From: Anaerolineae bacterium
GTDB lineage: Bacteria > Desulfobacterota > Desulfobacteria > Desulfobacterales > ETH-SRB1
Direction of reading: 5' to 3'
Assembly: GCA_035529315.1 (NCBI GenBank)
Contig: DATKWZ010000006.1
Coordinates: 1 to 64,000 of the forward strand
Length of the DNA: 64,000 nucleotides
Positions 1 through 64,000 of this stretch are shown here, piece by piece (the stretch's first letter is position 1; every line of letters starts with the position of its first letter). The notes below the pieces were generated by a model. It was not told the origin of the DNA. It searched no databases and worked only from the letters and a program-made list of their open reading frames with translations. Both the position numbers and the translations under genes were made by a program.

Positions 1-70
1 ATATGCACGTAAGTCAAACGGACAAGTTTGTTACAGATAGAATTTGTATATCACATTTTTAATTGAATTG

Positions 71-541
71 TTAGGTTTTGAACTCTCTAAATTTTAATAT
101 TTTTACTGCTTTACCCGTAACTTCTTCCAATTTACCTATGACACGAATTTGATTTCTTTGCAGTCGATCACCCAGCCCTTTGACTTCACAAAAAAACCAA
201 TCTTGTTTGTCGGGTGAATATACAAACAGGTCAGGCAAGCCAGCCCTGTTTTCAAAAATATAGTTGATGACTTTTTGAGGAATGGTGCTTTTTATTGTTT
301 CAATTTTCTTTGTGTGCTTAGGCGTTTCGTATTTTTCGATAAGACTTAGGTAGCCAAGGGATTTATATAGCAGAATAGCGCCAAGCCATTCAAAAAAGTG
401 ATAATGGGGCTGGTTGTGGGTGATTCGAACGTCATGCTCATCAAATAATTGTGGATATTTCTTTGCCCACTCCGAAATGAGTTTCCCTGAACGGAATAGT
501 TCGCGCTGAGAAGGATGGAAGGAGAATTCTAAGTCTTGCAT
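71..541 (-). CDS. VRR-NUC domain nuclease-like protein
   Basis: Small 156-residue protein, probably a PD-(D/E)XK nuclease of the VRR-NUC type. Seen: the C-terminal half has GLPDLFVY (Asp104), then CEVKG (Glu119, Lys121) and a following Gln131, which is the order of catalytic and metal-binding residues in this fold. The N-terminal 90 residues are not recognised. The start is supported by an AAAGGAA ribosome-binding site 8 nt upstream. VRR-NUC domains act on branched or damaged DNA, alone or fused to helicases; here the gene is solitary, so the substrate is unknown. The gene ends close to the window edge and is followed, in its own direction, by about 70 bases with nothing recognisable. Confidence 0.75.
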   Translation of the reverse strand: MQDLEFSFHPSQRELFRSGKLISEWAKKYPQLFDEHDVRITHNQPHYHFFEWLGAILLYKSLGYLSLIEKYETPKHTKKIETIKSTIPQKVINYIFENRAGLPDLFVYSPDKQDWFFCEVKGLGDRLQRNQIRVIGKLEEVTGKAVKILKFREFKT

Positions 542-587
542 TTAAAATTCCTTTAGATCTCGCAAAAAAATCCCAAATCTATGCCAG

Positions 588-805
588 AATCAGCCGGATT
601 ATGATGCGGCGAGGTTTTTCAGGCATGAAATTGTTTCCCGGGAAAAAGGCTTGTGCCGGCACGGCAGTATTGAGTTGTTTTTAAACACAGAGGTTGATTC
701 GAGTTCGTAACGTGAAGAGGCGACAGCTTTTCCCCGAATGGCTGTGTTAGGAATAGATGAATAATAGGCGATAACAGGTGTTATATTATTTTGTTTGACG
801 GTTTT
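588..805 (-). pseudogene. Duplicated 3' tail of the B12/radical SAM gene (remnant)
   Basis: These 218 bases match 1406-1622, the last ~70 codons and stop of the radical SAM gene, with many substitutions and about one inserted base that moves the stop upstream. A 70-residue reading frame is still open, but it lacks the B12 and FeS domains, so it cannot be functional as a radical SAM enzyme. The end of the cNMP-binding gene (its last codons and stop) runs into this duplicated segment. It is either the residue of a second gene copy mostly deleted, or part of a duplication created when the cNMP gene was inserted. Confidence 0.8.
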
Positions 806-1310
806 TTTCATCTGTTCTTTTCTGCAGCATCTCGAACTGTTTTTTGATATTAACCAGCTCTTCGTTTAATAAACGCAACCTGACTGACATATATTCCGCA
901 AATACCTTGTACAACAATAACAAGAAACTTGCTGCTTCATCGTCAGAAGAAAACTTATCTGTAGCACCAATGTTAACGGCCAGGCAGATGGTTTTGCCTT
1001 CCGCATATACTGATGCCGACCTGCTTAACTTGTCCAGGATTCTCATTTCGCCAAAAATTTCACCGCTCCTGCTTAGCGTGCAAATGTTTATTCCATCTTT
1101 TTTCACTCGCACCTTGCCGGAGAGAAGAACATAGAGCCATAAGTCCATATCCCCTTCTTTGATAATAGGTTCCCCGTCTTCGTATTGTCTCATCTTGCTC
1201 AGCCTGAGCATTTTTCCAAGACTCTCTATTTCGAAATTCTTCAAGCTGGGAACCGAAAGAAGTTGCTGTATATTGTGCATGTCATCTTTAAGATATTTTG
1301 ATTCAATCAT
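786..1310 (-). CDS. Cyclic-nucleotide-binding domain protein without DNA-binding domain
   Basis: 174 residues. Residues about 20-125 form a cNMP-binding (CRP-like) beta-barrel with GEIFGEM (83-89) followed by SRSAS (96-100), the phosphate-binding cassette in which the FGE and the Arg are kept. After it comes a helical, probably coiled-coil tail (about 130-170) and no helix-turn-helix, so it is a sensor or adaptor and not a CRP-type regulator. It sits between the two copies of the radical SAM gene tail, and its final codons are supplied by the duplicated sequence, so its present C-terminus may be recent. A class III adenylate cyclase in the same window (11768-14011) is a possible source of its ligand; that link is inference. 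Confidence 0.8.
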   Translation of the reverse strand: MIESKYLKDDMHNIQQLLSVPSLKNFEIESLGKMLRLSKMRQYEDGEPIIKEGDMDLWLYVLLSGKVRVKKDGINICTLSRSGEIFGEMRILDKLSRSASVYAEGKTICLAVNIGATDKFSSDDEAASFLLLLYKVFAEYMSVRLRLLNEELVNIKKQFEMLQKRTDEKNRQTK

Positions 1311-1403
1311 ATTTAGCTCGCAAGTGTCTTGTTCATTTATTTATTATATCATGTTTATATCAACAAATCAATCTTTGGCTCATAGTTCCCATTCTGCTTA
1401 ACA

Positions 1404-2756
1404 TTAATCAGCCGGATTAGATGCGGCCAGGCTCTTTAGGTATGAAATCATTTCCCATGAAAAAGGCTCCTGTTGACACGGCAGTATTGAGTTGTTTGTA
1501 AATACAGGGTCTGCTTCAAGATTGTAGCGCGAGGAGGCGAGAGCTTTTCCCCACATGGCTGTGTGGGGAATCGGTGAATAATAGGCGATAACAGGTGTTA
1601 TATTATTTTGTTTGACGGTTTTGATGGAATCTTCAATTGAGCTTATCGTTTGCCCGGGCAGGCCGGCTAACAGATATGCGCCGACCTGATCTTTATTAAA
1701 GCCCGCATTCTTCAGGCAGGCAACAGCCCGCATAAATTCATCCTCGGTTACCTTTTTATCAAAATCCTTTCTTTTTTCAAAGGCTGCGGTTTCAAGCCCA
1801 AGACGCAGTGTTTTAAAGCCTGCTTTATACATCAGATCTGCTGTCTGATCCGAAATGCACTGGATATGGACGGCATTTGGCGTGTGAAACCGCAGATTCA
1901 TACCTGCCTGAATTATTTTTTCCAGTATTGGGACAGCATGCTTTTCAGCGTCCACAAGGAGCGCATCATCGTAAAACACAAAATCGATTACATCATATTT
2001 TTCATGCCAGTAGCATATTTCTTCCACCACGGATTCCGGGCTTCGCAAAGCTCTTTTTGGATTTAAAAAATGTGACGCGCAGTAGGCGCAGGAAAAGGGG
2101 CATCCTGTTGACGTGAGAACGGGAATATAGGAGATTTTTCTTTGCAAGTCAAATGCAGGATAAGGATATGTATCAGGATTGTCAGGGTTATATTTTGGGC
2201 TGACAGCAAAGCCTGTAAATTCTTCAGCCAGCTTGAGGATGTGTTGAGCTGTTGGACCGGTTATGACTCTGTCCGCGCCTGAATGAACATCGGCGTGATC
2301 CCGGCAGAGAGTGGCATAAATACCGCCAAGAACCACCAATGCGTTCGGATATATTTCTTTAATGATGTCAATGGCATGCCGCACACCCTGATGCCAGTAA
2401 GTCATAAGTGAAGTGACAAGAACAAGATCGGGTTTTGGTATGGATAGGAGATCGTCTCTGAACCATTCTTCCCTGATTCCGTATCTGGAATAGTTTCTGG
2501 ATACATCCTCAAGACCGTTTGGTCTGGGGATTCTGGTTTTTAAATACGGGCCGCGGCCGTATCTCGCATGAAGATCGGTTTTGACGGCTTTTTGATGAAA
2601 CCTGTCAAGGCAGTCAATATATGCAACATTATATCCGTGGTAGCGAAGAATGGAGGCAAGTGCGAGAAGTCCTATCGGCTTTGCCCAGACGTCGTAAGCT
2701 GCAAAGTCGCATATCCAGGGATTTACAAGCAGAATATTCGGGGTGTCTTGATTCAT
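1404..2756 (-). CDS. B12-binding domain radical SAM protein
   Basis: 450 residues. The N-terminal ~180 residues look like a cobalamin-binding domain (beta-alpha pattern starting NILLVNPW, with VVLGGIYATL at about 141-150). The radical SAM core begins at about 208 with CPFSCAYC (Cys219, Cys223, Cys226), the CxxxCxxC that binds the [4Fe-4S] cluster and SAM. Later segments FVFYDDALL and LRLGLET are typical of the TIM barrel. Substrate unknown; members of this broad class methylate or rearrange unactivated carbons. It is monocistronic or leads into the cNMP gene 93 bp downstream. No clear Shine-Dalgarno precedes the start. A degenerate copy of its last ~70 codons lies at 588-805. Confidence 0.85.
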   Translation of the reverse strand: MNQDTPNILLVNPWICDFAAYDVWAKPIGLLALASILRYHGYNVAYIDCLDRFHQKAVKTDLHARYGRGPYLKTRIPRPNGLEDVSRNYSRYGIREEWFRDDLLSIPKPDLVLVTSLMTYWHQGVRHAIDIIKEIYPNALVVLGGIYATLCRDHADVHSGADRVITGPTAQHILKLAEEFTGFAVSPKYNPDNPDTYPYPAFDLQRKISYIPVLTSTGCPFSCAYCASHFLNPKRALRSPESVVEEICYWHEKYDVIDFVFYDDALLVDAEKHAVPILEKIIQAGMNLRFHTPNAVHIQCISDQTADLMYKAGFKTLRLGLETAAFEKRKDFDKKVTEDEFMRAVACLKNAGFNKDQVGAYLLAGLPGQTISSIEDSIKTVKQNNITPVIAYYSPIPHTAMWGKALASSRYNLEADPVFTNNSILPCQQEPFSWEMISYLKSLAASNPAD

Positions 2757-2831
2757 GGTTTATAATGTGAATAGTCATAATTCGAGCTTCAATGTTTTTC
2801 ACCACGAAGAGCACAAAGAAGAGAAAATCCT

Positions 2832-3323
2832 CTAATCCTCTAATCCTATGGCATCCTGCGGAAAGTATTCCATTGAGATTTTTTTCAATTCCTCGCGGCT
2901 GAAAAGGAGTGTATATGTATTGACCGAGGTTGCTTTCGATATCTTCAGAGCTATTTCCCTGCAGGACTCTTCATCCCCGGCGTGAATCATGGTGTAGAGG
3001 TTGTATGGCCAATCGTCACTGGGGTTTCTCCTGTAACAATGTGAAACCTGCCTGAAAGATGCCATCTTTTTCCCGACTTCATCTATCTGGTTTTCGTCAA
3101 CCCTCCAGGCTACCATGGCATTTGCCTTAAACCCTGATTTCTGGTGCCGTATGGTTGCGCCAAAACGCCGTATTACCCCCCTGTCGCAAAGATCTTTCAG
3201 CTTTTCCAGAAAAGTATTTTCTGAAATACCTAATTGCTCCGCGATTTCAAGATACGGCTGCTTTGTTACGGAAATGTCGCCCTGGATTGAGGCCAGGATC
3301 TTTTTTTCAAGTTCTGTTAACAT
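2832..3323 (-). CDS. ahbB: Siroheme decarboxylase, beta-type subunit (AsnC/Lrp fold)
   Basis: 163 residues with an Lrp/AsnC-like winged helix (1-60) and an effector-type domain. The signatures RRFGATIRHQKSGF (52-65), VSHCYRRN (93-100) and WPYNLYTMIH (105-114) are those of the AhbB-type subunit of siroheme decarboxylase, which with AhbA converts siroheme to 12,18-didecarboxysiroheme in the alternative heme pathway of sulfate reducers and archaea. An AhbA-type partner is not in this window. Because of the fold, such proteins are often mislabelled as transcription regulators. The stop is followed downstream by short tandem repeats (CTCTAATC). The gene is 31 bp downstream of mtnA and could be transcribed with it. 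Confidence 0.82.
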   Translation of the reverse strand: MLTELEKKILASIQGDISVTKQPYLEIAEQLGISENTFLEKLKDLCDRGVIRRFGATIRHQKSGFKANAMVAWRVDENQIDEVGKKMASFRQVSHCYRRNPSDDWPYNLYTMIHAGDEESCREIALKISKATSVNTYTLLFSREELKKISMEYFPQDAIGLED

Positions 3324-3354
3324 ATTAAATTATAAATATTTAAATAAAATAATG

Positions 3355-4443
3355 TCAAGGACTTTTGGATTCGGGGAACAGGTTTTGTATATCATGCTCT
3401 GTTGCCCGGCATATACCATTTTCGGTAATAAAACCTGTTACAAGTCTTGCGGGCGTGACATCAAAAGCAAAGTTTGCGACAAGGCTGCTTTCAGGGGTAA
3501 TCAGAACGCTTTTTATCGCTCCCTGTTCAAGGCCCTGCACATACCTTATTTCATCAGGATCACGCATTTCTATAGGTATCTCTTTTAACCCGTCTTTTAA
3601 GTCCCAGTCAAAGGTGCTGGAAGGAAGGGCAACATAAAAGGGGATGTTGTTATCCCTGGCTGCCAGAGCTTTAAGATATGTTCCGATTTTATTGGCGACA
3701 TCGCCGGTGCGGGTAGTTCTGTCTGAACCCACGATCACGATATCCACCATGCCGTGCTGCATGAGATGACCGCCCGCATTATCAGCAATTACAGTATGTT
3801 TTACACCGTGTTTGCCGAGCTCCCATGCTGTCAGCCTTGAACCCTGATTTAGCGGTCTTGTTTCGTCCACCCATACATGGACATCTATGCCGCTTTCAAA
3901 GGCCGCATATATCGGGGCGGTCGCGGTTCCATATTCTACACAGGCGAGCCATCCTGCATTGCAATGGGTGAGAATGTTGACGGTTTGACCCCCTTTTCCA
4001 CGGCTTATCTCTGCGATCAGGGTTAGGCCGTTTTCACCTATTTTCCTGCAGTTTTCGACCTCTGTTTCGACGATTCTTTCAGCCTCATTAAGGGCTGCTT
4101 TAATTTTACCGGATGATGTTTTTGCTTTGAGTGTTTCAGCTAAAACCTTATCAACAGCCCATGCAAGATTTATCGCCGTAGGCCGTGCAGATTTTATCCT
4201 CTTACACTCTTTTATCAGAAAATCGCTGCCTGATGATTTATCTTCAGCATTTAAGGCGGCCAGATAAACTCCGTATGCTGCCGTAACACCTATCAGGGGG
4301 GCGCCTCTCACATATGTTTCCTTTATAGCTTTTATGACATCATCGACACTTTTAAGCTCCGCTACCACAAACCGGTGTGGAAGAAGTCTCTGGTCAATTA
4401 CCTTGATAACCTTTAAATCTTGACTCAGCCATATCGGCCGCAT
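3355..4443 (-). CDS. mtnA: S-methyl-5-thioribose-1-phosphate isomerase
   Basis: Aldose-ketose isomerase converting 5-methylthioribose-1-phosphate to the ribulose form (methionine salvage; also accepts 5-deoxyribose-1-phosphate in DHAP shunts). With the start at 4443 the protein has 362 residues, begins MRPIWLS like its family, and has catalytic Cys161 (THCNAGW) and Asp241 (VGSDRTTRTGD). An upstream in-frame ATG at 4485 would add 14 residues overlapping the channel gene; the 4443 start leaves 7 nt after that gene's stop and fits the family. No strong ribosome-binding site is visible, so translational coupling to the channel gene is likely. No other methionine-salvage gene is adjacent, but a sugar aldolase pair occurs at 36.8-39.7 kb. 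Confidence 0.93.
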   Translation of the reverse strand: MRPIWLSQDLKVIKVIDQRLLPHRFVVAELKSVDDVIKAIKETYVRGAPLIGVTAAYGVYLAALNAEDKSSGSDFLIKECKRIKSARPTAINLAWAVDKVLAETLKAKTSSGKIKAALNEAERIVETEVENCRKIGENGLTLIAEISRGKGGQTVNILTHCNAGWLACVEYGTATAPIYAAFESGIDVHVWVDETRPLNQGSRLTAWELGKHGVKHTVIADNAGGHLMQHGMVDIVIVGSDRTTRTGDVANKIGTYLKALAARDNNIPFYVALPSSTFDWDLKDGLKEIPIEMRDPDEIRYVQGLEQGAIKSVLITPESSLVANFAFDVTPARLVTGFITENGICRATEHDIQNLFPESKSP

Positions 4444-4450
4444 ATTTTTA

Positions 4451-5458
4451 TTAGAGATCTTTTCTTGCCTTGGCAATATCGTCAACCTTTCCCATTACTA
4501 TTAATACCATTCCTTCTTTCAGTACCTGTGAAGAGGGAGGATTAAATTCAATTTCTTCAGAATTTTGTTTTGCGCCTAAAACCAGCAAATTGAATTTGTC
4601 CTTGATGCCTGATTCGCTGATTGTTTTCCCCACAGCGTTTGATTGCGCTGAAACGGTTATTTGATGGATTCTTAAATGCTGTTTTCTGCTGCGAAGCATG
4701 CTGTCAAGAAAATCAACGGCAGCGGGACGGATCATTTCAGATGCCATGCGGAGCGCACCGATAAAATTCGGTGATACAACGCTGTCTGCGCCGGCCTTTT
4801 TGAGTTTCGGCCTCAGCTTCTGATTTGTCATCCTGCTTATTATCCGTATGTTTTTGTTCAGCATTCGTGCGGTCATTGTAATATAAAGGTTGTCCTTGTC
4901 TGAAGGAAGGGCGATGATGATTCCGGCCGCTCTTTCAATGCCCGCGGCTAAAAGATTCTGATCATCTGTAGCATCCCCTTTGACATAGAGCAGATTTTCT
5001 ACCTGGCTGCACCGCTCTATATTCTTTTCATCAAGCTCTATCAGAACAACCTGCTCACAATTTTTAACAAGTTCTTCAAGGAGAGGGCATCCTGTTTCGC
5101 CGCCGCCGCATACTATATAATGGTTGTTTAACTTCTTTATCTGTTTATCCATCTGTTTTTTCCTTAATATTCCGGAGAGGTCTCCCTCAACCAACAATGC
5201 CGTCATGCTGCTTATGCCATAAAGTAAGATTCCCATCCCAAAGGTGATGAGAATCATGGTAAATATCTGCGCGGCGGCATTGCCTGTAACCTGGATAATT
5301 TCACCATAACCAACGCTGGTTAATGAAATTACCGTCATGAATATACAATCCATGAACTTTGGTTTTCCATCAAACAGGATATAATAGCCTATGCTTCCTG
5401 CCGATATTATGACAAAAATAGCAATCAGCGCAAAATATAATCTTTTTTTAATATTCAT
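4451..5458 (-). CDS. Two-TM potassium channel with RCK (TrkA-N/TrkA-C) domains
   Basis: 335 residues. TM1 about 8-28, pore loop with the selectivity filter TSVGYGE (47-53), TM2 about 63-83, then a cytosolic RCK module: Rossmann fold starting NNHYIVCGGGETG (111-122), followed by a TrkA-C-type domain to the end. This is the MthK-like architecture of a K+ channel gated by ligand or Ca2+/nucleotide binding to the RCK ring. The dinucleotide motif is GGGETG instead of GxGxxG, and the following acidic residue of the binding site is in VVLIELD. It is the first gene of a probable operon with mtnA (7 nt gap). Confidence 0.92.
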   Translation of the reverse strand: MNIKKRLYFALIAIFVIISAGSIGYYILFDGKPKFMDCIFMTVISLTSVGYGEIIQVTGNAAAQIFTMILITFGMGILLYGISSMTALLVEGDLSGILRKKQMDKQIKKLNNHYIVCGGGETGCPLLEELVKNCEQVVLIELDEKNIERCSQVENLLYVKGDATDDQNLLAAGIERAAGIIIALPSDKDNLYITMTARMLNKNIRIISRMTNQKLRPKLKKAGADSVVSPNFIGALRMASEMIRPAAVDFLDSMLRSRKQHLRIHQITVSAQSNAVGKTISESGIKDKFNLLVLGAKQNSEEIEFNPPSSQVLKEGMVLIVMGKVDDIAKARKDL

Positions 5459-5726
5459 CGAGAAATTAATTCTTTTGCAGCAATAAAACCAGGCTCAAAA
5501 GCTTTTAAATTAGAGTCCACAAAACTTTTTTTATTTTATAATAACTATACTGTGCCGCTCCTCTTATTGCAAGTTTTTCCTTTTTTCCATGCCCACCTAG
5601 GCTCTTTCAAATTAAAGACGCAAAAAACCCGCTCGATTTTTAATCTGTATAATGTTATAGACTGTTGCGATAAAGGGGTAATTTTGAGGATATCTCTTAA
5701 ATTTCATGAAGGCGTGGAGGAACAAA

Positions 5727-6068
5727 ATGATTAGGGATTGTTCATTTGGGGCCATTGTTATTAAAGGCAAACAATATACCTCAGACCTTATTATCTATCC
5801 TGATGGGCATATAGAGGCTTCGTGGTATCGAAGGAAAGGGCACAGCCTTTCATTAGATGATATAAACAAACTTGTTGAATCTAAACCAGAAGTCATTATT
5901 GCCGGGACCGGTGTCAGCGGATTAATGAGGCCTGAGTCCGGACTTGATAAATTGCTTCTTGAAAAAGGCATAGAGTTTATTGCGCAGCCGAACCAGAAGG
6001 CAATTAAAATTTACAATGAACTGTCATCTATAAAAAAGGTCGGCGCCTGTTTTCATTTAACATGTTAA
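5727..6068 (+). CDS. Mth938-like domain protein (DUF498)
   Basis: 113 residues. The start at 5727 is chosen because GTGGAGG lies 7 nt upstream; an ATG at 5706 is possible but has no such site. The sequence IRDCSFGAIVIKGKQY, SWYRRKGH and IIAGTGVSGLMRP follows the Mth938/AAMDC pattern (a single small alpha-beta domain of unknown biochemical role). It stands alone; about 270 bp upstream separate it from the divergent channel gene and should hold both promoters. No clear terminator is seen in the 157 bp after it. Confidence 0.8.
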   Translation: MIRDCSFGAIVIKGKQYTSDLIIYPDGHIEASWYRRKGHSLSLDDINKLVESKPEVIIAGTGVSGLMRPESGLDKLLLEKGIEFIAQPNQKAIKIYNELSSIKKVGACFHLTC

Positions 6069-6225
6069 TTGAAGGTTGTGAAAAAGTATTGTAATTTCAA
6101 ACAGTAAGGCTTTATGCTGCCCGGAGTTTCATAAGCGGCGATTAGTGGCAGGGGAGTATATCTTGATATTTCACATATTATCTGCTATTAATTATTAAAT
6201 TAATTAAATCACGGAGAAAAAATAC

Positions 6226-6789
6226 ATGAAAAACTATTTTGCGGCAATATTATGCCTTGTGCTTCTGGTAATGGGTTATGGATGTACTACCTTTTATAAT
6301 GCGGCCGTGGATGAACGCAATGTGCGTACAGTGGCCAGCGACACAAAGATTAAGGCCACGATCCTGCAAAAATTTATCGAAGACAATGTTGTTAAGACCT
6401 TTGATATCGATATAAGCTGTTATTATGGCCATGTTTACTTAATCGGTGAATATGATGTGGAAAAACAAAAAAACAGAGCCATTGAAATTGCCGGGAATGT
6501 TGAAGGGGTAAAAGATGTAACCACCTATCTTCTCAAAAAGAAAGATGGTGATCCATGTGGAGCAACGGACAATCTTGCCATGAAGGCAAAGATTAAAGCC
6601 AAACTCATCAAGGATGGGGATATCTGGTCAACCAATGTCGACGTAACAGTTATTCAATGCAACGTGGTATTTGTGGGTATTGTAGGATCAGATAAGGAAA
6701 TAGAGAAAATTATTGCTCATGCTGAAAGTATAGGAGGAATTCGAAGCGTCAAATCTTTCCTGAAGGTAGCGCCACACTACAACCAATAA
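6226..6789 (+). CDS. BON-domain lipoprotein or secreted protein
   Basis: 187 residues with an N-terminal signal ending MGYGC (Cys20), a weak lipobox. Two BON domains follow (about 35-105 and 112-182): each has the alternating pattern of an 'IKATILQKF' helix, an 'IDISCYYGHVYLIG' hairpin and a 'VKDV' strand, as in OsmY and related envelope proteins thought to bind membranes. A GGAG site lies 10 nt before the ATG. Next to a FlgT-like protein in the same direction. Function beyond envelope maintenance is not evident. Confidence 0.82.
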   Translation: MKNYFAAILCLVLLVMGYGCTTFYNAAVDERNVRTVASDTKIKATILQKFIEDNVVKTFDIDISCYYGHVYLIGEYDVEKQKNRAIEIAGNVEGVKDVTTYLLKKKDGDPCGATDNLAMKAKIKAKLIKDGDIWSTNVDVTVIQCNVVFVGIVGSDKEIEKIIAHAESIGGIRSVKSFLKVAPHYNQ

Positions 6790-6900
6790 ACAATTTCCTG
6801 ACAAAAAAGTAAGAAAACAGAGGAGCCGGGCAGGCTCCATAAAAAACATGTGTATATTGTTTCTATAGGTATAACCGGTCTACAATGAAGGGTTAAACAT

Positions 6901-8028
6901 ATGAATAGACTCTTTCCGATTATAGCAACACTGGCCATACTATTTGCTTATACAACAGGCGGTATTGCATCAGAAAAAGTGGTTGAAGTTGAGGGAAGCA
7001 GCTTTATTTCCAAAGAGGATGCCGTACATCAGGCTCAGCGTTTGGCCGTGGAGCAAGCTGTTGGGGTCTTTATCCAATCTAAAACCGAGGTGGAAAATTT
7101 TGCGATTAAAAAAGACAGGATTATGTCCCGAACACAGGGCTATATCACCCGCTTCACGATCCTTAGGGAAGAAAAGGATGAAGGCCTTTACACTGTCAGG
7201 TTAAGCGCAACTGTTTCAATGGACAAAATAAAAGACGATCTTTTGGCTATGAAAATTCTGCTTGACAGCATGGAGCGGCCCAAGCTTATGATTTTAATAG
7301 AAGAAGAATATATCGGCATGGAGAATGTAGGCATGTGTTTAGCCGAAACCGAGATATCCTCCATGCTTGCGGACAAGGGTTTTGATCTTGTTGACAGGGC
7401 GCAGATTGAGAAGATAAAGAGCCTTGACCAAAGCAGACAGGCTTTAGCCGGAAATATTGCCGCAGCCAAAAGGCTGGGGTTGGACTTTGGATCTCAGTAT
7501 GTGATAGTGGGCAAGGCCGTAGTTGAAGATATCGGCGAGGCTTATCCAAATTCCGGCCTTAAATCGCTTCAGGCGAGTCTTCAGCTAAAAGTCATTCAAA
7601 CCCAGACAGGGCTTTTGTTAGGTTCCATGGTAAAAAACGGAATTTCCGTCCATATCAGTCCGCTGACCGGCGCTGGCAAATCTCTGCGCATAGCGGCTCA
7701 AAAGGCTGTTGACGAATACCTGGTTGATACCATTACCAACTCTTTCCAGGAGTTTCTCAATAATGGCGCTCCTATTAAACTGCATATAACCGGCGTAAAA
7801 TCCTTTCAGCAATACAAATTGATTGTATCTAATATTGAAATTATGGACAAAGTTGTAAGCAGCAAAAAGGAAGCCTGGAATAAAACCGGGGGGCTGCTTG
7901 TTCTGGATCTGCGCTTTAAGGGCACGAGTGAAGAGATTGCCGAACTTCTGGATGGCTTTAATCTTGGCAAAAACAGCCTTGAAGTGGTTGATTTTGCGCC
8001 GGACAGAGTTGACTTTAATTTGCGATAA
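6901..8028 (+). CDS. FlgT/LPP20-like periplasmic protein
   Basis: 375 residues with a cleavable signal (about 1-23). The N-terminal domain has the pattern AVHQAQRLAVEQAVGVFIQS, then TEVENFAI and RTQGYI, shared with four other proteins in this window (18046, 25883, 32000, 63400) and with FlgT/LPP20-type domains. The middle (about 125-240) resembles a CsgG/FlgT-like alpha-beta domain (KLMILIEEEYIG; VDRAQIEKI; VIVGKA), and the C-terminus resembles the end of the truncated gene at the window edge. No flagellar gene is near, so an envelope role outside motility is likely. Convergent with the CsgG-like lipoprotein gene downstream. Confidence 0.7.
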   Translation: MNRLFPIIATLAILFAYTTGGIASEKVVEVEGSSFISKEDAVHQAQRLAVEQAVGVFIQSKTEVENFAIKKDRIMSRTQGYITRFTILREEKDEGLYTVRLSATVSMDKIKDDLLAMKILLDSMERPKLMILIEEEYIGMENVGMCLAETEISSMLADKGFDLVDRAQIEKIKSLDQSRQALAGNIAAAKRLGLDFGSQYVIVGKAVVEDIGEAYPNSGLKSLQASLQLKVIQTQTGLLLGSMVKNGISVHISPLTGAGKSLRIAAQKAVDEYLVDTITNSFQEFLNNGAPIKLHITGVKSFQQYKLIVSNIEIMDKVVSSKKEAWNKTGGLLVLDLRFKGTSEEIAELLDGFNLGKNSLEVVDFAPDRVDFNLR

Positions 8029-8082
8029 TAAGATACTTTTTCAACAGGATATCCAGAACATAAAACATCATTAAGCTTTATA

Positions 8083-8853
8083 TTATTTCCCGCCGCCATC
8101 AAATTCTATGGTTTTAGTGATCACGGTTGGAGAAAATTTTGCGACAAGCCTGGACGCAACTTCGGCTGACAGCTCGTTTAAGGTTTGATTCGGAGCCGGC
8201 AACCGGCTTAACTTCATCCCTCCTAAAATAGAAAGAGCATATTCCTTATCGCCGCCGAATTTTTGATTGTAATTTTCCGTGACCTTGCCGGTCGCTATAA
8301 TCTGCTTTGTTTTCAGGTTAAATACTTTGAAATCGGTGGTTAGAGAAGCCTGGCGTATGATATAGGGCACTGGTTTGAGTACTGTCCTTTTGATTTCCAC
8401 GTCCATCCATTTACCAGAAATGTTTTTCTCTTTTTTATATTGTCCCGTTCCTTCCTGCATCTGGATCTGATCATGTCCATGGATGTCATTTATGCTGGAG
8501 GTTACCCGCCCGGTAATTACTCCATCTGCATGAAGATCTTTAAGGTCGGGTAAAAATCTTGGATCATCTACCTGATCATAGGCAATCTGATCCAGGGCGT
8601 TTATCTTTGAAGTGTCTATAAGGTTGAAGTGCGGCACCTCGCTTAATTTATTATAGAAATAGCTGCGCACTGTTTCACCGAACCGGCCTTCAAACTTAAG
8701 CAGGGCAATCGTTCGGATGCCTCCCAAAGAAACTTCGGCAGGCTTGATCCTGCTTACACTGGTCTTTGCGACGCAACCAAACCATGCAAGCATTGCAACT
8801 ACTATTAAACCCGTTGATAATTTTAAGATATGTCTCTTGCAATTCATCAGCAT
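8083..8853 (-). CDS. CsgG/LpoB-like outer-membrane lipoprotein
   Basis: 256 residues, signal ending AWFGC (Cys27, weak lipobox). The body begins IRTIALLKFEGRFGETVRSY and has FNLIDTSKINAL and ADGVITGRVTS, the pattern of CsgG/LpoB-type nucleotide-fold domains; a later segment TDFKVFNLKTKQIIATGKV fits the same family. Last gene of the Mla-like operon (23 nt after the MCE gene), so it may be the outer-membrane partner of that lipid-transport machine; this role is inferred from position only. Confidence 0.65.
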   Translation of the reverse strand: MLMNCKRHILKLSTGLIVVAMLAWFGCVAKTSVSRIKPAEVSLGGIRTIALLKFEGRFGETVRSYFYNKLSEVPHFNLIDTSKINALDQIAYDQVDDPRFLPDLKDLHADGVITGRVTSSINDIHGHDQIQMQEGTGQYKKEKNISGKWMDVEIKRTVLKPVPYIIRQASLTTDFKVFNLKTKQIIATGKVTENYNQKFGGDKEYALSILGGMKLSRLPAPNQTLNELSAEVASRLVAKFSPTVITKTIEFDGGGK

Positions 8854-8876
8854 TCTTTTTTCAATAAAAGGTATAT

Positions 8877-9845
8877 TTATTGCCGCAAGCCGGCATCAAT
8901 ATTTTTGCCTTTTGGTTCAGGCGGAAGATTCGGTTTTATCAAAAAATTTTCTTTAACCGATTCAACTACCTTGTCTATATTTTCTACTCCATCCCTGATT
9001 TCGTTAACCCCTCTCTTTGTAGACCGTGTAACCTCAGGTATATCAAGGCTTCCTTCTTCAATCTCTTTTAATATTCTTTTAATACTTGAGATGCTATCCG
9101 ATACTCCCTCTACGACTTTTTTTGTTATTTCAGGCGCTTTTGAAGATGCCTCGGCAATGCTTTTTAGAATCTGAGTTACTTTGTCAAGATCATCAAGTAT
9201 GATCTGCAGAACTTCCCTGGATTTTAGTATACTGCCGACAGTCCCCTTGCCGGCTTGTATATCGCCGGTAATAGCTTCAAGATGAGAAACAGTTTTGTTT
9301 AAGTTGTTGACGGTTGTAAAAAAAGGGCCATTGGGATCCCGCATTATTTGTGTTATTTCTGAGATATCCTGGACCATCCTGATAACCTTTTTAGCTGTTT
9401 TTTCAATCTGGAACTCTGACATAAAGTCGGATATCATTTTTTTTGCCGTGGAATTGATTTCTCCGCCCTCAGGTATCAGGGGGCTGTCGGCGCTTCCTGG
9501 TTTAAGGGAAATATATTCAGACCCGATAAATGTCGGGCTTTCCACAATTGCAACAGAATCGCTTCTTATTCTGGAAGAATATTCCTCTAAAATAGCCAGC
9601 TTAACCTTAACCCTGTTTTCAACAAGTATAATTTTTTTTACCTTTCCTATATCTGCTTTAAATAGTTTTACAGCAGCATCTTCCTTAAGATTATAACTTT
9701 CATCAAAGGTAGTATAATATGTAATGTATGTTTTAAACCAGTCTTTACCCCTGCCGATAACAGCTACTGTGGTCAGCAGTATAATAATTATAAATATTAT
9801 AAACGTTCCTACTATTTTTTCTTTTTTGCTGAAATCAAGATCCAT
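8877..9845 (-). CDS. MlaD-family (MCE domain) lipid-transport protein
   Basis: 322 residues: one N-terminal TM (about 12-32), an MCE domain at about 38-118 (FDESYNLKEDAAVKLFKADIGKVKKI; SPTFIGSEYISLKPG), then a long helical region (120-300) expected to form a coiled-coil bundle. MCE proteins form hexameric rings that carry phospholipids between inner and outer membrane. The permease (10840-11616) and ATPase-like gene (10069-10740) lie upstream in the same direction, but 223 bp of repeat-rich DNA separate this gene from them, so it may have its own promoter. Confidence 0.88.
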   Translation of the reverse strand: MDLDFSKKEKIVGTFIIFIIIILLTTVAVIGRGKDWFKTYITYYTTFDESYNLKEDAAVKLFKADIGKVKKIILVENRVKVKLAILEEYSSRIRSDSVAIVESPTFIGSEYISLKPGSADSPLIPEGGEINSTAKKMISDFMSEFQIEKTAKKVIRMVQDISEITQIMRDPNGPFFTTVNNLNKTVSHLEAITGDIQAGKGTVGSILKSREVLQIILDDLDKVTQILKSIAEASSKAPEITKKVVEGVSDSISSIKRILKEIEEGSLDIPEVTRSTKRGVNEIRDGVENIDKVVESVKENFLIKPNLPPEPKGKNIDAGLRQ

Positions 9846-10068
9846 GGAATTAATAAGCGCCTAAAGTATGTTAAAGTATGTTAACGTGCCTAAAGTTAAA
9901 GGAATTCTGCCTGTTTTATACCTGCCGGCAGGCAGGCAGGTTCCTTAAGCCATCAATGCACAAAGGAGCAAGCTCCTTCTATTTTTGGGTTATCAATTAG
10001 CACGCCGAAAGCGTACCACAACTTTAGGCATTTTAGGCACTTTAGCTCACTTTAGGCACTCAAAACAC
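9846..10068. repeat. Repeat-rich spacer inside the Mla-like operon
   Basis: Contains several repeats and no gene: AAAGTATGTTAAAGTATGTTAACGT at 9860-9885, the GC-rich palindromic block CCTGCCGGCAGGCAGG near 9920-9941, a hairpin AAGGAGC/GCTCCTT at 9963-9978, and at 10018-10060 a TTTAGGC-type repeat that is the reverse complement of 16303-16345. Confidence 0.7.
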
Positions 10069-10740
10069 CTAATCTTTAACGGTTGTCAGGTTTCCCTTTG
10101 AAATAATTATTTTTCTATTTGAAAATTCTTTAATAAAATCTGTATCATAAGATATAAAAATAACCGGAAGTCCGGATAACGACATTTTTTTTAGCAGTTT
10201 GATAAGAAAATTAAATTTTGTTTGCCCTACAAAATCTTCGGGTCTCTCAAGCAGCAGTATATCCGGTGATTTTGTAATTTCCCTGATTATAATAGCGCTT
10301 CGCAGCTCCGTAGGTCTGAGATCACCGGGACGAATATCTAACTTATCATAAATGTCGAAAACAGTGCATAAATTTTTGACATTATCATCTATATCAAGGG
10401 AAAGTGAATTTTCAAAGTAATATCTCATCAATAAAAGATTTTCCCTGATACTCATATTGCTGATCATCGATGCATCATTGGTGACATAGCCTATTTTCTT
10501 CTTATATGAAAGAAGATTGGTATGATCTGAAAAATCAATTTTTTCTCCCGCAAACCGGTAAGTTCCAGACCCTGAATGCGCAAGCAGGGCAACTGCTCTT
10601 AGAAAAAGGTGGGCATCATCCGGAAAATCCGCTTGTATATAACAGATATCCCCCTTTGATAAAGTAAAATGAAATTTTTTGAGGCCACTTCCCGTGCCGG
10701 TTGGAGGAAGCGTATAATCTGAAAGCTCGATCAACTTCAT
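10069..10740 (-). CDS. MlaF-like ABC ATPase homologue lacking all catalytic motifs
   Basis: 223 residues, placed where mlaF sits in Mla operons and aligning by eye with MlaF along its length, yet every ATPase motif is altered. Walker A (GPSGxGKT) is replaced by QADFPDDAHL (about 37-46); the Q-loop FQ is TND in YVTNDASMISNMSIREN; the LSGG signature is absent (DLRPTELRSAI); Walker B/catalytic Glu (FDEP) is LERPEDFVGQ; the switch His (SHD) is SYD. The flanking framework (SIREN, EDFVGQ) is kept and the frame is open, so this is a maintained pseudo-ATPase more than a decaying gene. It may be a structural subunit, with a true ATPase elsewhere. Confidence 0.8.
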   Translation of the reverse strand: MKLIELSDYTLPPTGTGSGLKKFHFTLSKGDICYIQADFPDDAHLFLRAVALLAHSGSGTYRFAGEKIDFSDHTNLLSYKKKIGYVTNDASMISNMSIRENLLLMRYYFENSLSLDIDDNVKNLCTVFDIYDKLDIRPGDLRPTELRSAIIIREITKSPDILLLERPEDFVGQTKFNFLIKLLKKMSLSGLPVIFISYDTDFIKEFSNRKIIISKGNLTTVKD

Positions 10741-10839
10741 TGTTTAGTTTCTTCTCACATTTAGTCGGAATAAAGTGATTTGTTCCGTAAAAAGTCAAAA
10801 AATCACTTTTTGCGAACCGTGTTAAGTGTTAGGTGTTAT

Positions 10840-11616
10840 TTACATATAAAAAATTATTGATATAACAACATTTATTATAAGACAGTAAAAAAAGCACTTA
10901 ATAGCTGCTTTTGATGTTGCCACAGGCAAACCAGTAATATTTTTTTTTATGCTGAATCCGTGATAGAGACATGTTACGGTAATAATAATTCCAAAACACA
11001 GGGCTTTTACAATTCCTACAATAATATCCGTCGGACTTACGGCTTTTGCAATCTGTCCAAGAAAGTCGCCTAAATCAATATGTGTAAAGCTCCACACTAC
11101 TCCATAACCTCCGACAATGGACACCAGGTCAAAAACGATGAAAAGACAAAGTATGGCGGATGTAATCCCTATTAATCTCGGCAGACAAATTGTTCGTATG
11201 GGATCAATACCCGCCATTTCAATTGCATCTATTTCATGAAAAATCTTCATATAACCGATCTCTATGGTTACTGAAGTAGCTGATCTCAATATTACCAAAA
11301 GAGCTGTAATACCGGGGCCTAATTCTCTCACAATTAACAGCACCATTGTTGTGCCTGTGTCGTATTGATTAGAAATCCTGGCAAATTGTACAATAAGCAT
11401 GCTCCCAACAATAAGAGCAATCGGAATAAGCAAGGGAAGGGCTTGCACAGCCGTAAAATATATCTGTTCCAGCATAACTCTTCTGACAAGAACTCTGCCT
11501 TCTTTGGGCCTTTGAAGGATCAGATTGAATATTCTGTAAGTAAAGGCAAATAGATCCAGAATGTGGTTGACAGATTTAAAGGTTTTTCTGCCTATGTAAC
11601 CCGCTATTTGATACAT
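10840..11616 (-). CDS. MlaE-family ABC lipid-transport permease
   Basis: 258 residues, five or six predicted TM helices. Family signatures: VRELGPGITALLVILRSA (about 96-112), then IEIGYMKIFHEIDAIEMAGIDP, corresponding to the MlaE/YrbE coupling region EIGTMKxxEQIDALxxMGxxP. Inner-membrane subunit of a phospholipid transporter. It is the first gene of the operon. The DNA just upstream (11617-11670) carries tandem short words (CCAACAACCAACGAGCAACGAG on the coding strand) seen in many intergenic regions. Downstream spacer to the ATPase homologue is 99 bp and includes a fragment of the GTAAAAAGTC repeat. Confidence 0.9.
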   Translation of the reverse strand: MYQIAGYIGRKTFKSVNHILDLFAFTYRIFNLILQRPKEGRVLVRRVMLEQIYFTAVQALPLLIPIALIVGSMLIVQFARISNQYDTGTTMVLLIVRELGPGITALLVILRSATSVTIEIGYMKIFHEIDAIEMAGIDPIRTICLPRLIGITSAILCLFIVFDLVSIVGGYGVVWSFTHIDLGDFLGQIAKAVSPTDIIVGIVKALCFGIIITVTCLYHGFSIKKNITGLPVATSKAAIKCFFYCLIINVVISIIFYM

Positions 11617-11767
11617 ATTACTCGTTGCTCGTTGGTTGTTGGTTATTGGTTGATTTCAGGCCTGTTGACTTATTGTAAATCTTACAATATAAAATTAAAA
11701 CAGGTCAACAAAATTGAACAGGTACCATTTGCCTGACATTTCATACGGAGATCTCGCGGAGACCTTT

Positions 11768-14011
11768 ATGAAAAAACTTGCCTTATTTTATCCTCTTCTC
11801 ATTTCTATGTTTGCCATATTCGTCGGAACCCTTGCCTATTTGCAAGGGATATCCTTTCTTGATCTAATGGAATTAAAAACCATTGATTTAAGATTTGAGG
11901 CCAGGGGACAAATTTCCCCGGGCACTGATGTGGTTCTGGCGGTTATTGATGAAAAAAGCATTAGTAAAGAGGGAAAGTGGGTATGGCCGAGATCAAAAAT
12001 CGCAAAGCTTGTCAGAAAACTGTCAAAAGCCGGCGCCAGGGTAATAGCATTTGATGTTGGATTTTTTGAACAGGATGATAAAAAAATTGTAAACACCATA
12101 GATGAGATACAACGCACAATTCACGATCACAATATTCGAAAAAAGGAAATCGACAACTACCTGGAAAATCTAAAAAAGCATGCAAACAACGATCAGCTCC
12201 TTGCCGATGCCATAAGAGATTCCACTGCCAAGGTAGTGCTGGGATATTTTTTCCATACAGATTCTGCTGATTCAAGTCATATCAGCGAAAAGGAAATCAG
12301 CAGTAACAAGGAAAATATTTCAGGGTCCAGGTATGAATTTATACGTTATGCTTCAGAAAATGCTCAGAATATACCACTTATTGAAGCCGGAGCACCTCAA
12401 TCTAATATCGAGATTATTTCAACCGCAACCGATTATTGTGGATACTTTAATATGTTTCCGGACAGAGACGGGGTCGTGCGATGGATGCCCGGTGTCTTTA
12501 AGTTCAGGGATATGTTTTACGCTCCTTTGTCGATGATTACTGTCAGCGCCTATTTAGGAAGCCCTATTTCAATGACTATTGGTGAATATGGTGTGGAAAG
12601 AGCGCAAATCGGTAAATTAGCGGTGCCGACAGATGAGTTGGGACGAATTTTGATAAATTACAGAGGAGCAGGGAAAACCTTTCCTCATATACCGGTTACA
12701 GATATATTAAATAATAATATAGCCGATACTGTTTTAAAAGACAAGATTGTTATAGTGGGTGCGACTGCTGTTGGAATCTACGATTTAAGGGTCACTCCAT
12801 TTGAAAATGTTTTTCCAGGCGTTGAAATCCACGCAAATGTCGTAGACAGCATCCTTTCAAAGGATTTTATGTATCAACCGGCCTGGGCCGCTATCTTTGA
12901 CATCATGGCAATAATTGTTGCCGGACTTATCTTGGGGTTTGTGCTTCCCAAGGCAGGCGGAATATCAGGCGCTGCAGCCGGTTTTTCATTGTTTGTCGGC
13001 CATATATTTTTATGCCAGTATCTATTCTCTCAAAAGGGCTTAATCCTTAACCTTGTTTACCCCCTGACTGTCATAATTTTAGTGTATATCAGTATAACAG
13101 CATACAAATATTTTACAGAATCGAGGCAGAAAAAATTTATCAAAAATGCTTTTTCTACTTATCTTGCTCCAGCAGTTGTCAAACAGCTTATCGAGTCTCC
13201 TGAAAAACTTGTGCTGGGTGGTGAAGAACGTGTAATTACAGCATTTTTTTCAGATGTTCAGGGTTTTACAGGTATTTCCGAAGGATTGACTCCACAGGAG
13301 CTGGTTGAGCTGTTAAATGAATTCCTTACAGAAATGACAAGCATAATCCTTAAATATAAAGGAACGGTGGATAAATTCGAAGGTGATGCTATAATCGCGT
13401 TTTTTGGGGCTCCTAACGAGCTTGAAAATCAGGAAGAAATAGCATGCATGGCTTGCATTGACATGCAAAAAAGGCTGTCTGAACTAAGAGAAGGCTGGAA
13501 AACATCAGGGAGGCCGGAACTTTATATGCGGATCGGTCTTTGCACAGGTCCGGCTGTTGTGGGCAACATGGGATCAAAAACACGCATGGACTATACAATG
13601 ATGGGAGATACGGTTAATATCGCGGCAAGACTGGAAGGGGTTAACAAGATATACGGAATTTATACGCTGATTAGTGAAACAACTTTCAGCAAAGCAGGCG
13701 ATAAAATAATGGCAAGGGAAATTGATTCGATAAATGTTTCGGGGAAAAAAGAACCGGTAATGGTTTATCAGCTTTTAGGTTATCCAGAAGATATTGATGA
13801 ACGCATGAATAAGACAATAGATAATTATTCCAACGGCCTTTCTGCATACAGAAATCAGGATTGGGAAAAAGCCGGAAGTTTTTTTAAGGCAGCGTTGGAC
13901 CTGACACCTGACGATGGCCCAAGCAAGGTCATGCTTCTCAGGTGTGCTGAATATAAAATCAATCCCCCTCCAAAAGATTGGAATGGATCATTTGCCATGA
14001 AAACAAAATAA
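11768..14011 (+). CDS. CHASE2-domain class III adenylate/guanylate cyclase
   Basis: Membrane-bound cyclase of 747 residues. The ATG at 11768 has GGAG 6 nt upstream; a TTG at 11714 is less likely. Order: N-terminal TM; periplasmic CHASE2 sensor (about 35-385; DVVLAVIDEKSI, GVVRWMPG, ILINYRGAG, VIVGATAVG, PGVEIHANVVDSIL); three TM helices (about 390-455); cytosolic cyclase domain (about 480-665). Catalytic residues are present: metal-binding Asp in FFSDVQGFT and FEGDAII, the purine-selecting Lys in DKFEGD, and Asn/Arg in GDTVNIAARLE, so it should be active; the Lys suggests ATP as substrate. A short TPR-like tail ends it. Followed by FecR and a second CHASE2 gene. Confidence 0.93.
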   Translation: MKKLALFYPLLISMFAIFVGTLAYLQGISFLDLMELKTIDLRFEARGQISPGTDVVLAVIDEKSISKEGKWVWPRSKIAKLVRKLSKAGARVIAFDVGFFEQDDKKIVNTIDEIQRTIHDHNIRKKEIDNYLENLKKHANNDQLLADAIRDSTAKVVLGYFFHTDSADSSHISEKEISSNKENISGSRYEFIRYASENAQNIPLIEAGAPQSNIEIISTATDYCGYFNMFPDRDGVVRWMPGVFKFRDMFYAPLSMITVSAYLGSPISMTIGEYGVERAQIGKLAVPTDELGRILINYRGAGKTFPHIPVTDILNNNIADTVLKDKIVIVGATAVGIYDLRVTPFENVFPGVEIHANVVDSILSKDFMYQPAWAAIFDIMAIIVAGLILGFVLPKAGGISGAAAGFSLFVGHIFLCQYLFSQKGLILNLVYPLTVIILVYISITAYKYFTESRQKKFIKNAFSTYLAPAVVKQLIESPEKLVLGGEERVITAFFSDVQGFTGISEGLTPQELVELLNEFLTEMTSIILKYKGTVDKFEGDAIIAFFGAPNELENQEEIACMACIDMQKRLSELREGWKTSGRPELYMRIGLCTGPAVVGNMGSKTRMDYTMMGDTVNIAARLEGVNKIYGIYTLISETTFSKAGDKIMAREIDSINVSGKKEPVMVYQLLGYPEDIDERMNKTIDNYSNGLSAYRNQDWEKAGSFFKAALDLTPDDGPSKVMLLRCAEYKINPPPKDWNGSFAMKTK

Positions 14012-14047
14012 AATCAACTCATAGCAAATAAAAGGTTGTTATTTAAA

Positions 14048-14773
14048 ATGAAAAAACTGTTTAAAATAAGTCTGCTTATATGTTTGTTTCTCGCTCCATT
14101 TTTATCATTTGCTTATGCAGACAGGCAAGTGGCGGGCACTATAACATTTATGATCGGAGATGTATTTGTTTCTCATGACAAAACCGCCTGGGTTAATGCG
14201 GATTTTGACATGAAAATTTATCAGGGGGATCAAATCAGGACAGAGGCGGAATCACGCTGCGAAATTACCATTGAAGACGGCACTATGGTTAGAATGGATG
14301 AGAACTCTTTCCAGCAAATTGAAAAATGTATGAAAAGCAAAACCGCTAAAGAGGTTTCCTTGTTTCTGTCTTCAGGGAAAATGTGGTTAAACGCCCGCAA
14401 GATCCTTGCAAAATCCGACAGTTTTAAGGTCAGAACCAACAAAGCGGTTTGCGCAATACGCGGAACAAAGTTCAGGGTTGATACAGATAATGAACAGACG
14501 CGAATTAGTGTGCATAAAGGGGTTGTGGCAACCTGGAGCGCTTTGTTTGACAATCCGAAACCCAAGCCGCCGGATGCTTCCATATTAAAACCTGAGCCAA
14601 TCGCCGGGCCGCATCCGGTGTCCATGGAAAAATGGGTGGAAATTGTAAAAGCCTTTCAGCAGATTACAATCGATTCAAATGGAAAATATGAAAAAAAGGA
14701 TTTCAACATTAACAGCATTATGGAAGATCAATGGATAAGATGGAATATGGTTCGTGATGGTGATCAGGATTAG
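14048..14773 (+). CDS. Secreted FecR-domain protein with C-terminal GPHPVSMEKW motif
   Basis: 241 residues. Start placed at ATG 14048 (AAGG upstream); a TTG at 14036 is unlikely. Signal peptide 1-~25, then a FecR domain: QGDQIRTEAESRCEITIEDG and FKVRTNKAVCAIRGTKFRV. Unlike true FecR there is no anti-sigma domain or TM, so this is a periplasmic FecR-fold protein, as often paired with CHASE2 cyclases. The tail GPHPVSMEKWVEIVKAFQQI...RWNMVRD is also present in the FecR protein at 34193-34966. Located 36 bp after the cyclase, so likely cotranscribed with it. Confidence 0.85.
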   Translation: MKKLFKISLLICLFLAPFLSFAYADRQVAGTITFMIGDVFVSHDKTAWVNADFDMKIYQGDQIRTEAESRCEITIEDGTMVRMDENSFQQIEKCMKSKTAKEVSLFLSSGKMWLNARKILAKSDSFKVRTNKAVCAIRGTKFRVDTDNEQTRISVHKGVVATWSALFDNPKPKPPDASILKPEPIAGPHPVSMEKWVEIVKAFQQITIDSNGKYEKKDFNINSIMEDQWIRWNMVRDGDQD

Positions 14774-14851
14774 AGGATTAGAGGATTAGAATTGGTGTTT
14801 TTATAATTTCTTTTGTTCTTCGTGCTTTTCGTGGTGGAAAAAACATAATAA

Positions 14852-16297
14852 ATGCTAAAATCTCACCATTCAACATACAAAAAACATATCATTATTTTTT
14901 CCCTTGCTGTTGTGGGATTTTCTGTTCTCTTTATTTCTATTCTGTTTAAAGGCATTGCCTACAACATACTTGCGCAGATAGACAATACCCTTTATTCTCA
15001 ATTTTTGTTAATTCGGGAGCGGCTCAACGAGGATAAAAAGGGTATTCAGAGCAATGTCGTTATAGTCGGGATCGACGACAAAACATTAAACAAACTTGGC
15101 GCTTATAATCCTTCCAAATATCGAAGATATCACATAGATCTGCTTGCGAATATACTTAAAGGCAAACCATCTGCTGTGGCTTATGATATCCTTTTCGGCG
15201 ATCCCCATGATGATCTGGATGTGGACAGGCGGTTTTCTGAGATTATGAAAAAAGGGCCGGTCTTTTCAGTTGTTTTCGGGTCTGCTTATGCTCAATCAAA
15301 ACAAATGTTCAAGCCACTTGCCGACGATATCTCCGGCAAACAGGGCATGAAATTTGTAAGCGAAAACGGTTTTGAGTCAATGTCTCCTTTTGTGCTTTCT
15401 TCTCTGAAAGGCATTGGTCTTGCAAATGCATATCCGGATAATGATGGGATATTAAGGAAGATGCCGATGCTTTTCAAAGTGCGCGGCAGGTTCTATCCGA
15501 CAATATCGCTCGAGATATTTAGAAGCATAAATAATATCCCGCAATCTAAAATCAGGATTAAAAACAACAGGCTGATAACCGGCAAGACAACAATTCCTGT
15601 TGATAAATATTGCAGGGCGTATGTAAATATCGACAATACATATAAAATAAGAGAAATATCATTTTATGATGTCTGGTCGGGTCGCGTGCCGGAGCGTTTT
15701 TTTAATGATAAAGTTGTGTTTATTGCTGCAACGGCTACAGGCCTTGGCGACAATAAACTTGTACCGCTACTTGGCTATGTCAGCGGAATAATGATTCACG
15801 CCAACCTGTTTCTGAATATGGCCCACAATAATTTCATTAATGAAGTTGCGGAGACCTCTTATTATCTTCTAATACTTTTTGCTTCTTTTTTTTATACTTA
15901 CCTGTTTTATTCACGCCACGAATTACCTCTCATAACAAGAGCGGTTGGTTATTTCTCAAGTGTGTCGCTTGTAACAAAGTTCGGCGATGTGTTTCTTAAG
16001 GCCTCCTTTATCAGCCGCCCTTACAACTCATTCAAATCCATGTGTGACAGAAGCTATGGTTTAAGAATATTTTTTCTTTTGTTTTCTGAAACGAGACAGC
16101 GCCTTGCGCCGGTTGTTTTACAGCTTGTATTGCTATATGCAGCCCTTTTTTTAATTTTCTATTATTTCAACATTCTTATCAAACCATTTACCATTATGAT
16201 ACAATTGGTCATCTCTTATATAATTGTTTCTGAATTCAAAAGAATAGATTTCAGCAAGATAGTGCCCCCCTGTCGGGCGGATAATATGAGTGACTGA
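14852..16297 (+). CDS. CHASE2-domain membrane protein without an output domain
   Basis: 481 residues. N-terminal TM (about 12-35), CHASE2 domain (about 40-335; NVVIVGIDDKTLNKLG, AVAYDILF, DGILRKMP, VVFIAATATG, GIMIHANLF) and a C-terminal hydrophobic part with about four TM helices (340-470). No cyclase, kinase or GGDEF domain follows. It may act as a sensor partner of the upstream CHASE2 cyclase or be a stand-alone receptor. The region between it and the FecR gene has GGATTAGA tandem words and a TTCGTGCTTTTCGTGG repeat, which recur elsewhere in the window. Confidence 0.82.
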   Translation: MLKSHHSTYKKHIIIFSLAVVGFSVLFISILFKGIAYNILAQIDNTLYSQFLLIRERLNEDKKGIQSNVVIVGIDDKTLNKLGAYNPSKYRRYHIDLLANILKGKPSAVAYDILFGDPHDDLDVDRRFSEIMKKGPVFSVVFGSAYAQSKQMFKPLADDISGKQGMKFVSENGFESMSPFVLSSLKGIGLANAYPDNDGILRKMPMLFKVRGRFYPTISLEIFRSINNIPQSKIRIKNNRLITGKTTIPVDKYCRAYVNIDNTYKIREISFYDVWSGRVPERFFNDKVVFIAATATGLGDNKLVPLLGYVSGIMIHANLFLNMAHNNFINEVAETSYYLLILFASFFYTYLFYSRHELPLITRAVGYFSSVSLVTKFGDVFLKASFISRPYNSFKSMCDRSYGLRIFFLLFSETRQRLAPVVLQLVLLYAALFLIFYYFNILIKPFTIMIQLVISYIIVSEFKRIDFSKIVPPCRADNMSD

Positions 16298-16302
16298 AAT
16301 TA

Positions 16303-16345
16303 AAGTGTCTAAAGTGAGCTAAAGTGCCTAAAATGCCTAAAGTTA
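16303..16345. repeat. TTTAGGC-type intergenic repeat (inverse copy of 10018-10060)
   Basis: The sequence AGTGAGCTAAAGTGCCTAAA and following bases is the near-perfect reverse complement of 10018-10060. It overlaps the in-frame ATG codons at 16324 and 16333, which argues that the next gene really starts further down. Confidence 0.75.
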
Positions 16346-16353
16346 TAGAAAAA

Positions 16354-17946
16354 ATGATAATGTTTAAAAAACCGGTTGCAATCTTTTTTATTTGCTTCTT
16401 TTGCCTGTTTTTTCTTTGCATGGGAAAAGCGGCTATTGGCGCATATAATGATGTTAGAGGTTTTAATACAGCCGCCGGACTGCTTGATAATGGAATGTAT
16501 CTTGAAGCGTTAAGCATATATCAGGAGATTTCAGATTATTCGGATAAACAGGACAACAGAGCGCGGGCATTATTGTTCATGGGAACTACTTGCAGCCTTT
16601 ATCTTGACCAGCATGACGCTGCCTTGGAACAATTCGACAAAATCATTAAAACCTATCCGATTAGCCCGGCTGCCTCTGATGCTCTGTTTAACAGCGGAAT
16701 GGTCTTGTATGAAAAGGGTGAATTTAAAAAAGCTTATGAGTTTTTTAAAAAGTACATGAAAAAATATCCGGATGGCCTGCGCGGACAATCGGCGGAAGTA
16801 TGGGCTGACAGCGCAAAGACTCAGATGTCACAGATTCGGGAACCTGAAGAGATTGCTTTGATTCCTTTGGATAAGAGGGACGCTGAGGATACAATTATAA
16901 GGGTTTTGGTTGAAAACAGCTCTGAAAAAATTACCATTTATTCAGAGCAAAACATCTCATTGTATAATCCATTTTCAAAGAAAATGATTTATCGCAGCTC
17001 AGAGCCTGTAACCTTTACAAAACAGGGGGAGCAGCTTGCGGCAAATGGCCGAAAGCTTGATCTCACCATGTGTGCGGTCAAAACCGACGGCAAAACTATT
17101 ATGGTTGATAACCGCAGATTCAGAGGTGATCTTACTATATTAGCTGATTCAAAATCGCTGTCTGTTATTAATAATATTCCGGTTGAACAGTATCTTTATG
17201 GTGTCGTACCCAAAGAAATGCCGCATGACTGGGAAAAGGAAGCCCTGAAAGCTCAGGCAGTGGCTGCCAGAACATATGCTCTTTATATTAAAGATAAAAG
17301 CGCCGACAAACCTTATGATGTGGAATCGACCACGACATCGCAGGTATATGGAGGATTTGACTCTGAAAAAGAGGAGTCAAATCTGGCGGTTGATGAGACA
17401 CAAGGTCAGGTACTTACCTATAATGGAAGACTTATTGTCGCCTATTTTCATTCAAGCAGCGGAGGGCATACCGAAGATTCAAAAAATGTATGGAGCACTG
17501 ATTTGCCGTATCTTAAAGGGATTCCTGACACTTTTAGCGCAAATATCCCAAATGGCCAGTGGAGCTTTTTTGTTTCATATAATGATATGCAAAATAGTTT
17601 GAACAAGTACGGCCTGAATATTGGACAGATCAGGGGACTCAATGCCGCTGGTGAGTCTCGATCAGGACGTTTACTGGGAGTAAGGGTTATTGCAAAGAAC
17701 GGGACAACCGAATTAAAAAGCAATAATTTCAGAATAAAGGTTGGAGCAACCGGGTTAAAAAGCACACTTCTAAAAATAGCTCCGGATCGTGACGGCATTC
17801 TTTTTACCGGCAAAGGTTACGGTCATGGAGTCGGTATGAGTCAATGGGGCGCCAATGTGATGGCCCAAAAAGGGTTCGATTATCAGGATATTTTAAAGCA
17901 TTATTATCAATCCGTTAAAATAGTGGCTCTGAGCAGCCAACAATGA
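16354..17946 (+). CDS. TPR-SpoIID/LytB domain protein (peptidoglycan-lytic)
   Basis: About 530 residues. Start chosen at 16354 (MIMFKK), after the TTTAGGC repeat, where the signal sequence (KPVAIFFICFFCLFFL) begins properly. TPR-like repeats occupy about 30-150 (tol-pal/YbgF style, NGMVLYEKGEFKKAYEFFKK), and the SpoIID/LytB domain runs from about 200 to 525 (VEQYLYGVVPKEMPHDWEKE, LKAQAVAARTYAL, SSSGGHTEDSKNVW, GKGYGHGVGMSQWGA). The catalytic Glu of SpoIID lytic transglycosylases corresponds to the E in KEMP. SpoIID cleaves glycan strands stripped of peptides; an amidase that could strip them is encoded at 29925. Confidence 0.88.
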   Translation: MIMFKKPVAIFFICFFCLFFLCMGKAAIGAYNDVRGFNTAAGLLDNGMYLEALSIYQEISDYSDKQDNRARALLFMGTTCSLYLDQHDAALEQFDKIIKTYPISPAASDALFNSGMVLYEKGEFKKAYEFFKKYMKKYPDGLRGQSAEVWADSAKTQMSQIREPEEIALIPLDKRDAEDTIIRVLVENSSEKITIYSEQNISLYNPFSKKMIYRSSEPVTFTKQGEQLAANGRKLDLTMCAVKTDGKTIMVDNRRFRGDLTILADSKSLSVINNIPVEQYLYGVVPKEMPHDWEKEALKAQAVAARTYALYIKDKSADKPYDVESTTTSQVYGGFDSEKEESNLAVDETQGQVLTYNGRLIVAYFHSSSGGHTEDSKNVWSTDLPYLKGIPDTFSANIPNGQWSFFVSYNDMQNSLNKYGLNIGQIRGLNAAGESRSGRLLGVRVIAKNGTTELKSNNFRIKVGATGLKSTLLKIAPDRDGILFTGKGYGHGVGMSQWGANVMAQKGFDYQDILKHYYQSVKIVALSSQQ

Positions 17947-18003
17947 TGAATTCGTAAAAAGTCGAATTCATAAGGTGTTAGGTGCCAGGTGTTAAGTGTC
18001 AGG
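17944..18003. repeat. Solo end of the GTAAAAAGTC repeat plus GGTGTTA words
   Basis: TGATGAATTCGTAAAAAGTC (from about 17945) is one terminus of the MITE-like family seen complete at 26896, 42417 and 56673. It is followed by GGTGTTAGGTGCCAGGTGTT-type tandem words. Similar words occur at 10818-10840 and, inverted, at 48670-48692. Confidence 0.6.
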
Positions 18004-18045
18004 TAAAAGCAAGATTTTTTGATCTTGAAAAGGAGAACGCATTAC

Positions 18046-18945
18046 ATGTCATCCGTTAAATCAAAAACAGGAAGAATAAATGTGGTAAGAATAGCCGCTC
18101 TGGTATTTCTGTTCATTATATCCTCTTCGTATGCCTATGCCTCGCAATCTACCATTACAGAGGCCGCTGGGTATGCCTGCATGGGTGAGGACAGGTCAAG
18201 GAGACAGACGGAACTGGCTGCGCTGGAAGCTGCAAAGAGAAACGCAATAGAGTTTGCATCGACCTACATGACAAGCGAAACACACATGAAGGACTTTGAG
18301 CTTGAAAAGGATCTGGTATCTGCATACGCAAATGCTACAGTGAAAGTCATTAAGGAGCTTGAGAAGGGCTGGTACAAAGATGCAAAGTCAGGGGATTGCT
18401 TCAGTGTGAAAATTAAGGTTGAGGTGATACCTGATGAAAAGGCAATGGATAAAGTTTCTAAAAGAAAGGATGTTGTGGATAATCCGTCTGCCCCGCTTCA
18501 TGTCCGGCTCTGGACGGATAAAAAGGAATATGAGCGTGGCGACAGGATGAGGATTTACATAAAAGGGAACAAGCCTTTCTATGCCCGTGTCATATACAAG
18601 GATGCTGTCGGGGAAATGGTTCAGATCCTGCCAAACCCTTACAGAAATGAAAACTATTTCCAGGGCGGGGTTATCTATGAAATTCCATCAGGCAACGACA
18701 AATTTGATCTTGAAATAAACCCCCCATTCGGCGAGGAAAATATATCCATATATGCAAGCACATCACCGCTGGGCGACATAGACCTTCACTCTCAGGGAGG
18801 AGTCTATTTTGTCAAGACAAAGGCAAAAGACATCGGTCCAAGAACAAGAGGGATAAAACTGACGGGAAAATCAACCGCCGCAGGCGGCTATGCCTCTGAG
18901 TTTTATGAGGATAAGGCTGAAGTTAAAACAAGGTCTGCGAAATAA
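18046..18945 (+). CDS. LPP20-like / DUF4384 secreted protein
   Basis: 299 residues. ATG 18046 has AAGGAG about 9 nt upstream. Signal peptide (about 1-35), an LPP20/FlgT-like N-terminal domain (TELAALEAAKRNAIEF; ETHMKDFELEKDLVSAYA) and a C-terminal DUF4384-type beta domain (YERGDRMRIYIKGNKPFYAR; VQILPNPYRN). DUF4384 is best known as a module fused to caspase-like (C14) peptidases. Here it is a separate gene, with a related protein at 25883, and the two bracket three caspase-like genes. A function as a ligand or regulator of those peptidases is inference. Confidence 0.75.
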   Translation: MSSVKSKTGRINVVRIAALVFLFIISSSYAYASQSTITEAAGYACMGEDRSRRQTELAALEAAKRNAIEFASTYMTSETHMKDFELEKDLVSAYANATVKVIKELEKGWYKDAKSGDCFSVKIKVEVIPDEKAMDKVSKRKDVVDNPSAPLHVRLWTDKKEYERGDRMRIYIKGNKPFYARVIYKDAVGEMVQILPNPYRNENYFQGGVIYEIPSGNDKFDLEINPPFGEENISIYASTSPLGDIDLHSQGGVYFVKTKAKDIGPRTRGIKLTGKSTAAGGYASEFYEDKAEVKTRSAK

Positions 18946-19075
18946 GTTGAAATAGGAGCATAACACATTTTATTGTGAATGCGCAGGAAATGGTGCCGCT
19001 GATTTTTCCTCTTTCTTTATCTTCTCCGCCGCTTTTGAAGCACTAAATCTCTTTTTAACATATTTCGAACTGAGG

Positions 19076-20236
19076 TTACCGAATGATCTTGCCTTCCCAT
19101 AAGTCACTCAGGAAATTTCTATATGGCATTATTTGTATCCTGCCATGAACTCTCTCTTCCATCTCATTACATACAACCAATGCCTTACGTGGCGAATATT
19201 CCTCTATAAAGGCGTTCAAAGGCTGTAAATCCCTTTTCTCGATTAGAGTTGAGCCTTTTACTTCAATGGCTACATCGCCTCCGCCCAATACAAAGTCGAC
19301 TTCCAAACCTGATTTTGTCCTCCAGAAATTGATTTCATAATCGATTTCATTGTAGGAATTGTAGGCTGCGATCTCCATAAAAATAAAATGCTCAAATGCT
19401 TTTCCGAACAATTCACCCTTTTCTTCCTCAATATGTCGCTTTGTTATGGCGCCTGCAACCCCCACATCAAACAAGTAAAATTTTGCCGCTTTGCTGATGA
19501 CCTGCCGGTTTTGCCTCCTCTTAAAGGGTTCTATCATAGCGCCTAAAAGCGTATCCACAAGTATCTGATAATACTCTTTTACAGTCTTGGAATCTACACC
19601 GCAATCACGCGCTATATTGGAATAATTTGTAAGCTCTCCGTGAGAGTATGCCATGGCATCAAAGAATCTGGAAAATGCGGGAATGTTTCGGGTTAACCCC
19701 TCATTAAAAACTTCTTCTTTTAAATAATCTTGCGTATAGGCTTTCAAGGATTTCTTATAGTTTTCCTTAAGATAATGATCCGGTATCATGCCGCAATTTA
19801 ATACTCTTAACAGATCCCAGTTCTCCAGTTCAAGCGTAACAAATGGAAACATCTCATAACGCCATGCCCTGCCCCCAAGAAGGTTAGCCTTTCCTCTCTT
19901 CAGCTTCCGTGCGCTTGATCCACACAGTATAAAGCTCAAACCCTTATTTTCAATCAACCAGTGAACTTCGTCCAGGAGTTGAGGAATCTTCTGTACCTCA
20001 TCCAATATCACCGGATGTTTCAGAACATCATCATCCTTTGCCAGCAGTCGTTCCCGCAAAAGAGCAGGTTTCCTGGAGAACTCAAAAAACAGATCGGTTT
20101 GAAGAAAATTATACACAAGGCTGCCTGGAAACCTTGCTTTCAGATAAGTCGATTTTCCTGTCTTTCTTGGCCCCCATAAAAAAGCAGACTGCCCTGGCGG
20201 GAGATCGATATTCAGGATCCTCTTGATATTTTCCAT
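19076..20236 (-). CDS. AAA ATPase, AAA_14/DUF4143 family
   Basis: 386 residues from the ATG at 20236 (an upstream ATG at 20302 would add 22 unconserved residues). Walker A GPRKTGKST (about 22-30), Walker B with VILDEVQKI, sensor FILCGSSARKLK, then a C-terminal DUF4143 domain with a PD-(D/E)XK-like segment (GLEVDFVLGGGDVAIEVKGS). This family is common in archaea and environmental bacteria as scattered single genes of unknown role, often thought mobile. A near-palindrome TTAGTTAAACTAA at 20256-20268 lies in its promoter region. It interrupts an otherwise plus-strand block, and a remnant of another family member lies at 43604. Confidence 0.88.
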   Translation of the reverse strand: MENIKRILNIDLPPGQSAFLWGPRKTGKSTYLKARFPGSLVYNFLQTDLFFEFSRKPALLRERLLAKDDDVLKHPVILDEVQKIPQLLDEVHWLIENKGLSFILCGSSARKLKRGKANLLGGRAWRYEMFPFVTLELENWDLLRVLNCGMIPDHYLKENYKKSLKAYTQDYLKEEVFNEGLTRNIPAFSRFFDAMAYSHGELTNYSNIARDCGVDSKTVKEYYQILVDTLLGAMIEPFKRRQNRQVISKAAKFYLFDVGVAGAITKRHIEEEKGELFGKAFEHFIFMEIAAYNSYNEIDYEINFWRTKSGLEVDFVLGGGDVAIEVKGSTLIEKRDLQPLNAFIEEYSPRKALVVCNEMEERVHGRIQIMPYRNFLSDLWEGKIIR

Positions 20237-20394
20237 TTTCGTACTTCGCTCCGATTTAGTTAAACTAATTCGGAATATAGCGCAAGCCGGTGTGGCAGTC
20301 AAGAAGAAATATCATTAAACAATCTCCAGTTGCCTTTCAGCATTACACATGATAAATTATTTAATAGTATGTAAAAAGAATAAGGAGGAAAAAT

Positions 20395-20622
20395 ATGGCC
20401 ACTAATTTAGCAATTGACGACAAATTAATCGAAGAAGCACGTTTAATTGGTCTGCATCGTACCAAAAAAGCAGTTGTTACTGAAGCGCTCCTTGAGTACA
20501 TCCAAAGGCGCAAACAGGTTGAAATTATTAACCTGTTTGGCACGATAGAATATAAGTCAGATTATAATTATAAAAAACATATTCCAATTGCTCTTCACGC
20601 GCCAAGAGTGACAAAAAAATAA
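20395..20622 (+). CDS. VapB-family antitoxin (orphan)
   Basis: 75 residues, starting MATNLAIDDKLIEEA and containing TKKAVVTEALLEYIQRRK: a ribbon-helix-helix antitoxin of the VapB (DUF2191) type. AAGGAGG lies 7 nt upstream. Normally a vapC PIN-nuclease gene overlaps its 3' end, but here the next gene is the caspase-like lipoprotein. The intervening bases (20640-20740) include TCTGGGGACAGCTTACTTAA, a word often seen at insertion-associated sites, so the toxin may have been lost in a rearrangement. The PIN gene at 22388 has its own AbrB antitoxin. Confidence 0.82.
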   Translation: MATNLAIDDKLIEEARLIGLHRTKKAVVTEALLEYIQRRKQVEIINLFGTIEYKSDYNYKKHIPIALHAPRVTKK

Positions 20623-20741
20623 AAATGTCTATCAAGACATCTAATTCTGGGGACAGCTTACTTAATTCACAAAAAAATATGTGTGGTGTTCCCGGAAATC
20701 CCTGGGAAGAGAGAGTTCGCTTTCAGGAGGTGAGAATTTTT

Positions 20742-22040
20742 ATGTTCAGTAAAACGGTTTTGAAAATACATTTATGTTTCATCCTCGGCCTGCTGCTCTT
20801 AATGACAGGATGCGCCACAGCTTTGATGCAGGTAGCAGAGAAAGGTGATATTAATGGTGTAAAGGCACTACTTGATCAAGGTGCTGACGTGAATGAAAGT
20901 TTCTACGGTAATACAGCATTGATGTCTGCATCAAGCTGTGGCCACACCGATGTGGTGAAACTTCTGATTGAAAGGGGCGTGAATGTAAATACGATGACAC
21001 AGATTGGCTCGTCAGCCCTGGGGTATGCAGCAATAGGTGGCCACAGGGATGTGATGAAAATCTTAATTGATAACGGAGCGAATGTAGATGCAGCTATAAG
21101 GGGTTTAGAGCAAGGAACTGCCATCGTCGTCGGCCATCCCGATTTATTTGCTCGAATTAAGATGGGCATTAAGCTACTTGAAAAGACTGTTAAGAAGCAG
21201 GAAATCGCCAACCAGCCAACAATGCCAGTTCTCAGGCCATCTCAAGAAGTATCCCCAGCCATCAAATCCGACGTTGACGATCTCCCTCCGGTGACGGCAA
21301 AACCAAACAAGAACGCCTATGCAATCGTCATCGGAGTTGAAAAGTACCGCCAGAAACTGCCGAAGGCTGATTATGCAGACAATGATGCCAGGATTATGGC
21401 AGAGTATCTCACGAAGGTCATGGGATATCCTGAAGAGAATGTTGTTACATTGCTTAATGATAGGGCACTAAAAAGTGATTTTGAAAAGTATTTCGAGAAA
21501 TGGCTCGGTAATAACGTTGAAAAAGGCAGTTCGGTTTTTATCTATTTTTCTGGCCATGGCGCGCCGAATACCAAAACCGGCGATGCTTATTTAGTGCCCT
21601 ACGATGGCGATCCAACCTTTATTGACCAAACAGGCTATTCTCTGAAAAGAATGTACGATGCACTCGGAAAGCTTCCGGCAAAAGAAATTGTTGTTGCCCT
21701 TGATTCCTGCTTCTCCGGTGCTGGTGGAAGGTCGGTGATCGCCAAGGGTGCACGGCCTCTGGTTATGAATCTCCGGAACAACACGGCTCTGTCAAAGAAT
21801 ATGACTGTCATATCCGCATCAGCTGGCGACCAAATCAGTTCGACCTATGATGAAAAAGGGCATGGGCTTTTTACCTACTTCATGCTCAAGGGGATCAAGA
21901 ATGAGGATGTCCTAAATCCGGACGGTTCTATCAAAATGGACGATCTGTTCGGTTACCTCAAGCCCCAGGTGGAGCGCATTGCGAGGAAGCAATTCAACAA
22001 CGAGCAGACGCCGCAGTTGATCGGGGCGAAAAAGAATTAG
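20742..22040 (+). CDS. Ankyrin-caspase (peptidase C14) lipoprotein, copy 1
   Basis: 432 residues. ATG 20742 follows AGGAGGTG at a 9-nt spacing; the 39 codons open upstream are not coding-like. Lipoprotein signal LLLLMTGC (Cys24). Three ankyrin repeats at about 28-130 (DINGVKALLDQGADVN; HTDVVKLLIERGVNVN; HRDVMKILIDNGANVD), a linker, then a caspase-like domain from about 185 (NKNAYAIVIGVEKY) with the catalytic dyad His272 (FSGHGAP) and Cys323 (LDSCFSG). Expected on the periplasmic side or outer membrane, unlike most bacterial caspase homologues, which are cytosolic. Closely related to copy 2 (22956). Specificity, likely after basic residues, cannot be read here. Confidence 0.9.
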   Translation: MFSKTVLKIHLCFILGLLLLMTGCATALMQVAEKGDINGVKALLDQGADVNESFYGNTALMSASSCGHTDVVKLLIERGVNVNTMTQIGSSALGYAAIGGHRDVMKILIDNGANVDAAIRGLEQGTAIVVGHPDLFARIKMGIKLLEKTVKKQEIANQPTMPVLRPSQEVSPAIKSDVDDLPPVTAKPNKNAYAIVIGVEKYRQKLPKADYADNDARIMAEYLTKVMGYPEENVVTLLNDRALKSDFEKYFEKWLGNNVEKGSSVFIYFSGHGAPNTKTGDAYLVPYDGDPTFIDQTGYSLKRMYDALGKLPAKEIVVALDSCFSGAGGRSVIAKGARPLVMNLRNNTALSKNMTVISASAGDQISSTYDEKGHGLFTYFMLKGIKNEDVLNPDGSIKMDDLFGYLKPQVERIARKQFNNEQTPQLIGAKKN

Positions 22041-22086
22041 GGATTGTTTATGAGAAAATGCTGCGTTTTGTATGGAGGATAATGGA

Positions 22087-22130
22087 TTGACAATTATTAT
22101 TTCTTACGATAGTGATTCATTGTAAGAAAT
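22087..22130 (+). promoter_or_regulatory. Putative promoter and operator of the AbrB-PIN pair
   Basis: TTGACA at 22087-22092 is followed 16 nt later by GATAGT as a possible -10. The inverted repeat ATTTCTTAC (22099-22107) / GTAAGAAAT (22122-22130) straddles the -10, as expected for autoregulation by the antitoxin. Confidence 0.55.
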
Positions 22131-22157
22131 ATTATAAACAAAAAAGAGGGACAAGCC

Positions 22158-22391
22158 ATGCAAACCGTTATAACTTCCAAGTATCAGACGACCATACCTA
22201 AAGCCATCCGGGAAAACCTCAATCTATCCATTAATGATGCGCTTGAATGGAAGATTGAAAATGGGAAAATTGTAGTTTTGCCCACGCAGAAAAACTTCTT
22301 AAAGTTTAGAAACGCTGTTAAAACAGGTAGCGGAGATATCGAAAACGACATAAAATTATCCATAAAACGACGGACAGAAAGATACCAGTGA
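22158..22391 (+). CDS. AbrB/SpoVT-family antitoxin
   Basis: 77 residues with a swapped-hairpin AbrB DNA-binding fold: ITSKYQTTIPKAIRENLNL, then DALEWKIENGKIVVLP. AGAGGGACAAG precedes the ATG. It overlaps the PIN gene by 4 nt (GTGA), typical of a toxin-antitoxin operon. An inverted repeat in the promoter at 22099-22130 is a candidate binding site. Confidence 0.88.
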   Translation: MQTVITSKYQTTIPKAIRENLNLSINDALEWKIENGKIVVLPTQKNFLKFRNAVKTGSGDIENDIKLSIKRRTERYQ

Positions 22392-22813
22392 AAAGACATC
22401 CTGTTGTTATAGATACCAATGCGCTGATATCCTTTGTAACGGATAGAAATAAGAGCCAGCAAAACAAAATAGCAGGGCTTTTTGAAAACGCTGCCAGACT
22501 GCGGTTGTCAATTTTGTGCCCACAGAATGTCATAACCGAATTTGTCTATGTGTTGGATAGGGTTTATAATATCCAGAGCTTGGTAATAAAGGAGATGATC
22601 GGTAGTTTTGTTACTATGCCTGGCATAGAAATTGTCCACGAAGTAAACCTGAAAATCCTTTTTTCATACTGGCCTGATAAGATCCCTGACTATGGCGATG
22701 CTGTTGTTGCGTCTGTTTGCAAAGATAGAAAGAAAGCCATGGTCGCGACATTTGACCGTAAATTCAGCGCTGCCCTGAAAAAACTCGGCATTTCTGTATA
22801 TGCCTTTCAATAG
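22388..22813 (+). CDS. PIN-domain toxin (VapC-like ribonuclease)
   Basis: 141 residues, GTG start overlapping the antitoxin stop. PIN-domain acidic residues are in place: Asp9 (VIDTNAL), Glu in ITEFVYVL, Asp in IPDYGDAVVAS and Asp in ATFDRKF, so a Mg2+-dependent endoribonuclease is expected, neutralised by the AbrB-type antitoxin. The pair sits between the two ankyrin-caspase genes, in the same direction. Confidence 0.88.
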   Translation: MKRHPVVIDTNALISFVTDRNKSQQNKIAGLFENAARLRLSILCPQNVITEFVYVLDRVYNIQSLVIKEMIGSFVTMPGIEIVHEVNLKILFSYWPDKIPDYGDAVVASVCKDRKKAMVATFDRKFSAALKKLGISVYAFQ

Positions 22814-22955
22814 TTTTATATTGGTGCATATTGATGCAAATCCTGAACTATAAATAGCGAGATTTTTGCATAAAATCCTGAATATCCTGCAAGTCTTCCA
22901 AAATCGCAAAGGAAAATCAATATTCACTTCCGAGCTGGAGGAGATAAGAATTTTC

Positions 22956-24257
22956 ATGTTTAGAAACACGGTTTTGAAAATACATTTATGTTTCATCCTC
23001 GGCCTGCTGTTCTTAATAACAGGATGCGCAACGCCTCTCATGCAGGTAGCAAAGAAAGGTGATATTAATGGTGTAAAGGCACTACTTGATCAAGGCGCTG
23101 ACGTGAATGAAAGTTTCCACGGTGAAACTGCATTGATGTTGGCCTCATACTATGCACACACCGATGTGGTGAAACTTCTGATTGAAAGGGGCGTGAATGT
23201 AAATACGATGACACAGATGGGCTCGTCAGCCCTGGGGTATGCAGCAATGGGTGGCCACAGGGATGTGATGAAAATCTTAATTGATAACGGAGCGAATGTA
23301 GATGCAGCTATAACGGGTTTAGAGCAACACGCTGCCATTTTTGCCAGCTATCCCGAAGCAGTTGCTCGAAATAAGATGGGCATTAAGCTACTTGAAAAGA
23401 CTGTTAAGAAGCAGGAAATCGCCAGCCAGCCAACAATGCCAGTTCTCAGGCCATCTCAAGAAGTATCCCCAGCCATCAAATCCGACGTCGACGAACTTCC
23501 TATGATGCAAGCAAAACCAAACAAAAACGCTTATGCAATAGTAATCGGTATCGAAAATTACCGTCAGAAACTCCCCAAGGCTGATTATGCAGACAATGAT
23601 GCTCGTGTTATGGCAGAGTATCTTGCGAAGGTCATGGGCTATCCTGAAGAGAATGTTGTTACGCTTACTGGTGAACATGCTACAAAAAGTGATTTTCAGA
23701 AATACATTGAAAAATGGCTACCAAATAATGCAGAAAAAGACAGTTCTGTATTTATCTATTACTCAGGTCACGGAGCACCCAATCCTAAAACTGGTGATGC
23801 CTTCCTTGTGCCATACGATGGAGATCCCTCTTTTATTGAAGAGACGGGATATCCCCTGAAAAGGCTTTATGCAAAGCTCGACACGCTTCAGGCAAAGGAA
23901 ATCATCGTTGTCCTTGATTCCTGTTTTTCAGGCGCAGGCGGTAGAAGCGTTCTTGCCAAAGGTGCCCGACCCCTTGTTATGAATATGGACAAACAGGTGT
24001 TTTACAGTGACCGGATAGCAATTCTTTCCGCATCATCGGGGAGCCAGATAAGCTCAACCCATGATAAGGAGGGGCACGGCCTCTTTACATACTTTCTGCT
24101 CAAGGGGATCAAGGAGGGCAATTCTGAGCTTGGGATGCTCTACAATTACCTTAAACCGCAGGTGGAAAGGATTGCGAGGAAAACGTATAATAACGAGCAA
24201 ACCCCGGGGCTGATTGCTCCGAAGGGGCTTTTGAACCTGAGACTTTACGACAGGTAG
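22956..24257 (+). CDS. Ankyrin-caspase (peptidase C14) lipoprotein, copy 2
   Basis: 433 residues, start ATG 22956 after GGAGGAGAT. Same architecture as copy 1: lipobox MTGC-like LFLITGC (Cys24), three ankyrin repeats (28-130), caspase domain with His272 (YSGHGAP) and Cys323 (LDSCFSG), both at identical positions to copy 1. At DNA level the ankyrin half up to about 23500 is almost identical to copy 1, whereas most of the caspase half has diverged, especially around 23680-23760 and 23980-24240. This is a tandem duplication with later divergence or patchy gene conversion. It ends 16 bp before the third caspase gene. Confidence 0.9.
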   Translation: MFRNTVLKIHLCFILGLLFLITGCATPLMQVAKKGDINGVKALLDQGADVNESFHGETALMLASYYAHTDVVKLLIERGVNVNTMTQMGSSALGYAAMGGHRDVMKILIDNGANVDAAITGLEQHAAIFASYPEAVARNKMGIKLLEKTVKKQEIASQPTMPVLRPSQEVSPAIKSDVDELPMMQAKPNKNAYAIVIGIENYRQKLPKADYADNDARVMAEYLAKVMGYPEENVVTLTGEHATKSDFQKYIEKWLPNNAEKDSSVFIYYSGHGAPNPKTGDAFLVPYDGDPSFIEETGYPLKRLYAKLDTLQAKEIIVVLDSCFSGAGGRSVLAKGARPLVMNMDKQVFYSDRIAILSASSGSQISSTHDKEGHGLFTYFLLKGIKEGNSELGMLYNYLKPQVERIARKTYNNEQTPGLIAPKGLLNLRLYDR

Positions 24258-24273
24258 CTGTAGAAGGTGGGTT

Positions 24274-25857
24274 ATGAAAAAGGATGATTCAAAGGCTTTT
24301 ATTCCTTTAATCAGTGTAATCTTTCTCGTAGGTATGATGATGTCCGGCTGCGCCAGCATGATGGGCGCGTCGGGCCATATGGCCAACTCGCTGAACTATG
24401 TCCGCCAGCACAAGGGGGAGGGCCTGCGGCGTCCCATGGCGGGTAGTGAAGCGGAACTTATGGACATGGCGGTGAAGAGCATGGAGAAAGCCAACTATAC
24501 CATCATTCGGGAGCCTCATGCGGTGTTGGCTAAGTACAAGGCGGGTACCGATATCTCTTACGCCTTCTATTTCTACCCATCCCAGATGAACAATCAGACC
24601 TACGTCGAAGTCCTCATTGCCAGCCCCTGGTTGACGGCCAAACAAATGCGGAAATTTCAGGAGCAGGCATTTACAATCATCTTAGTCGATATAAATAAGA
24701 AACTTCTGGAAAAAGGATATGATCCTAATGTGAAGGTGGAGGGGTCATGGCTCCCATTAAGCACTGCGGCCTTTGATGGTCAAATAGAGACCGCAAAAAA
24801 ATTAATAAATAAAGGTGCAGATTTGGATTTAGCGATCTATGAGCTAAAAGAATTTGCATCGAAACAATCGCCCTACTTGAGCTATCCAGATAATAGAAAA
24901 GCATATGATAAGGCTAATTTGGCTGTTGAAATGCTGAATAGATTTACGCCCAGGCAGATAGTCCAACAAACTAATGTCTCTCAAAACATAACCAAAGAAG
25001 ACCTCGCAAACATCGTTAAATCCGTAGTCGAAGATGCGAAAAAGTCTCAAAATAAAGACATAAAGACAGCCTCCGCAGTTCAATCAGATATAGATAAACC
25101 TTTTTTCAGCACAGCTTCAAAAATCATGGGTGACAATGATTATGCAATTATCATTGGGATTGAAGGTTATAGCAGTTTGCCGAAATCTGATTATTCCTAC
25201 GACGATGCCATGTTGGTAAAAGATTACATTAAGGCTTTGGGTGTAAAAGAGAGAAACATCGAATTACTGACCGATGAAAAGGCAACTCTGTCAGGGATAA
25301 TGAAATCGATCGAAGCGTGGCTGCCGAACAAGCTCAAGAAAGGCGGAAAGGTTTTTGTTTATTATTCCGGCCACGGCTCTCCTAACCCGGTAACAGGCGA
25401 AGCGTTCATCGTTCCTCATGATGGCGACCCCAATTATCTTGATGTTACAGGATATCCCCTGAAACGGCTGTATGAGAAACTTGGACGGCTGCAGGCATCA
25501 GAGATCATTGTTGTTTTGGACTCCTGTTTTTCCGGGGCGGGTGGAAGAAGCGTCCTTGCCAAAGGAGCGCGGCCATTGGTTATGACATCACAGAGCGCCA
25601 TTCTGCCACAGAACATGGTGGTGCTGTCGGCAACACAGGGCTCGCAGATAAGCACTTCGTTTCAAGAAAAAGGCTACGGAATATTTACATACTATTTCCT
25701 AAAGGCGCTCAAAGATGGCAAAAAATCTGTTGCTGAAATCTATGAACATATAAAGCCCTACGTAGAAGACGAAGCAAAATCAATAAATGTCCAGCAATCA
25801 CCAAGTATCAATCCGAATTTAGACAAATTAAAAGGAAGTTTTTTATTAAGAAAATAA
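24274..25857 (+). CDS. Caspase-like (C14) lipoprotein with distinct N-terminal domain
   Basis: 527 residues. Lipoprotein signal VGMMMSGC (Cys26). Residues 30-145 form an unrecognised alpha-beta domain (ANYTIIREPHAVLAKYKAG; ISYAFYFYPSQMNN), then one or two ankyrin-like units (LSTAAFDGQIETAKKLINKG), a polar helical linker, and a caspase domain from about 285 with His367 (YSGHGSP) and Cys418 (LDSCFSG). The first ~390 bases are visibly richer in G+C than the rest, suggesting that the N-terminal domain was joined from another source. Likely cotranscribed with copy 2 and the following DUF4384 gene (25 bp gap). Confidence 0.88.
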   Translation: MKKDDSKAFIPLISVIFLVGMMMSGCASMMGASGHMANSLNYVRQHKGEGLRRPMAGSEAELMDMAVKSMEKANYTIIREPHAVLAKYKAGTDISYAFYFYPSQMNNQTYVEVLIASPWLTAKQMRKFQEQAFTIILVDINKKLLEKGYDPNVKVEGSWLPLSTAAFDGQIETAKKLINKGADLDLAIYELKEFASKQSPYLSYPDNRKAYDKANLAVEMLNRFTPRQIVQQTNVSQNITKEDLANIVKSVVEDAKKSQNKDIKTASAVQSDIDKPFFSTASKIMGDNDYAIIIGIEGYSSLPKSDYSYDDAMLVKDYIKALGVKERNIELLTDEKATLSGIMKSIEAWLPNKLKKGGKVFVYYSGHGSPNPVTGEAFIVPHDGDPNYLDVTGYPLKRLYEKLGRLQASEIIVVLDSCFSGAGGRSVLAKGARPLVMTSQSAILPQNMVVLSATQGSQISTSFQEKGYGIFTYYFLKALKDGKKSVAEIYEHIKPYVEDEAKSINVQQSPSINPNLDKLKGSFLLRK

Positions 25858-25882
25858 AGCCGAGGGGATTAGAAACGACGCC

Positions 25883-26698
25883 ATGAAAAAACTTTTAGTA
25901 ATTCTTTGCATACTTATCCTCCCTGTTTGTTCTTTCGCCTCTGAAAAACCTGTATGGGTGGAAGCAACGGGAGAAGCTTGTCTCGGTGAGATCGACACGC
26001 CAAAGGAAGTAAAGGAAAGGGCCAGGCGGGACGCCCAAAAGAATGCTCTGGAAAAGGCTGTGGGGGTTTTTATCAAGTCACATACTCTCGTATCAAACAG
26101 CCAATTGGCGGAAGATTTGATATATGCCGCCGTGAGAGGACAGATTGAAAAGTCTGAGATACTTCACGAGGGATGGGATACGAAAGAAAGGAGCCTTTAC
26201 AGGATAAAGCTTAAATCTCTCATCAAACCGGTGTATCCCGAAAAAGGAAAAGGGCTTTCCGTTAAGGCGTATCTTTCCAAAACAGACCTGAAAGAGGGTG
26301 AGGAAGTCAGGATATTTTACGAGGCGAGCAACGACTGCTATATTTATATCTTTTCCGTTGCCGCAGACGGTTCGGTGACCCTGCTTCTGCCGAACTCGAT
26401 TCACATGGAGAATCTAACGAGAACAGGAAAAGCTTACGAATTCCCCACTTCCGACAGCGAGATCCACCTGAAAGCCATGTTCCTTCCCGGCTACAAAGGA
26501 AAAGTTGCGGAAGAACGTATCAAACTGATCGCCACCAAAGAAAAAGAGGAGATTCTATCGTTAGGGTTTCATGAGGGAATGTTCAAGGTTTATGATTCAC
26601 GGTCAACAGGAATGATCAGCGATCTTGTGAAGAGACTCAACAGAATAGATCCGGATAAATGGACGGAAACAACAGCAGTTTATACTCTTACAAGATAA
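25883..26698 (+). CDS. LPP20-like / DUF4384 secreted protein
   Basis: 271 residues with a signal peptide (1-~20), an LPP20/FlgT-like N-terminal domain (ARRDAQKNALEKAVGVFIKS; HTLVSNSQLAEDLIYAAVRG) and a C-terminal DUF4384-type domain (LKEGEEVRIFYEASNDCYIY; DGSVTLLLPN). Paralogue of 18046-18945. It closes the caspase block and is 25 bp from the third caspase gene, which supports a shared pathway. DUF4384 domains usually occur fused to caspases, so a split version next to caspases is a sensible arrangement. Confidence 0.78.
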   Translation: MKKLLVILCILILPVCSFASEKPVWVEATGEACLGEIDTPKEVKERARRDAQKNALEKAVGVFIKSHTLVSNSQLAEDLIYAAVRGQIEKSEILHEGWDTKERSLYRIKLKSLIKPVYPEKGKGLSVKAYLSKTDLKEGEEVRIFYEASNDCYIYIFSVAADGSVTLLLPNSIHMENLTRTGKAYEFPTSDSEIHLKAMFLPGYKGKVAEERIKLIATKEKEEILSLGFHEGMFKVYDSRSTGMISDLVKRLNRIDPDKWTETTAVYTLTR

Positions 26699-27100
26699 TT
26701 TCGCAGATAGTTGTTCTTATCATGAAACAACTATTAAATTAACCTTTAGTGTTAATTTGGCAAAAAGGGGACAAAGGTCCTGTGTTTGGTTTAATTTATT
26801 GATTCCGGCTATATTTATAGTGTAGTTTATAGTGTAGTTAATTTCATAGCTGTCATGTGATCTATTTCATTGCGGTTCTTATAATAAATAAATTATGATG
26901 AACTCGTAAAAAGTCGTTACTCCGGTGAAAACCGAAGCCCAGATGGTTTGCAACTGCTTGAAAAGACTGGATAGCGCTAATGCTTCACTACGTGCCCGGC
27001 TTTCGCCGGAATGACGGGAAAGAGAATTTTTCGACTTTTTACGAGACCATCAATTATGATAAAAGTGTAAAAAAGGTTTTTATATGAGGCTGTCAATATT
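26699..27100. other. Gene-free stretch between caspase block and envelope block
   Basis: About 400 bases with no credible gene. 26755-26800 is AT-rich with a GGGGACAAAGGTCC word; 26896-27053 is a complete MITE-like element, described separately. The promoter of the 930-residue lipoprotein gene must lie between that element and 27100, or within it. Confidence 0.6.
26896..27053. repeat. MITE-like element, GTAAAAAGTC family, copy A
   Basis: Ends are inverted repeats: ACTCGTAAAAAGTCG (26902-26916) and CGACTTTTTACGAGA (27032-27046), each preceded or followed by TGATG/CATCA. The interior carries ACTCCGGTGAAAACCG and CCGGAATGACGGGAAAGAGA, shared with copies B and C. The direct repeat AATTATGAT flanks both sides. 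No coding capacity, so movement would need a transposase in trans. Confidence 0.75.
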
Positions 27101-29893
27101 ATGAAAAGAAAACATCGCACAATAAAAATATCCCTGTTGCTGATAATCATGTTTACAAGCCTTTGTCTTTTCGGATGCGTAGCAGTGGGTAAAAAAACCG
27201 CAATTGTTTCCGATCTCAAAATCGCCTTTAAAGGGACTTATAAGGTTGATCCATACATGGAAAAGCATATGCCGCGGACCATTGCTATTCTTCCATTTAT
27301 TGATGAATCAAAAAGCCAAAAAGGGGCTGAAGCCGTGCGCAAAGGTTTTTATAACCATCTCAGCTCCATGCCATATAAAGACATGGAACTGTTCCGTGTT
27401 GACTCCCTGCTTAGAAAAGCAGGGTTTACCGACCCTGTCGATATATACAAAACACCGCCTGAAAAATTCAAGGAGATCCTCAACGTAGATGCGGTTATTT
27501 TTGGAACCATATCAAATTTTGACAAGCTCTTTGCAGGCATTTATTCACAGGTCTCCGTCGGCGCTGAAATAAAGATGTATGATACACAGGGGAATTTTCT
27601 GTGGTCAGGCAAGCATTTGACACGCATACACGAAGGCGGCATTTCTGTTACACCTGTCGGCATTGTTGCCTCAATTATCGCCGCGGCCATGAATGTAAGA
27701 GACATACAACTGCTTAGAGCGTGCGACGATCTTTTCAGGGATATGGTTAAAACAATCCCTGCTGTGGAATATGCCGAAGCGCTCCGAAAGCCGCGTATTG
27801 AGATGCTGGCACAGGATTCAAAAGGAGAGCCCAGAAAAGCCGGCGATATAATTAAGGTGGCATTAAAAGGTGATCCAGGAATGCAGGCGTGGTTTGATAT
27901 GGGTGGTTTTAAAAAAGGTATTGACATGGCGGAGGTTGAACCCGGGGGATATGTAGGATCTTACAGGGTAGTGCCGGGAGACAATATAAAGGATGTTGCT
28001 GTTACAGGGTATTTGTCTGATGATACCGGCAATACAACAAGCTGGGTTGATGCAACCAGAACCGTAACACTTGATACAACTCCGCCGAATGCCCCCAAAA
28101 ACCTGGCAGCTACAGGTCGTGATAATAGAGTTGTGTTAAGCTGGGATAAAAATACAGAAGATGATCTTTCAGAATATATAGTTTACAGGAGCGATACCCC
28201 GCTCAGCGGTTTCAAGAACATAGGACAGACCGAGTTTACCGGGTTTGAGGATGAGAATGCAATAAATTTAAAAGCCTGTTATTATAAAATTTCTGCCATT
28301 GATCTGGCTGGGAATGAAAGCAGCAATGATGGGCCGGTTACAGGCACGGCAGTGCCTCCGGGGCCTACTTATGTAAAAGGCAACCTGGAAAAGAATACAA
28401 TATGGTATGCTGGAGCAAGCCCATATATTATTGAAGACACAGTAATTGTTTCGGAAAGATGCTCTCTTTTAATAGAGCCGGGCACAATAATTAAATCCAG
28501 TGGAGGCGGCCTGGTTATTAGAGGCGGAATAATTGCAAGCGGCGGCAAAACTCAGGTAATTACCTTTTTATCGGTCAATGAAAGTGTTGGGGAAAGTGCT
28601 TTGGGAAGTGTTTGGGATGGGATTTTATTTGACAGTGTTAAAGGTGATAAGAATCTGCTTGCATTTTGCCGGATCAAAGATGCAGCCACAGGGGTTGAAA
28701 TTAAGTCATCATCGCCGGAAATCAGAAACTGCGAATTTGTGAAAAATGATATCGGCATTAAAATTATCGGGGGTTTTTCAAATCCACAGATAGAAGAATG
28801 CATAATTCACGACAACAGTTCTACGGGCATTGAGATTATAGATGGAGCAAGAGCTTCCATCACAAATAACCGCATAAACAACAATAATGCAGGGCTGTTG
28901 ATTCAGGATGCAGGATCGGTTTCAATAAAAGGTAATTTAATAACCAGCAACAAAGGCTGCGGCATTGTTGTTAAAAACAGCCAGGCGGCAATTTCAAAAA
29001 ATAATATTTATGATAATGCTCCGTCCGATATGGAAGGGGCCTTCCAGGGCAAAGCTGCTGATGCTGATGATAACTGGTGGGGTAAGGCTGACTGGCATGA
29101 CCTTTTGACCAATACCAGTGGGCGGATAAATATCAAAACAATCCTCGATGGTCCGTATCCTGATGGGAAACCGATCGCTATTCCGGTTATAACGGAAAAT
29201 CCTGGCGGACGGATCGATACCGATTCTATCCTTGCATTCTCTGACAGCCCTTACAGAATAACAAACGACCTGATACTGGATAACGGTGCAACACTTTATA
29301 TCCAGCCCGGGGTTATGCTTTTGTTTGACAAGCAGTTTTCGATTATAGCAAAAAACGGCGGCATAGCTGCCAGGGGAACAAAAGACAACCCGATTATATT
29401 TACATCTTCAGGCTCTTCCCCTTCGCCCGGAGATTATAGACATGCCATATGTTTTTCAGAGCCGACTAAAGTCAGCAGCTTTTTTAAATACTGCAAATTT
29501 GAATATGCCACAACAGCTATAGATGTCCGGCATGGAATGCCTGAAATTGCATACTGCCATATTGTAAATAATTCTCAAAGCGGGATTCGGTGCGGCAATG
29601 ATGCCGGACCGAGAATATTGTATAATACGATTGCAAAAAACCTGGGGACCGGCGGAATAGAATGTGTGGGCATGTCAAAACCAGAAATTCATCACAATAA
29701 CTTTGTGGAAAATGCCGTGGCAATTCAATCTTTTTCAACTATTTATATTGATGCCCGTCATAATTTCTGGGGCAAGGTGCCGCCCGACGATACAATAATA
29801 TGGGGTAAAAATATAAATATAAACCCCTGGCTCGAAGCGCCTGACATGGATGCATTTTCTTTTATACAAGAGAAGGAAAATTTAACCCAATAA
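27101..29893 (+). CDS. GNA1162-like lipoprotein fused to FnIII and parallel beta-helix
   Basis: 930 residues. Lipobox CLFGC (Cys26). Residues about 40-225 match the GNA1162/DUF799 lipoprotein pattern (RTIAILPFIDES; VDAVIFGTISNFDKL; GNFLWSGKH). A spacer and a fibronectin type III domain follow (about 325-415; PPNAPKNLAATGRDNRVVLSW; YKISAIDLAGNESS). From about 430 to 910 there are two right-handed parallel beta-helix regions with NosD-like repeats (NPQIEECIIHDNSSTGIEII; NNRINNNNAGLLIQ), each followed by a NFWGK or NWWGK motif. Such helices usually bind or cleave polysaccharide. No catalytic residues are recognised. Outer-membrane or surface location expected. Confidence 0.85.
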   Translation: MKRKHRTIKISLLLIIMFTSLCLFGCVAVGKKTAIVSDLKIAFKGTYKVDPYMEKHMPRTIAILPFIDESKSQKGAEAVRKGFYNHLSSMPYKDMELFRVDSLLRKAGFTDPVDIYKTPPEKFKEILNVDAVIFGTISNFDKLFAGIYSQVSVGAEIKMYDTQGNFLWSGKHLTRIHEGGISVTPVGIVASIIAAAMNVRDIQLLRACDDLFRDMVKTIPAVEYAEALRKPRIEMLAQDSKGEPRKAGDIIKVALKGDPGMQAWFDMGGFKKGIDMAEVEPGGYVGSYRVVPGDNIKDVAVTGYLSDDTGNTTSWVDATRTVTLDTTPPNAPKNLAATGRDNRVVLSWDKNTEDDLSEYIVYRSDTPLSGFKNIGQTEFTGFEDENAINLKACYYKISAIDLAGNESSNDGPVTGTAVPPGPTYVKGNLEKNTIWYAGASPYIIEDTVIVSERCSLLIEPGTIIKSSGGGLVIRGGIIASGGKTQVITFLSVNESVGESALGSVWDGILFDSVKGDKNLLAFCRIKDAATGVEIKSSSPEIRNCEFVKNDIGIKIIGGFSNPQIEECIIHDNSSTGIEIIDGARASITNNRINNNNAGLLIQDAGSVSIKGNLITSNKGCGIVVKNSQAAISKNNIYDNAPSDMEGAFQGKAADADDNWWGKADWHDLLTNTSGRINIKTILDGPYPDGKPIAIPVITENPGGRIDTDSILAFSDSPYRITNDLILDNGATLYIQPGVMLLFDKQFSIIAKNGGIAARGTKDNPIIFTSSGSSPSPGDYRHAICFSEPTKVSSFFKYCKFEYATTAIDVRHGMPEIAYCHIVNNSQSGIRCGNDAGPRILYNTIAKNLGTGGIECVGMSKPEIHHNNFVENAVAIQSFSTIYIDARHNFWGKVPPDDTIIWGKNININPWLEAPDMDAFSFIQEKENLTQ

Positions 29894-29924
29894 CTTTGTG
29901 AAATCTGCGTAATCTGTGGATCAA

Positions 29925-31037
29925 ATGGATAGAAGACTTTTTATAAAGCTTTTAAGCCACAGCGCCTTTGTTTCATACGGCTTGCTGACATGTCCGGTTT
30001 TGGGGTGGCCTGAGAGTGCATTTGATTTGGCGCTTGAAGGGCAGGATCTGATCCAGAAGAAAGATTTCCCTAAAGCAATCAAGGCGCTTCAAGAGGCTTT
30101 GCGCATAGATCCGAAAAGCGACTGGGCGTTTGGTCTTCTTGGACGGGCGCATCTTGGACTTGACCAAAAAGCAGAAGCTGTGGCTGCGTTCAGACAAGCC
30201 GTACGTTTGAATCCATTTGATACATATTCCCGCATGATGATCGAAATCACGACCCAAAAACCTATACCCCGGTCTGCAAAAAAGAAAAAACCGCTTACAC
30301 CTCTTGAAAAGGAGGCAATGCGGGAAGAAGAGGAGATGCTTAAAAAACTGCATGCTGAGAAAGGGCTGGGTTATAAAGTAAAACGGGTTGTGATTGATGC
30401 GGGTCATGGTGGATTTGATCCGGGCGCTGTTGGACAAAACGGGCTGAAAGAAAAAGAGGTAACTCTGGATCTTGCGCTAAAGTTGCATGAAAGGCTGGCC
30501 AGGGAGGGAAAAATCAAATCCTTTCTGACCAGGACAGGCGACTATTATATTCCTCTTAGCGCAAGAACCGTTACTGCAAATCAATTTCAGGCAGACCTCT
30601 TTATCAGCATACACATAAATGCAAACAAAAACAGAGAGCCCAACGGCTCGGAAACATATTTCTGTTCGGAAAAGGCTTCGAGCACAGAGGCTGCGGGGGT
30701 AGCGGCCCTGGAGAATTCGGTGCTTAAGTATGATGAGCCTTACAAAAAAAAGCAGGGGTATATAGATATTGAAGAGATTTTGTTTAAGTTTGAACAAAAT
30801 CTTAACTGGAGTGAAAGCGGAGAGTTTGCAAAGGCTTTTCAGGCGCGTTTTAAAAAAAGACTGCCGCTGAAAAGCAGGGGGGTTCATTCAGCCGATTTCT
30901 ATGTTTTGCGTCGTGCTAAAATGCCTGCGATACTCCTTGAAACAGGATTTATATCCAATCCTGATGATGAAGCAATGCTAACGCAGCCTGCTTTCAGAGA
31001 AAAGATTGTGGATGCGGTGGCAAGGGGGCTTGAATGA
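29925..31037 (+). CDS. Tat-exported TPR N-acetylmuramoyl-L-alanine amidase (Amidase_3)
   Basis: 370 residues. Start at ATG 29925; a GTG at 29916 is also open. The N-terminus MDRRLFIKLLSHSAF fits a twin-arginine signal (RRxFIK). A TPR pair occupies about 35-105; an Amidase_3 domain runs from about 150 to 369 with zinc ligands in DAGHGGFDPG, LKEKEVTL and SIHINAN, and the catalytic Glu in LLETGFISN. It cleaves the bond between MurNAc and the peptide stem. The next gene (TPR) overlaps its stop (ATGA), so the two are translationally coupled. May supply stripped glycan for the SpoIID-type enzyme at 16354. Confidence 0.92.
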   Translation: MDRRLFIKLLSHSAFVSYGLLTCPVLGWPESAFDLALEGQDLIQKKDFPKAIKALQEALRIDPKSDWAFGLLGRAHLGLDQKAEAVAAFRQAVRLNPFDTYSRMMIEITTQKPIPRSAKKKKPLTPLEKEAMREEEEMLKKLHAEKGLGYKVKRVVIDAGHGGFDPGAVGQNGLKEKEVTLDLALKLHERLAREGKIKSFLTRTGDYYIPLSARTVTANQFQADLFISIHINANKNREPNGSETYFCSEKASSTEAAGVAALENSVLKYDEPYKKKQGYIDIEEILFKFEQNLNWSESGEFAKAFQARFKKRLPLKSRGVHSADFYVLRRAKMPAILLETGFISNPDDEAMLTQPAFREKIVDAVARGLE

Positions 31038-31912
31038 AAATCAGGGGCCAGGGATCAGGGATTAGGGGGAAATATATCTTCCTTGCTATTATGCTGTTTT
31101 TTTGTTGCAGTGGTATTGTTGCGGCCGCGGATGTAAATGAGCTGATATTTCAGGGGGCTGACTATCATTACAAGGGGAATTTGGACAAAGCTTTAAGCAG
31201 TTTTGAACAAGCAATACAACTTGATCCTGAAAATGAATATGCGCATAACCAGCTTGGCATCCTGTATGGGAAAAAAGACGAATTTGACAAAGCTTTCAGA
31301 GAATTTTTAACTGTTGCAGATATAGACAGGCAAAATACTTTCGCACTCTTGTGGCTGGGTATTCTTCACCTGCGTAAAGGGGAAATGAACCAGGCCTTTG
31401 AGAGGTTTAATAAAATAATTCAAATTGATCCAAACAGTGCAGACAGCTACTATTTTCTTGGAACTATCTACAATTTCAGACGTAATCCGGTTATGGCTAT
31501 CGAATATCTGAAAAAGGCGAGGAATGCCGATTCCGGAGAGGCAGACACCCATTTCAGGCTGGCAAAAGCCTTTCATAATGCGGATATGATTGCGAATGCA
31601 TTGCTTGAATACAACAGGACGCTCGAAATCAAACCTTCATATACAAAAGCGCTTAATGAAATTGGATGGATTTACTATAATACAGGGAAAAAAGAGGCAG
31701 CCATAAAGCAATGGGGAAAAACCCTGGAGATAAACAGCAATGACAGGGATGCTATTCTTAACCTTGCCAAGGTTTATAATGATTCCGCATGGGATGCTTT
31801 TACATCAGGGAAAAAAGGGGACGCCTTAAAATACTGGCAAAAGACCCTTAACATAAATCCAGGCAATAAAGCGGCAAAGTATTATATGGCAACATACGGT
31901 TCAGGAAAGTAA
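31034..31912 (+). CDS. Secreted TPR-repeat protein
   Basis: 292 residues, beginning in the stop of the amidase gene (ATGA overlap). Signal or anchor (about 14-32), then seven or so tetratricopeptide repeats (GNLDKALSSFEQAIQLDPEN; GEMNQAFERFNKIIQIDPNS) through to the end. A scaffold for protein interactions in the periplasm, likely a partner of the amidase by operon position. The first 12 residues are charged and glycine-rich and come from a CAGGGATCAGGGATTAGGGG word of the repeat type seen in other spacers, so an internal start is conceivable though none has a better site. Confidence 0.85.
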   Translation: MKIRGQGSGIRGKYIFLAIMLFFCCSGIVAAADVNELIFQGADYHYKGNLDKALSSFEQAIQLDPENEYAHNQLGILYGKKDEFDKAFREFLTVADIDRQNTFALLWLGILHLRKGEMNQAFERFNKIIQIDPNSADSYYFLGTIYNFRRNPVMAIEYLKKARNADSGEADTHFRLAKAFHNADMIANALLEYNRTLEIKPSYTKALNEIGWIYYNTGKKEAAIKQWGKTLEINSNDRDAILNLAKVYNDSAWDAFTSGKKGDALKYWQKTLNINPGNKAAKYYMATYGSGK

Positions 31913-31999
31913 AAAAGGTAATAATTTAGCCGCTAAGACACAAAGACTCAAAGAAAGGATATAAATTTTAAAAACTAAAACATTACACAGGGAGGTAAT

Positions 32000-32875
32000 A
32001 TGAAAAAGTACGCAATCTTAGCAATAGTGTTTGTCGGGCTGCTTGTTCTGCCAGCTTCTGTTTATTGTCAGCAATGGCAGGATTTAGTCGAACAGGCTGG
32101 AACCGGCGACATTAACTGGACAAAGGGGGTTGTTCAGGCAAAAGGGATCGGAGTTCCGCCCGAACAATATTATGGCAAACCTCAGGCACGTCCCATGGCT
32201 TTAAGGGCTGCAAAACTGGATGCTATGCGCAACCTTCTTGAAGTTACAAAAGGAGTGAGAATCAGTTCAACAACCATTGTCAAAGACTTTGCGATTTCAA
32301 GCGACATCATTATGTCCCAGATCGAGGGAATGGTTAAAGGAGCTCAGATAGTCCACCAGGAATATATGTCGGATGGAACTGTTGAGGTTATCATGCAAAT
32401 GAGCCTGATGGGAGGTTTTGCTCAACTGATTCTTCCTGTGGAAATCCAACAGGTTGAATCGATTATGCCTGTGCCGCCTGTTCACAAAGCCCCAATCGTT
32501 GAGCCTTCAGCTCCGGAGCTAAAATCTGTATCAGAGGTTTTCACAGGCATGGTAATCGACGCAAGAGGAATTAATGCGAGACCTGCAATGGCGCCGAAAA
32601 TTCTTAATGAAAACGGCGAGGAGGTTTACGGATCAGCATATGTAAGCCGCGAGTTTGCCGTGCAACAGGGAATGAGCGGATATGCAAAGGATCTTACGGC
32701 CGCTCAGAGCAATCCCAGGGTCACAAACAGCCCTTTAACCGTTAAAGGGCTTAGAACTGAAGGGCAGGGCCGTTCCGATATAGTTGTAAGCAATGCAGAT
32801 GCTTCCAGACTTCGAAGCGCTTCAGAGCATCTTTCATTCTTGAAAAAATGCCGTGTGATGATTGTGGTAGATTAG
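32000..32875 (+). CDS. LPP20-family secreted protein
   Basis: 291 residues; GGGAGG ribosome-binding site 6 nt before the ATG. Signal peptide (1-~24), LPP20-like domain (ALRAAKLDAMRNLLEVTKGV; TTIVKDFAISSDIIMSQIEG) and a second domain (SEVFTGMVIDARGINARPAM; SAYVSREFAVQQGM) resembling those found after LPP20 domains in delta-proteobacteria. One of five proteins with this N-terminal pattern here. The preceding spacer contains CGCTAAGACACAAAGACTC, a formula-like repeat word. Confidence 0.8.
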   Translation: MKKYAILAIVFVGLLVLPASVYCQQWQDLVEQAGTGDINWTKGVVQAKGIGVPPEQYYGKPQARPMALRAAKLDAMRNLLEVTKGVRISSTTIVKDFAISSDIIMSQIEGMVKGAQIVHQEYMSDGTVEVIMQMSLMGGFAQLILPVEIQQVESIMPVPPVHKAPIVEPSAPELKSVSEVFTGMVIDARGINARPAMAPKILNENGEEVYGSAYVSREFAVQQGMSGYAKDLTAAQSNPRVTNSPLTVKGLRTEGQGRSDIVVSNADASRLRSASEHLSFLKKCRVMIVVD

Positions 32876-32909
32876 GCGAAAAGCTCAAAAAAATATTTAA
32901 GGAGGAATT

Positions 32910-34067
32910 ATGTTTGCTAAAAAGATATTTATTATGCTGGCTGTTATCAGCCTGCTTTTCCTTTACGCATGCGGACCAAGGGCAATGGCTCCGAAAGCTG
33001 AGCTTGATACGCCGGAGCACCATGTTGTCAACGGCAATAAGCTGATGAAGGCAGGCAAGATTGACGCGGCATTTCGTGAATTCAACAGAGCAAAAGAGTT
33101 GAATCCGAAATTTTCACCGGCTTATGTGGGACTCGGCCTTGTTGAGGGATTAAAAGCTGATTTTAATAACAGCCTTAAAACCATGAAAGAGGCAAGGAAA
33201 TATGCACGGGGAGATGAGCAAAAAATAGAGGTTAATGTGGGATTTATGCGGGTTTATATAATGGGCGAGACAAATATTGATGAAAACTGGCTTGAGCTGG
33301 TTGAAGAGGAATTTGATAAAGCCGTGTTGATTTCCAAAGATGTTTCCGAACCATATTTCTACATGGGTCTGGCCTATAAAATCTCTTATAAGTTCCGTAA
33401 GGCCGTGGACCAGTTTTCAAAAGTACTTGAATTAGACAATGGATATATTGCAGAGGCTGATAAGGAATACGCTCTTGTTCAGAAAATCGAAAGAGCCATG
33501 CCTGGTTCAAAAATCGGAAAAAAGATCGCTCTTGTTGAAAAGATTACCCGCGCAGATGTTGCCGCCCTTTTTATTGAGGAGCTTAACGTTGATGAGATTT
33601 TTAAAAAAAGGGTTCCAAAAGAATTCGACAGCGCATTTAAAAGCCCTGAACAGCAATTGGAAACTGAAACATCTGTAAAGATTCTGCCGGCAACCGACAT
33701 AGATGATCATGTGCTGAAAGCTGATATTGATGCTGTAATCGAAATAGGAATCAAGGGGCTTCAGCCTTTTCCGGACCACACATATAAACCGTATCAGACT
33801 ATAACCCGCGCAGAATTTGCAATGATGATAGAAGATATTCTCATAAAGCTCACCGGTGTTGATGATCTGGCTACCAGGTTTATTGGGGGTGTTTCCCCTT
33901 TTCCGGATTTGAGAAATGATCTTCCATATTTCAATGCTGTTATGATTTGCACCACCCGCGGCATTATGGTGGCAAAGGATCTTGCGACAGGAGAGTTTGA
34001 CGCGATAGGCCCGGTTTCAGGCGCAGACGCGCTTTTAAGTATTCGCTTACTTAAATCTCAGCTATAG
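32910..34067 (+). CDS. TPR and S-layer-homology lipoprotein
   Basis: 385 residues, AAGGAGGAATT before the ATG. Lipobox LFLYAC (Cys21). TPR repeats from about 38 to 190 (VVNGNKLMKAGKIDAAFREF; KAVDQFSKVLELDNGYI), then two SLH-like segments (ITRADVAALFIEEL at about 215; TITRAEFAMMIEDIL at about 300, followed by SPFPDL). SLH domains bind pyruvylated wall polymers or, in Gram-negatives with similar proteins, peptidoglycan, so it may tether the outer membrane. Gap to the LPP20 gene is 34 bp, so cotranscription is likely. Confidence 0.85.
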   Translation: MFAKKIFIMLAVISLLFLYACGPRAMAPKAELDTPEHHVVNGNKLMKAGKIDAAFREFNRAKELNPKFSPAYVGLGLVEGLKADFNNSLKTMKEARKYARGDEQKIEVNVGFMRVYIMGETNIDENWLELVEEEFDKAVLISKDVSEPYFYMGLAYKISYKFRKAVDQFSKVLELDNGYIAEADKEYALVQKIERAMPGSKIGKKIALVEKITRADVAALFIEELNVDEIFKKRVPKEFDSAFKSPEQQLETETSVKILPATDIDDHVLKADIDAVIEIGIKGLQPFPDHTYKPYQTITRAEFAMMIEDILIKLTGVDDLATRFIGGVSPFPDLRNDLPYFNAVMICTTRGIMVAKDLATGEFDAIGPVSGADALLSIRLLKSQL

Positions 34068-34165
34068 TGAGGATTAAGGGATTAGAGGATTAAGGGATTA
34101 GAGGATTAAAGACTAATAATTTCTCTGCAATCTTACCCCTTAATCCCTGCCTCTTAATCCTTATC
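34068..34165. repeat. GGATTAAGGGATTAGA tandem words forming an imperfect hairpin
   Basis: GAGGATTAAGGGATTAGAGG repeats at 34068-34110, and the inverse CCCCTTAATCCCTGCCTCTTAATCC at 34136-34160. Related words occur at 2829-2848 and 14767-14790. Could act as a weak terminator or attenuator before the FecR gene; otherwise of unknown role. Confidence 0.6.
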
Positions 34166-34192
34166 CCGATTATTAACTTGGAGTATATTATT

Positions 34193-34966
34193 ATGAGGCT
34201 TATTATTAACAGGGCAATGCCTTTGTTTTTTCTTTTAGTTCTTCTGTTTCCTTATCCCGCACATGCTGAAAATAAGGCGGTTGGAATTGAAATAAAAGGT
34301 GATATGGCGGAAGTTACCCTGCTTGAAGGAAAGATTGAGGTGATTAAAAAAGGGATGATAAAGCCTCAACCTTTAGCGCCTGGAGATTATGTTGCCCATG
34401 GTGATCGGATCAGCACAAAAAAAGGCTCCAGAATAGAGCTTAAACTGCCTGATAACAGCCTGATACGTTTTGATGAACTTACAACCCTTGAGATTGTGAG
34501 TGTTGAGTTTGACAAAAAGACAAAACAAAGAGATATAAATATAAGCATGGTTTTAGGGAAAACATGGGCAAATGTATCAAAAATGTTAGGTCAAAAAGGA
34601 CGTTTTGCAGTTTCAACAAAAACATCAGTTGCGGGTGTGCGCGGCACTGTTTACAGGGTAAATGTTGGGGAAGACAACACCGTACTGGTTAAAGTTTACT
34701 GGGGCGAGGTTGGAGTAAGCAGCGCCCCAAAGCCGGATACTGCTTCGCAACCTCAGCAAATCATGAAACCGACCAAAGTGCTTGGACCGCATCCGGTTGC
34801 CGGGCCGCATCCGGTATCAATGGAAGAATGGACATATATCGTAAAATCCATGCAGCAGATCATTATCCGGCCTGACGGCACAGCCACAAAGCCGATGCCG
34901 TTTCTTGCCGGCGAGGATATAAACGACTGGGTGCGCTGGAACCAGGAGCGGGATAAGAAAAATTAA
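34193..34966 (+). CDS. Secreted FecR-domain protein with C-terminal GPHPVSMEEW motif
   Basis: 257 residues. ATG 34193 with TTGGAG 9 nt upstream (the TTG itself is a poor start). Signal peptide about 1-25, FecR domain (DRISTKKGSRIELKLPDNSL; FAVSTKTSVAGVRGTVYRVN). The tail has a doubled GPHPVAGPHPVSMEEW, then IVKSMQQIII and WVRWNQERD, matching the tail of the FecR protein at 14048-14773. The shared tail is not a known domain to me. Last of the envelope block; followed by about 160 bp before rmuC. Confidence 0.82.
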   Translation: MRLIINRAMPLFFLLVLLFPYPAHAENKAVGIEIKGDMAEVTLLEGKIEVIKKGMIKPQPLAPGDYVAHGDRISTKKGSRIELKLPDNSLIRFDELTTLEIVSVEFDKKTKQRDINISMVLGKTWANVSKMLGQKGRFAVSTKTSVAGVRGTVYRVNVGEDNTVLVKVYWGEVGVSSAPKPDTASQPQQIMKPTKVLGPHPVAGPHPVSMEEWTYIVKSMQQIIIRPDGTATKPMPFLAGEDINDWVRWNQERDKKN

Positions 34967-35124
34967 ACCACGAAGCACACGCTTTTGTCATTTACGACAG
35001 GCGATAATGATAATGGAAACATAATGCTTTGCCTTCTTTTCTGTTTTGTTTACGCTCATTTAGGGTAACACTGTTATCTGCCATATGATGACCCAAACAA
35101 GAAATTTTTCGGAGGAGGTCGCCC

Positions 35125-36672
35125 GTGACTGATATTCTACTGATCGTGACTGTCGTCCTGCTGGTCGTCACGGTGGCTCTCCTGCTCATGCTTTTAAAGA
35201 AAGCATCGCAAGCCGATACCTCCACACTTGGTTTCCGTCTTGATGCTTTCGAAAAAGCACAGGAACGTACCGAGCGTGCGGTTAGAGAAGAAGTGGCTCA
35301 GAGCAGAGACGAACAGGGTAAGACAGCGAAAGATCAAAGACAGGAACTCACCGAAGCCTTCAAGGTGTTCGGTGATTCCGTAGTACAACGAATGATGGAT
35401 GTTGCCGGCACACAGAAGGGGCAACTCGATGCTTTCTCCGGTCAGCTTACATCCTTTGCCAAAGCCAGCGGTGAGCGGCTGGATGGTGTCCGTGCCGAGT
35501 CTGCCACCGGAGCCAAACAACTCCGGGAAGAAGTCGTGGGTACGCTGAAAAGCATTTCGGAGACGATGGCCAAGACAATGGGCGAATTGGCCAATATCCA
35601 AAAAAGCCAGCTTGAGACCATGTCATCTACGATTGCGAAGCTTTCGGATACAAATGAGAAGAAGCTGGAGGCGGTCAGGGTCACGGTGGAAGGCAAACTT
35701 CAAAGCATGCAGATTGACAACGCCAAACAGCTTGATCAAATGCGGCAAACCGTGGACGAGAAACTCCAGGGGACTCTGGAAAAGCGTCTGGGCGAGTCAT
35801 TCAAGCAAGTCAGCGAACGACTGGAACAGGTGCATAAGGGGCTTGGAGAGATGCAGACACTGGCCACGGGCGTTGGCGACCTCAAGAAGGTGCTTACAAA
35901 TGTCAAGACGCGTGGAACTTGGGGTGAAGTGCAGCTTGGTACGCTATTGGAGCAAGTGCTCAATCCCGACCAGTTCGCCACCAACGTGGCCACGAAGGAT
36001 GGTGGCGAGCGTGTCGAGTTTGCGATCAAGTTGCCGGGACAAGGTGCGAACCAGGATGAGAACGTTTGGCTCCCGATTGACGCCAAGTTCCCTGTCGAAG
36101 ACTATCAGCGCCTGATCGAGGCTCAAGAACTGGCTGATGTCGAAGGTGTGGAGATGGCGGGAAAACAACTAGAGAACCGCGTCAAGACCTGTGCACGAGA
36201 CATCAGCAAAAAGTATTTAAGCCCGCCAAAAACCACGGACTTCGGCATCTTGTTCTTGCCCATAGAGGGCCTCTTTGCCGAAGTTATTCGCAGGACGGGT
36301 TTAATCGAGGTCATCCAACGAGAGTACCGTGTGGTTATCGCCGGCCCAACTACATTGTGGTCAATTTTGAGTAGCCTTCAGATGGGTTTCCGTACGCTGG
36401 CCATCCAGAAACGTTCAAGTGAGGTATGGAACCTCCTCGCGGCGGTCAAGACCGAGTGGACGAAGTACGGCGATGTTTTGGATGCAGTGGGAAAAAAGCT
36501 GCATCAGGCATCGGACACAATCGAAAAGGCCAAGGTGAGGTCAAGAGCTGTTGGAAGAAAACTCAAAGACGTGCAAGAGCTTCCAGCCGGTGAGGTCACA
36601 ACCATACTTCCCCAAAATCTTATAGAAGATGACGAAGATCTTGGTGAAGGCGATAGAGTGGCAGACGATTAA
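35125..36672 (+). CDS. rmuC: DNA recombination protein RmuC
   Basis: 515 residues, GTG start with GGAGGAGG 6 nt upstream. N-terminal TM (about 4-22), a long coiled coil (about 35-245), then the RmuC nuclease-like domain (TRGTWGEVQLGTLLEQVL; DAKFPVEDYQRL with Asp and Lys of a PD-(D/E)XK-like site; TTDFGILFLPIEGLF; WSILSSLQMGFRTL). RmuC limits rearrangements at inverted repeats. The gene uses more G/C-ending codons than its neighbours, and long open frames on the other strand reflect this, so it may be a more recent arrival. No neighbour of related function. Confidence 0.93.
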   Translation: MTDILLIVTVVLLVVTVALLLMLLKKASQADTSTLGFRLDAFEKAQERTERAVREEVAQSRDEQGKTAKDQRQELTEAFKVFGDSVVQRMMDVAGTQKGQLDAFSGQLTSFAKASGERLDGVRAESATGAKQLREEVVGTLKSISETMAKTMGELANIQKSQLETMSSTIAKLSDTNEKKLEAVRVTVEGKLQSMQIDNAKQLDQMRQTVDEKLQGTLEKRLGESFKQVSERLEQVHKGLGEMQTLATGVGDLKKVLTNVKTRGTWGEVQLGTLLEQVLNPDQFATNVATKDGGERVEFAIKLPGQGANQDENVWLPIDAKFPVEDYQRLIEAQELADVEGVEMAGKQLENRVKTCARDISKKYLSPPKTTDFGILFLPIEGLFAEVIRRTGLIEVIQREYRVVIAGPTTLWSILSSLQMGFRTLAIQKRSSEVWNLLAAVKTEWTKYGDVLDAVGKKLHQASDTIEKAKVRSRAVGRKLKDVQELPAGEVTTILPQNLIEDDEDLGEGDRVADD

Positions 36673-36776
36673 CAGTTTTAACACTTCTATATGTTCCGGC
36701 TCTTTATCTTATGACCTCCAACCTCTGATTCTCATAAGCACTAAACTGAAAAAAAATGAACATTGAACGTTCATCT

Positions 36777-37667
36777 TTATGAACCGGCAGATTGGTTCTT
36801 TATGGTATTATAGAGATCAAAGGCTTTTTCCGGAGTCTCATTATCATGGACAACAGCCCGTACGGCCTGAATCATAGCGATTGGGGACTCGGACTGGAAG
36901 ATATTGCGTCCCATGTCAACCCCGCTGGCGCCCTGCTGGACTGCGTTATAAGCCATTGTTAAGGCATCAAGTTCAGGTATTTTTTTCCCGCCGGCCATGA
37001 CGATGGGAACAGGGCAGGAAGATGTGACGGTTTCAAAGCCTTTTTCAATATAGTATGTTTTTATGTAGTGTGCTCCTAACTCAGCGCAAATCCTGACAGC
37101 AAGCCTGAAGTAGCGCACATCGCGGTTCATATCTTTGCCGACCGCGGTCACTGCCAGGGTCGGAATTCCATAACGCATTCCCATATCCACCATGGTGGTC
37201 ATGTTTTTAATCGATTTCCTTTCATGTTCGCCGCCGATGAATACCTGCACAGCCATGGCGCAAACATTGAGACGTATGGACTCCTCGATATCCACGGCAA
37301 TATCTTCATTGGAAAGTTCCGTTAGAATGCTTGTTCCGCCGGAAACTCTCAGAACAATGGACTTTGTCGTTGTCGGAGGAACAATACTTCTTAATATACC
37401 TCGTGTTAACATAAGTGTGTCCGCATAAGGAACCAGCGGAAGAATGTTTATGTCAATCCGTTCCAGACCTGTGGTCGGGCCCTGGAAATAGCCGTGGTCT
37501 ACGGCCAGCATGACTGTGCGCCCGGATTCAGGGTTAAAGATCCGGGCAAGCCGGTTTTTAATACCCCAGTCCAGAGAATTTGATCCCTTAAGAAAAAAAC
37601 CTTCCGTCTTTTGGGGAATGTCTGAATAAAACTTTTTAGCCTCTTTTATTTCATCTATATCAGGCAT
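36777..37667 (-). CDS. LsrF-like class I aldolase (DeoC/FbaB superfamily)
   Basis: 296 residues, AAAGGAGA before the ATG. TIM-barrel aldolase: [15 protein letters not shown] (Asp of the active site), [35 protein letters not shown] (the Schiff-base Lys in HYIKT), [12 protein letters not shown]. Closest in pattern to LsrF (3-hydroxy-5-phosphonooxypentane-2,4-dione thiolase) and archaeal-type fructose-bisphosphate/ADH synthase enzymes. No lsr genes are near; instead an aldolase/dehydrogenase fusion lies 18 bp upstream in the same operon, so the two probably act in one sugar-phosphate pathway. The exact substrate cannot be told. Confidence 0.8.
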
Positions 37668-37685
37668 TTATTTGTCTCCTTTTGT

Positions 37686-39656
37686 CTAAATCACTCTTTC
37701 ATTGCCGCCATCTATCGGGACCTGTGCCCCTGTTGTTTTGGCAAAAGCCGGGCCTGCCATGCAGCAAATCAGATTGGCTACATCTTTTGATGTAACTTCG
37801 GTTTTTAGCAGATTTTTGGTTTTATATTCCGCAACAGTAAGTCCGTAATGTTTAGCTCGCTCATTTAAGACCTTCTGAGTCCATATGCCGGTATCAAACA
37901 CTGCATCAGGATGAATGATATTAACTCTAATTCCATCTGCGGCCAGTTCCAGAGCAGCCACCCTGGCAAGCTGAGTTAAACCAGCCTTGGCAACCGAATA
38001 GGCTGAAGCGCCGGGACCGGGAGCAGGGACGTTTTTTGAAGCGATAAATATCACAGACGGATCAACACCCTGTTTGAGATAAGGGATGCATGCTTTCAGC
38101 AATCTCTGGTGACTCGACAAATTGATCTCCATGCTTTGATTCCAGGTTTCAGCATCCATCTCTTCAATGCTTTGGCTGCGGGTAAATATTCCTGCATTAT
38201 TTATCAATATATCGAGGCCGCCAAAACTGCGAACAGTAAATTCTATTGCTTGCTTTATGATTTTATCATCCGAAATATCACAAGTTAATCCTATTAGATC
38301 AGGCTGATCAAACATCCGGGTGATTGCGGGGTTTAGATCCATGCCGACAACTGCGGCGCCATGTTCATGCAGACCTTTGGCACAGGCAAGCCCTATGCCG
38401 CTTGCAGCGCCGGTAACAAGAGCTATCTTGCCCTGAAATATTCGAGTTGTGTCTTTTCTGCGCAATTTTGATTGTTGCAACTCCCAGTATTCCATATCGA
38501 AAATATCTTTTTCCGGCAGGGCTTTCCAGCCGCCTATGGCTTCACCCCACTGAATTGCCCGGATAGTATGAAAAGCAATATCGGAAACAATATTTGCTTC
38601 CCCTGCACTTTGCCCAAAAGCCATTATACCGTGCCCGGGCCAGACTCCCCATCTGGGGGCTGGATCAAGGCAAAGCAGACGGCCATCGGTATTTCGCTGA
38701 AAATACTCTTTGTATGCCGAGCAAAAGCCGGTTATTTCTTTTTCAATATCCTTTTTTATTACAACCGGTATACGCTTTGTGCGGACCACATGATCAGGAG
38801 TTAAAGGGCCGCGGACGGCAATTGAATCTACATTGGTCAGATTGGCAAAGCCGCAGACTTCAGGGGCGCTATTTAATTTGGCTATCATGGCAGATCCTTT
38901 TGTTAGAGAAACCTGTTTGCGGATTTTTGCCAGTGTAAGAAGATCTTCTCCAGGTTCCGCCCTGGCAATAGAGTCAAATGCCCCGCTTGCCTGAAGATAG
39001 TCTTCAGCAAGGGAAACAAGATGGATCATCTGCTTATAACTTGCTTTGGCATTGTCTGAAAAAGTAAAGACGCCGTGGTTCATTAAAATTATGCCTTTAA
39101 TCTCATGCCAGTTGATGTTGCGGGTCATTTCATAAACTTTTTTTGCCAGGATAAAACCGGACATTACATAAGGCACAATCAAGACACTGTCTTTATAAAT
39201 TTCTCTAATCAGCCTTTTGCCTTTTTCGTTATTAGTGATTGTTACAACCGCATCCGCATGAGTGTGATCAACATATTTAAACGGTATAATGGCATGCAGG
39301 ATGGCTTCTATAGAAGGATTCGGGGCTAAATAATCAATCATTGCGGTTTTTTGAAGCCGCAGCATATCCGTATCAGACAGGCGCTCAAGTTCCACCATCC
39401 TTTTCAGCGCTTCAAGCTTGACAGGAGCAAATCCTGCGGCCTGAATCGTTTTCAGATCCAAGCCGCTTCCTTTTATATAAAGCACCTCTTCAATATCGCC
39501 GAAGAGGTTTTTTATTTCAGCCTTTAAGGATGTGTTGCCTCCGCCATGTAAAACCAGACCGGATTCCCGGCCTAATAATCTGGAGGTGTAAGCCCTGAGC
39601 TCTAATGGATTGCCTAAAAAGCTTTTTGCCTCATTGTCGTTCCATAAACTTTTCAT
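37686..39656 (-). CDS. Bifunctional class II aldolase / short-chain dehydrogenase
   Basis: 656 residues. N-terminal class II aldolase/adducin domain (about 20-400) with metal ligands in VDHTHADAVV and LMNHGVF, as in rhamnulose-1-phosphate aldolases; C-terminal SDR domain (about 405-655) with VTGAASGIG, NNAG and the YSVAK catalytic motif, ending GAQVPIDGG. The fusion is of the RhaD-type bifunctional aldolase/dehydrogenase: a sugar 1-phosphate is split to DHAP plus an aldehyde, and the SDR acts on that aldehyde. With mtnA in the window, a 5-deoxyribose or methylthioribose disposal route is conceivable but unproven. Operon with the LsrF-like gene. Confidence 0.85.
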   Translation of the reverse strand: MKSLWNDNEAKSFLGNPLELRAYTSRLLGRESGLVLHGGGNTSLKAEIKNLFGDIEEVLYIKGSGLDLKTIQAAGFAPVKLEALKRMVELERLSDTDMLRLQKTAMIDYLAPNPSIEAILHAIIPFKYVDHTHADAVVTITNNEKGKRLIREIYKDSVLIVPYVMSGFILAKKVYEMTRNINWHEIKGIILMNHGVFTFSDNAKASYKQMIHLVSLAEDYLQASGAFDSIARAEPGEDLLTLAKIRKQVSLTKGSAMIAKLNSAPEVCGFANLTNVDSIAVRGPLTPDHVVRTKRIPVVIKKDIEKEITGFCSAYKEYFQRNTDGRLLCLDPAPRWGVWPGHGIMAFGQSAGEANIVSDIAFHTIRAIQWGEAIGGWKALPEKDIFDMEYWELQQSKLRRKDTTRIFQGKIALVTGAASGIGLACAKGLHEHGAAVVGMDLNPAITRMFDQPDLIGLTCDISDDKIIKQAIEFTVRSFGGLDILINNAGIFTRSQSIEEMDAETWNQSMEINLSSHQRLLKACIPYLKQGVDPSVIFIASKNVPAPGPGASAYSVAKAGLTQLARVAALELAADGIRVNIIHPDAVFDTGIWTQKVLNERAKHYGLTVAEYKTKNLLKTEVTSKDVANLICCMAGPAFAKTTGAQVPIDGGNERVI

Positions 39657-39671
39657 AACATCCTAACTCTT

Positions 39672-39837
39672 TATTAAATTCTTAAAAAGTCACAAATTTA
39701 ACTATAGATGGCTAAGTAAAAAGGTTTATATACAAGGCGCAGGAGTTTTTCAGGACCGAAGGCATACATTATAGTATGTCGAGGATCTCGAAAAACTCCT
39801 GTAACGCGGTAGATGGGACTTTTTACGACGCCATCAA
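39672..39837. repeat. GTAAAAAGTC-family element, divergent copy D
   Basis: Left end TTCTTAAAAAGTCAC, right end GACTTTTTACGACGCCATCA. The interior has an inverted repeat, AGGAGTTTTTC/GAAAAACTCCT (39742-39804), with GGCATACATTATAGTATGTCG at the tip. The stop codon of the YifB gene falls inside the right end. Likely a distinct subfamily from copies A-C. Confidence 0.65.
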
Positions 39838-41369
39838 AATCCGCGTCTGTTTCTGTCCAGACTTCTGTATTGAATTGCCTCGGAAAGATGATCGATCTGG
39901 ATATCTTTTTCTCCGGCTAAATCGGCGATGGTGCGGGCGATTTTCAGAATACGGTTATAAGCGCGGGCAGACAGACCGAGCTTGTCTATGGCCGATTCAA
40001 GAAGACTGCAGGATGCATCGTCGATTTTGCAATATTTTTTTATATGACGATTGTTCATATGGGAATTGCAAAATATTTTTGTTCTAACAAATCGTTCGTA
40101 TTGAATTAGTCTGGATGCAAGGACCCGTTTCATAATATCTTCTGACGATTCAGCCCATGCTTCCCTTGAGAGGTCTCTATATTGAACCGCAGGTACTTCA
40201 ACATGAATATCTATCCTGTCCATTAACGGGCCTGAAATCTTTGATCTGTACTTATGAATCTGATGATATGTGCACCGGCACTCGTGCTTGGGGTCGGAAA
40301 AGTAGCCGCACGGACACGGGTTCATGGCGGCGACCAGCATAAAACTGGCAGGGTAGGTTATGGTTGATGAGGCACGTGAAATAGTCACATTTAAATCTTC
40401 TAACGGTTGCCGCAGAACTTCTAATACATGTTTTTTAAATTCCGGAAGTTCATCCAGAAAGAGAACTCCATTATGAGCCATGCTCACCTCGCCCGGTCTG
40501 GGGATATGTCCGCCTCCGATTAAACCTGCATCCGAGATTGTATGGTGAGGAGACCTGAAAGGCCTTTTTGTAACCAGGGCCTGACCTTTTGAAAGCATTC
40601 CAACTACGGAATAAATTTTGGTGGTTTCAATTGATTCGTCAAATGTAAGAGGCGGGAGTATGGTCGGCAAACGTTTTGCCAGCATGGTTTTCCCGGAACC
40701 TGGTGGGCCGACCATAATTAAATTGTGGCCTCCGGCTGATGCTACCTCCAGAGCCCGCTTTACATGTTCCTGGCCCATGACTTCGGAAAAATCCACTTCA
40801 AACTTGCCTGCCTGGCCAAGTATAGTAGAAATATCGGTTTTTTCAGGTTCGATTTGAGTGAATCCGCAAAAAAAATCAACTATCTGGGACAGAGTTTTCA
40901 CAGGAAGAACCGATATTTCATCTACCACTGATGCTTCATGCCTGTTATCGTATGGTACGACAATTCCTGGATAGCCGGCAGCTTTTGCGGCAATGGCCAT
41001 GGGAAGAGACCCCTTTACGGATTTTATACGGCCATCCAGTGAAAGCTCGCCCAAGACAAGGTATCTGGAGGCTATTTCCCTGGGGATTATGCCTGATGCG
41101 ACCAATATGCCCAACGCTATCGGAAGATCAAAACCGGTGCCTTCCTTTTTGATGTCTGCCGGGGCTAAATTTACAGTTATCCTGTCGTCGGGAAAGCTGT
41201 AGCCGGAATTATTAATGGCGGATTTAACCCTTTCCTTGCTTTCCTTTACAGCTGTTTCAGGGAGCCCCACAGTAGTAAATGTTGGAAGGCCTTGTGCTAT
41301 ATCTACTTCCACCTCCACAAGATAGGCATCTATACCGATGACAGCGCTGCTTAATATCTTTGCTATCAA
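39834..41369 (-). CDS. YifB/ComM-family Mg-chelatase-like AAA ATPase
   Basis: 511 residues. TTG start, with GGGAGGAG 5 nt upstream. N-terminal ChlI domain (1-~170), AAA domain (about 190-400; MVGPPGSGKTMLAKRLP; GVLFLDELPEF; NPCPCGYFSDPKHECRC cysteine cluster), C-terminal Mg_chelatase_C (about 405-505; LSARAYNRILKIARTIADL). ComM is a hexameric helicase that aids branch migration during natural transformation. The last codon and stop are provided by a dispersed repeat. Alone on its transcript. Confidence 0.93.
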   Translation of the reverse strand: MIAKILSSAVIGIDAYLVEVEVDIAQGLPTFTTVGLPETAVKESKERVKSAINNSGYSFPDDRITVNLAPADIKKEGTGFDLPIALGILVASGIIPREIASRYLVLGELSLDGRIKSVKGSLPMAIAAKAAGYPGIVVPYDNRHEASVVDEISVLPVKTLSQIVDFFCGFTQIEPEKTDISTILGQAGKFEVDFSEVMGQEHVKRALEVASAGGHNLIMVGPPGSGKTMLAKRLPTILPPLTFDESIETTKIYSVVGMLSKGQALVTKRPFRSPHHTISDAGLIGGGHIPRPGEVSMAHNGVLFLDELPEFKKHVLEVLRQPLEDLNVTISRASSTITYPASFMLVAAMNPCPCGYFSDPKHECRCTYHQIHKYRSKISGPLMDRIDIHVEVPAVQYRDLSREAWAESSEDIMKRVLASRLIQYERFVRTKIFCNSHMNNRHIKKYCKIDDASCSLLESAIDKLGLSARAYNRILKIARTIADLAGEKDIQIDHLSEAIQYRSLDRNRRGF

Positions 41370-41469
41370 ATTTTCTCCTCCCTGTAAATAATCTTGCGCT
41401 AATTCGAGAAGTTAGCACGGATTGCCATCCCAAGGCAAGTGTATTATGGTTTTACGTTTCCTCTTTTTC

Positions 41470-41513
41470 GACAAAAAAGGGGTTACAGTTAATAAAAAAA
41501 ACCGTAACCCCTT
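41470..41513 (-). terminator. Rho-independent terminator of the IHF-like gene and tRNA-Val
   Basis: Stem AAGGGGTTACAGTT (41477-41490) / AACCGTAACCCCTT (41500-41513) with one mismatch; on the minus strand it is followed by a U-run (TTTTTTGTC). It lies 14 nt after the tRNA 3' end. Confidence 0.85.
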
Positions 41514-41527
41514 ATATTTCTCACAAA

Positions 41528-41602
41528 TGGTAGGCGATGTTGGATTTGAACCAACGACTTCTACCGTGTGAAGGTAGCACTCTCCCACTGAGTTAATCGC
41601 CC
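41528..41602 (-). tRNA. tRNA-Val (anticodon CAC)
   Basis: 75 nt including encoded CCA. Acceptor GGGCGAT/ATCGCCT, D-stem ACTC/GAGT, anticodon stem CTACC/GGTAG with loop TTCACAC (CAC at 34-36, codon GUG), T-arm GTTGG-TTCAAAT-CCAAC. It follows the IHF-like gene by 7 nt, so it is probably processed from the same transcript, then terminates at 41513. Confidence 0.95.
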
Positions 41603-41609
41603 ATTATTG

Positions 41610-41885
41610 TTAATTATCGACCATATCTTTTAACTCTTTACCTACCTTGAAAAATGGCAGTTTCTTGGAATGTACCTTAATCTGTTTGCCGGTTTTTGGG
41701 TTTCGACCTGTATACGGCTTGTATTTTTTAACGATAAAACTTCCAAAACCCCTGATTTCAACACGTTCGCCATTGGAAATGGTTTTTGTTATTGTGCTAA
41801 AAAATGTATCAATGATCTTTTTAACACCTTTTTTGCTTATGCCGGTTTTATCCTTAAGCGCATTGATTAAGTCCACTCTGTTCAT
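41610..41885 (-). CDS. HU/IHF-family DNA-binding protein (IHF-beta-like)
   Basis: 91 residues, GGGAAGGGG before the ATG. The whole length fits the DNABII family: MNRVDLINALKDKT, RVEIRGFGSFIVKKYKPY with the TGRNPKTGKQI arm that bends DNA, and an IHF-beta-like end (FFKVGKELKD). Architectural chromosomal protein. A strong promoter (TTGACT-18-TATATT at 41960-41989) precedes it, and tRNA-Val follows at 7 nt. Confidence 0.93.
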   Translation of the reverse strand: MNRVDLINALKDKTGISKKGVKKIIDTFFSTITKTISNGERVEIRGFGSFIVKKYKPYTGRNPKTGKQIKVHSKKLPFFKVGKELKDMVDN

Positions 41886-41959
41886 CGAAACCCCTTCCCA
41901 ATAAATTTATTCTGTTTTCTTAACCTGTTATTTTAAATTAAAATACTAAAATATATTGA

Positions 41960-41989
41960 AATATAATTAATTAATTGGTTTCAAGTCAA
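41960..41989 (-). promoter_or_regulatory. Sigma-70-type promoter of the IHF-like gene
   Basis: On the minus strand: TTGACT (-35, 41984-41989), 18 nt spacer, TATATT (-10, 41960-41965). The leader of about 70 nt is AT-rich. Confidence 0.7.
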
Positions 41990-42005
41990 GCATTTTTCCG
42001 GAAAT

Positions 42006-42281
42006 TCAATACAAATACTCGCATGCTTGAGCCTGTATCCCTAAACCCTTTTTAAGCGCAAATAAACAGGTTCTGTCTCCTGAACACCACCGCGATATTA
42101 CTTTAAAAGCCATATCCTCTATAAATTCTCCGGCAAAGACACCATGCTCGACAGAGTATATAGCTGATCCTTTCTGCCAGATTTTAAAATATTCACTTAA
42201 TATTTGTGGATCCATGCATTGCCTGCACCTGTTTTTTACCTTACCACAATATTTTTGTGGGGATTGTATTGTTTTTAACAT
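42006..42281 (-). CDS. Small cysteine-containing hypothetical protein
   Basis: Up to 91 residues from ATG 42281 (a TTG at 42305 or ATG at 42215 are alternatives; none has a clear ribosome-binding site). Contains YCGKVKNRCRQC and RWCSGDRTC, a spacing that could bind a metal or FeS cluster. Composition is protein-like (FKIWQKGSAIYSVEHGVFAG), but I do not recognise a family. Stands alone between the IHF-like gene and a repeat element. Confidence 0.4.
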   Translation of the reverse strand: MLKTIQSPQKYCGKVKNRCRQCMDPQILSEYFKIWQKGSAIYSVEHGVFAGEFIEDMAFKVISRWCSGDRTCLFALKKGLGIQAQACEYLY

Positions 42282-42416
42282 AGCAGTAATGGCTGGACAA
42301 TTCAAGAGCTCTTTGCTTACAGGCAGTTTGTGCCCCAGGCAATAGATCTGATTGATAAATGCTCAGTAAAATCATTTTTTTTGTATAGCCTTTAAATATT
42401 TTTAGGCACTCAATTT

Positions 42417-42566
42417 TGACAGCTTCGTAAAAAGTCTCGAAATCGTCATGCCGGACTTGATCCGGCATCCAGAACGCATTGAATTTACTGGATTCCTCCC
42501 GGACCTGATCCGGGATCTACCGGAATGACGGGAAAGAGAACTTTTTAACTTTTTACGAATTCATCA
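42417..42566. repeat. MITE-like element, GTAAAAAGTC family, copy B
   Basis: Ends AGCTTCGTAAAAAGTC (42421-42436) and ACTTTTTACGAATTCATCA (42548-42566) in inverse orientation. The interior has two CCGGACNTGATCCGG palindromes (42452 and 42499) and CCGGAATGACGGGAAAGAGAA, shared with copy A. CAATTTT occurs directly on both flanks. Confidence 0.75.
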
Positions 42567-42921
42567 ATTTTATGATAATAATTTGATATAAAACACACCG
42601 TGCGTCAATGAAAGCTAATCTAACTATATAAAAATACTATCAATAATATAATGATATGCCAGGTTATTTGCTTATTTACGGATGTCCCGCATATCCCATC
42701 TAAGCGGTCTGACAAAAGCTGCAGACGGCGCTGATTTGTTGATATTTTAAAAAAATAAATATTTGGCTTGCTATTATGTATAAAGGTGCTTAATATATAT
42801 TATCAATTAAGCCCCGCCATAAATTGGCAGGAGGGTTTCTTTCTGTGGGAATTATCCGTTTATTAAACGTTATCATCCTTCAGTTTGTAACATTGAAATT
42901 TTTAGAAAGGAGGATGATATT
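42567..42921. other. Gene-free stretch upstream of the cold-shock gene
   Basis: About 350 AT-rich bases, no coding signal. The last ~140 bases before the ATG probably include a long, structured 5' leader as usual for cold-shock mRNAs (AAATTGGCAGGAGGGTTTCT at 42821-42840), but I cannot define a promoter with confidence. Confidence 0.5.
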
Positions 42922-43122
42922 ATGATAAATGGAACTGTTAAGTGGTTTAATGACCACAAAGGTTTTGGATTCATCGAACAGGAAGATGGACCGGATGTAT
43001 TTGTGCATCATAGCGCAATCAATGCTACCGGTTTTAAATCCCTCAGTGAAGGTGCGAGCGTGAGTTTTGACATCGAGCAAGGACCAAAAGGTCCGGCTGC
43101 TGCCAATGTGACCGTTGTCTAA
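42922..43122 (+). CDS. Cold-shock-domain protein (CspA family)
   Basis: 66 residues, AAAGGAGGATG ribosome-binding site. RNA-binding motifs RNP1 (KGFGFIEQ) and RNP2 (VFVHHSAI) are intact; starts [14 protein letters not shown]. Single-stranded nucleic-acid chaperone. Followed after 17 nt by a strong terminator. Confidence 0.97.
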
Positions 43123-43139
43123 CCTGCTTTTAAGGTAAT

Positions 43140-43176
43140 TAAAGGCATCTCCTGTGAAACAGGGGGTGCCTTTTTT
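43140..43176 (+). terminator. Rho-independent terminator after the cold-shock gene
   Basis: Stem AAAGGCATCTCCTG / CAGGGGGTGCCTTT with loop TGAAA and a following T-run (43170-43176). Confidence 0.9.
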
Positions 43177-43275
43177 AATGATCGCTTGCATAAAACCACA
43201 ATTATGTCGGCTGAGATTCTTTTCTCTGTTGTCAGAGATCTTATCGATCCGGTAACCAACCAGAAAGGAAACGCC

Positions 43276-43440
43276 ATGGCAAAATCTCATTACCAGTTCA
43301 AGAAACGTCAGAAAGAATTGGACAAGAAAAAAAAGAAAGAGGAAAAAAAGCAGCGCAAGCTGGAAAACAATGTGGTTGAAACCGATGAAACTGAAAAAGA
43401 CCTAATCCCTTCAACGGAGGGAGACTTTGGGGAACTTTAG
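43276..43440 (+). CDS. Small Lys-rich protein, often next to csp genes
   Basis: 54 residues from ATG 43276 (AAAGGAA 8 nt upstream); the 30 codons open upstream are not coding-like. Starts MAKSHYQFKKRQKELDKKKK and is very basic, then acidic at the end (TEKDLIPSTEGDFGEL). Similar short KKKEEKRQRK proteins are common beside cold-shock genes in proteobacteria; possibly a ribosome- or RNA-associated peptide. Function unknown. Confidence 0.75.
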   Translation: MAKSHYQFKKRQKELDKKKKKEEKKQRKLENNVVETDETEKDLIPSTEGDFGEL

Positions 43441-43603
43441 TATCAATCTGAACATTGTTCGCCCCAAAACCAATCTCCCTTTTCGGATTTCCCCAGTCAT
43501 ATGTATGTCCCTTGACTAATTAACAACAACGGGCAAAAGTAGAGCCTCAAGTATCTTTTGGGTGAAATCCCCCCCCCCGCATCTATCTTTGTTAAAATAA
43601 AAA

Positions 43604-43756
43604 TTATCCAACATTGATACCCCGCGGATTGCCGCGGGAAAGATAAGCCACTTGCACATATATTTTCCGCTGTTCTTTTTCCGCGATGAAATCGACCTCT
43701 CTGTTATCGACTTTTCCAAGGAAAAATTTGGCGCGCTTTGCCTTGAAGGCTAAGCT
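43604..43756 (-). pseudogene. 3' fragment of a DUF4143-family ATPase gene
   Basis: The frame 43756-43604 reads KAKRAKFFLGKVDNREVDFI and then AEKEQRKIYVQVAYLS, the C-terminal nuclease-like piece of AAA_14/DUF4143 proteins, then runs into RGNPRGINVG and a stop. No start and no ATPase domain remain. A C10 homopolymer lies at 43569-43578 and a CCCGCGG/CCGCGGG hairpin at 43621-43638, at the point where homology ends. A full-length family member is at 19076-20236. Confidence 0.75.
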
Positions 43757-43757
43757 G

Positions 43758-44324
43758 TTACGTTGTTTGTAAAAAATTTCTTAGAATCCGCTTGCCCAAG
43801 GGGGTCATGATTGATTCCGGATGAAACTGAATCCCTTCCGTGCAATGCTCGCGATGCCTGATTCCCATAATCTCCCCGTCATCAGACTCCGCGGTGATTT
43901 CAAAACATTCAGGCAGATCATCCCTGGACACGGACAAAGAATGATAGCGCATGGCCTGAAAAGGTTTGCTGATGCCCTGATACAGCATTTTTCCATCAGC
44001 ATGGATCATGGAGGTTTTGCCGTGCATGAGCCTCTTTGCTGAAACAACCCTGCCTCCAAAGGCCACGGCAATGGCCTGATGCCCCAAGCATACGCCAAGA
44101 ATAGGGATATGTCCGGAAAAATGCTTTACTACCGAAATGGTTATTCCTGCCGATTCAGGCCTGCCCGGCCCCGGCGATATTATGATACCTGAAGGATTCC
44201 AGAAAACAATATCTGAAATAGCGGCCGCGTCGTTTCGGATGACCTTAACCTGAGAGCCTAACTGCTCAACATATTGAACCAGGTTGTAGGTAAATGAATC
44301 ATAGTTGTCAATCATCAGGATCAT
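43758..44324 (-). CDS. trpG: Anthranilate synthase component II (glutamine amidotransferase)
   Basis: 188 residues. Class I GATase: oxyanion loop SPGPGRPES, nucleophile Cys in GVCLGHQAIA, and the HPES His-Glu pair near the end. Supplies ammonia to TrpE for anthranilate formation from chorismate. Its ATG overlaps the trpE stop (ATGA), so the two are coupled. It could also serve PabB in folate synthesis. The rest of the trp operon is not downstream; the DUF4143 remnant follows directly. Confidence 0.93.
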   Translation of the reverse strand: MILMIDNYDSFTYNLVQYVEQLGSQVKVIRNDAAAISDIVFWNPSGIIISPGPGRPESAGITISVVKHFSGHIPILGVCLGHQAIAVAFGGRVVSAKRLMHGKTSMIHADGKMLYQGISKPFQAMRYHSLSVSRDDLPECFEITAESDDGEIMGIRHREHCTEGIQFHPESIMTPLGKRILRNFLQTT

Positions 44325-45829
44325 CTCTTTTCTCCTTGCAAAAGCTCCAAAGCCTTCTGTATCGCCATCGCCTTATTAACGGTTTCCACCCGTTCCCGCT
44401 CAGGGTCGGAATCGGCGACTATTCCGGCTCCTGCGCGAACCGTAAGCTGCCTGTTTTCAATACATGCGGTCCGGATAGTAATTGCCATATCCATATTTCC
44501 GTTAAATGAAATATAACCTACAGCTCCCCCATAAGGCCCTCTTGGTTCCTTTTCCAGTTCCGCGATAATTTCCATGGCTCTGACCTTTGGGGCTCCTGAC
44601 AGGGTGCCTGCAGGAAAGGTGGCGGCAAGAAGATCCCATGCGTCACAATCGGATCGCAGATCACAGCATATATTGGAAACAAGATGCATTACATGAGAAT
44701 ATCGTTCCACAACCATTAAATCGGTTACCTGCACGGTTCCCACCTCTGCTACCCGGCCAAGATCGTTTCGTCCAAGATCAACCAGCATAAGGTGTTCAGC
44801 CCGTTCCTTTTCATCGCCAAGAAGTTCATCGGCAAGCGCTCTGTCCTCTTGTTCATTTTTTCCTCTCGGGCGTGTGCCGGCAATGGGCCTGAGGGTGGCA
44901 ATGCCGTTTTCCAGCCGAACCATTGTTTCCGGCGAAGAGCCGACAAGAGCCACATCATCTATATGCATAAAATACAGATAAGGGGATGGGTTGATATGTC
45001 GCTGAGCGCGATAGAGCATCCATAGATCAGGAGGCGCTTCGCAAACAAAGGGCTGGGATATAACCGTCTGAATCACATCCCCTGCCCGGATATATTCCTT
45101 TATCTTTTTTACGTGAGACCGATAGGTGTCGTCATCCTGTCTGGGAATCAGACTATACCCCTTTTGATAAGCACGGTCATTGCTTACGGGTAATTGTTGA
45201 TCAATTACCTGTAGCATGAATTTGGCACGCGACATTGCGCTTTCAAAGGCTTTTTCTACAGCCTGATCGGTTTTTTGATTGTTTTCCAGATCTTCATCAA
45301 GAAAGGTTATAACAATTCCAAGCAATGTGTTTCGAATATTATCAAAAATAAGCAGTTCATCGGGCACTATGAAATTTGCAAGCGGTTTTTCTTCAGGCCA
45401 TTGATTCGGGACCGCTTCGATAAATGAAACCATTTCATAAGCCAGGTAACCGACCATCCCTCCCCAGAACCTTGGCAGTTCAGGCATATCAGCCGGATTA
45501 AACCTGCTCATAAAGTCCCTTAGAACTGTCAGCGGCTCTCCATTATGAGGAATCTTGTTGACGCAACCCTTATTTTGAATTTCCACGAACTCCGAGTATA
45601 CGCGGATATGAAATCTGGCGGAAGCGCTCAAAAAGCTGTATCTTCCCCAACGTTCCCCTCCTTCTACACTTTCGAACAAAAAAACAGGGCCTTTATTATT
45701 ATAGACTTTTTTAAGCAAAGAAACCGGGGTTTCCGTGTCTGCCAGCATTTCAACACAAACTGGTATCACATTATTTTGCCCGGCTAAAATGCGGAATTGA
45801 TCTTTGTCTGGGAATTGTTTTATAAGCAT
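44321..45829 (-). CDS. trpE: Anthranilate synthase component I
   Basis: 502 residues, AAGGA before the ATG. N-terminal Trp-binding domain with FLFESVEGG, and the chorismate-binding domain with IQTVISQPF, LRPIAGTRPRG, ELLGDEKERAEHLMLVDLGR, AGTLSGAPKVRAMEII, and the ending typical of TrpE. Controlled by the attenuator at 45883-46080: the leader peptide with WWW makes it TrpE and not PabB. Operon trpL-trpE-trpG. Confidence 0.95.
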   Translation of the reverse strand: MLIKQFPDKDQFRILAGQNNVIPVCVEMLADTETPVSLLKKVYNNKGPVFLFESVEGGERWGRYSFLSASARFHIRVYSEFVEIQNKGCVNKIPHNGEPLTVLRDFMSRFNPADMPELPRFWGGMVGYLAYEMVSFIEAVPNQWPEEKPLANFIVPDELLIFDNIRNTLLGIVITFLDEDLENNQKTDQAVEKAFESAMSRAKFMLQVIDQQLPVSNDRAYQKGYSLIPRQDDDTYRSHVKKIKEYIRAGDVIQTVISQPFVCEAPPDLWMLYRAQRHINPSPYLYFMHIDDVALVGSSPETMVRLENGIATLRPIAGTRPRGKNEQEDRALADELLGDEKERAEHLMLVDLGRNDLGRVAEVGTVQVTDLMVVERYSHVMHLVSNICCDLRSDCDAWDLLAATFPAGTLSGAPKVRAMEIIAELEKEPRGPYGGAVGYISFNGNMDMAITIRTACIENRQLTVRAGAGIVADSDPERERVETVNKAMAIQKALELLQGEKR

Positions 45830-45882
45830 ATATATCCTTCTTTAAATAATGAAACCAGACCCCAATGACCAGGTTTTCTGTT

Positions 45883-45918
45883 ACAAAATAAAAAAAGACC
45901 GTGAAGATTTCCACAGCC
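45883..45918 (-). terminator. Second weak terminator-like hairpin in the trp leader
   Basis: On the minus strand GGCTGTGGAAATCTTCACGG forms a short GTG(G)AA/TTCAC stem followed by TCTTTTTTTATTTT. It lies 50 nt before trpE and may back up the main attenuator. Confidence 0.4.
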
Positions 45919-45923
45919 TTTTT

Positions 45924-45961
45924 AAAACAAAAAGACCGTAGGCTTTGAGTTGCCTGCGGTC
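45924..45961 (-). terminator. trp attenuator terminator hairpin (3:4)
   Basis: Minus strand GACCGCAGGC-aactcaaa-GCCTACGGTC followed by TTTTTGTTTT. The left arm CCGCAGGC can instead pair with GCCGGCGG in the leader coding region (46000-46007), giving an antiterminator (2:3). This is the layout of a classical trp attenuator. Confidence 0.85.
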
Positions 45962-45981
45962 ATTAAAACTTTTAACTAAAA

Positions 45982-46080
45982 TCAGGTTGGTGAAGTTCCG
46001 CCGGCGAACTCGTTGATATAAGTCTGCCACCACCATATAAATAACAGATTTTTAATTTTATGATTTCCGATTGTTTTCAT
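45982..46080 (-). CDS. trpL: trp operon leader peptide with three consecutive Trp codons
   Basis: 32 residues, ATG 46080 with AGGA upstream, stop TGA at 45982. It reads MKTIGNHKIKNLLFI, WWW (residues 16-18, codons at 46027-46035), QTYINEFAGGTSPT. Ribosome stalling at the three UGG codons when Trp-tRNA is scarce frees GCCGGCGG to pair with the terminator's 5' arm, so trpE-trpG are transcribed. The GGTGGTGG of the codons can pair with CACCAACC near the stop (arm 1:2). Confidence 0.88.
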   Translation of the reverse strand: MKTIGNHKIKNLLFIWWWQTYINEFAGGTSPT

Positions 46081-46105
46081 TTGTAAATTTTCCTATAAGA
46101 CTTTA

Positions 46106-46135
46106 TCTATAGTTATTTTGTTATATATTTGTCAA
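46106..46135 (-). promoter_or_regulatory. trp operon promoter
   Basis: TTGACA (46130-46135), 18 nt spacer, TATAGA (46106-46111) on the minus strand, ending about 25 nt before the leader peptide start. The palindrome at 46154-46194 lies just upstream. Confidence 0.75.
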
Positions 46136-46153
46136 GTTTTTTTATTGTAATCG

Positions 46154-46194
46154 TTTACGGGTTCAGGGTTCAGGTGAACTTTTGAACCCGTAAA
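46154..46194. repeat. 12-bp-arm palindrome between trp and pncC promoters
   Basis: TTTACGGGTTCA (46154-46165) and TGAACCCGTAAA (46183-46194), separated by 17 nt that include GGGTTCAGG. It sits between divergent genes and is too far upstream to terminate either one; it may be a protein-binding site or a dispersed repeat. Confidence 0.65.
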
Positions 46195-46230
46195 TGCTTG
46201 CTTTTTATTTAACAGGAGAAAATTTCAGCT

Positions 46231-46767
46231 ATGGCAGCAGAAACACTAAACACAGGGAATGAAATCTGTTTGGACGAAAAGGCGGAAATTGAAATCGTCA
46301 GGCAGATCGGCAAACTCCTTTGCAGACAAAATGCCGGCATTGCGATTGCCGAAAGCTGTACAGGCGGCCTTATATCCCATATGATTACAAATGTGCCGGG
46401 AAGTTCGGACTATTTTCTTTTATCCGGCATAACATATTCGAATGAAGCCAAAATAAATCTGCTTGGAGTATCGCCTGAAACAATAAAACGATACGGAGCC
46501 GTGCATGAAGAAACTGCAAAAGAGATGGCTATAGGAGTGCGACGGATTGCCGGCGCAACTTATGGACTTTCAACAAGCGGAATTGCGGGGCCCGGTGGGG
46601 CAACCGATGATAAGCCTGTAGGAACCGTATGTATCGGGCTTGCCACGCCCAAACATGTAAAAGGTTATTGTTTCAACTTTGCCGGCAATGACAGGCTGAC
46701 GAATAAAAAAATATTTGCCATGAAAGCCCTTGACCTGTTGAGAACCGAACTTCTTGAGCAAAATTGA
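46231..46767 (+). CDS. pncC: CinA-family nicotinamide-nucleotide amidohydrolase
   Basis: 178 residues, AACAGGAG before the ATG. Full CinA C-terminal domain: IAIAESCTGGLISHMITNVPGSS, SNEAKINLLGV, GAVHEETAKEMA, STSGIAGPGGATDDKPVGTV. It deamidates NMN to nicotinate mononucleotide in NAD recycling. This is the stand-alone YgaD/PncC form, lacking the N-terminal MoCF-like domain of long CinA. Separated from rlmD by a repeat-type hairpin (46790-46862). Confidence 0.92.
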   Translation: MAAETLNTGNEICLDEKAEIEIVRQIGKLLCRQNAGIAIAESCTGGLISHMITNVPGSSDYFLLSGITYSNEAKINLLGVSPETIKRYGAVHEETAKEMAIGVRRIAGATYGLSTSGIAGPGGATDDKPVGTVCIGLATPKHVKGYCFNFAGNDRLTNKKIFAMKALDLLRTELLEQN

Positions 46768-46888
46768 ATAAGACATAACATTTTCAACACGGAGCACACA
46801 GAGAGCACAGAGCAAATGCTTTTTTATAGAAAATCTCAGCGTGCTCTTTGAACTCTGTGGTAAAAGTTTTTATATAAGGATTTGCTTT

Positions 46889-48277
46889 ATGGGTATTAAA
46901 AAAGGACAGACACTGGAGCTTAGAATCTCGGATATCGCCTTTGGCGGAAAGGGGCTTGCGCGTGTTGACGGCATGGCTGTTTTTGTTGACGGGGCAGTAC
47001 CTTTAGACCTTGTTGATGCCCTCATAACTAAAAAGAAAAAAAGCTATGCAGAGGCCAGAATAGTATTAATAAAGGAGCCGTCTCCATATAGAATAGATCC
47101 GCCATGCATGTACAGCAACTATTGTGGCGGATGTAAGTGGCAGTTTTTAGCTTATGACAGGCAGCTTGAGTTCAAACAAGGGCATGTCATCGATTCTATT
47201 GAACATATAGGGCTTATACATGATCCTGTAGTGCATAAAACAATCCCTTCCAGCCGGATTTTTGAGTACAGAAACAAGATGGAGTTTACATGTTCCGACC
47301 GAAAATGGCTGCTGCCTGACGAGATGGATAAAAAGGATATTGATACAGGCTTTGCCATCGGTCTTCATGTGCCTGGCACATTTAGCAAGGTGCTTGACAC
47401 AAAGGCATGCCTGCTTCAGCCAAAATCAGGCAATCATATCCTCGAAGATGTTAGAAATTATATTAAAAACTCCAAAACCCCCGTATATAGTCTTTACAGC
47501 CACATCGGGTTCTGGCGGTTTGTTATGCTGAGACATTCCGCTGCATATGACCAATGGATGGTTAACATCATAACTTCAGAAGAAAACAAAAAAATTCTGC
47601 AGCCTCTCGCCGATCTCTTGATGAATAAATATCCGGAAATAGTCTCGATTGTAAATAACATTACTGCTCGCAAAGCCGGCGTGGCCATTGGAGAATATGA
47701 AATATTACTTGCCGGAGCCTCCTGCATAAAAGATAAAATCGGTCCTTGTGAGTTTGAGATATCTGCAAACTCGTTTTTTCAAACCAACACGGCTGGTGCG
47801 GAGCAGCTTTTCCGGACGGTCAGGGAATATGCCGGACTCAGCGGCAAAGAAAGGGTTGTGGATTTATACAGCGGCACAGGGGCGATATCTGTTTTTCTTG
47901 CAGACAGTGCAAAAGAGATAACAGGCATCGAGATAGTTGCATCTGCCGTGGCTAATGCGCAAAATAACTGCAAAAAAAACATGATATCAAATTGCCGGTT
48001 TATCCATGGCGATATAAAGGACTGCCTGCCGCAGGTTACGGAAAGCCCTGATGTTATGATAATCGATCCTCCAAGAGTAGGTATGCACAAGGATGTAGTA
48101 AAGCATGTTCTTAAAATAGCGCCTGAAAAAATTGTTTATGTATCCTGCAATCCCACAACCATGGCAAGGGATATCGGGCTTATAAAGGATAAATATAATT
48201 TACTGGAAACACAGCCGGTTGACATGTTCCCTCACACATATCATATAGAATCGGTGGCAAGGCTTGAAAAAAAATAA
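46889..48277 (+). CDS. rlmD: 23S rRNA (uracil-C5)-methyltransferase, RlmD/RumA family
   Basis: 462 residues from ATG 46889 (AAGGA upstream). TRAM domain (about 1-60), iron-sulfur cysteines Cys73, Cys79, Cys82 (CMYSNYCGGC) and a fourth in DTKACLL, then a Rossmann methyltransferase domain (VVDLYSGTGAISVFL; MIIDPPRVGMH) with the catalytic Cys in VSCNPTTMARD. 5-methyluridine formation in rRNA (U1939 or U747 type cannot be told apart). Preceded by an imperfect inverted repeat of GAGCACACAGAGAGCACAGAG words. Confidence 0.9.
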   Translation: MGIKKGQTLELRISDIAFGGKGLARVDGMAVFVDGAVPLDLVDALITKKKKSYAEARIVLIKEPSPYRIDPPCMYSNYCGGCKWQFLAYDRQLEFKQGHVIDSIEHIGLIHDPVVHKTIPSSRIFEYRNKMEFTCSDRKWLLPDEMDKKDIDTGFAIGLHVPGTFSKVLDTKACLLQPKSGNHILEDVRNYIKNSKTPVYSLYSHIGFWRFVMLRHSAAYDQWMVNIITSEENKKILQPLADLLMNKYPEIVSIVNNITARKAGVAIGEYEILLAGASCIKDKIGPCEFEISANSFFQTNTAGAEQLFRTVREYAGLSGKERVVDLYSGTGAISVFLADSAKEITGIEIVASAVANAQNNCKKNMISNCRFIHGDIKDCLPQVTESPDVMIIDPPRVGMHKDVVKHVLKIAPEKIVYVSCNPTTMARDIGLIKDKYNLLETQPVDMFPHTYHIESVARLEKK

Positions 48278-48293
48278 AAATGATACAGGTGCA

Positions 48294-48686
48294 ATGGCAA
48301 TTGAAATGAAGCCTATAGGTTTTGTGCGCCATGAATTTGAAAAGGTTCCCAGGCATTGGTCTGTTTCAGATGTTGAAGGAAGGCTGATTATTAATGAGGA
48401 ATATATTGAGGGCATGGAGGACATCAAGGCCGGTCAGCACATTGTCGTGATTTTCCATTTCCATAAAAGTCCTGCATTCACTTCCAGGTATCTCAAGCAA
48501 AGCCCTCCGCATCGCAAAGAAATAATTGGGGTTTTCAGCTGCTGCTCGCCACGGAGACCAAACCCGATCGGCATGTCGGTTCTGGAAGTACTTAAAGTAA
48601 AAAGCAACGTCATTTATGTTAAAGGTCTGGATATGTACAACAACACCCCCATTTGGGATATCAAACCCTTAACACTTAACACCTAA
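48294..48686 (+). CDS. TrmO-like tRNA m6t6A methyltransferase (TsaA/YaeB domain)
   Basis: About 130 residues; start 48294 (MAIEMKPIGFV) or 48306. Matches the short TsaA/YaeB family: KPIGFVRHEF, VIFHFHKSP, SCCSPRRPNPIGMSVLEVLK, LDMYNNTPIWDIKP. E. coli TrmO adds the methyl group to t6A37; the short form lacks the C-terminal domain and may act on other substrates. Starts 17-29 nt after rlmD, so the two RNA-modification genes form a pair. Confidence 0.85.
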   Translation: MAIEMKPIGFVRHEFEKVPRHWSVSDVEGRLIINEEYIEGMEDIKAGQHIVVIFHFHKSPAFTSRYLKQSPPHRKEIIGVFSCCSPRRPNPIGMSVLEVLKVKSNVIYVKGLDMYNNTPIWDIKPLTLNT

Positions 48687-48724
48687 CACGTTTCGTAAAG
48701 AAAGTTTTTACGAGTTTATGAATA

Positions 48725-48931
48725 ATGACAAGTCAAACAGATCTTCCTTTAAAATTTAAAAACGCCGAAGAGGCTCAGGCATCTTCCGCAAGTCTTGCTT
48801 TGTTGGGTGAATTTTGCATCGGCCACGATGTGCTGGATTGGGTTAATGCTTATATGCCTAAATCATGCAAAAGCGTCTGTTTTAAGACCAGTGAATATTT
48901 TTTCCCTCTGCCGGAAAAACCAGCCGAATAA
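48725..48931 (+). CDS. Small hypothetical protein
   Basis: 68 residues; ATG at 48725, no strong ribosome-binding site. Two or three cysteines (LLGEFCIGHDVLDW; PKSCKSVCFKTSEYFF). Not recognised. Sits between trmO and the rhomboid gene, 13 bp before the latter, with CTAACACGTTTCGTAAAG repeat words upstream. Confidence 0.5.
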   Translation: MTSQTDLPLKFKNAEEAQASSASLALLGEFCIGHDVLDWVNAYMPKSCKSVCFKTSEYFFPLPEKPAE

Positions 48932-48944
48932 AAGAATTGAAATA

Positions 48945-49943
48945 ATGATACCTTTACGAAGCTCGCAACGTTCTTCAAGCTATCCTGTAGTCAACAATAC
49001 ACTTATCGGCATCAGTGTTATATTTTTTCTAATAGAGCTGGCGCAAGGCCACCGTTTAAACGAATTTATCTACACATATGGTCTTGTCCCGGATCGCTAT
49101 TTCATCCCCCAGATATCTTCTCGTTTCACATCAGGGGAACATCTCCTCACCTTGTTTTCGTTTATGTTTCTCCATGGAGGATTCTTACATCTTCTGAGTA
49201 ATATGTGGAGTCTCTATATCTTTGGCGATAACGTGGAAGAGCGACTCGGCCCAATACGGTATCTCGCTTTTTACCTTCTCTGCGGTCTTGCATCCGGCAT
49301 TGTTCACGTTGTTTCTAATCCGCATTCACAAATACCGACCATCGGAGCCAGCGGTGCGATTGCCGGTATAATGGGAGCCTATTTCGTTCTATTTCCCAGG
49401 GCCAAGATACTAACCCTGGTACCTTTTTTTTTCTTCTTCCCTTTTGTAGAGATTCCCGCATATTTTTTTCTTGGTATCTGGTTCCTGTTTCAGTTCCTGA
49501 GCGCCACGGCAAGCCCGGGCCAAATAGGCGGAATCGCATGGTGGGCACATATAGGCGGATTTATTTTCGGTATTATATTTTTAAAGCTTTTTACGCTGAT
49601 ACCTAAAATCGGAGTGAGTAGTAAAATAAGAAAAATTACCCAAAAACGCACAACATCGAAAATTCAGGTTGTACGCCCGATCTCAATGGATAATGACCCC
49701 AATTCCTATGGAAACATCTTTATCAATTCCCGCGAAGCATTTTTCGGTACCCGCAAATTGATTAATATTCCGGTCGGCTTTAAAAAACGAAGCTTTTTAT
49801 TGACAATTCCACCCAATATTAAGGATGGAAACAAACTGCGCATCCGAGGATTAGGGCGGATAGTTGCAGGAGATAAAAAAGGGGATTTGTATCTAAAAGT
49901 GAATATAGTGGTGAATTCACCACCCATGGGCAAATCCGGATGA
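48945..49943 (+). CDS. Rhomboid protease fused to a DnaJ C-terminal-like domain
   Basis: 332 residues from ATG 48945. Six or seven TM helices (about 18-215) with rhomboid features: HGGFLHLLSNMW (77-88), catalytic Ser137 in GASGAIAG and His202 in WWAHIGG. After a basic linker (221-260) the last 70 residues read SREAFFGTRKLINIPVGFKK, RSFLLTIPPNIKDGNKLRIRG, then KKGDLYLKVNIVV, the pattern of a DnaJ/Hsp40 C-terminal peptide-binding subdomain. No J domain or zinc finger is present. The C-terminal domain would be cytosolic if the final TM ends inside, and could present or hold protease substrates. Confidence 0.85.
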   Translation: MIPLRSSQRSSSYPVVNNTLIGISVIFFLIELAQGHRLNEFIYTYGLVPDRYFIPQISSRFTSGEHLLTLFSFMFLHGGFLHLLSNMWSLYIFGDNVEERLGPIRYLAFYLLCGLASGIVHVVSNPHSQIPTIGASGAIAGIMGAYFVLFPRAKILTLVPFFFFFPFVEIPAYFFLGIWFLFQFLSATASPGQIGGIAWWAHIGGFIFGIIFLKLFTLIPKIGVSSKIRKITQKRTTSKIQVVRPISMDNDPNSYGNIFINSREAFFGTRKLINIPVGFKKRSFLLTIPPNIKDGNKLRIRGLGRIVAGDKKGDLYLKVNIVVNSPPMGKSG

Positions 49944-50106
49944 GTGTTTGAATTGTGATCTAAAAGCCGGTGTTCATTCAGGGGTTCCGGCAAGAACAAA
50001 AAAACAATTGAAAAAGAAAGCAGTTTCTCATTTGCACATGCGTTTACCTTGATCAATTTTCAGGGCAAACGCATGTTCGTTAGGCATTAAAAACAATAGA
50101 GAACAG

Positions 50107-51318
50107 TTATTCGTAGCGAAGGGCTTCGATCGGGTCCATTTGCCCGGCCTGCCTGGCTGGAAAGTAGCCGAAAACGACACCTACCGCAGCAGAAAATACG
50201 AACGCGATTATGATAATTATAGGATCAAAGACAAAGGGAACAGCGAGGACAATGGCGCCGACCGCGGCAGCCGAGATCCCAAGAACGATGCCGATCACCC
50301 CTCCTAAGGAAGACAACACTACGGCCTCAACCAAAAACTGCATCAGAACATCCCGTTCCAGGGCGCCAATGGCGAGTCTGATGCCGATCTCCCGCGTTCT
50401 TTCCGTAACCGACACCAGCATGATATTCATTATGCCGATTCCGCCGACAAGGAGGCTTACTGCTGCCACTGCCCCCAGTAGTCCGGTAAGTACACGGGTT
50501 GTCCCTGTCATCGTGCTGACTAGTTCTTGCATATCTCTGACATAAAAATCATCATCTTTGCTCGGCGAAATGTGACGACGCTCGCGCATCAGTTGCTCGA
50601 TATCCTGCTCGACTTTCCTGGTTGAAACGCCATCATGCGCTGAAACCAAAATACGGCTCACATCAGAATTCCCCGTGATTCGTCGTTGAAGCACGCGTAA
50701 AGGAATAAGCACGAAGTCATCCTGATCCGTGCCAAAGCTGGACTGCCCTTTGGGATTTAATACGCCGATCACGTTGCAGGAAAGCTTACCCAGGCGAATG
50801 GTGGCTCCTATAGGATTCCGGCCGCCAAAGAGCTTATTGCGCACAGTAGCACCAAGTATGCACACGGCTTTGCCTGCTCGAAGTTCGCCTTCCATAAATT
50901 GACGACCGCTTTCAAGCAGCCAGTTGCTGACCTGCAAATAATCATTGGTGCTGCCGGTAACTGTGGTAGACCAGTTTTCATTTCCGTAAATAGATTGGAC
51001 TGTCTGAGATGCAATCGGCGCTACGGCAGAAAGGCCAAAAATCTCCTGGGCAATGGCCTCGGCATCTTTCGCCTTAAACATGTCACCGGTTGAATGTGTG
51101 CCACCAGGACCGTGGCGATCCTGGCCCGGTCTGACCTGGAGCAGATTGGTCCCCAATTTGGCGATATCGGAGGCTACCTGTGCCGTGGCCCCTCTACCCA
51201 AAGTCACCATGGTGATCACAGCAGCTACCCCGATAACGATACCCAGAATTGTCAGAGATGAGCGCATGAGGTTGCGACGAATTTCCCGCAAAGATAGTAG
51301 AATTGTTTCACTGAACAT
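50107..51318 (-). CDS. MacB-type ABC transporter permease
   Basis: 403 residues. N-terminal TM (about 18-40), large periplasmic MacB-core domain (45-275), three C-terminal TM helices (about 285-395; VGGIGIMNIMLVSVTERTRE; GIRLAIGAL) of the FtsX fold. Works as a mechanotransmission exporter with MacA and a TolC-like duct. Its ATPase is a separate gene, overlapping by one base (TAATG). Last gene of the seven-gene efflux operon. Confidence 0.92.
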   Translation of the reverse strand: MFSETILLSLREIRRNLMRSSLTILGIVIGVAAVITMVTLGRGATAQVASDIAKLGTNLLQVRPGQDRHGPGGTHSTGDMFKAKDAEAIAQEIFGLSAVAPIASQTVQSIYGNENWSTTVTGSTNDYLQVSNWLLESGRQFMEGELRAGKAVCILGATVRNKLFGGRNPIGATIRLGKLSCNVIGVLNPKGQSSFGTDQDDFVLIPLRVLQRRITGNSDVSRILVSAHDGVSTRKVEQDIEQLMRERRHISPSKDDDFYVRDMQELVSTMTGTTRVLTGLLGAVAAVSLLVGGIGIMNIMLVSVTERTREIGIRLAIGALERDVLMQFLVEAVVLSSLGGVIGIVLGISAAAVGAIVLAVPFVFDPIIIIIAFVFSAAVGVVFGYFPARQAGQMDPIEALRYE

Positions 51319-52046
51319 TAAGCAATCTCCGGTTTTCCCTCTTCAGAATCGATGCTTCCGTCGAAGAAGCGAATGATTCGTTTTGCGTAGACCGCTATAT
51401 TGGCATCATGAGTCACCATGGCGATTGTTATGCCGCGTTCTTTGTTAAATGCAGCAAGCACCTCCATGATTTCACGACTGCGCGCGGAATCCAGGTTGCC
51501 GGTGGGCTCGTCGGCCAGCAGAACCTTGGGATTAGTAACAATGGCACGGGCTATGGCGACCCTTTGTTGCTGTCCACCGGAGAGTTCGCCCGGCGTGTGC
51601 GTTTCCCATCCTGTAAGCCCAACCGCTTCAAGGGCTTGAAGGGCGCGTACCCTTCGCTCTCCCACAGGCGTACCGCGATAGATTAAGGGTAGTTCAACAT
51701 TTTCCAAAGCTGAAGTGCGGTTTAGGAGGTTGAAGCCCTGAAACACAAACCCCAGATAATGCCGGCGTAACAGTGCACGCTGGTCGCGGGACAGCTTTCC
51801 AACGTCAATGCCTTCAAACAGGAAGACACCGCTGCTGGGAGTATCTAAACAACCTAAAATATTCATGCAGGTAGATTTGCCTGATCCACTTGGCCCCATT
51901 ACAGCCACGAACTCACCCTGACAAATACGCAAGTCTATTTCCTGTAGGGCCTGCATGGCTGCAGGACCCTTGCCGTATACCTTGTTTACGCCCTTCAGCT
52001 CGATAAGGTAGTGTTTGCCGGTTTGAGTGGAAGTGGTTGTCTTCAT
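51318..52046 (-). CDS. MacB-type ABC transporter ATPase
   Basis: 242 residues. Walker [13 protein letters not shown], signature [14 protein letters not shown], Walker [13 protein letters not shown] and switch His in VTHDANIA are all intact, with the MacB/LolD-type [11 protein letters not shown]-loop. Energises the permease encoded next. Start overlaps the adaptor stop by 4 nt. Confidence 0.95.
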
Positions 52047-53332
52047 TGTCTCTCTCTCATTGTATCGACAACGAGCTCCATCCCTGGCTCAATGTCGCCA
52101 CTGATAACCTCGGTCATTTTGCCATCAGTAACTCCTGTCATGATACCAATAGCGATAAGTTGTCCATCGCGCAGTGTCCAGACGCGTTGTTTGTTATCGA
52201 CAATATCATTTTTACGCTGTTCCTGCGATGATCTATGCCGACCTGGCAGGAGTTTACTGAACAGGCCGCCATTGGATGTAGCTTCTTTTTCTTTGATCAA
52301 AGGGGCAAAACGCAATGCAGCATTTGGTAACAGGATTGCATTCTCGACTTTTTTTACGGTGATGTCTGCCGTTGCCGTCATTCCAGGCCGCAAGGACAGA
52401 TCTGAGTTATCCACATTTAGTACGGTTTTGTACGTAACGACACCATTCACAGTCTGAGAGCCATAACGGACCTGGGCGATCAGCGCTGGAAAAGTCCGAT
52501 TTGGATGGGCATCGACAGCAAAGGTCGCCTCCTGTCCCTCTTTTACCTGACCCACATCGGCTTCGTCCACGTCCACGTGGAGTTCCATCTTGGTCAGATC
52601 CTCGGCCAAAGTGAACAGCACCGGGGACTGCAATGAGGAGGCAACAGTTTGGCCGGGTTCCACGCTACGCGTAAGGACAATACCGTTAATGGGCGAGTGG
52701 ATGACTGCTTTAGACAGATCCGTCTCGTTAGCTTCCAGAGTGGCCTGGGCTTCAGAGACTTGGGATTTTGCGGTGGTCTTGGCGGCCAGCGCTCTTTGCA
52801 GCGCCGCATGTGCCGCATCCATGTCGTGTTGCGATGGCACCTTGTTATCGCTCAATTCCCAGACCCGCTTTAACCGCTCCAGTTCATTGCGTGTTTCATT
52901 GACGGTGGCCTGTGTTTCCAGAACCTTTGCCCGGGCCGATTCCAGGGCCGCCTTCGACTTTAGAACCTGCGCTTGGAGCTTCGACATGTCCAGCCGCGCC
53001 AGGACCTGGCCGATCTTTACATGGTCATTGTAATCGACCTCGACGGTTTCCACGGTTCCGGATACCTCGGTGCCCACATCCACCTGATTGGTTGGCTCCA
53101 GGTTACCTGTCGCTGTCACAGTCATGGTCAGGTTTCCTTGCTGAACTTTCTGGGTCTGGTACTGCATGGAATCGGATTTTTCTACCCTCTTCCAAACAAC
53201 AGCGCTTGTTCCCCCCACTATTGCCAGTAGAGCTATGATGAGCCATTGTTTCAGATGCTTTCTGTGGTTTTGGGACTGGTCGATACCCAGAGTTTGGCTA
53301 ATGTTTGATTCTGAATTTATGTTGTATTTCAT
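52043..53332 (-). CDS. Efflux periplasmic adaptor (MacA/HlyD family)
   Basis: 429 residues. N-terminal TM (about 31-48), lipoyl-like halves (VDVGTEVSGTVETVEVDYND; AVIHSPINGIVLTRSVEPGQ), coiled-coil hairpin of about 110 residues between them, beta-barrel and membrane-proximal domain (RPGMTATADITVKKV). Connects MacB with the outer-membrane duct. Within the operon between the NodT-family gene (21 nt before) and the ATPase. Confidence 0.93.
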   Translation of the reverse strand: MKYNINSESNISQTLGIDQSQNHRKHLKQWLIIALLAIVGGTSAVVWKRVEKSDSMQYQTQKVQQGNLTMTVTATGNLEPTNQVDVGTEVSGTVETVEVDYNDHVKIGQVLARLDMSKLQAQVLKSKAALESARAKVLETQATVNETRNELERLKRVWELSDNKVPSQHDMDAAHAALQRALAAKTTAKSQVSEAQATLEANETDLSKAVIHSPINGIVLTRSVEPGQTVASSLQSPVLFTLAEDLTKMELHVDVDEADVGQVKEGQEATFAVDAHPNRTFPALIAQVRYGSQTVNGVVTYKTVLNVDNSDLSLRPGMTATADITVKKVENAILLPNAALRFAPLIKEKEATSNGGLFSKLLPGRHRSSQEQRKNDIVDNKQRVWTLRDGQLIAIGIMTGVTDGKMTEVISGDIEPGMELVVDTMRERQ

Positions 53333-53353
53333 GGCTTCTTTCCATGCTTGAAT

Positions 53354-54805
53354 CTATTGATTGTCATTGATCACAAGGGATGTCCATCCCCCTCCGAGGG
53401 CCTTGTAAAGAGTTATCAGATTGGAGGTTACTTCACTCTCACTAACAGATAGCTGGTTTTGGAATGATAACAATGAACGCTGTGCATCCAGCACATCGGT
53501 GAAATCGATCAGTCCTGATAAATACAGGCTTTGCGCAAGATCAACGGCTTGCTGTGCAGCCTCTGTCGCCTCGCTTAGCGACTGTCTGCGACTATGCTCT
53601 TCAGCATAAGCAATAAGCGCGTTCTCGACTTCCTCCAGTGCTTTGAGGATTGCAGCCTCATATTGAATCAACGCCTGCTCCTGCAGAGCAGATTGCACGT
53701 CGATGTTTTTGCGGATAGTTCCTGCATCAAAGACAGGCCAGGTAATGCGTGGTCCTATACTGTGGGTTCGACTGCCGGCTAAAAACAGATTGTCCAGCGA
53801 CAAGGCTTCAAGACCAATGGAGCCGAGGAGTGAAAACTTGGGATACAAATCCGCGGTGGCAACCCCTACCTGTGCGGTTTGCGCGGCCAGTTGACGCTCT
53901 GCTCGTCGGACATCCGGCCGATGTCGCAAGACATCGGCCGGCACACCAACAGCGACCTCAAGAGGGGTAACCGGAATGGCTTTGTGTTCAGACAAAGCCA
54001 TTCCCAGGGAACCAGGGTATTGTCCAAGCAGAACGGATAAGCGATTCCTGGCTTGCGCGACCCCGGTATTTAGATCAGGTATCTGGGATCGGGTCTGCTC
54101 CAAATTGTACTTAGCCTGTTCTACGTCGAGCCGAGTCGACAGGCCGGCCTGAAAACGCCATTGGGCGATGTTATATGTTTCCTTCTGTGCATCAAGATTG
54201 GCGTGCGCAACCAACAACCGGGTCTGAAACGAACGCACCTCGACATAATTAAGGGCGACTTCGGCAAGCAGGCTGACAAGCACGTCCCGCAAGTCCTCTT
54301 CACTTACCTGCAGCTTAGCTTCGGCCGCTTCTATGGCGCGTTGTTTTCCGCCAAATAAATCCAGCTCCCAGGTAGCATCAAAGCCTGCTGAATAGAGCTT
54401 TCTCTCGGCCCCACTACCGGTATTTTCGCTGCTACGGCTCAACCTTGCCGCACCACTGGCGTCAATAGTTGGAAAACGATCGGCCTTGCTGATACCACGG
54501 AGGGCACGCGCCTCCCGAACCCTCGCTCGGGCCTCCTTTAAATCGAGGTTGCTTGCGACCGCCTGCTCAATCAGACTTGTCAGTACAGAATCATTGAGTA
54601 TCAACCACCAATCGGCCGGCGCTTTCCTGTCTAAATCTTCGACGATCAAGCCACCCTTTATTTGAGCAGACCATGCTGCGGGCAATGATACATCAGGCAG
54701 CGCATAATCCGGCCCGACAGTCATGCACCCTGCAAGCACTGACATCATGACCATTGCCAGGAGAAGCTCCCTGAATTCTATTAAGCCTGTTTTAATTGAA
54801 TTCAT
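53354..54805 (-). CDS. NodT-family outer-membrane efflux lipoprotein (TolC-like)
   Basis: 483 residues with a lipobox SVLAGC (Cys27) followed by MTVGPDYALP, the hallmark of NodT/OprM-type factors, and two OEP repeats (DLKEARARVREARALRGISK; LAAQTAQVGVATADLYPKFS; VAVGVPADVLRHRPDVRRAE). Forms the trimeric duct for the MacAB-type pump. The 3' half of the operon starts here. Confidence 0.95.
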   Translation of the reverse strand: MNSIKTGLIEFRELLLAMVMMSVLAGCMTVGPDYALPDVSLPAAWSAQIKGGLIVEDLDRKAPADWWLILNDSVLTSLIEQAVASNLDLKEARARVREARALRGISKADRFPTIDASGAARLSRSSENTGSGAERKLYSAGFDATWELDLFGGKQRAIEAAEAKLQVSEEDLRDVLVSLLAEVALNYVEVRSFQTRLLVAHANLDAQKETYNIAQWRFQAGLSTRLDVEQAKYNLEQTRSQIPDLNTGVAQARNRLSVLLGQYPGSLGMALSEHKAIPVTPLEVAVGVPADVLRHRPDVRRAERQLAAQTAQVGVATADLYPKFSLLGSIGLEALSLDNLFLAGSRTHSIGPRITWPVFDAGTIRKNIDVQSALQEQALIQYEAAILKALEEVENALIAYAEEHSRRQSLSEATEAAQQAVDLAQSLYLSGLIDFTDVLDAQRSLLSFQNQLSVSESEVTSNLITLYKALGGGWTSLVINDNQ

Positions 54806-54846
54806 GTGTTACTCGTATCTCATACCAAAGCTCCAACAAACTCTGT

Positions 54847-55326
54847 TCATAAATTTTCATGATTTGACGTTCTTGCATTGCGCGGAGACTTGGTGTCTCG
54901 TGGACGTCGCAGTTCATGCCTCAGATGCTGAGCCAATGCCCTTCTCTCTTCCTGGCCAAACTGTATCGCTAGTTCAATAGTCGCATTTGCCAGCCCCTGC
55001 ATCTTGAGGTCGCCCAGTTCGTGAAGTTTTTTCAGCTTAAGCCGGTAGGCAGCTTCATCAAATTCAGGTGCAGCTAAAATTTTCATCGCTTCTTTTCTTG
55101 CTTCTCGGATCTGATGGTATATGTTCCGATTATTTAGATGCACACTTTCCACTGTTTTAAGAAACAACGCTGCTTTATCCCTAGGCAATTTTGATATAAG
55201 CTCCGCGTGCCTTCCAATAAAATGTTCCCTGCTGAAGCGATGTGACAAATCGCCTACTATGACACCGATAAGCAATGCATTCAGAAGAAGTGAACTAAAG
55301 ACCATAACCTTTATTTTTTTGCTCAT
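54847..55326 (-). CDS. CnrX/CpxP-like periplasmic sensor protein
   Basis: 159 residues: N-terminal TM (about 8-28), then a four-helix hook (REHFIGRHAELISKLPRDKA; LHELGDLKMQGLANATIELA). Fits the periplasmic heavy-metal sensor/CpxP-Spy family; CnrX works with CnrY and sigma CnrH. By operon logic it is the signal-perceiving partner of the anti-sigma protein, with which it overlaps by 4 nt. No conserved metal-binding His/Met cluster is obvious apart from His24-type residues, so the ligand is open. Confidence 0.72.
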   Translation of the reverse strand: MSKKIKVMVFSSLLLNALLIGVIVGDLSHRFSREHFIGRHAELISKLPRDKAALFLKTVESVHLNNRNIYHQIREARKEAMKILAAPEFDEAAYRLKLKKLHELGDLKMQGLANATIELAIQFGQEERRALAQHLRHELRRPRDTKSPRNARTSNHENL

Positions 55327-55772
55327 AGTATCTCTCCTTCATAGTATAGAAACTCTTCTAAGTTCGTTTTGTATTGTTCGGCGGAAACATACCCCGACGG
55401 ATTTGAAAAGCTCATGGCAAATCCAAATATCAAAGCAAAAATGAGCGAAACAAAAACCGCTGTACGTGCCGATTTAGGCAAACTGAATTCCCAAAGTAAC
55501 TCTGAAAAAAACCCACCAGAATTGCTCCGCTCTTTTTTCTTCATATGTTGAGTCGCTGAGATAATTCGCTCTGATAGATCTATGCTCGGTTCTTCATATT
55601 TTCTCGTTTTGAGAGCTTTTTCAAAGCATTCCTCATCCGCCAATAATGCCTGGAGCTCGGAAGATCTATCCAGAGCCTTAAGCCCTGCTTCTCTTATGCC
55701 CTCCGGCCAGTTATAAACATTAGAGCCATATACAAGCATGTTTTGTTTGAAATGTTTAACGTGAATTGTCAT
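55323..55772 (-). CDS. Membrane anti-sigma-like protein
   Basis: 149 residues. Cytosolic N-terminal part with helical segments (about 1-100; LQALLADEECFEKALKTRKY), one TM (about 104-122; ARTAVFVSLIFALIFGFAMS) and a short periplasmic tail. No zinc-binding HxxxCxxC is present, so it is not a ZAS-type factor. Its position between the ECF sigma gene and the CnrX-like gene, with 4-nt overlaps on both sides, makes it the probable anti-sigma factor. Confidence 0.68.
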   Translation of the reverse strand: MTIHVKHFKQNMLVYGSNVYNWPEGIREAGLKALDRSSELQALLADEECFEKALKTRKYEEPSIDLSERIISATQHMKKKERSNSGGFFSELLWEFSLPKSARTAVFVSLIFALIFGFAMSFSNPSGYVSAEQYKTNLEEFLYYEGEIL

Positions 55773-56347
55773 ATCAAACCTCCGTATAGATATTGTTTGA
55801 CTTTGTCCTTCAATATCGTTTTGGCACGCATGAGGAGAGATTGCAGTGCTTTAACTTTTACGCCAACGATTTCCGCGGCCTCATTATTGCTTAATCCTTC
55901 ATAAAAGCACAGGTTAACGGCCAATTGCTGCCTCTCCGACAGTTCACGAATGGATCTTTCCAGTATAGCCTGTTTTTGATGAGCATCTAATAAAGCATCT
56001 TGCCCAGGATTTCTGTCTATAAACTCTTCTATACCTTCGGGTAGGTCTAATGGCTTTTTCTTTTTGTTGTGATCAAGACATTGGTTTATGATCACCTTAT
56101 AAAACCAGGTTGTGAATTTGGCTCGTTTGTTGGGATCCCAAAGTTTTGGTCTGCCCCATAATTTTAAAAACGCTTCCTGTACAATGTCCTCTGCATCGTC
56201 CTTATTAGAAACAAGGCGATAGGCAATCCTGTAACATCGATTAGAGTGACGACATACAAGTGCTGCAAACGCTTCATGGCTTCCCTTCTGTATCTGGTAG
56301 ATCAGAGACACGTCATCCAGATGTGAGAGTTTTATATCTATGTTCAC
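55769..56347 (-). CDS. ECF-family RNA polymerase sigma factor
   Basis: 192 residues. Region 2 (about 25-95; AYRLVSNKDDAEDIVQEAFL with the DAEDIVQ core, LWGRPKLW) and region 4 (about 125-185; LSERQQLAVNLCFYEGLSNN; AEIVGVKVKALQSLLMRAK). First gene of the seven-gene operon sigma, anti-sigma, sensor, TolC-like, adaptor, ATPase, permease, which suggests autoregulated control of the efflux pump by envelope stress or metals. Confidence 0.92.
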   Translation of the reverse strand: MNIDIKLSHLDDVSLIYQIQKGSHEAFAALVCRHSNRCYRIAYRLVSNKDDAEDIVQEAFLKLWGRPKLWDPNKRAKFTTWFYKVIINQCLDHNKKKKPLDLPEGIEEFIDRNPGQDALLDAHQKQAILERSIRELSERQQLAVNLCFYEGLSNNEAAEIVGVKVKALQSLLMRAKTILKDKVKQYLYGGLI

Positions 56348-57035
56348 TGTTATATGTCTGCCGCCATGACTGGTTTTATAAGCAATATCACTCTTACAGG
56401 TATACGCGGGTTACGCTTCACGCAGGCATTTCATTTCCTGCTGTGAGTATCGTTGCCAGATCTCAAATATCGACATCCATCACGTCGTCCACACAAACAG
56501 CTAACGCCGCTACGACCATTTTTTTCTTCATGATTGTTTACTCATATAGATCTTTCTTTGAATATTTTCAACTGAGTTAAGTATACTTTTATAAGTTAAT
56601 ACGAACGAAGGTTGAAAAGTCTTCGCTTTTTTCTTTTGTACTTAATCATGCTCAAAACATCGGCAATAGTTTTGACTAATTCGTAAAAAGTCGTCACTCC
56701 GGTGAAAACCGGAGTCCATAGCTGTTGCAACTACCTGAAAATACTGGATAGCGCTAACGGTTAGCGCTGATGCTTCACTTCGTGTCACTACGTGTCAGGC
56801 TGAAGTTTATCCCGCACTTGATGCGGGGCCGGAATGACAAAAAATGTGTGTTTTCGACTTTTTACGAGTTTATCAGTTTTGACTAAACCTTAATTTTTTA
56901 GATATTGTGAAATAGTTAAAGGAATGGGGGAAAACCAGGAACAAGAAATTTTAGTTGTTCGCCTGTAAGCATATCAACGATTCTGCATCCTCCAATGAGG
57001 GTTTCCATAAAAACTTTGCGGTATATGTTGCGAAC
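56348..57035. other. Long gene-free stretch upstream of the sigma operon
   Basis: About 690 bases. 56348-56580 should hold the sigma operon promoter; within it the minus strand has a short frame beginning MKKKMVVAALAVC (56531 downward) that stops after 22 codons and looks like the relic of a secreted protein. 56673-56875 is a MITE-like element. 56876-57035 shows nothing else that I can support. Confidence 0.5.
56673..56875. repeat. MITE-like element, GTAAAAAGTC family, copy C
   Basis: Ends ATTCGTAAAAAGTCG (56679-56693) and CGACTTTTTACGAGTTTATCA (56855-56875) in inverse orientation. Interior shared with copy A (CACTCCGGTGAAAACCG; ACTGGATAGCGCTAA; CCGGAATGAC), plus an inserted GCTAACGGTTAGC and CCCGCACTTGATGCGGG. 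The direct repeat GTTTTGACTAA is present on both sides (56670 and 56876). Confidence 0.8.
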
Positions 57036-57173
57036 ATGGCTCTCTCCTCAATGGAAATAAATATTGATTTTAGCCTGATTGTAAAGATATTATATCATCC
57101 CGGCAAAGTTGAAGCCTTTCCAGTCGAGGTGTTTGACATCACAGAGGAGGAACTGAACACTGTCTATGCATGA
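57036..57173 (+). CDS. Possible small protein upstream of the coiled-coil gene
   Basis: 45 residues from ATG 57036 (or 40 from 57051), reading MEINIDFSLIVKILYHPGKV and EAFPVEVFDITEEELNTVYA. No good ribosome-binding site. Its stop overlaps the start of the next gene, and the residue pattern is protein-like, so it may be a real small partner or the remnant of a longer gene. Confidence 0.4.
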   Translation: MALSSMEINIDFSLIVKILYHPGKVEAFPVEVFDITEEELNTVYA

Positions 57174-57882
57174 TGATTTCATCTCCGCATTGACCCGTGA
57201 GGTCAAAGAGGAGGTTATTCAAAATTATCTTTACGAAAGGCGGTTGATAGAAGAACAGATCCACTATGCTGAGGAATTGGCACAGCACGCCGCCCAACTG
57301 CAGGAGATGCTCTTTTGCCGCTTTGCGCGCATGTATGATTTACTTTTTGAAACCGGGTTTATTAACGAATTCGTGAACATTCTTGGGTTAAAGGAACCCC
57401 CTTTTAATGATCGGATCGGCAAAAACTCAAAATGCCGAAAAGATCTCCGGTCTATTAAGGTGCACGGCCTTACCGACAAGGCCAGATTCAGGAAGCTGGC
57501 TTTAGAGGCATATCAGAGGCTGGTTACATGGAATAATAAATATACGGAGGCTCACGAAAATCTTGAAGAGGAATGCAAAGCTGTAAACACCAACCTGGCT
57601 AAATTTGAAAAAAACCACGATCTGCTCACTATTATAAATTTTTTAAGGAGTATGGATGTTGGAAATATTGTAAAAAAGCATTTTATGGGCGAAAATTTTA
57701 CTCCCGAAGAACTTGGCGCAGTTGAAAAAAGCCTTTATTTTAAACCTGTACGAATCGAACAATTCAACCTTATCCAGCCACCACAGCTTCTTGATCCAGA
57801 TGCTGTTCACAAAGAGCTTGGCGCTCTGGCAAACGCTGTACATGCTAAATACAGAAACAGGACAAAAGAGCTGATCAAATAA
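57166..57882 (+). CDS. Hypothetical helical protein
   Basis: 238 residues, no signal peptide or TM. Almost entirely helical, with coiled-coil potential at about 15-50 (YLYERRLIEEQIHYAEELAQ) and 125-155 (YTEAHENLEEECKAVNTNLA). A C-terminal LQ- and P-containing region (FNLIQPPQLLDPDAVHKELG). I do not recognise the family. It ends 7 bp before the convergent amrS gene, with no room for a separate terminator. Confidence 0.65.
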   Translation: MHDDFISALTREVKEEVIQNYLYERRLIEEQIHYAEELAQHAAQLQEMLFCRFARMYDLLFETGFINEFVNILGLKEPPFNDRIGKNSKCRKDLRSIKVHGLTDKARFRKLALEAYQRLVTWNNKYTEAHENLEEECKAVNTNLAKFEKNHDLLTIINFLRSMDVGNIVKKHFMGENFTPEELGAVEKSLYFKPVRIEQFNLIQPPQLLDPDAVHKELGALANAVHAKYRNRTKELIK

Positions 57883-57889
57883 AACCAGA

Positions 57890-59071
57890 TCACACCCATA
57901 CGCCTGGAATAACGCTCTTGCAAAACTTGCATCTATTTCCGGCAAGATTATAAATTGGAATTAAATATCCTTTTCTTTCAACCAATAATTTTCCGCAATT
58001 ATGGCAATAGGTATTGTTACCTTCATGGCCTGGCACATTGCCTACATATACATAACGGATCCCCTCATGCATGGCCAATTCACGAAAGCGGCTCAGGGTA
58101 GATATGGGGGTCGGCGCCAGCCTGTCTAATTTGTATCCGGGGAAAAATCGTAAAAAATGCAACGGATAATCAGGGCCGAGATTTTTGAGAATCCATTCGC
58201 ACATCCTTTTAGCCATATCAGCATCATCAACATATCCCGGAACTACCAGATTAGTCATTTCAAAGTGTACCCCCTGTTCATGCAGTGTCTTAAATGTATT
58301 CAACACCGGCTCAAGCCTGCCGCCGTTTAATTTCCTGTATATGGCATCACTGTATGACTTCAGGTTTACATTGGCTGCGTCCAGAACCTTGCACAACTCC
58401 AGCAGCGGTTTTCTGTTAATGTAGCCGTTCGATATCCACAGGTTATATATGCCCTCCTCCCTAGCGATACGCGCGATGTCGATCATGTATTCAAAAAAGG
58501 TGGTTGGTTCGGAATATGTATATGCTATGGATTCGGCCTTGGCGCGCTTTGCCTCAATCACAACATCCGGCGGGAAAAGCTCGACATGGCGCACCTGCCA
58601 TGGTTTTACCTGAGAAATCTCCCAGTTTTGACAGTTCAAACAGCGGAAATTGCAACCTGTGGTAGCTATGGAAAATGCCCTTGATTTTGGTTTAAAATGG
58701 AAAAGCGGTTTTTTCTCTATTGGATCGACATGCACGCTGCAGGGGTTGCCGTAGGCCAGGCTGTATAATGTTCCGTCAATATTAACTTTACTGCGGCAGA
58801 CGCTTAAATCGCCCGTCGCCAGAACACATCTGTTCGGGCAGATGCCGCATGCCACCCTGTTTTTTTTTAACTTCTTATAAAGAAATCCTTCATGAGACCA
58901 TTTCCATAATTTTGCAGGCGCATCCCCTGTAAACACCTTGCCGCTGATATCAACGGACCCGGATGCCTCGCTATCTGTTACTGCAACAGGCCAAAAGGAA
59001 CGAAAAGGCATGGCAGTTGAAAGAACAGCCGCGCTACAATACAGGAATTTACGTCTGCTTATTTTTCTCAT
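57890..59071 (-). CDS. amrS: AmmeMemoRadiSam radical SAM enzyme with Tat signal
   Basis: 393 residues. The N-terminus MRKISRRKFLYCSAAVLSTA has a perfect twin-arginine motif (SRRKFL, 5-10), so the folded, cofactor-loaded enzyme is predicted to be exported. Cys75, Cys78 and Cys82 (CGICPNRC) plus Cys92 form an extra cluster site; the radical SAM cluster is Cys140, Cys144, Cys147 (CNFRCLNC). Further GNVPGHEGNNTYCHNCG and RCKFCKSV look like a C-terminal zinc ribbon. The family works with AMMECR1 (AmrA) and MEMO (AmrB); the product is unknown. Overlaps the preceding membrane gene by 23 nt. A periplasmic radical SAM enzyme would be exceptional, since SAM and reductant are cytosolic. Confidence 0.88.
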   Translation of the reverse strand: MRKISRRKFLYCSAAVLSTAMPFRSFWPVAVTDSEASGSVDISGKVFTGDAPAKLWKWSHEGFLYKKLKKNRVACGICPNRCVLATGDLSVCRSKVNIDGTLYSLAYGNPCSVHVDPIEKKPLFHFKPKSRAFSIATTGCNFRCLNCQNWEISQVKPWQVRHVELFPPDVVIEAKRAKAESIAYTYSEPTTFFEYMIDIARIAREEGIYNLWISNGYINRKPLLELCKVLDAANVNLKSYSDAIYRKLNGGRLEPVLNTFKTLHEQGVHFEMTNLVVPGYVDDADMAKRMCEWILKNLGPDYPLHFLRFFPGYKLDRLAPTPISTLSRFRELAMHEGIRYVYVGNVPGHEGNNTYCHNCGKLLVERKGYLIPIYNLAGNRCKFCKSVIPGVWV

Positions 59072-61178
59072 GTCTTGTCGCCATAATAGTTAAGCTTGTG
59101 AGTTTCAGGCCGATTAATCCCGTCGTGGCCCATACAATGCCAAGGTATGGAATAAGCACCACGCTGGTAAACAGAGTGCCAAAGGCGGCGCCTATCAAGT
59201 CAGCGGAAAAGGCTCGTGTAAACACACGATTATCACCGCCTCTTAAACGAAGCGCAACAGGAAATTGAAAACCGCATATCAAAGAAATCACAAATCCAAA
59301 CAAAAGAAATAAAACAACCGGCAACCGGTCTCCGCCATACTTAATGGCCAGAATAAAAAACCCCAAAAGGATAATCAGCAGGCTGTCTGCAATTATCAGC
59401 ATCTGTTTCCCTTGGCCACGTAGTTTTTCACCAAACCAGGCGCCGGGCAGCAGGCCGGCTAAAAAAACGGTTATGATCAAGCCTATCTGAAAATAAATAT
59501 AACCGAAAAAAATCTGAAAAGCAAAAACAACCAGGATTTCGCTGCCCATGGTCATGCAGCCGGTTGAAAAGAGAACAAACTCTTCTGCTTTAATAAAGAA
59601 CATATATATTAAAAGCAAAATTGTCAGGCCGACGATGAATCGATTCGGGGATGTGGAGAATTCGGCAAACCACTGTGAAAACATCAATCGTATCAACAGG
59701 GGGGATTCGTCGATGTTTTTAGGGGCGCCTGAATCGAGCAGATTGTTTAATCCCGCTATTTTCTCGTTTGTCATATTGCCGTAATAAAAGCCGCTGATGT
59801 AAGAGGTTTGAATCCCTTTTTCAAGAAGACACGCGGGAATATCCGTCCTGATCGGGCGGTTGCCGCACAGAAAAAAAATCTTTTGCCCCGGCAGCAGCAA
59901 AACATGGTCAAAATACTCTGACACGGTATTATACAGGGAAGAGATCTTTTGGCGCTGGGTTTCGGCAAGGTAGCTGTCAAATCCCCGCACTGAAAAACTT
60001 AATATTCCCGAGCCTGCAAGATGTTGCTTTGCCAGAGCAAAAAAGCGGGTTGTAAAAAACCGGTTTATTTGAAAAGTTTCAGGTTCAGGCAGATTGACTA
60101 TTATAGCGTCATAGATTTCATCAGATTTTGTCAGGTATGCCCTGGCATCTTGATGAATAACGTGCAAACCCGGAATATCCTTTATCAGACCAAACCTGAA
60201 CAAAGCAGAGCTAACCTCTGGATCAAGCTCAACATAATCTATGCGTGCGAGCCGGTATTTTTGCAATTCCTCAATCATCCCGCCTTGAGCCGAAATTATC
60301 AGAATTTTCCGGGGATCGGTTGATTGTGCCATTGGATAATGAATCGTTTCTTCCGCCATGGTCAGGTTGTGGCTGCTAAACACAGGTGTACCGTCCATAA
60401 ACAGAGTAAACTGGTCATTATCTTTATAGACGGCTATGCGGCCGTATCTGGATTCGCTATAATATATTGGTTCGCCTTTGAAGCCGGCAAGTGATGCCGG
60501 CTCCATAAAAATACCGGCCAGAAGAATTGCGATGGCCAGCCCTGTGCCAATGAAAACAGATAGATGATACCGTTGGATGGAGATAAATAGAAAACAGGTT
60601 GCCGCCAACAGCGGGAGGTTGGACAGAAAAACCGCCTGCAAAGGGGTCGCGAGATAAATCAGTATAAATGAAAACAGAGCGCCGCCTGCCACATTACCGA
60701 TATTGTCTGTCATGTATATGAATGCCCCGGGATAATCCGGTTTTTCAAGCCTGAGCACAAAGAGGCTATATGGAAGGATAAAGCCAAGCAGCAGTCCGTA
60801 AGGGGCAATTGTAATAAAGGTATATGTCAGGGTTGGGTAAAATCCGACCGAAGCGCCGTGAATAAAAAAATAATCACGCAGACCGCGGATGGCCATGATT
60901 TGCAAGGTTGGAACACAGGCCAGGCAGAAGGAAAGCCAGCCAAGCCGGTAGGCTGTGGGCCGCCAAAAGCCTTTAATTGCCAGATGAGCCAGAAGGGTGC
61001 CGATCCCGCCGATAATAAGCCAGTTAAAAAGAATCAGGGCAATGACAAACTCGTTTCCCTGAAATTGAGCCAGAAATTCGCGGATGATCAATAATTGAGT
61101 TACCACAGAAGAAATGCCTGTGGCAATGACCACCAGAGTTATGGCTCGTTCACTTTTTCTCTTCAAAATATTGAACAT
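59049..61178 (-). CDS. Multi-TM protein with a spermidine-synthase-like domain
   Basis: About 709 residues from ATG 61178 (or 722 from 61217, which would overlap the previous gene by 68 nt). Six TM helices (about 15-225), a soluble spermidine-synthase-like domain (about 240-480; ILIISAQGGMIEELQKYRLA; DYVELDPEV; DAIIVNLPEPETFQINRFF) and six more TM helices (about 510-700). The SAM-binding glycine loop (GGGDG in true synthases) is SAQGG, and the catalytic Asp position after DAIIV is Asn, so polyamine synthesis is doubtful. Overlaps both neighbours (29 nt with AmrBA, 23 nt with AmrS): tight translational coupling, so it should serve the same pathway. Confidence 0.8.
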   Translation of the reverse strand: MFNILKRKSERAITLVVIATGISSVVTQLLIIREFLAQFQGNEFVIALILFNWLIIGGIGTLLAHLAIKGFWRPTAYRLGWLSFCLACVPTLQIMAIRGLRDYFFIHGASVGFYPTLTYTFITIAPYGLLLGFILPYSLFVLRLEKPDYPGAFIYMTDNIGNVAGGALFSFILIYLATPLQAVFLSNLPLLAATCFLFISIQRYHLSVFIGTGLAIAILLAGIFMEPASLAGFKGEPIYYSESRYGRIAVYKDNDQFTLFMDGTPVFSSHNLTMAEETIHYPMAQSTDPRKILIISAQGGMIEELQKYRLARIDYVELDPEVSSALFRFGLIKDIPGLHVIHQDARAYLTKSDEIYDAIIVNLPEPETFQINRFFTTRFFALAKQHLAGSGILSFSVRGFDSYLAETQRQKISSLYNTVSEYFDHVLLLPGQKIFFLCGNRPIRTDIPACLLEKGIQTSYISGFYYGNMTNEKIAGLNNLLDSGAPKNIDESPLLIRLMFSQWFAEFSTSPNRFIVGLTILLLIYMFFIKAEEFVLFSTGCMTMGSEILVVFAFQIFFGYIYFQIGLIITVFLAGLLPGAWFGEKLRGQGKQMLIIADSLLIILLGFFILAIKYGGDRLPVVLFLLFGFVISLICGFQFPVALRLRGGDNRVFTRAFSADLIGAAFGTLFTSVVLIPYLGIVWATTGLIGLKLTSLTIMATRHEKNKQT

Positions 61179-62643
61179 GGTAAGTCGATATTTCCAGCCT
61201 GGTGTTTTCCCATGCATTGGCCGACAGTCCGGCCTTTACACATAAATGGGAAAGAAACTTTTCCGGTCGTGGAAGCTGTTCCCAGACCTGGGGCAAAAAC
61301 GTGGCTCCGGCCCTCCCTTTTCGAAGAATAACTCCGTCGACATTGACTCTCAGCTTGGAGATCAAATCCGCACCGTCAATGTATTCGAGAGGCTGAGGAT
61401 TAGTCAAAATGCTGATTTCTATGTCCACATCCTCTATTTCTTCAACAGTTACAGGAGAAAAACGAGGGTCATGAAACGCTGCGCTGACGGCATTGTGCTT
61501 TACCCCGTCAACAATCGATTCTTCCGCTGCCAGGCTTCCGATGCAACCACGCAAATCGCCGCCAATCTTAAGGGTTACAAAAGTGCCGCGGAGAGCCTTA
61601 AGCGTTTCATCCTTAACGGCAGCCACCATTAAATCCGATTCTTTATCGGAAATTTCCAATCCCAGTCTTTGCATAATGGTTTGCCTGGCCAGTTTAACCA
61701 GAGCCTGTCCAAGTCGCGAATCAATTTGCTGGTGATTATGTTTTTTTTGCATAGATGAATCTCCATAAAATGCGATTGCCGCATAACCGACAACCTGTGA
61801 ACGTCCTCCAGCAGTGTCCCCGCTGTTTGAATAATGAAGAAGAACCGGTTTCCAGCCATGTTTTGCGGCCATTTCAAGCACGATTAGAACAGGTATTATG
61901 CCGCATGCGCGATTGCTGCTTTTTAACAGCTTATCAGATTCCATGTTTAAAATCATATTAATTGTTTCTCTGTCTCTTTTAACGGCTTCAGGGTATGAAA
62001 GGTAGTGAGACAGATCCGAACTTGCTACCAGGAGTGTTTTTTCATCAATTACAGACTTAATTGCGTGAGACAGCAATTTTACATCGGTCCGGCCGGTAAC
62101 AATCGGTATTATTTCGAATTTATTCAGATAACGCTGAAGAAACGGCAGAACAACCTCCAATGAGTGTTCAAGCCTGTCAGAGTCTGGAATAGATTGAAAC
62201 AGATCGGGATTTGCGCGCAATTTTGCTGAATCATCATTCAGTCTGACAAGGCCGAGCACGGTTTCATAGGCATCTGCATTGGTTATTGCGCAGTTATTAA
62301 AACCAATCTTATGATCCGGCCCCATCAAAATAACCCTGTCAAATTGATTTTTTCTTAATACAAGCGAGGCATGAGTTGCCGTAAGCCCGGAATAAATATA
62401 CCCTGCATGCGGCAGTATCAGAGCTTTAAGCTGTTTATCAGGAGGGATCTGAATGGATGTTTGTTTTGCCTGAAACGTCAAACTGTCAATCGTTTGCTCC
62501 AATTCAGACCGTGAAGCAGGATAGAAACGGCCCGCTGCTACAGCCTTACGGATACCGGCGGCACAAACGGTTTTGGCAGGCAATATAAGTATAAGGCAAC
62601 CGGCCAAAAGAATTAATAAGATATAATTGAAAAGCTGTTTCAT
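61150..62643 (-). CDS. Exported AmrB-AmrA fusion (MEMO-AMMECR1)
   Basis: 497 residues. N-terminal signal (NYILLILLAGCLILILPAKT), cleaved near CAAG or lipidated at Cys16 (LAGC). Residues 30-297 are a MEMO-family domain with metal ligands at His79 (LPHAGY), His111 (MGPDH) and Cys247 (NRACG), the same 32-residue spacing between the two His as in human MEMO1. Residues 308-495 are an AMMECR1 domain with LRGCIGS (364-370). The two are separate genes in many genomes, so this is a fusion. The ATG lies only 4 nt after the CCA end of tRNA-Val, with no ribosome-binding site. First gene of the amr operon. Confidence 0.88.
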   Translation of the reverse strand: MKQLFNYILLILLAGCLILILPAKTVCAAGIRKAVAAGRFYPASRSELEQTIDSLTFQAKQTSIQIPPDKQLKALILPHAGYIYSGLTATHASLVLRKNQFDRVILMGPDHKIGFNNCAITNADAYETVLGLVRLNDDSAKLRANPDLFQSIPDSDRLEHSLEVVLPFLQRYLNKFEIIPIVTGRTDVKLLSHAIKSVIDEKTLLVASSDLSHYLSYPEAVKRDRETINMILNMESDKLLKSSNRACGIIPVLIVLEMAAKHGWKPVLLHYSNSGDTAGGRSQVVGYAAIAFYGDSSMQKKHNHQQIDSRLGQALVKLARQTIMQRLGLEISDKESDLMVAAVKDETLKALRGTFVTLKIGGDLRGCIGSLAAEESIVDGVKHNAVSAAFHDPRFSPVTVEEIEDVDIEISILTNPQPLEYIDGADLISKLRVNVDGVILRKGRAGATFLPQVWEQLPRPEKFLSHLCVKAGLSANAWENTRLEISTYHVQYFEEKK

Positions 62644-62647
62644 GTTA

Positions 62648-62722
62648 TGGTAGGCACGGTTGGATTTGAACCAACGACTTCTACCGTGTCAGGGTAGCGC
62701 TCTCCCCCTGAGCTACGTGCCT
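62648..62722 (-). tRNA. tRNA-Val (anticodon GAC)
   Basis: 75 nt with encoded CCA. Acceptor AGGCACG/CGTGCCT, D-stem GCTC/GAGC, anticodon stem CTACC/GGTAG with loop CTGACAC (GAC at 34-36, codons GUC/GUU), T-arm GTTGG-TTCAAAT-CCAAC. The AmrB-AmrA start codon follows its 3' end by 4 nt. Confidence 0.95.
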
Positions 62723-62735
62723 GTTTTAGAAATAG

Positions 62736-62764
62736 CCGATATCACCTATTAATTATCCTGTCAA
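62736..62764 (-). promoter_or_regulatory. Putative promoter of tRNA-Val and the amr operon
   Basis: Minus strand TTGACA (62759-62764), 17 nt, TATCGG (62736-62741). Transcription would begin about 7 nt before the tRNA 5' end. The -10 is poor, but the -35 is a consensus match. Confidence 0.5.
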
Positions 62765-62790
62765 GGTGAGACCTTTGAATTAATAATTCG

Positions 62791-63366
62791 TTATGTATTT
62801 CTCCGGTTATTGTTGGAAGCATTCTGAATAAAGTTCATGCCGATGTAAGTATAATGAAGACCGGATAATATGGTTATCCCTGCGGTAAGCCAGTATAAAA
62901 TCCATTTAATCATATCAGCTCCGGGAATTTTGGGGTCAAGCAGCAGAAAAAAAATGGTGAATAGCTGGAAAACGGTTGTCCATTTACTGATTGTCCTTGG
63001 TCTAATTTCAATATTTAGCTCTGCCATGGCAAAAATGGCAATGCCAAGCACTATTAAAATGTCGCGGCTTATTACAATAACGGCAAGCCATGCGGGAATA
63101 ATCTTAATAACAGCCAGCACAACAAAAGCGCTGGTCAAAAGCAGCTTGTCTGCCAGCGGATCAAGATAAGCCCCCAATAGCGTCCGCTGATCTAAATACC
63201 TTGCAAAAAGTCCGTCAAGGCCGTCGCTTATCGCCGCAACAGTAAATACTAAAAGTGCAAAGTGAAACATATTTTTCAGCAGGAAAATAATAAAAAGGGG
63301 TACAAGTAATATCCTGATGACGGTTAAAATATTGGGGATATTAATTGCGGAATTTCTTTGTTTCAA
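62791..63366 (-). CDS. pgsA: CDP-diacylglycerol-glycerol-3-phosphate 3-phosphatidyltransferase
   Basis: 191 residues with four or five TM helices. CDP-alcohol phosphotransferase signature ISDGLDGLFAR...GAYLDPLADK (D-G-x2-A-R-x8-G-x3-D-x3-D), beginning NIPNILTVIRILLVP as in PgsA. First committed step of phosphatidylglycerol synthesis. It follows the FlgT-like gene by 33 bp and precedes tRNA-Val by 68 bp. Confidence 0.93.
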   Translation of the reverse strand: MKQRNSAINIPNILTVIRILLVPLFIIFLLKNMFHFALLVFTVAAISDGLDGLFARYLDQRTLLGAYLDPLADKLLLTSAFVVLAVIKIIPAWLAVIVISRDILIVLGIAIFAMAELNIEIRPRTISKWTTVFQLFTIFFLLLDPKIPGADMIKWILYWLTAGITILSGLHYTYIGMNFIQNASNNNRRNT

Positions 63367-63399
63367 CTTAGCTAAATTATCCTATTCTGCCAAACTATT

Positions 63400-64000
63400 C
63401 TATTCTGATGTTATAAGTTCAATCCTTAAACTGTTTTGTGACACTTCATATATATTAATGCCGAACGAATCAAATGCCTTAAGCATTAAAGCATCTGCAA
63501 GCTCCTTGGCATTTCCTTGAAAATCAACGAAAATCACAGATTCATCAATCCTCATCTCTTTAAGCTGAACGCGATTTACACCAGGCATATCATTTAAAAT
63601 TTTGCGAAACTGTACAAAATTTGCGAAATTAGCGGTTCCCTCAATAACAAGTTCAATATTAACGGGCTTCTTTATTTCCTTTTGCCATTCTTCAAGTATT
63701 TGCGAAGAAAGGACTTTGCCGGCAAGGGCTCCCGCATCTGAAAGCGCAGCCCTTCCACCTGCAACATCATCCACATTGGCAGAGGCGGATGTTTGCGAGG
63801 CAGAGGCAATTTCTTCGCCGGTGTCTGTCCTGAATGCCCGTACAATTACAGTCCCCTTGAATGACTTTATGTTTTTACCCATAATATTAGGCGCTTTACT
63901 TGCAATAGCTTTGCCGACTATTACCACATCCGCATTAACTCGGGCTCCGAGTTCAACAGCTTTCTTATGATCTGATTCAGGCTCTAAGCTTAAAGTCTCA
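63400..64000 (-). CDS. FlgT/LPP20-like protein, 5' part outside the window
   Basis: Open from the window end: at least 199 residues. The visible part reads ETLSLEPESDHKKAVELGAR, then VNADVVIVGKAIA, and ends RIELITSE. The VVIVGKA and FANFVQFRKIL segments resemble the middle and C-terminal parts of the FlgT-like protein at 6901-8028. A GTG at 63927 inside the frame is not the true start. Upstream of pgsA in the same direction. Confidence 0.7.
   Translation of the reverse strand, partial: ETLSLEPESDHKKAVELGARVNADVVIVGKAIASKAPNIMGKNIKSFKGTVIVRAFRTDTGEEIASASQTSASANVDDVAGGRAALSDAGALAGKVLSSQILEEWQKEIKKPVNIELVIEGTANFANFVQFRKILNDMPGVNRVQLKEMRIDESVIFVDFQGNAKELADALMLKAFDSFGINIYEVSQNSLRIELITSE

Follow-up and report, generated by a model that had tools for sequence, protein, structure and literature searches.

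A predicted Tat-exported radical SAM enzyme and a membrane protein with a spermidine-synthase-fold domain in an AmmeMemoRadiSam operon

We describe an AmmeMemoRadiSam operon whose products are predicted to act on the outer side of the cytoplasmic membrane. Its radical SAM enzyme, AmrS, is of a Tat-exported type and is encoded together with an AmrB-AmrA fusion and with a membrane protein that we call SPD, the label used here for the product of the middle gene. The reading that we favour, at a probability of roughly 0.6, is that radical SAM modification takes place on the outer face of the membrane, with SPD supplying or using SAM and with AmrB-AmrA as partner or substrate. SAM and low-potential electrons are cytosolic, and for that reason radical SAM enzymes are regarded as cytosolic too. 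If our reading is true, cells would have SAM at hand beyond the cytoplasm and would spend it there on radical reactions, and the exported set would give a handle on the function of MEMO and AMMECR1.

The operon lies in a window of 64,000 nucleotides, the whole stretch of DNA that was analysed (contig DATKWZ010000006.1), and consists of three overlapping genes on the minus strand at 57890-62643 encoding AmrB-AmrA, SPD and AmrS. The coordinates and the overlapping same-strand layout of the original prediction were borne out, and the gene order, which it had called fixed, holds in relatives. The features are as follows.

62651-62722, minus strand: tRNA gene directly upstream of AmrB-AmrA (Rfam RF00005, 70.6 bits)
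61150-62643, minus strand: AmrB-AmrA fusion (MEMO and AMMECR1), 497 residues, predicted secreted (TIGR04336, 234 bits; TIGR04335, 198 bits)
62557-62643, minus strand: N-terminal Sec-type signal peptide of AmrB-AmrA, approximately residues 1-29, with the junction ...TVCA/AG (read from the sequence)
61774-62541, minus strand: MEMO (LigB-like) domain, ligand motifs intact (PDB relatives 3bcz, 7kq8)
61165-61698, minus strand: AMMECR1 domain with LRGCIGS (PDB relatives 1wsc, 1zq7)
59049-61217, minus strand: SPD, MFS-fold membrane protein with an inserted spermidine-synthase-fold domain (probable start 61178)
60492-61157, minus strand: SPD TM1-TM7 (AlphaFold2 model helices 8-229; hydrophobicity)
59739-60473, minus strand: soluble domain of SPD with the spermidine-synthase fold, predicted to be extracytoplasmic (retains E330 and D357; lacks the acidic residue of GxG(D/E)G)
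59076-59648, minus strand: SPD TM8-TM14 (AlphaFold2 model helices 511-701)
57890-59071, minus strand: AmrS, AmmeMemoRadiSam radical SAM enzyme, 393 residues, Tat-exported type (TIGR04337)
58994-59071, minus strand: AmrS Tat signal (RR at residues 6-7, bases 59051-59056; h-region helix 6-19; disordered linker 21-37)
58631-58654, minus strand: AmrS radical SAM motif CxxxCxxC (C140, C144, C147), unchanged in every row compared (93/93 exported, 40/40 signal-less)
57920-58006, minus strand: AmrS C-terminal Cys pairs (C356, C359, C381, C384)

AmrS, AmrB and AmrA occur at one locus and all score above the curated NCBIfam cut-offs (AmrS 333 bits against TIGR04337, cut-off 220; the cut-offs of TIGR04336 and TIGR04335 are 26 and 99), with cluster cysteines and SAM-site residues intact, which places the operon in the AmmeMemoRadiSam system. 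The three family models do not, however, describe export signals on AmrS or AmrB-AmrA, the fusion of the latter two domains, or an MFS/SpdSyn membrane protein in the operon. The closest named relative of AmrS is that of Desulfobacteraceae bacterium Eth-SRB1 (87% identity), a best hit by which we assign the window, from a bacterium of the sulfate-reducer type, to this section of the Desulfobacterales. The window's genome also contains a signal-less second AmrS, a 345-codon frame on contig C37, and on contig C22 a second MEMO that likewise lacks a signal. These paralogues serve as a built-in control; the genome's single AMMECR1 copy is that of the fusion. Two kinds of AmrS likewise recur in 94 related genomes, a long one matching residues 1-393 and a short one that begins at about residue 60.

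The Tat motif S-R-R-K-F-L that the original prediction had pointed out is present at residues 5-10 of AmrS and persists in homologues. Across 23 aligned homologues, with identity down to 60%, only R6, R7 and F9 never vary within the first 50 residues, the remainder of the signal drifting around them, and window-type AmrS rows carry RR at the same position. The start codon is secure, as no more than 6 codons of open frame precede the ATG and as, in many homologues, the same MKK/MRK start has a stop codon a short way (a few codons) 5' of it. Misplaced starts or chance as the source of the signals are hardly credible: we found no support for either, the in-frame upstream stops and the invariance of RR within a drifting N-terminus led us to reject misplaced starts, and the signal-less paralogues in the same genomes begin at the enzyme core. 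Alignment of homologues, which the original prediction had proposed as a check, did not make the signals vanish; they persist on both AmrS and AmrB-AmrA across divergent sequences. By these comparisons AmrS is an exported-type radical SAM enzyme and its export signals are not start-codon artefacts.

Further properties of a Tat substrate are found in AmrS, namely a motif of the S-R-R-x-F-L-K type, a hydrophobic stretch of moderate strength and conservation of both in homologues, and the genome encodes TatC (254 bits). Of 30 radical SAM genes that we inspected in the genome, none but AmrS has a Tat signal; an automatic Tat flag at locus L194 was rejected by eye. In the AlphaFold2 model of AmrS (pLDDT 92), residues 6-19 form a helix and residues 21-37 a disordered linker, which the compact enzyme follows. 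The hydrophobic stretch is directly followed by an AxA site in 13 of 33 window-type AmrS proteins, with none clear in the window's own sequence.

The conserved active site bears on whether the exported enzyme is still catalytic. We know of no SAM outside the cytoplasm, a point in favour of the reading that exported AmrS has given up catalysis and instead carries electrons through its iron-sulfur clusters or is a structural partner. Loss of the active-site residues would be expected if the site of export had no SAM, and they are kept: among the SAM-site residues checked, T185, Y186, E188 and K238 are, like the cluster cysteines, invariant in the 93 exported rows, these four being near-invariant in signal-less rows; the other active-site positions checked are invariant or nearly so in both sets, and the remaining conserved cysteines are also present. 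In addition, the best fold match of the AmrS model is PFL-activating enzyme with AdoMet (3cb8, Foldseek E 5.6e-16), and we regard an inactive AmrS as very improbable. PFL-activating enzyme (3cb8, 3c8f) is the closest solved fold and shares the radical SAM core, to which AmrS adds N-terminal and C-terminal Cys4 regions and the Tat signal; unlike in PFL activation, the operon contains no glycyl-radical enzyme.

The second soluble protein was predicted to be an AmrB-AmrA fusion with an N-terminal signal, and this is what we find: besides the NCBIfam scores given above, the Pfam models of MEMO and AMMECR1 reach 170 and 165 bits, and the N-terminus is hydrophobic and of the Sec type. The metal ligands of MEMO and the AMMECR1 LRGCIGS were also said to be intact, and the corresponding motifs (PHAGY, GPDH, SSDLSH and ACG in MEMO) are present in the sequence. 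Human relatives of MEMO and AMMECR1 are linked to disease (for AMMECR1, PMC5502304). Nearly all AmrB-AmrA proteins that adjoin an exported AmrS carry a hydrophobic signal N-terminus. The expectation of export signals on both soluble parts holds here; it fails at some Bacteroidota loci (L128, L129, L149, L150, L163 and L176), where AmrB-AmrA has a signal and AmrS has none, so that the two proteins need not always share a compartment. For the window itself, we consider it very likely that both AmrS and AmrB-AmrA reside outside the cytoplasm.

To our reading of N-termini in a scan of named genomes, exported AmrS occurs in MAGs labelled Desulfobacterota, Bacteroidota, Omnitrophota, Auribacterota, Myxococcota, Planctomycetota, Lentisphaerota, KSB1, Latescibacterota, Thermoanaerobaculales and others; its N-terminus has a Tat motif of the RR or KR type or, in Omnitrophota, a membrane anchor. 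Because the AmrS sample was chosen by similarity to the window protein, its proportions are not census figures. In an IQ-TREE phylogeny a single group (53 of 68 rows, support 98/93) unites the exported rows with a few that lack a signal, three changes of export label being needed, and a FastTree phylogeny of 134 AmrS rows has five. Only two to three of the label changes in the AmrS tree are independent, and Fisher p-values for gene neighbourhoods overstate independence. The signal-less Bacteroidota rows look like losses of export in these trees.

SPD had been described as a 12-TM protein. This count was corrected: profiles, hydrophobicity and AlphaFold2 together exclude a plain 12-TM transporter and give 14 helices, arranged as seven plus seven around an inserted domain of 245 residues with the spermidine-synthase fold. 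The protein probably starts at 61178 rather than at 61217. It matches Spermine_synth (PF01564) at E 4e-12, and its AlphaFold2 model (pLDDT 87) has seven helices, the spermidine-synthase-fold domain and seven further helices. The membrane part adopts the MFS fold over both halves (VIA-align Z 28.9 to VMAT2 and 28.2 to NarK, about 350 residues within model positions 3-707) and has conserved polar residues in its interior, and the soluble domain aligns to TtSpeE with Z 26.9. Loop charges follow the positive-inside pattern with the N-terminus in for 56 of 56 homologues, which places the soluble domain outside; we consider its extracytoplasmic position highly probable on this topology.

The soluble domain resembles spermidine synthase (SpeE; 1uir, 3anx) in more than its fold. 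The acidic positions that hold adenosine through its ribose and adenine in spermidine synthases are retained, E330 in 52 and D357 in 55 of 56 homologues. By contrast, the acidic residue of GxG(D/E)G, which in SpeE serves decarboxylated SAM, is Gly312 here (Gly in 31 of 56 homologues and acidic in few), and the catalytic Asp of the IIVDxxDP motif is Asn375 (Asp in 7 of 56). The loss of these two residues makes an active aminopropyltransferase unlikely, and the score against the membrane-fused polyamine aminopropyltransferase PRK03612 (120 bits) is far below its cut-off of 472. The pattern of kept and mostly lost residues suggests a domain that probably binds SAM and does not form polyamines.

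A fungal protein offers a comparison. NHMT (AN4663) is a seven-transmembrane, ER-resident N-terminal histidine methyltransferase that methylates secreted LPMOs (PMC10349129), and the layout described for it, seven transmembrane helices followed by a SpdSyn-like domain without the acidic GxG(D/E)G residue, recurs in SPD, where the domain is again predicted to lie outside the cytosol. Its authors point out that SAM may be in limiting supply in the ER and that the Golgi is served by SAM transporters (PMC10349129). SPD differs from NHMT in its second 7-TM half and MFS fold, in being bacterial and in its place in a radical SAM operon. The likeness allows a reading in which SPD is chiefly an extracytoplasmic methyltransferase that modifies AmrB-AmrA or the same substrate, with AmrS as its partner, not its client; the non-acidic residue in most of the 56 homologues and the retained ribose and adenine contacts are consistent with it. 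However, a second 7-TM half that completes an MFS fold, and conserved intramembrane polar residues, would be superfluous in a simple anchor, and such a methyltransferase is possible but somewhat doubtful. A role of SPD as a SAM transporter is likewise a tentative assignment.

SPD is closely coupled to exported AmrS. A window-type SPD is present in all 34 related genomes that have window-type AmrS, unlinked cases included (G077, G035 and G068), and occurs alone, without window-type AmrS, in one genome that is 77% complete. It lies within 5 kb of 57 of 76 signal-bearing AmrS loci versus 2 of 30 signal-less ones, a descriptive comparison in which related loci are not independent. The two signal-less loci with SPD are one with TRKEFL, a variant of the Tat motif (L103), and one whose AmrS is cut at the contig start (L145), and some of the 19 exported AmrS loci that SPD does not adjoin are near contig ends.

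The coupling extends to a second radical SAM family. Three SPD-type proteins without AmrS nearby directly adjoin another radical SAM enzyme with an invariant twin-arginine signal; it is PflX-like, from a family that we take to be COG1313-like, and scores below every AmrS or PFLA cut-off. A phylum search returned many relatives, of which the long ones carry Tat signals and the short ones do not. Among 27 Tat-bearing loci of this family SPD is a neighbour in 8 and AmrS in 10, all ten of these AmrS proteins having an RR or KR signal, and one locus (L283) holds the PflX-like enzyme, SPD and AmrS together; neither SPD nor AmrS was found at the 20 signal-less loci (0/20 each). The tie of SPD to a second exported radical SAM family argues, on gene neighbourhood, that SPD serves SAM chemistry itself. 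It also counts against SPD being chiefly a methyltransferase, as pairing with two radical SAM families points to a shared need, not to a shared methylation target.

Other genes near exported AmrS suggest how electrons could be brought out. The gene just upstream of a membrane-anchored AmrS encodes DsbD_2, FMN_bind and Fer4_5 at three loci (L121, L123 and L127) and the same relay without the DsbD part at L136; a DsbD_2 gene follows AmrB-AmrA at L115 and L117, and at L133 a single frame joins a DsbD_2 region to AmrS. Eight exported AmrS proteins have a c-type haem motif, CxxCH, between signal and core, and a DUF362 protein adjoins five further ones. These arrangements suggest lineage-specific routes for electrons. 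The domains FMN_bind, Fer4_5 and DsbD are those of flavinylated extracytosolic electron-transfer systems, for which the main text of the account names no radical SAM targets (PMC8238504). The present genome encodes no FMN_bind protein and thus no flavin relay of this kind was found in it, nor did we identify another electron donor for AmrS there.

The original prediction had called an exported radical SAM enzyme a puzzle. SAM and a low-potential reductant are cytosolic in known biology, and this favours a rival reading in which AmrS acts in the cytoplasm and is exported afterwards or stays anchored by an uncleaved Tat signal, AmrB-AmrA being modified before its Sec export and Tat being used for a cluster-bearing protein. 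The window's signal has no clear AxA cleavage site, and the Bacteroidota loci show that a cytoplasmic AmrS can serve an exported AmrB-AmrA. Against this stand the outward-facing SPD domain strictly coupled to exported AmrS, the DsbD, FMN and ferredoxin relays and CxxCH motifs that accompany it, and the keeping of export over a clade of many phyla, and we consider a cytoplasmic site of action unlikely. The puzzle is answered in part, by SPD as a partner and, in some lineages, by transmembrane electron relays, and we find SAM-dependent chemistry outside the cytoplasm moderately probable.

In the mechanism that we favour, AmrS would fold in the cytoplasm, receive its iron-sulfur clusters there and cross the inner membrane through Tat as a finished enzyme; AmrB-AmrA would leave by Sec. 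SPD would stay in the inner membrane as an MFS-fold permease with its spermidine-synthase-like, SAM-binding-type domain hanging on the outer face, where it may bring SAM, or remove the spent nucleoside, and/or use SAM itself as a methyltransferase. Outside, AmrS would carry out 5'-deoxyadenosyl-radical chemistry on a substrate handled by AmrB-AmrA or on AmrB-AmrA itself, with electrons delivered by a relay, in the periplasm or the membrane, that would vary between lineages. Computation establishes the export signals, the folds, the topology and the conserved active site; the actual location, the presence of SAM outside, the electron donor here and the substrate are inferred. As a prediction, the coherent envelope-facing system originally proposed is supported by the persistence of the signals, the fixed gene order and the outward placement also predicted for the SPD domain. 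More speculatively, radical SAM chemistry on the outer membrane face might be a general trait of many anaerobes, with Tat export of at least two radical SAM families (AmrS and PflX-like), a shared, dedicated SPD that supplies periplasmic SAM and lineage-specific transmembrane electron relays. The open-access literature yielded no account of an exported AmmeMemoRadiSam system or of a Tat-exported radical SAM enzyme, which is weak evidence as subscription papers and preprints were outside the scope of the search.

As a side observation, PADLOC reports matches to viperin (E 9e-4) and mad2 (E 2e-7) in the set. We rejected a defence-gene reading of these matches, which are explained by shared radical SAM and Rossmann folds.

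A Lentisphaeria MAG carries a DsbD_2 transmembrane electron-transfer region and AmrS fused in a single reading frame, and other AmrS N-termini hold a CxxCH, a putative haem motif, after the Tat signal and before the radical SAM core (locus coordinates are local).

L133:7140-9002, + strand, DsbD_2-AmrS fusion
L071, L072, L073, L079, L080, L081, L083 and L084, AmrS with the CxxCH

In a second, PflX-like radical SAM family, which we take to be COG1313-like, many Desulfobacterota members are predicted to be Tat-exported. Frequent neighbours of these Tat-type genes are Tat-AmrS or an MFS/SpdSyn membrane protein of the window type.

L208:6584-7684, + strand, PflX-like gene
L211:3923-4990, - strand, PflX-like gene
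L207:6459-7556, - strand, PflX-like gene
L221-L247, further loci of this family

At locus L209 (6753-10304, - strand), a membrane protein of the MFS/SpdSyn type adjoins a lone signal-bearing AmrB, with AmrA and AmrS absent from the fetched stretch. The exported system was also found in two MAGs with an archaeal label (L106, L122), which may reflect genuine transfer or mis-binning.

In Prevotella and relatives (L149, L150, L163, L173, L176), AmrS is short, with neither a signal nor the C-terminal Cys4 region, and the fused AmrB-A resembles a lipoprotein or secreted protein at most of the loci. Elsewhere, signal-less AmrS is accompanied by methyltransferase, UbiA prenyltransferase and UbiX-like flavoprotein genes (L076, at 8459-11714, L085, L086, L087, L089, L091, L092), in some cases also by UbiD; these quinone-biosynthesis-type surroundings may hint at a cytosolic role for this AmrS.

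Convergent with AmrS in the window lies one further gene.

57166-57882, + strand, 238-aa protein

Its product has no match in Pfam or NCBIfam and is kept in relatives (L037-L041).
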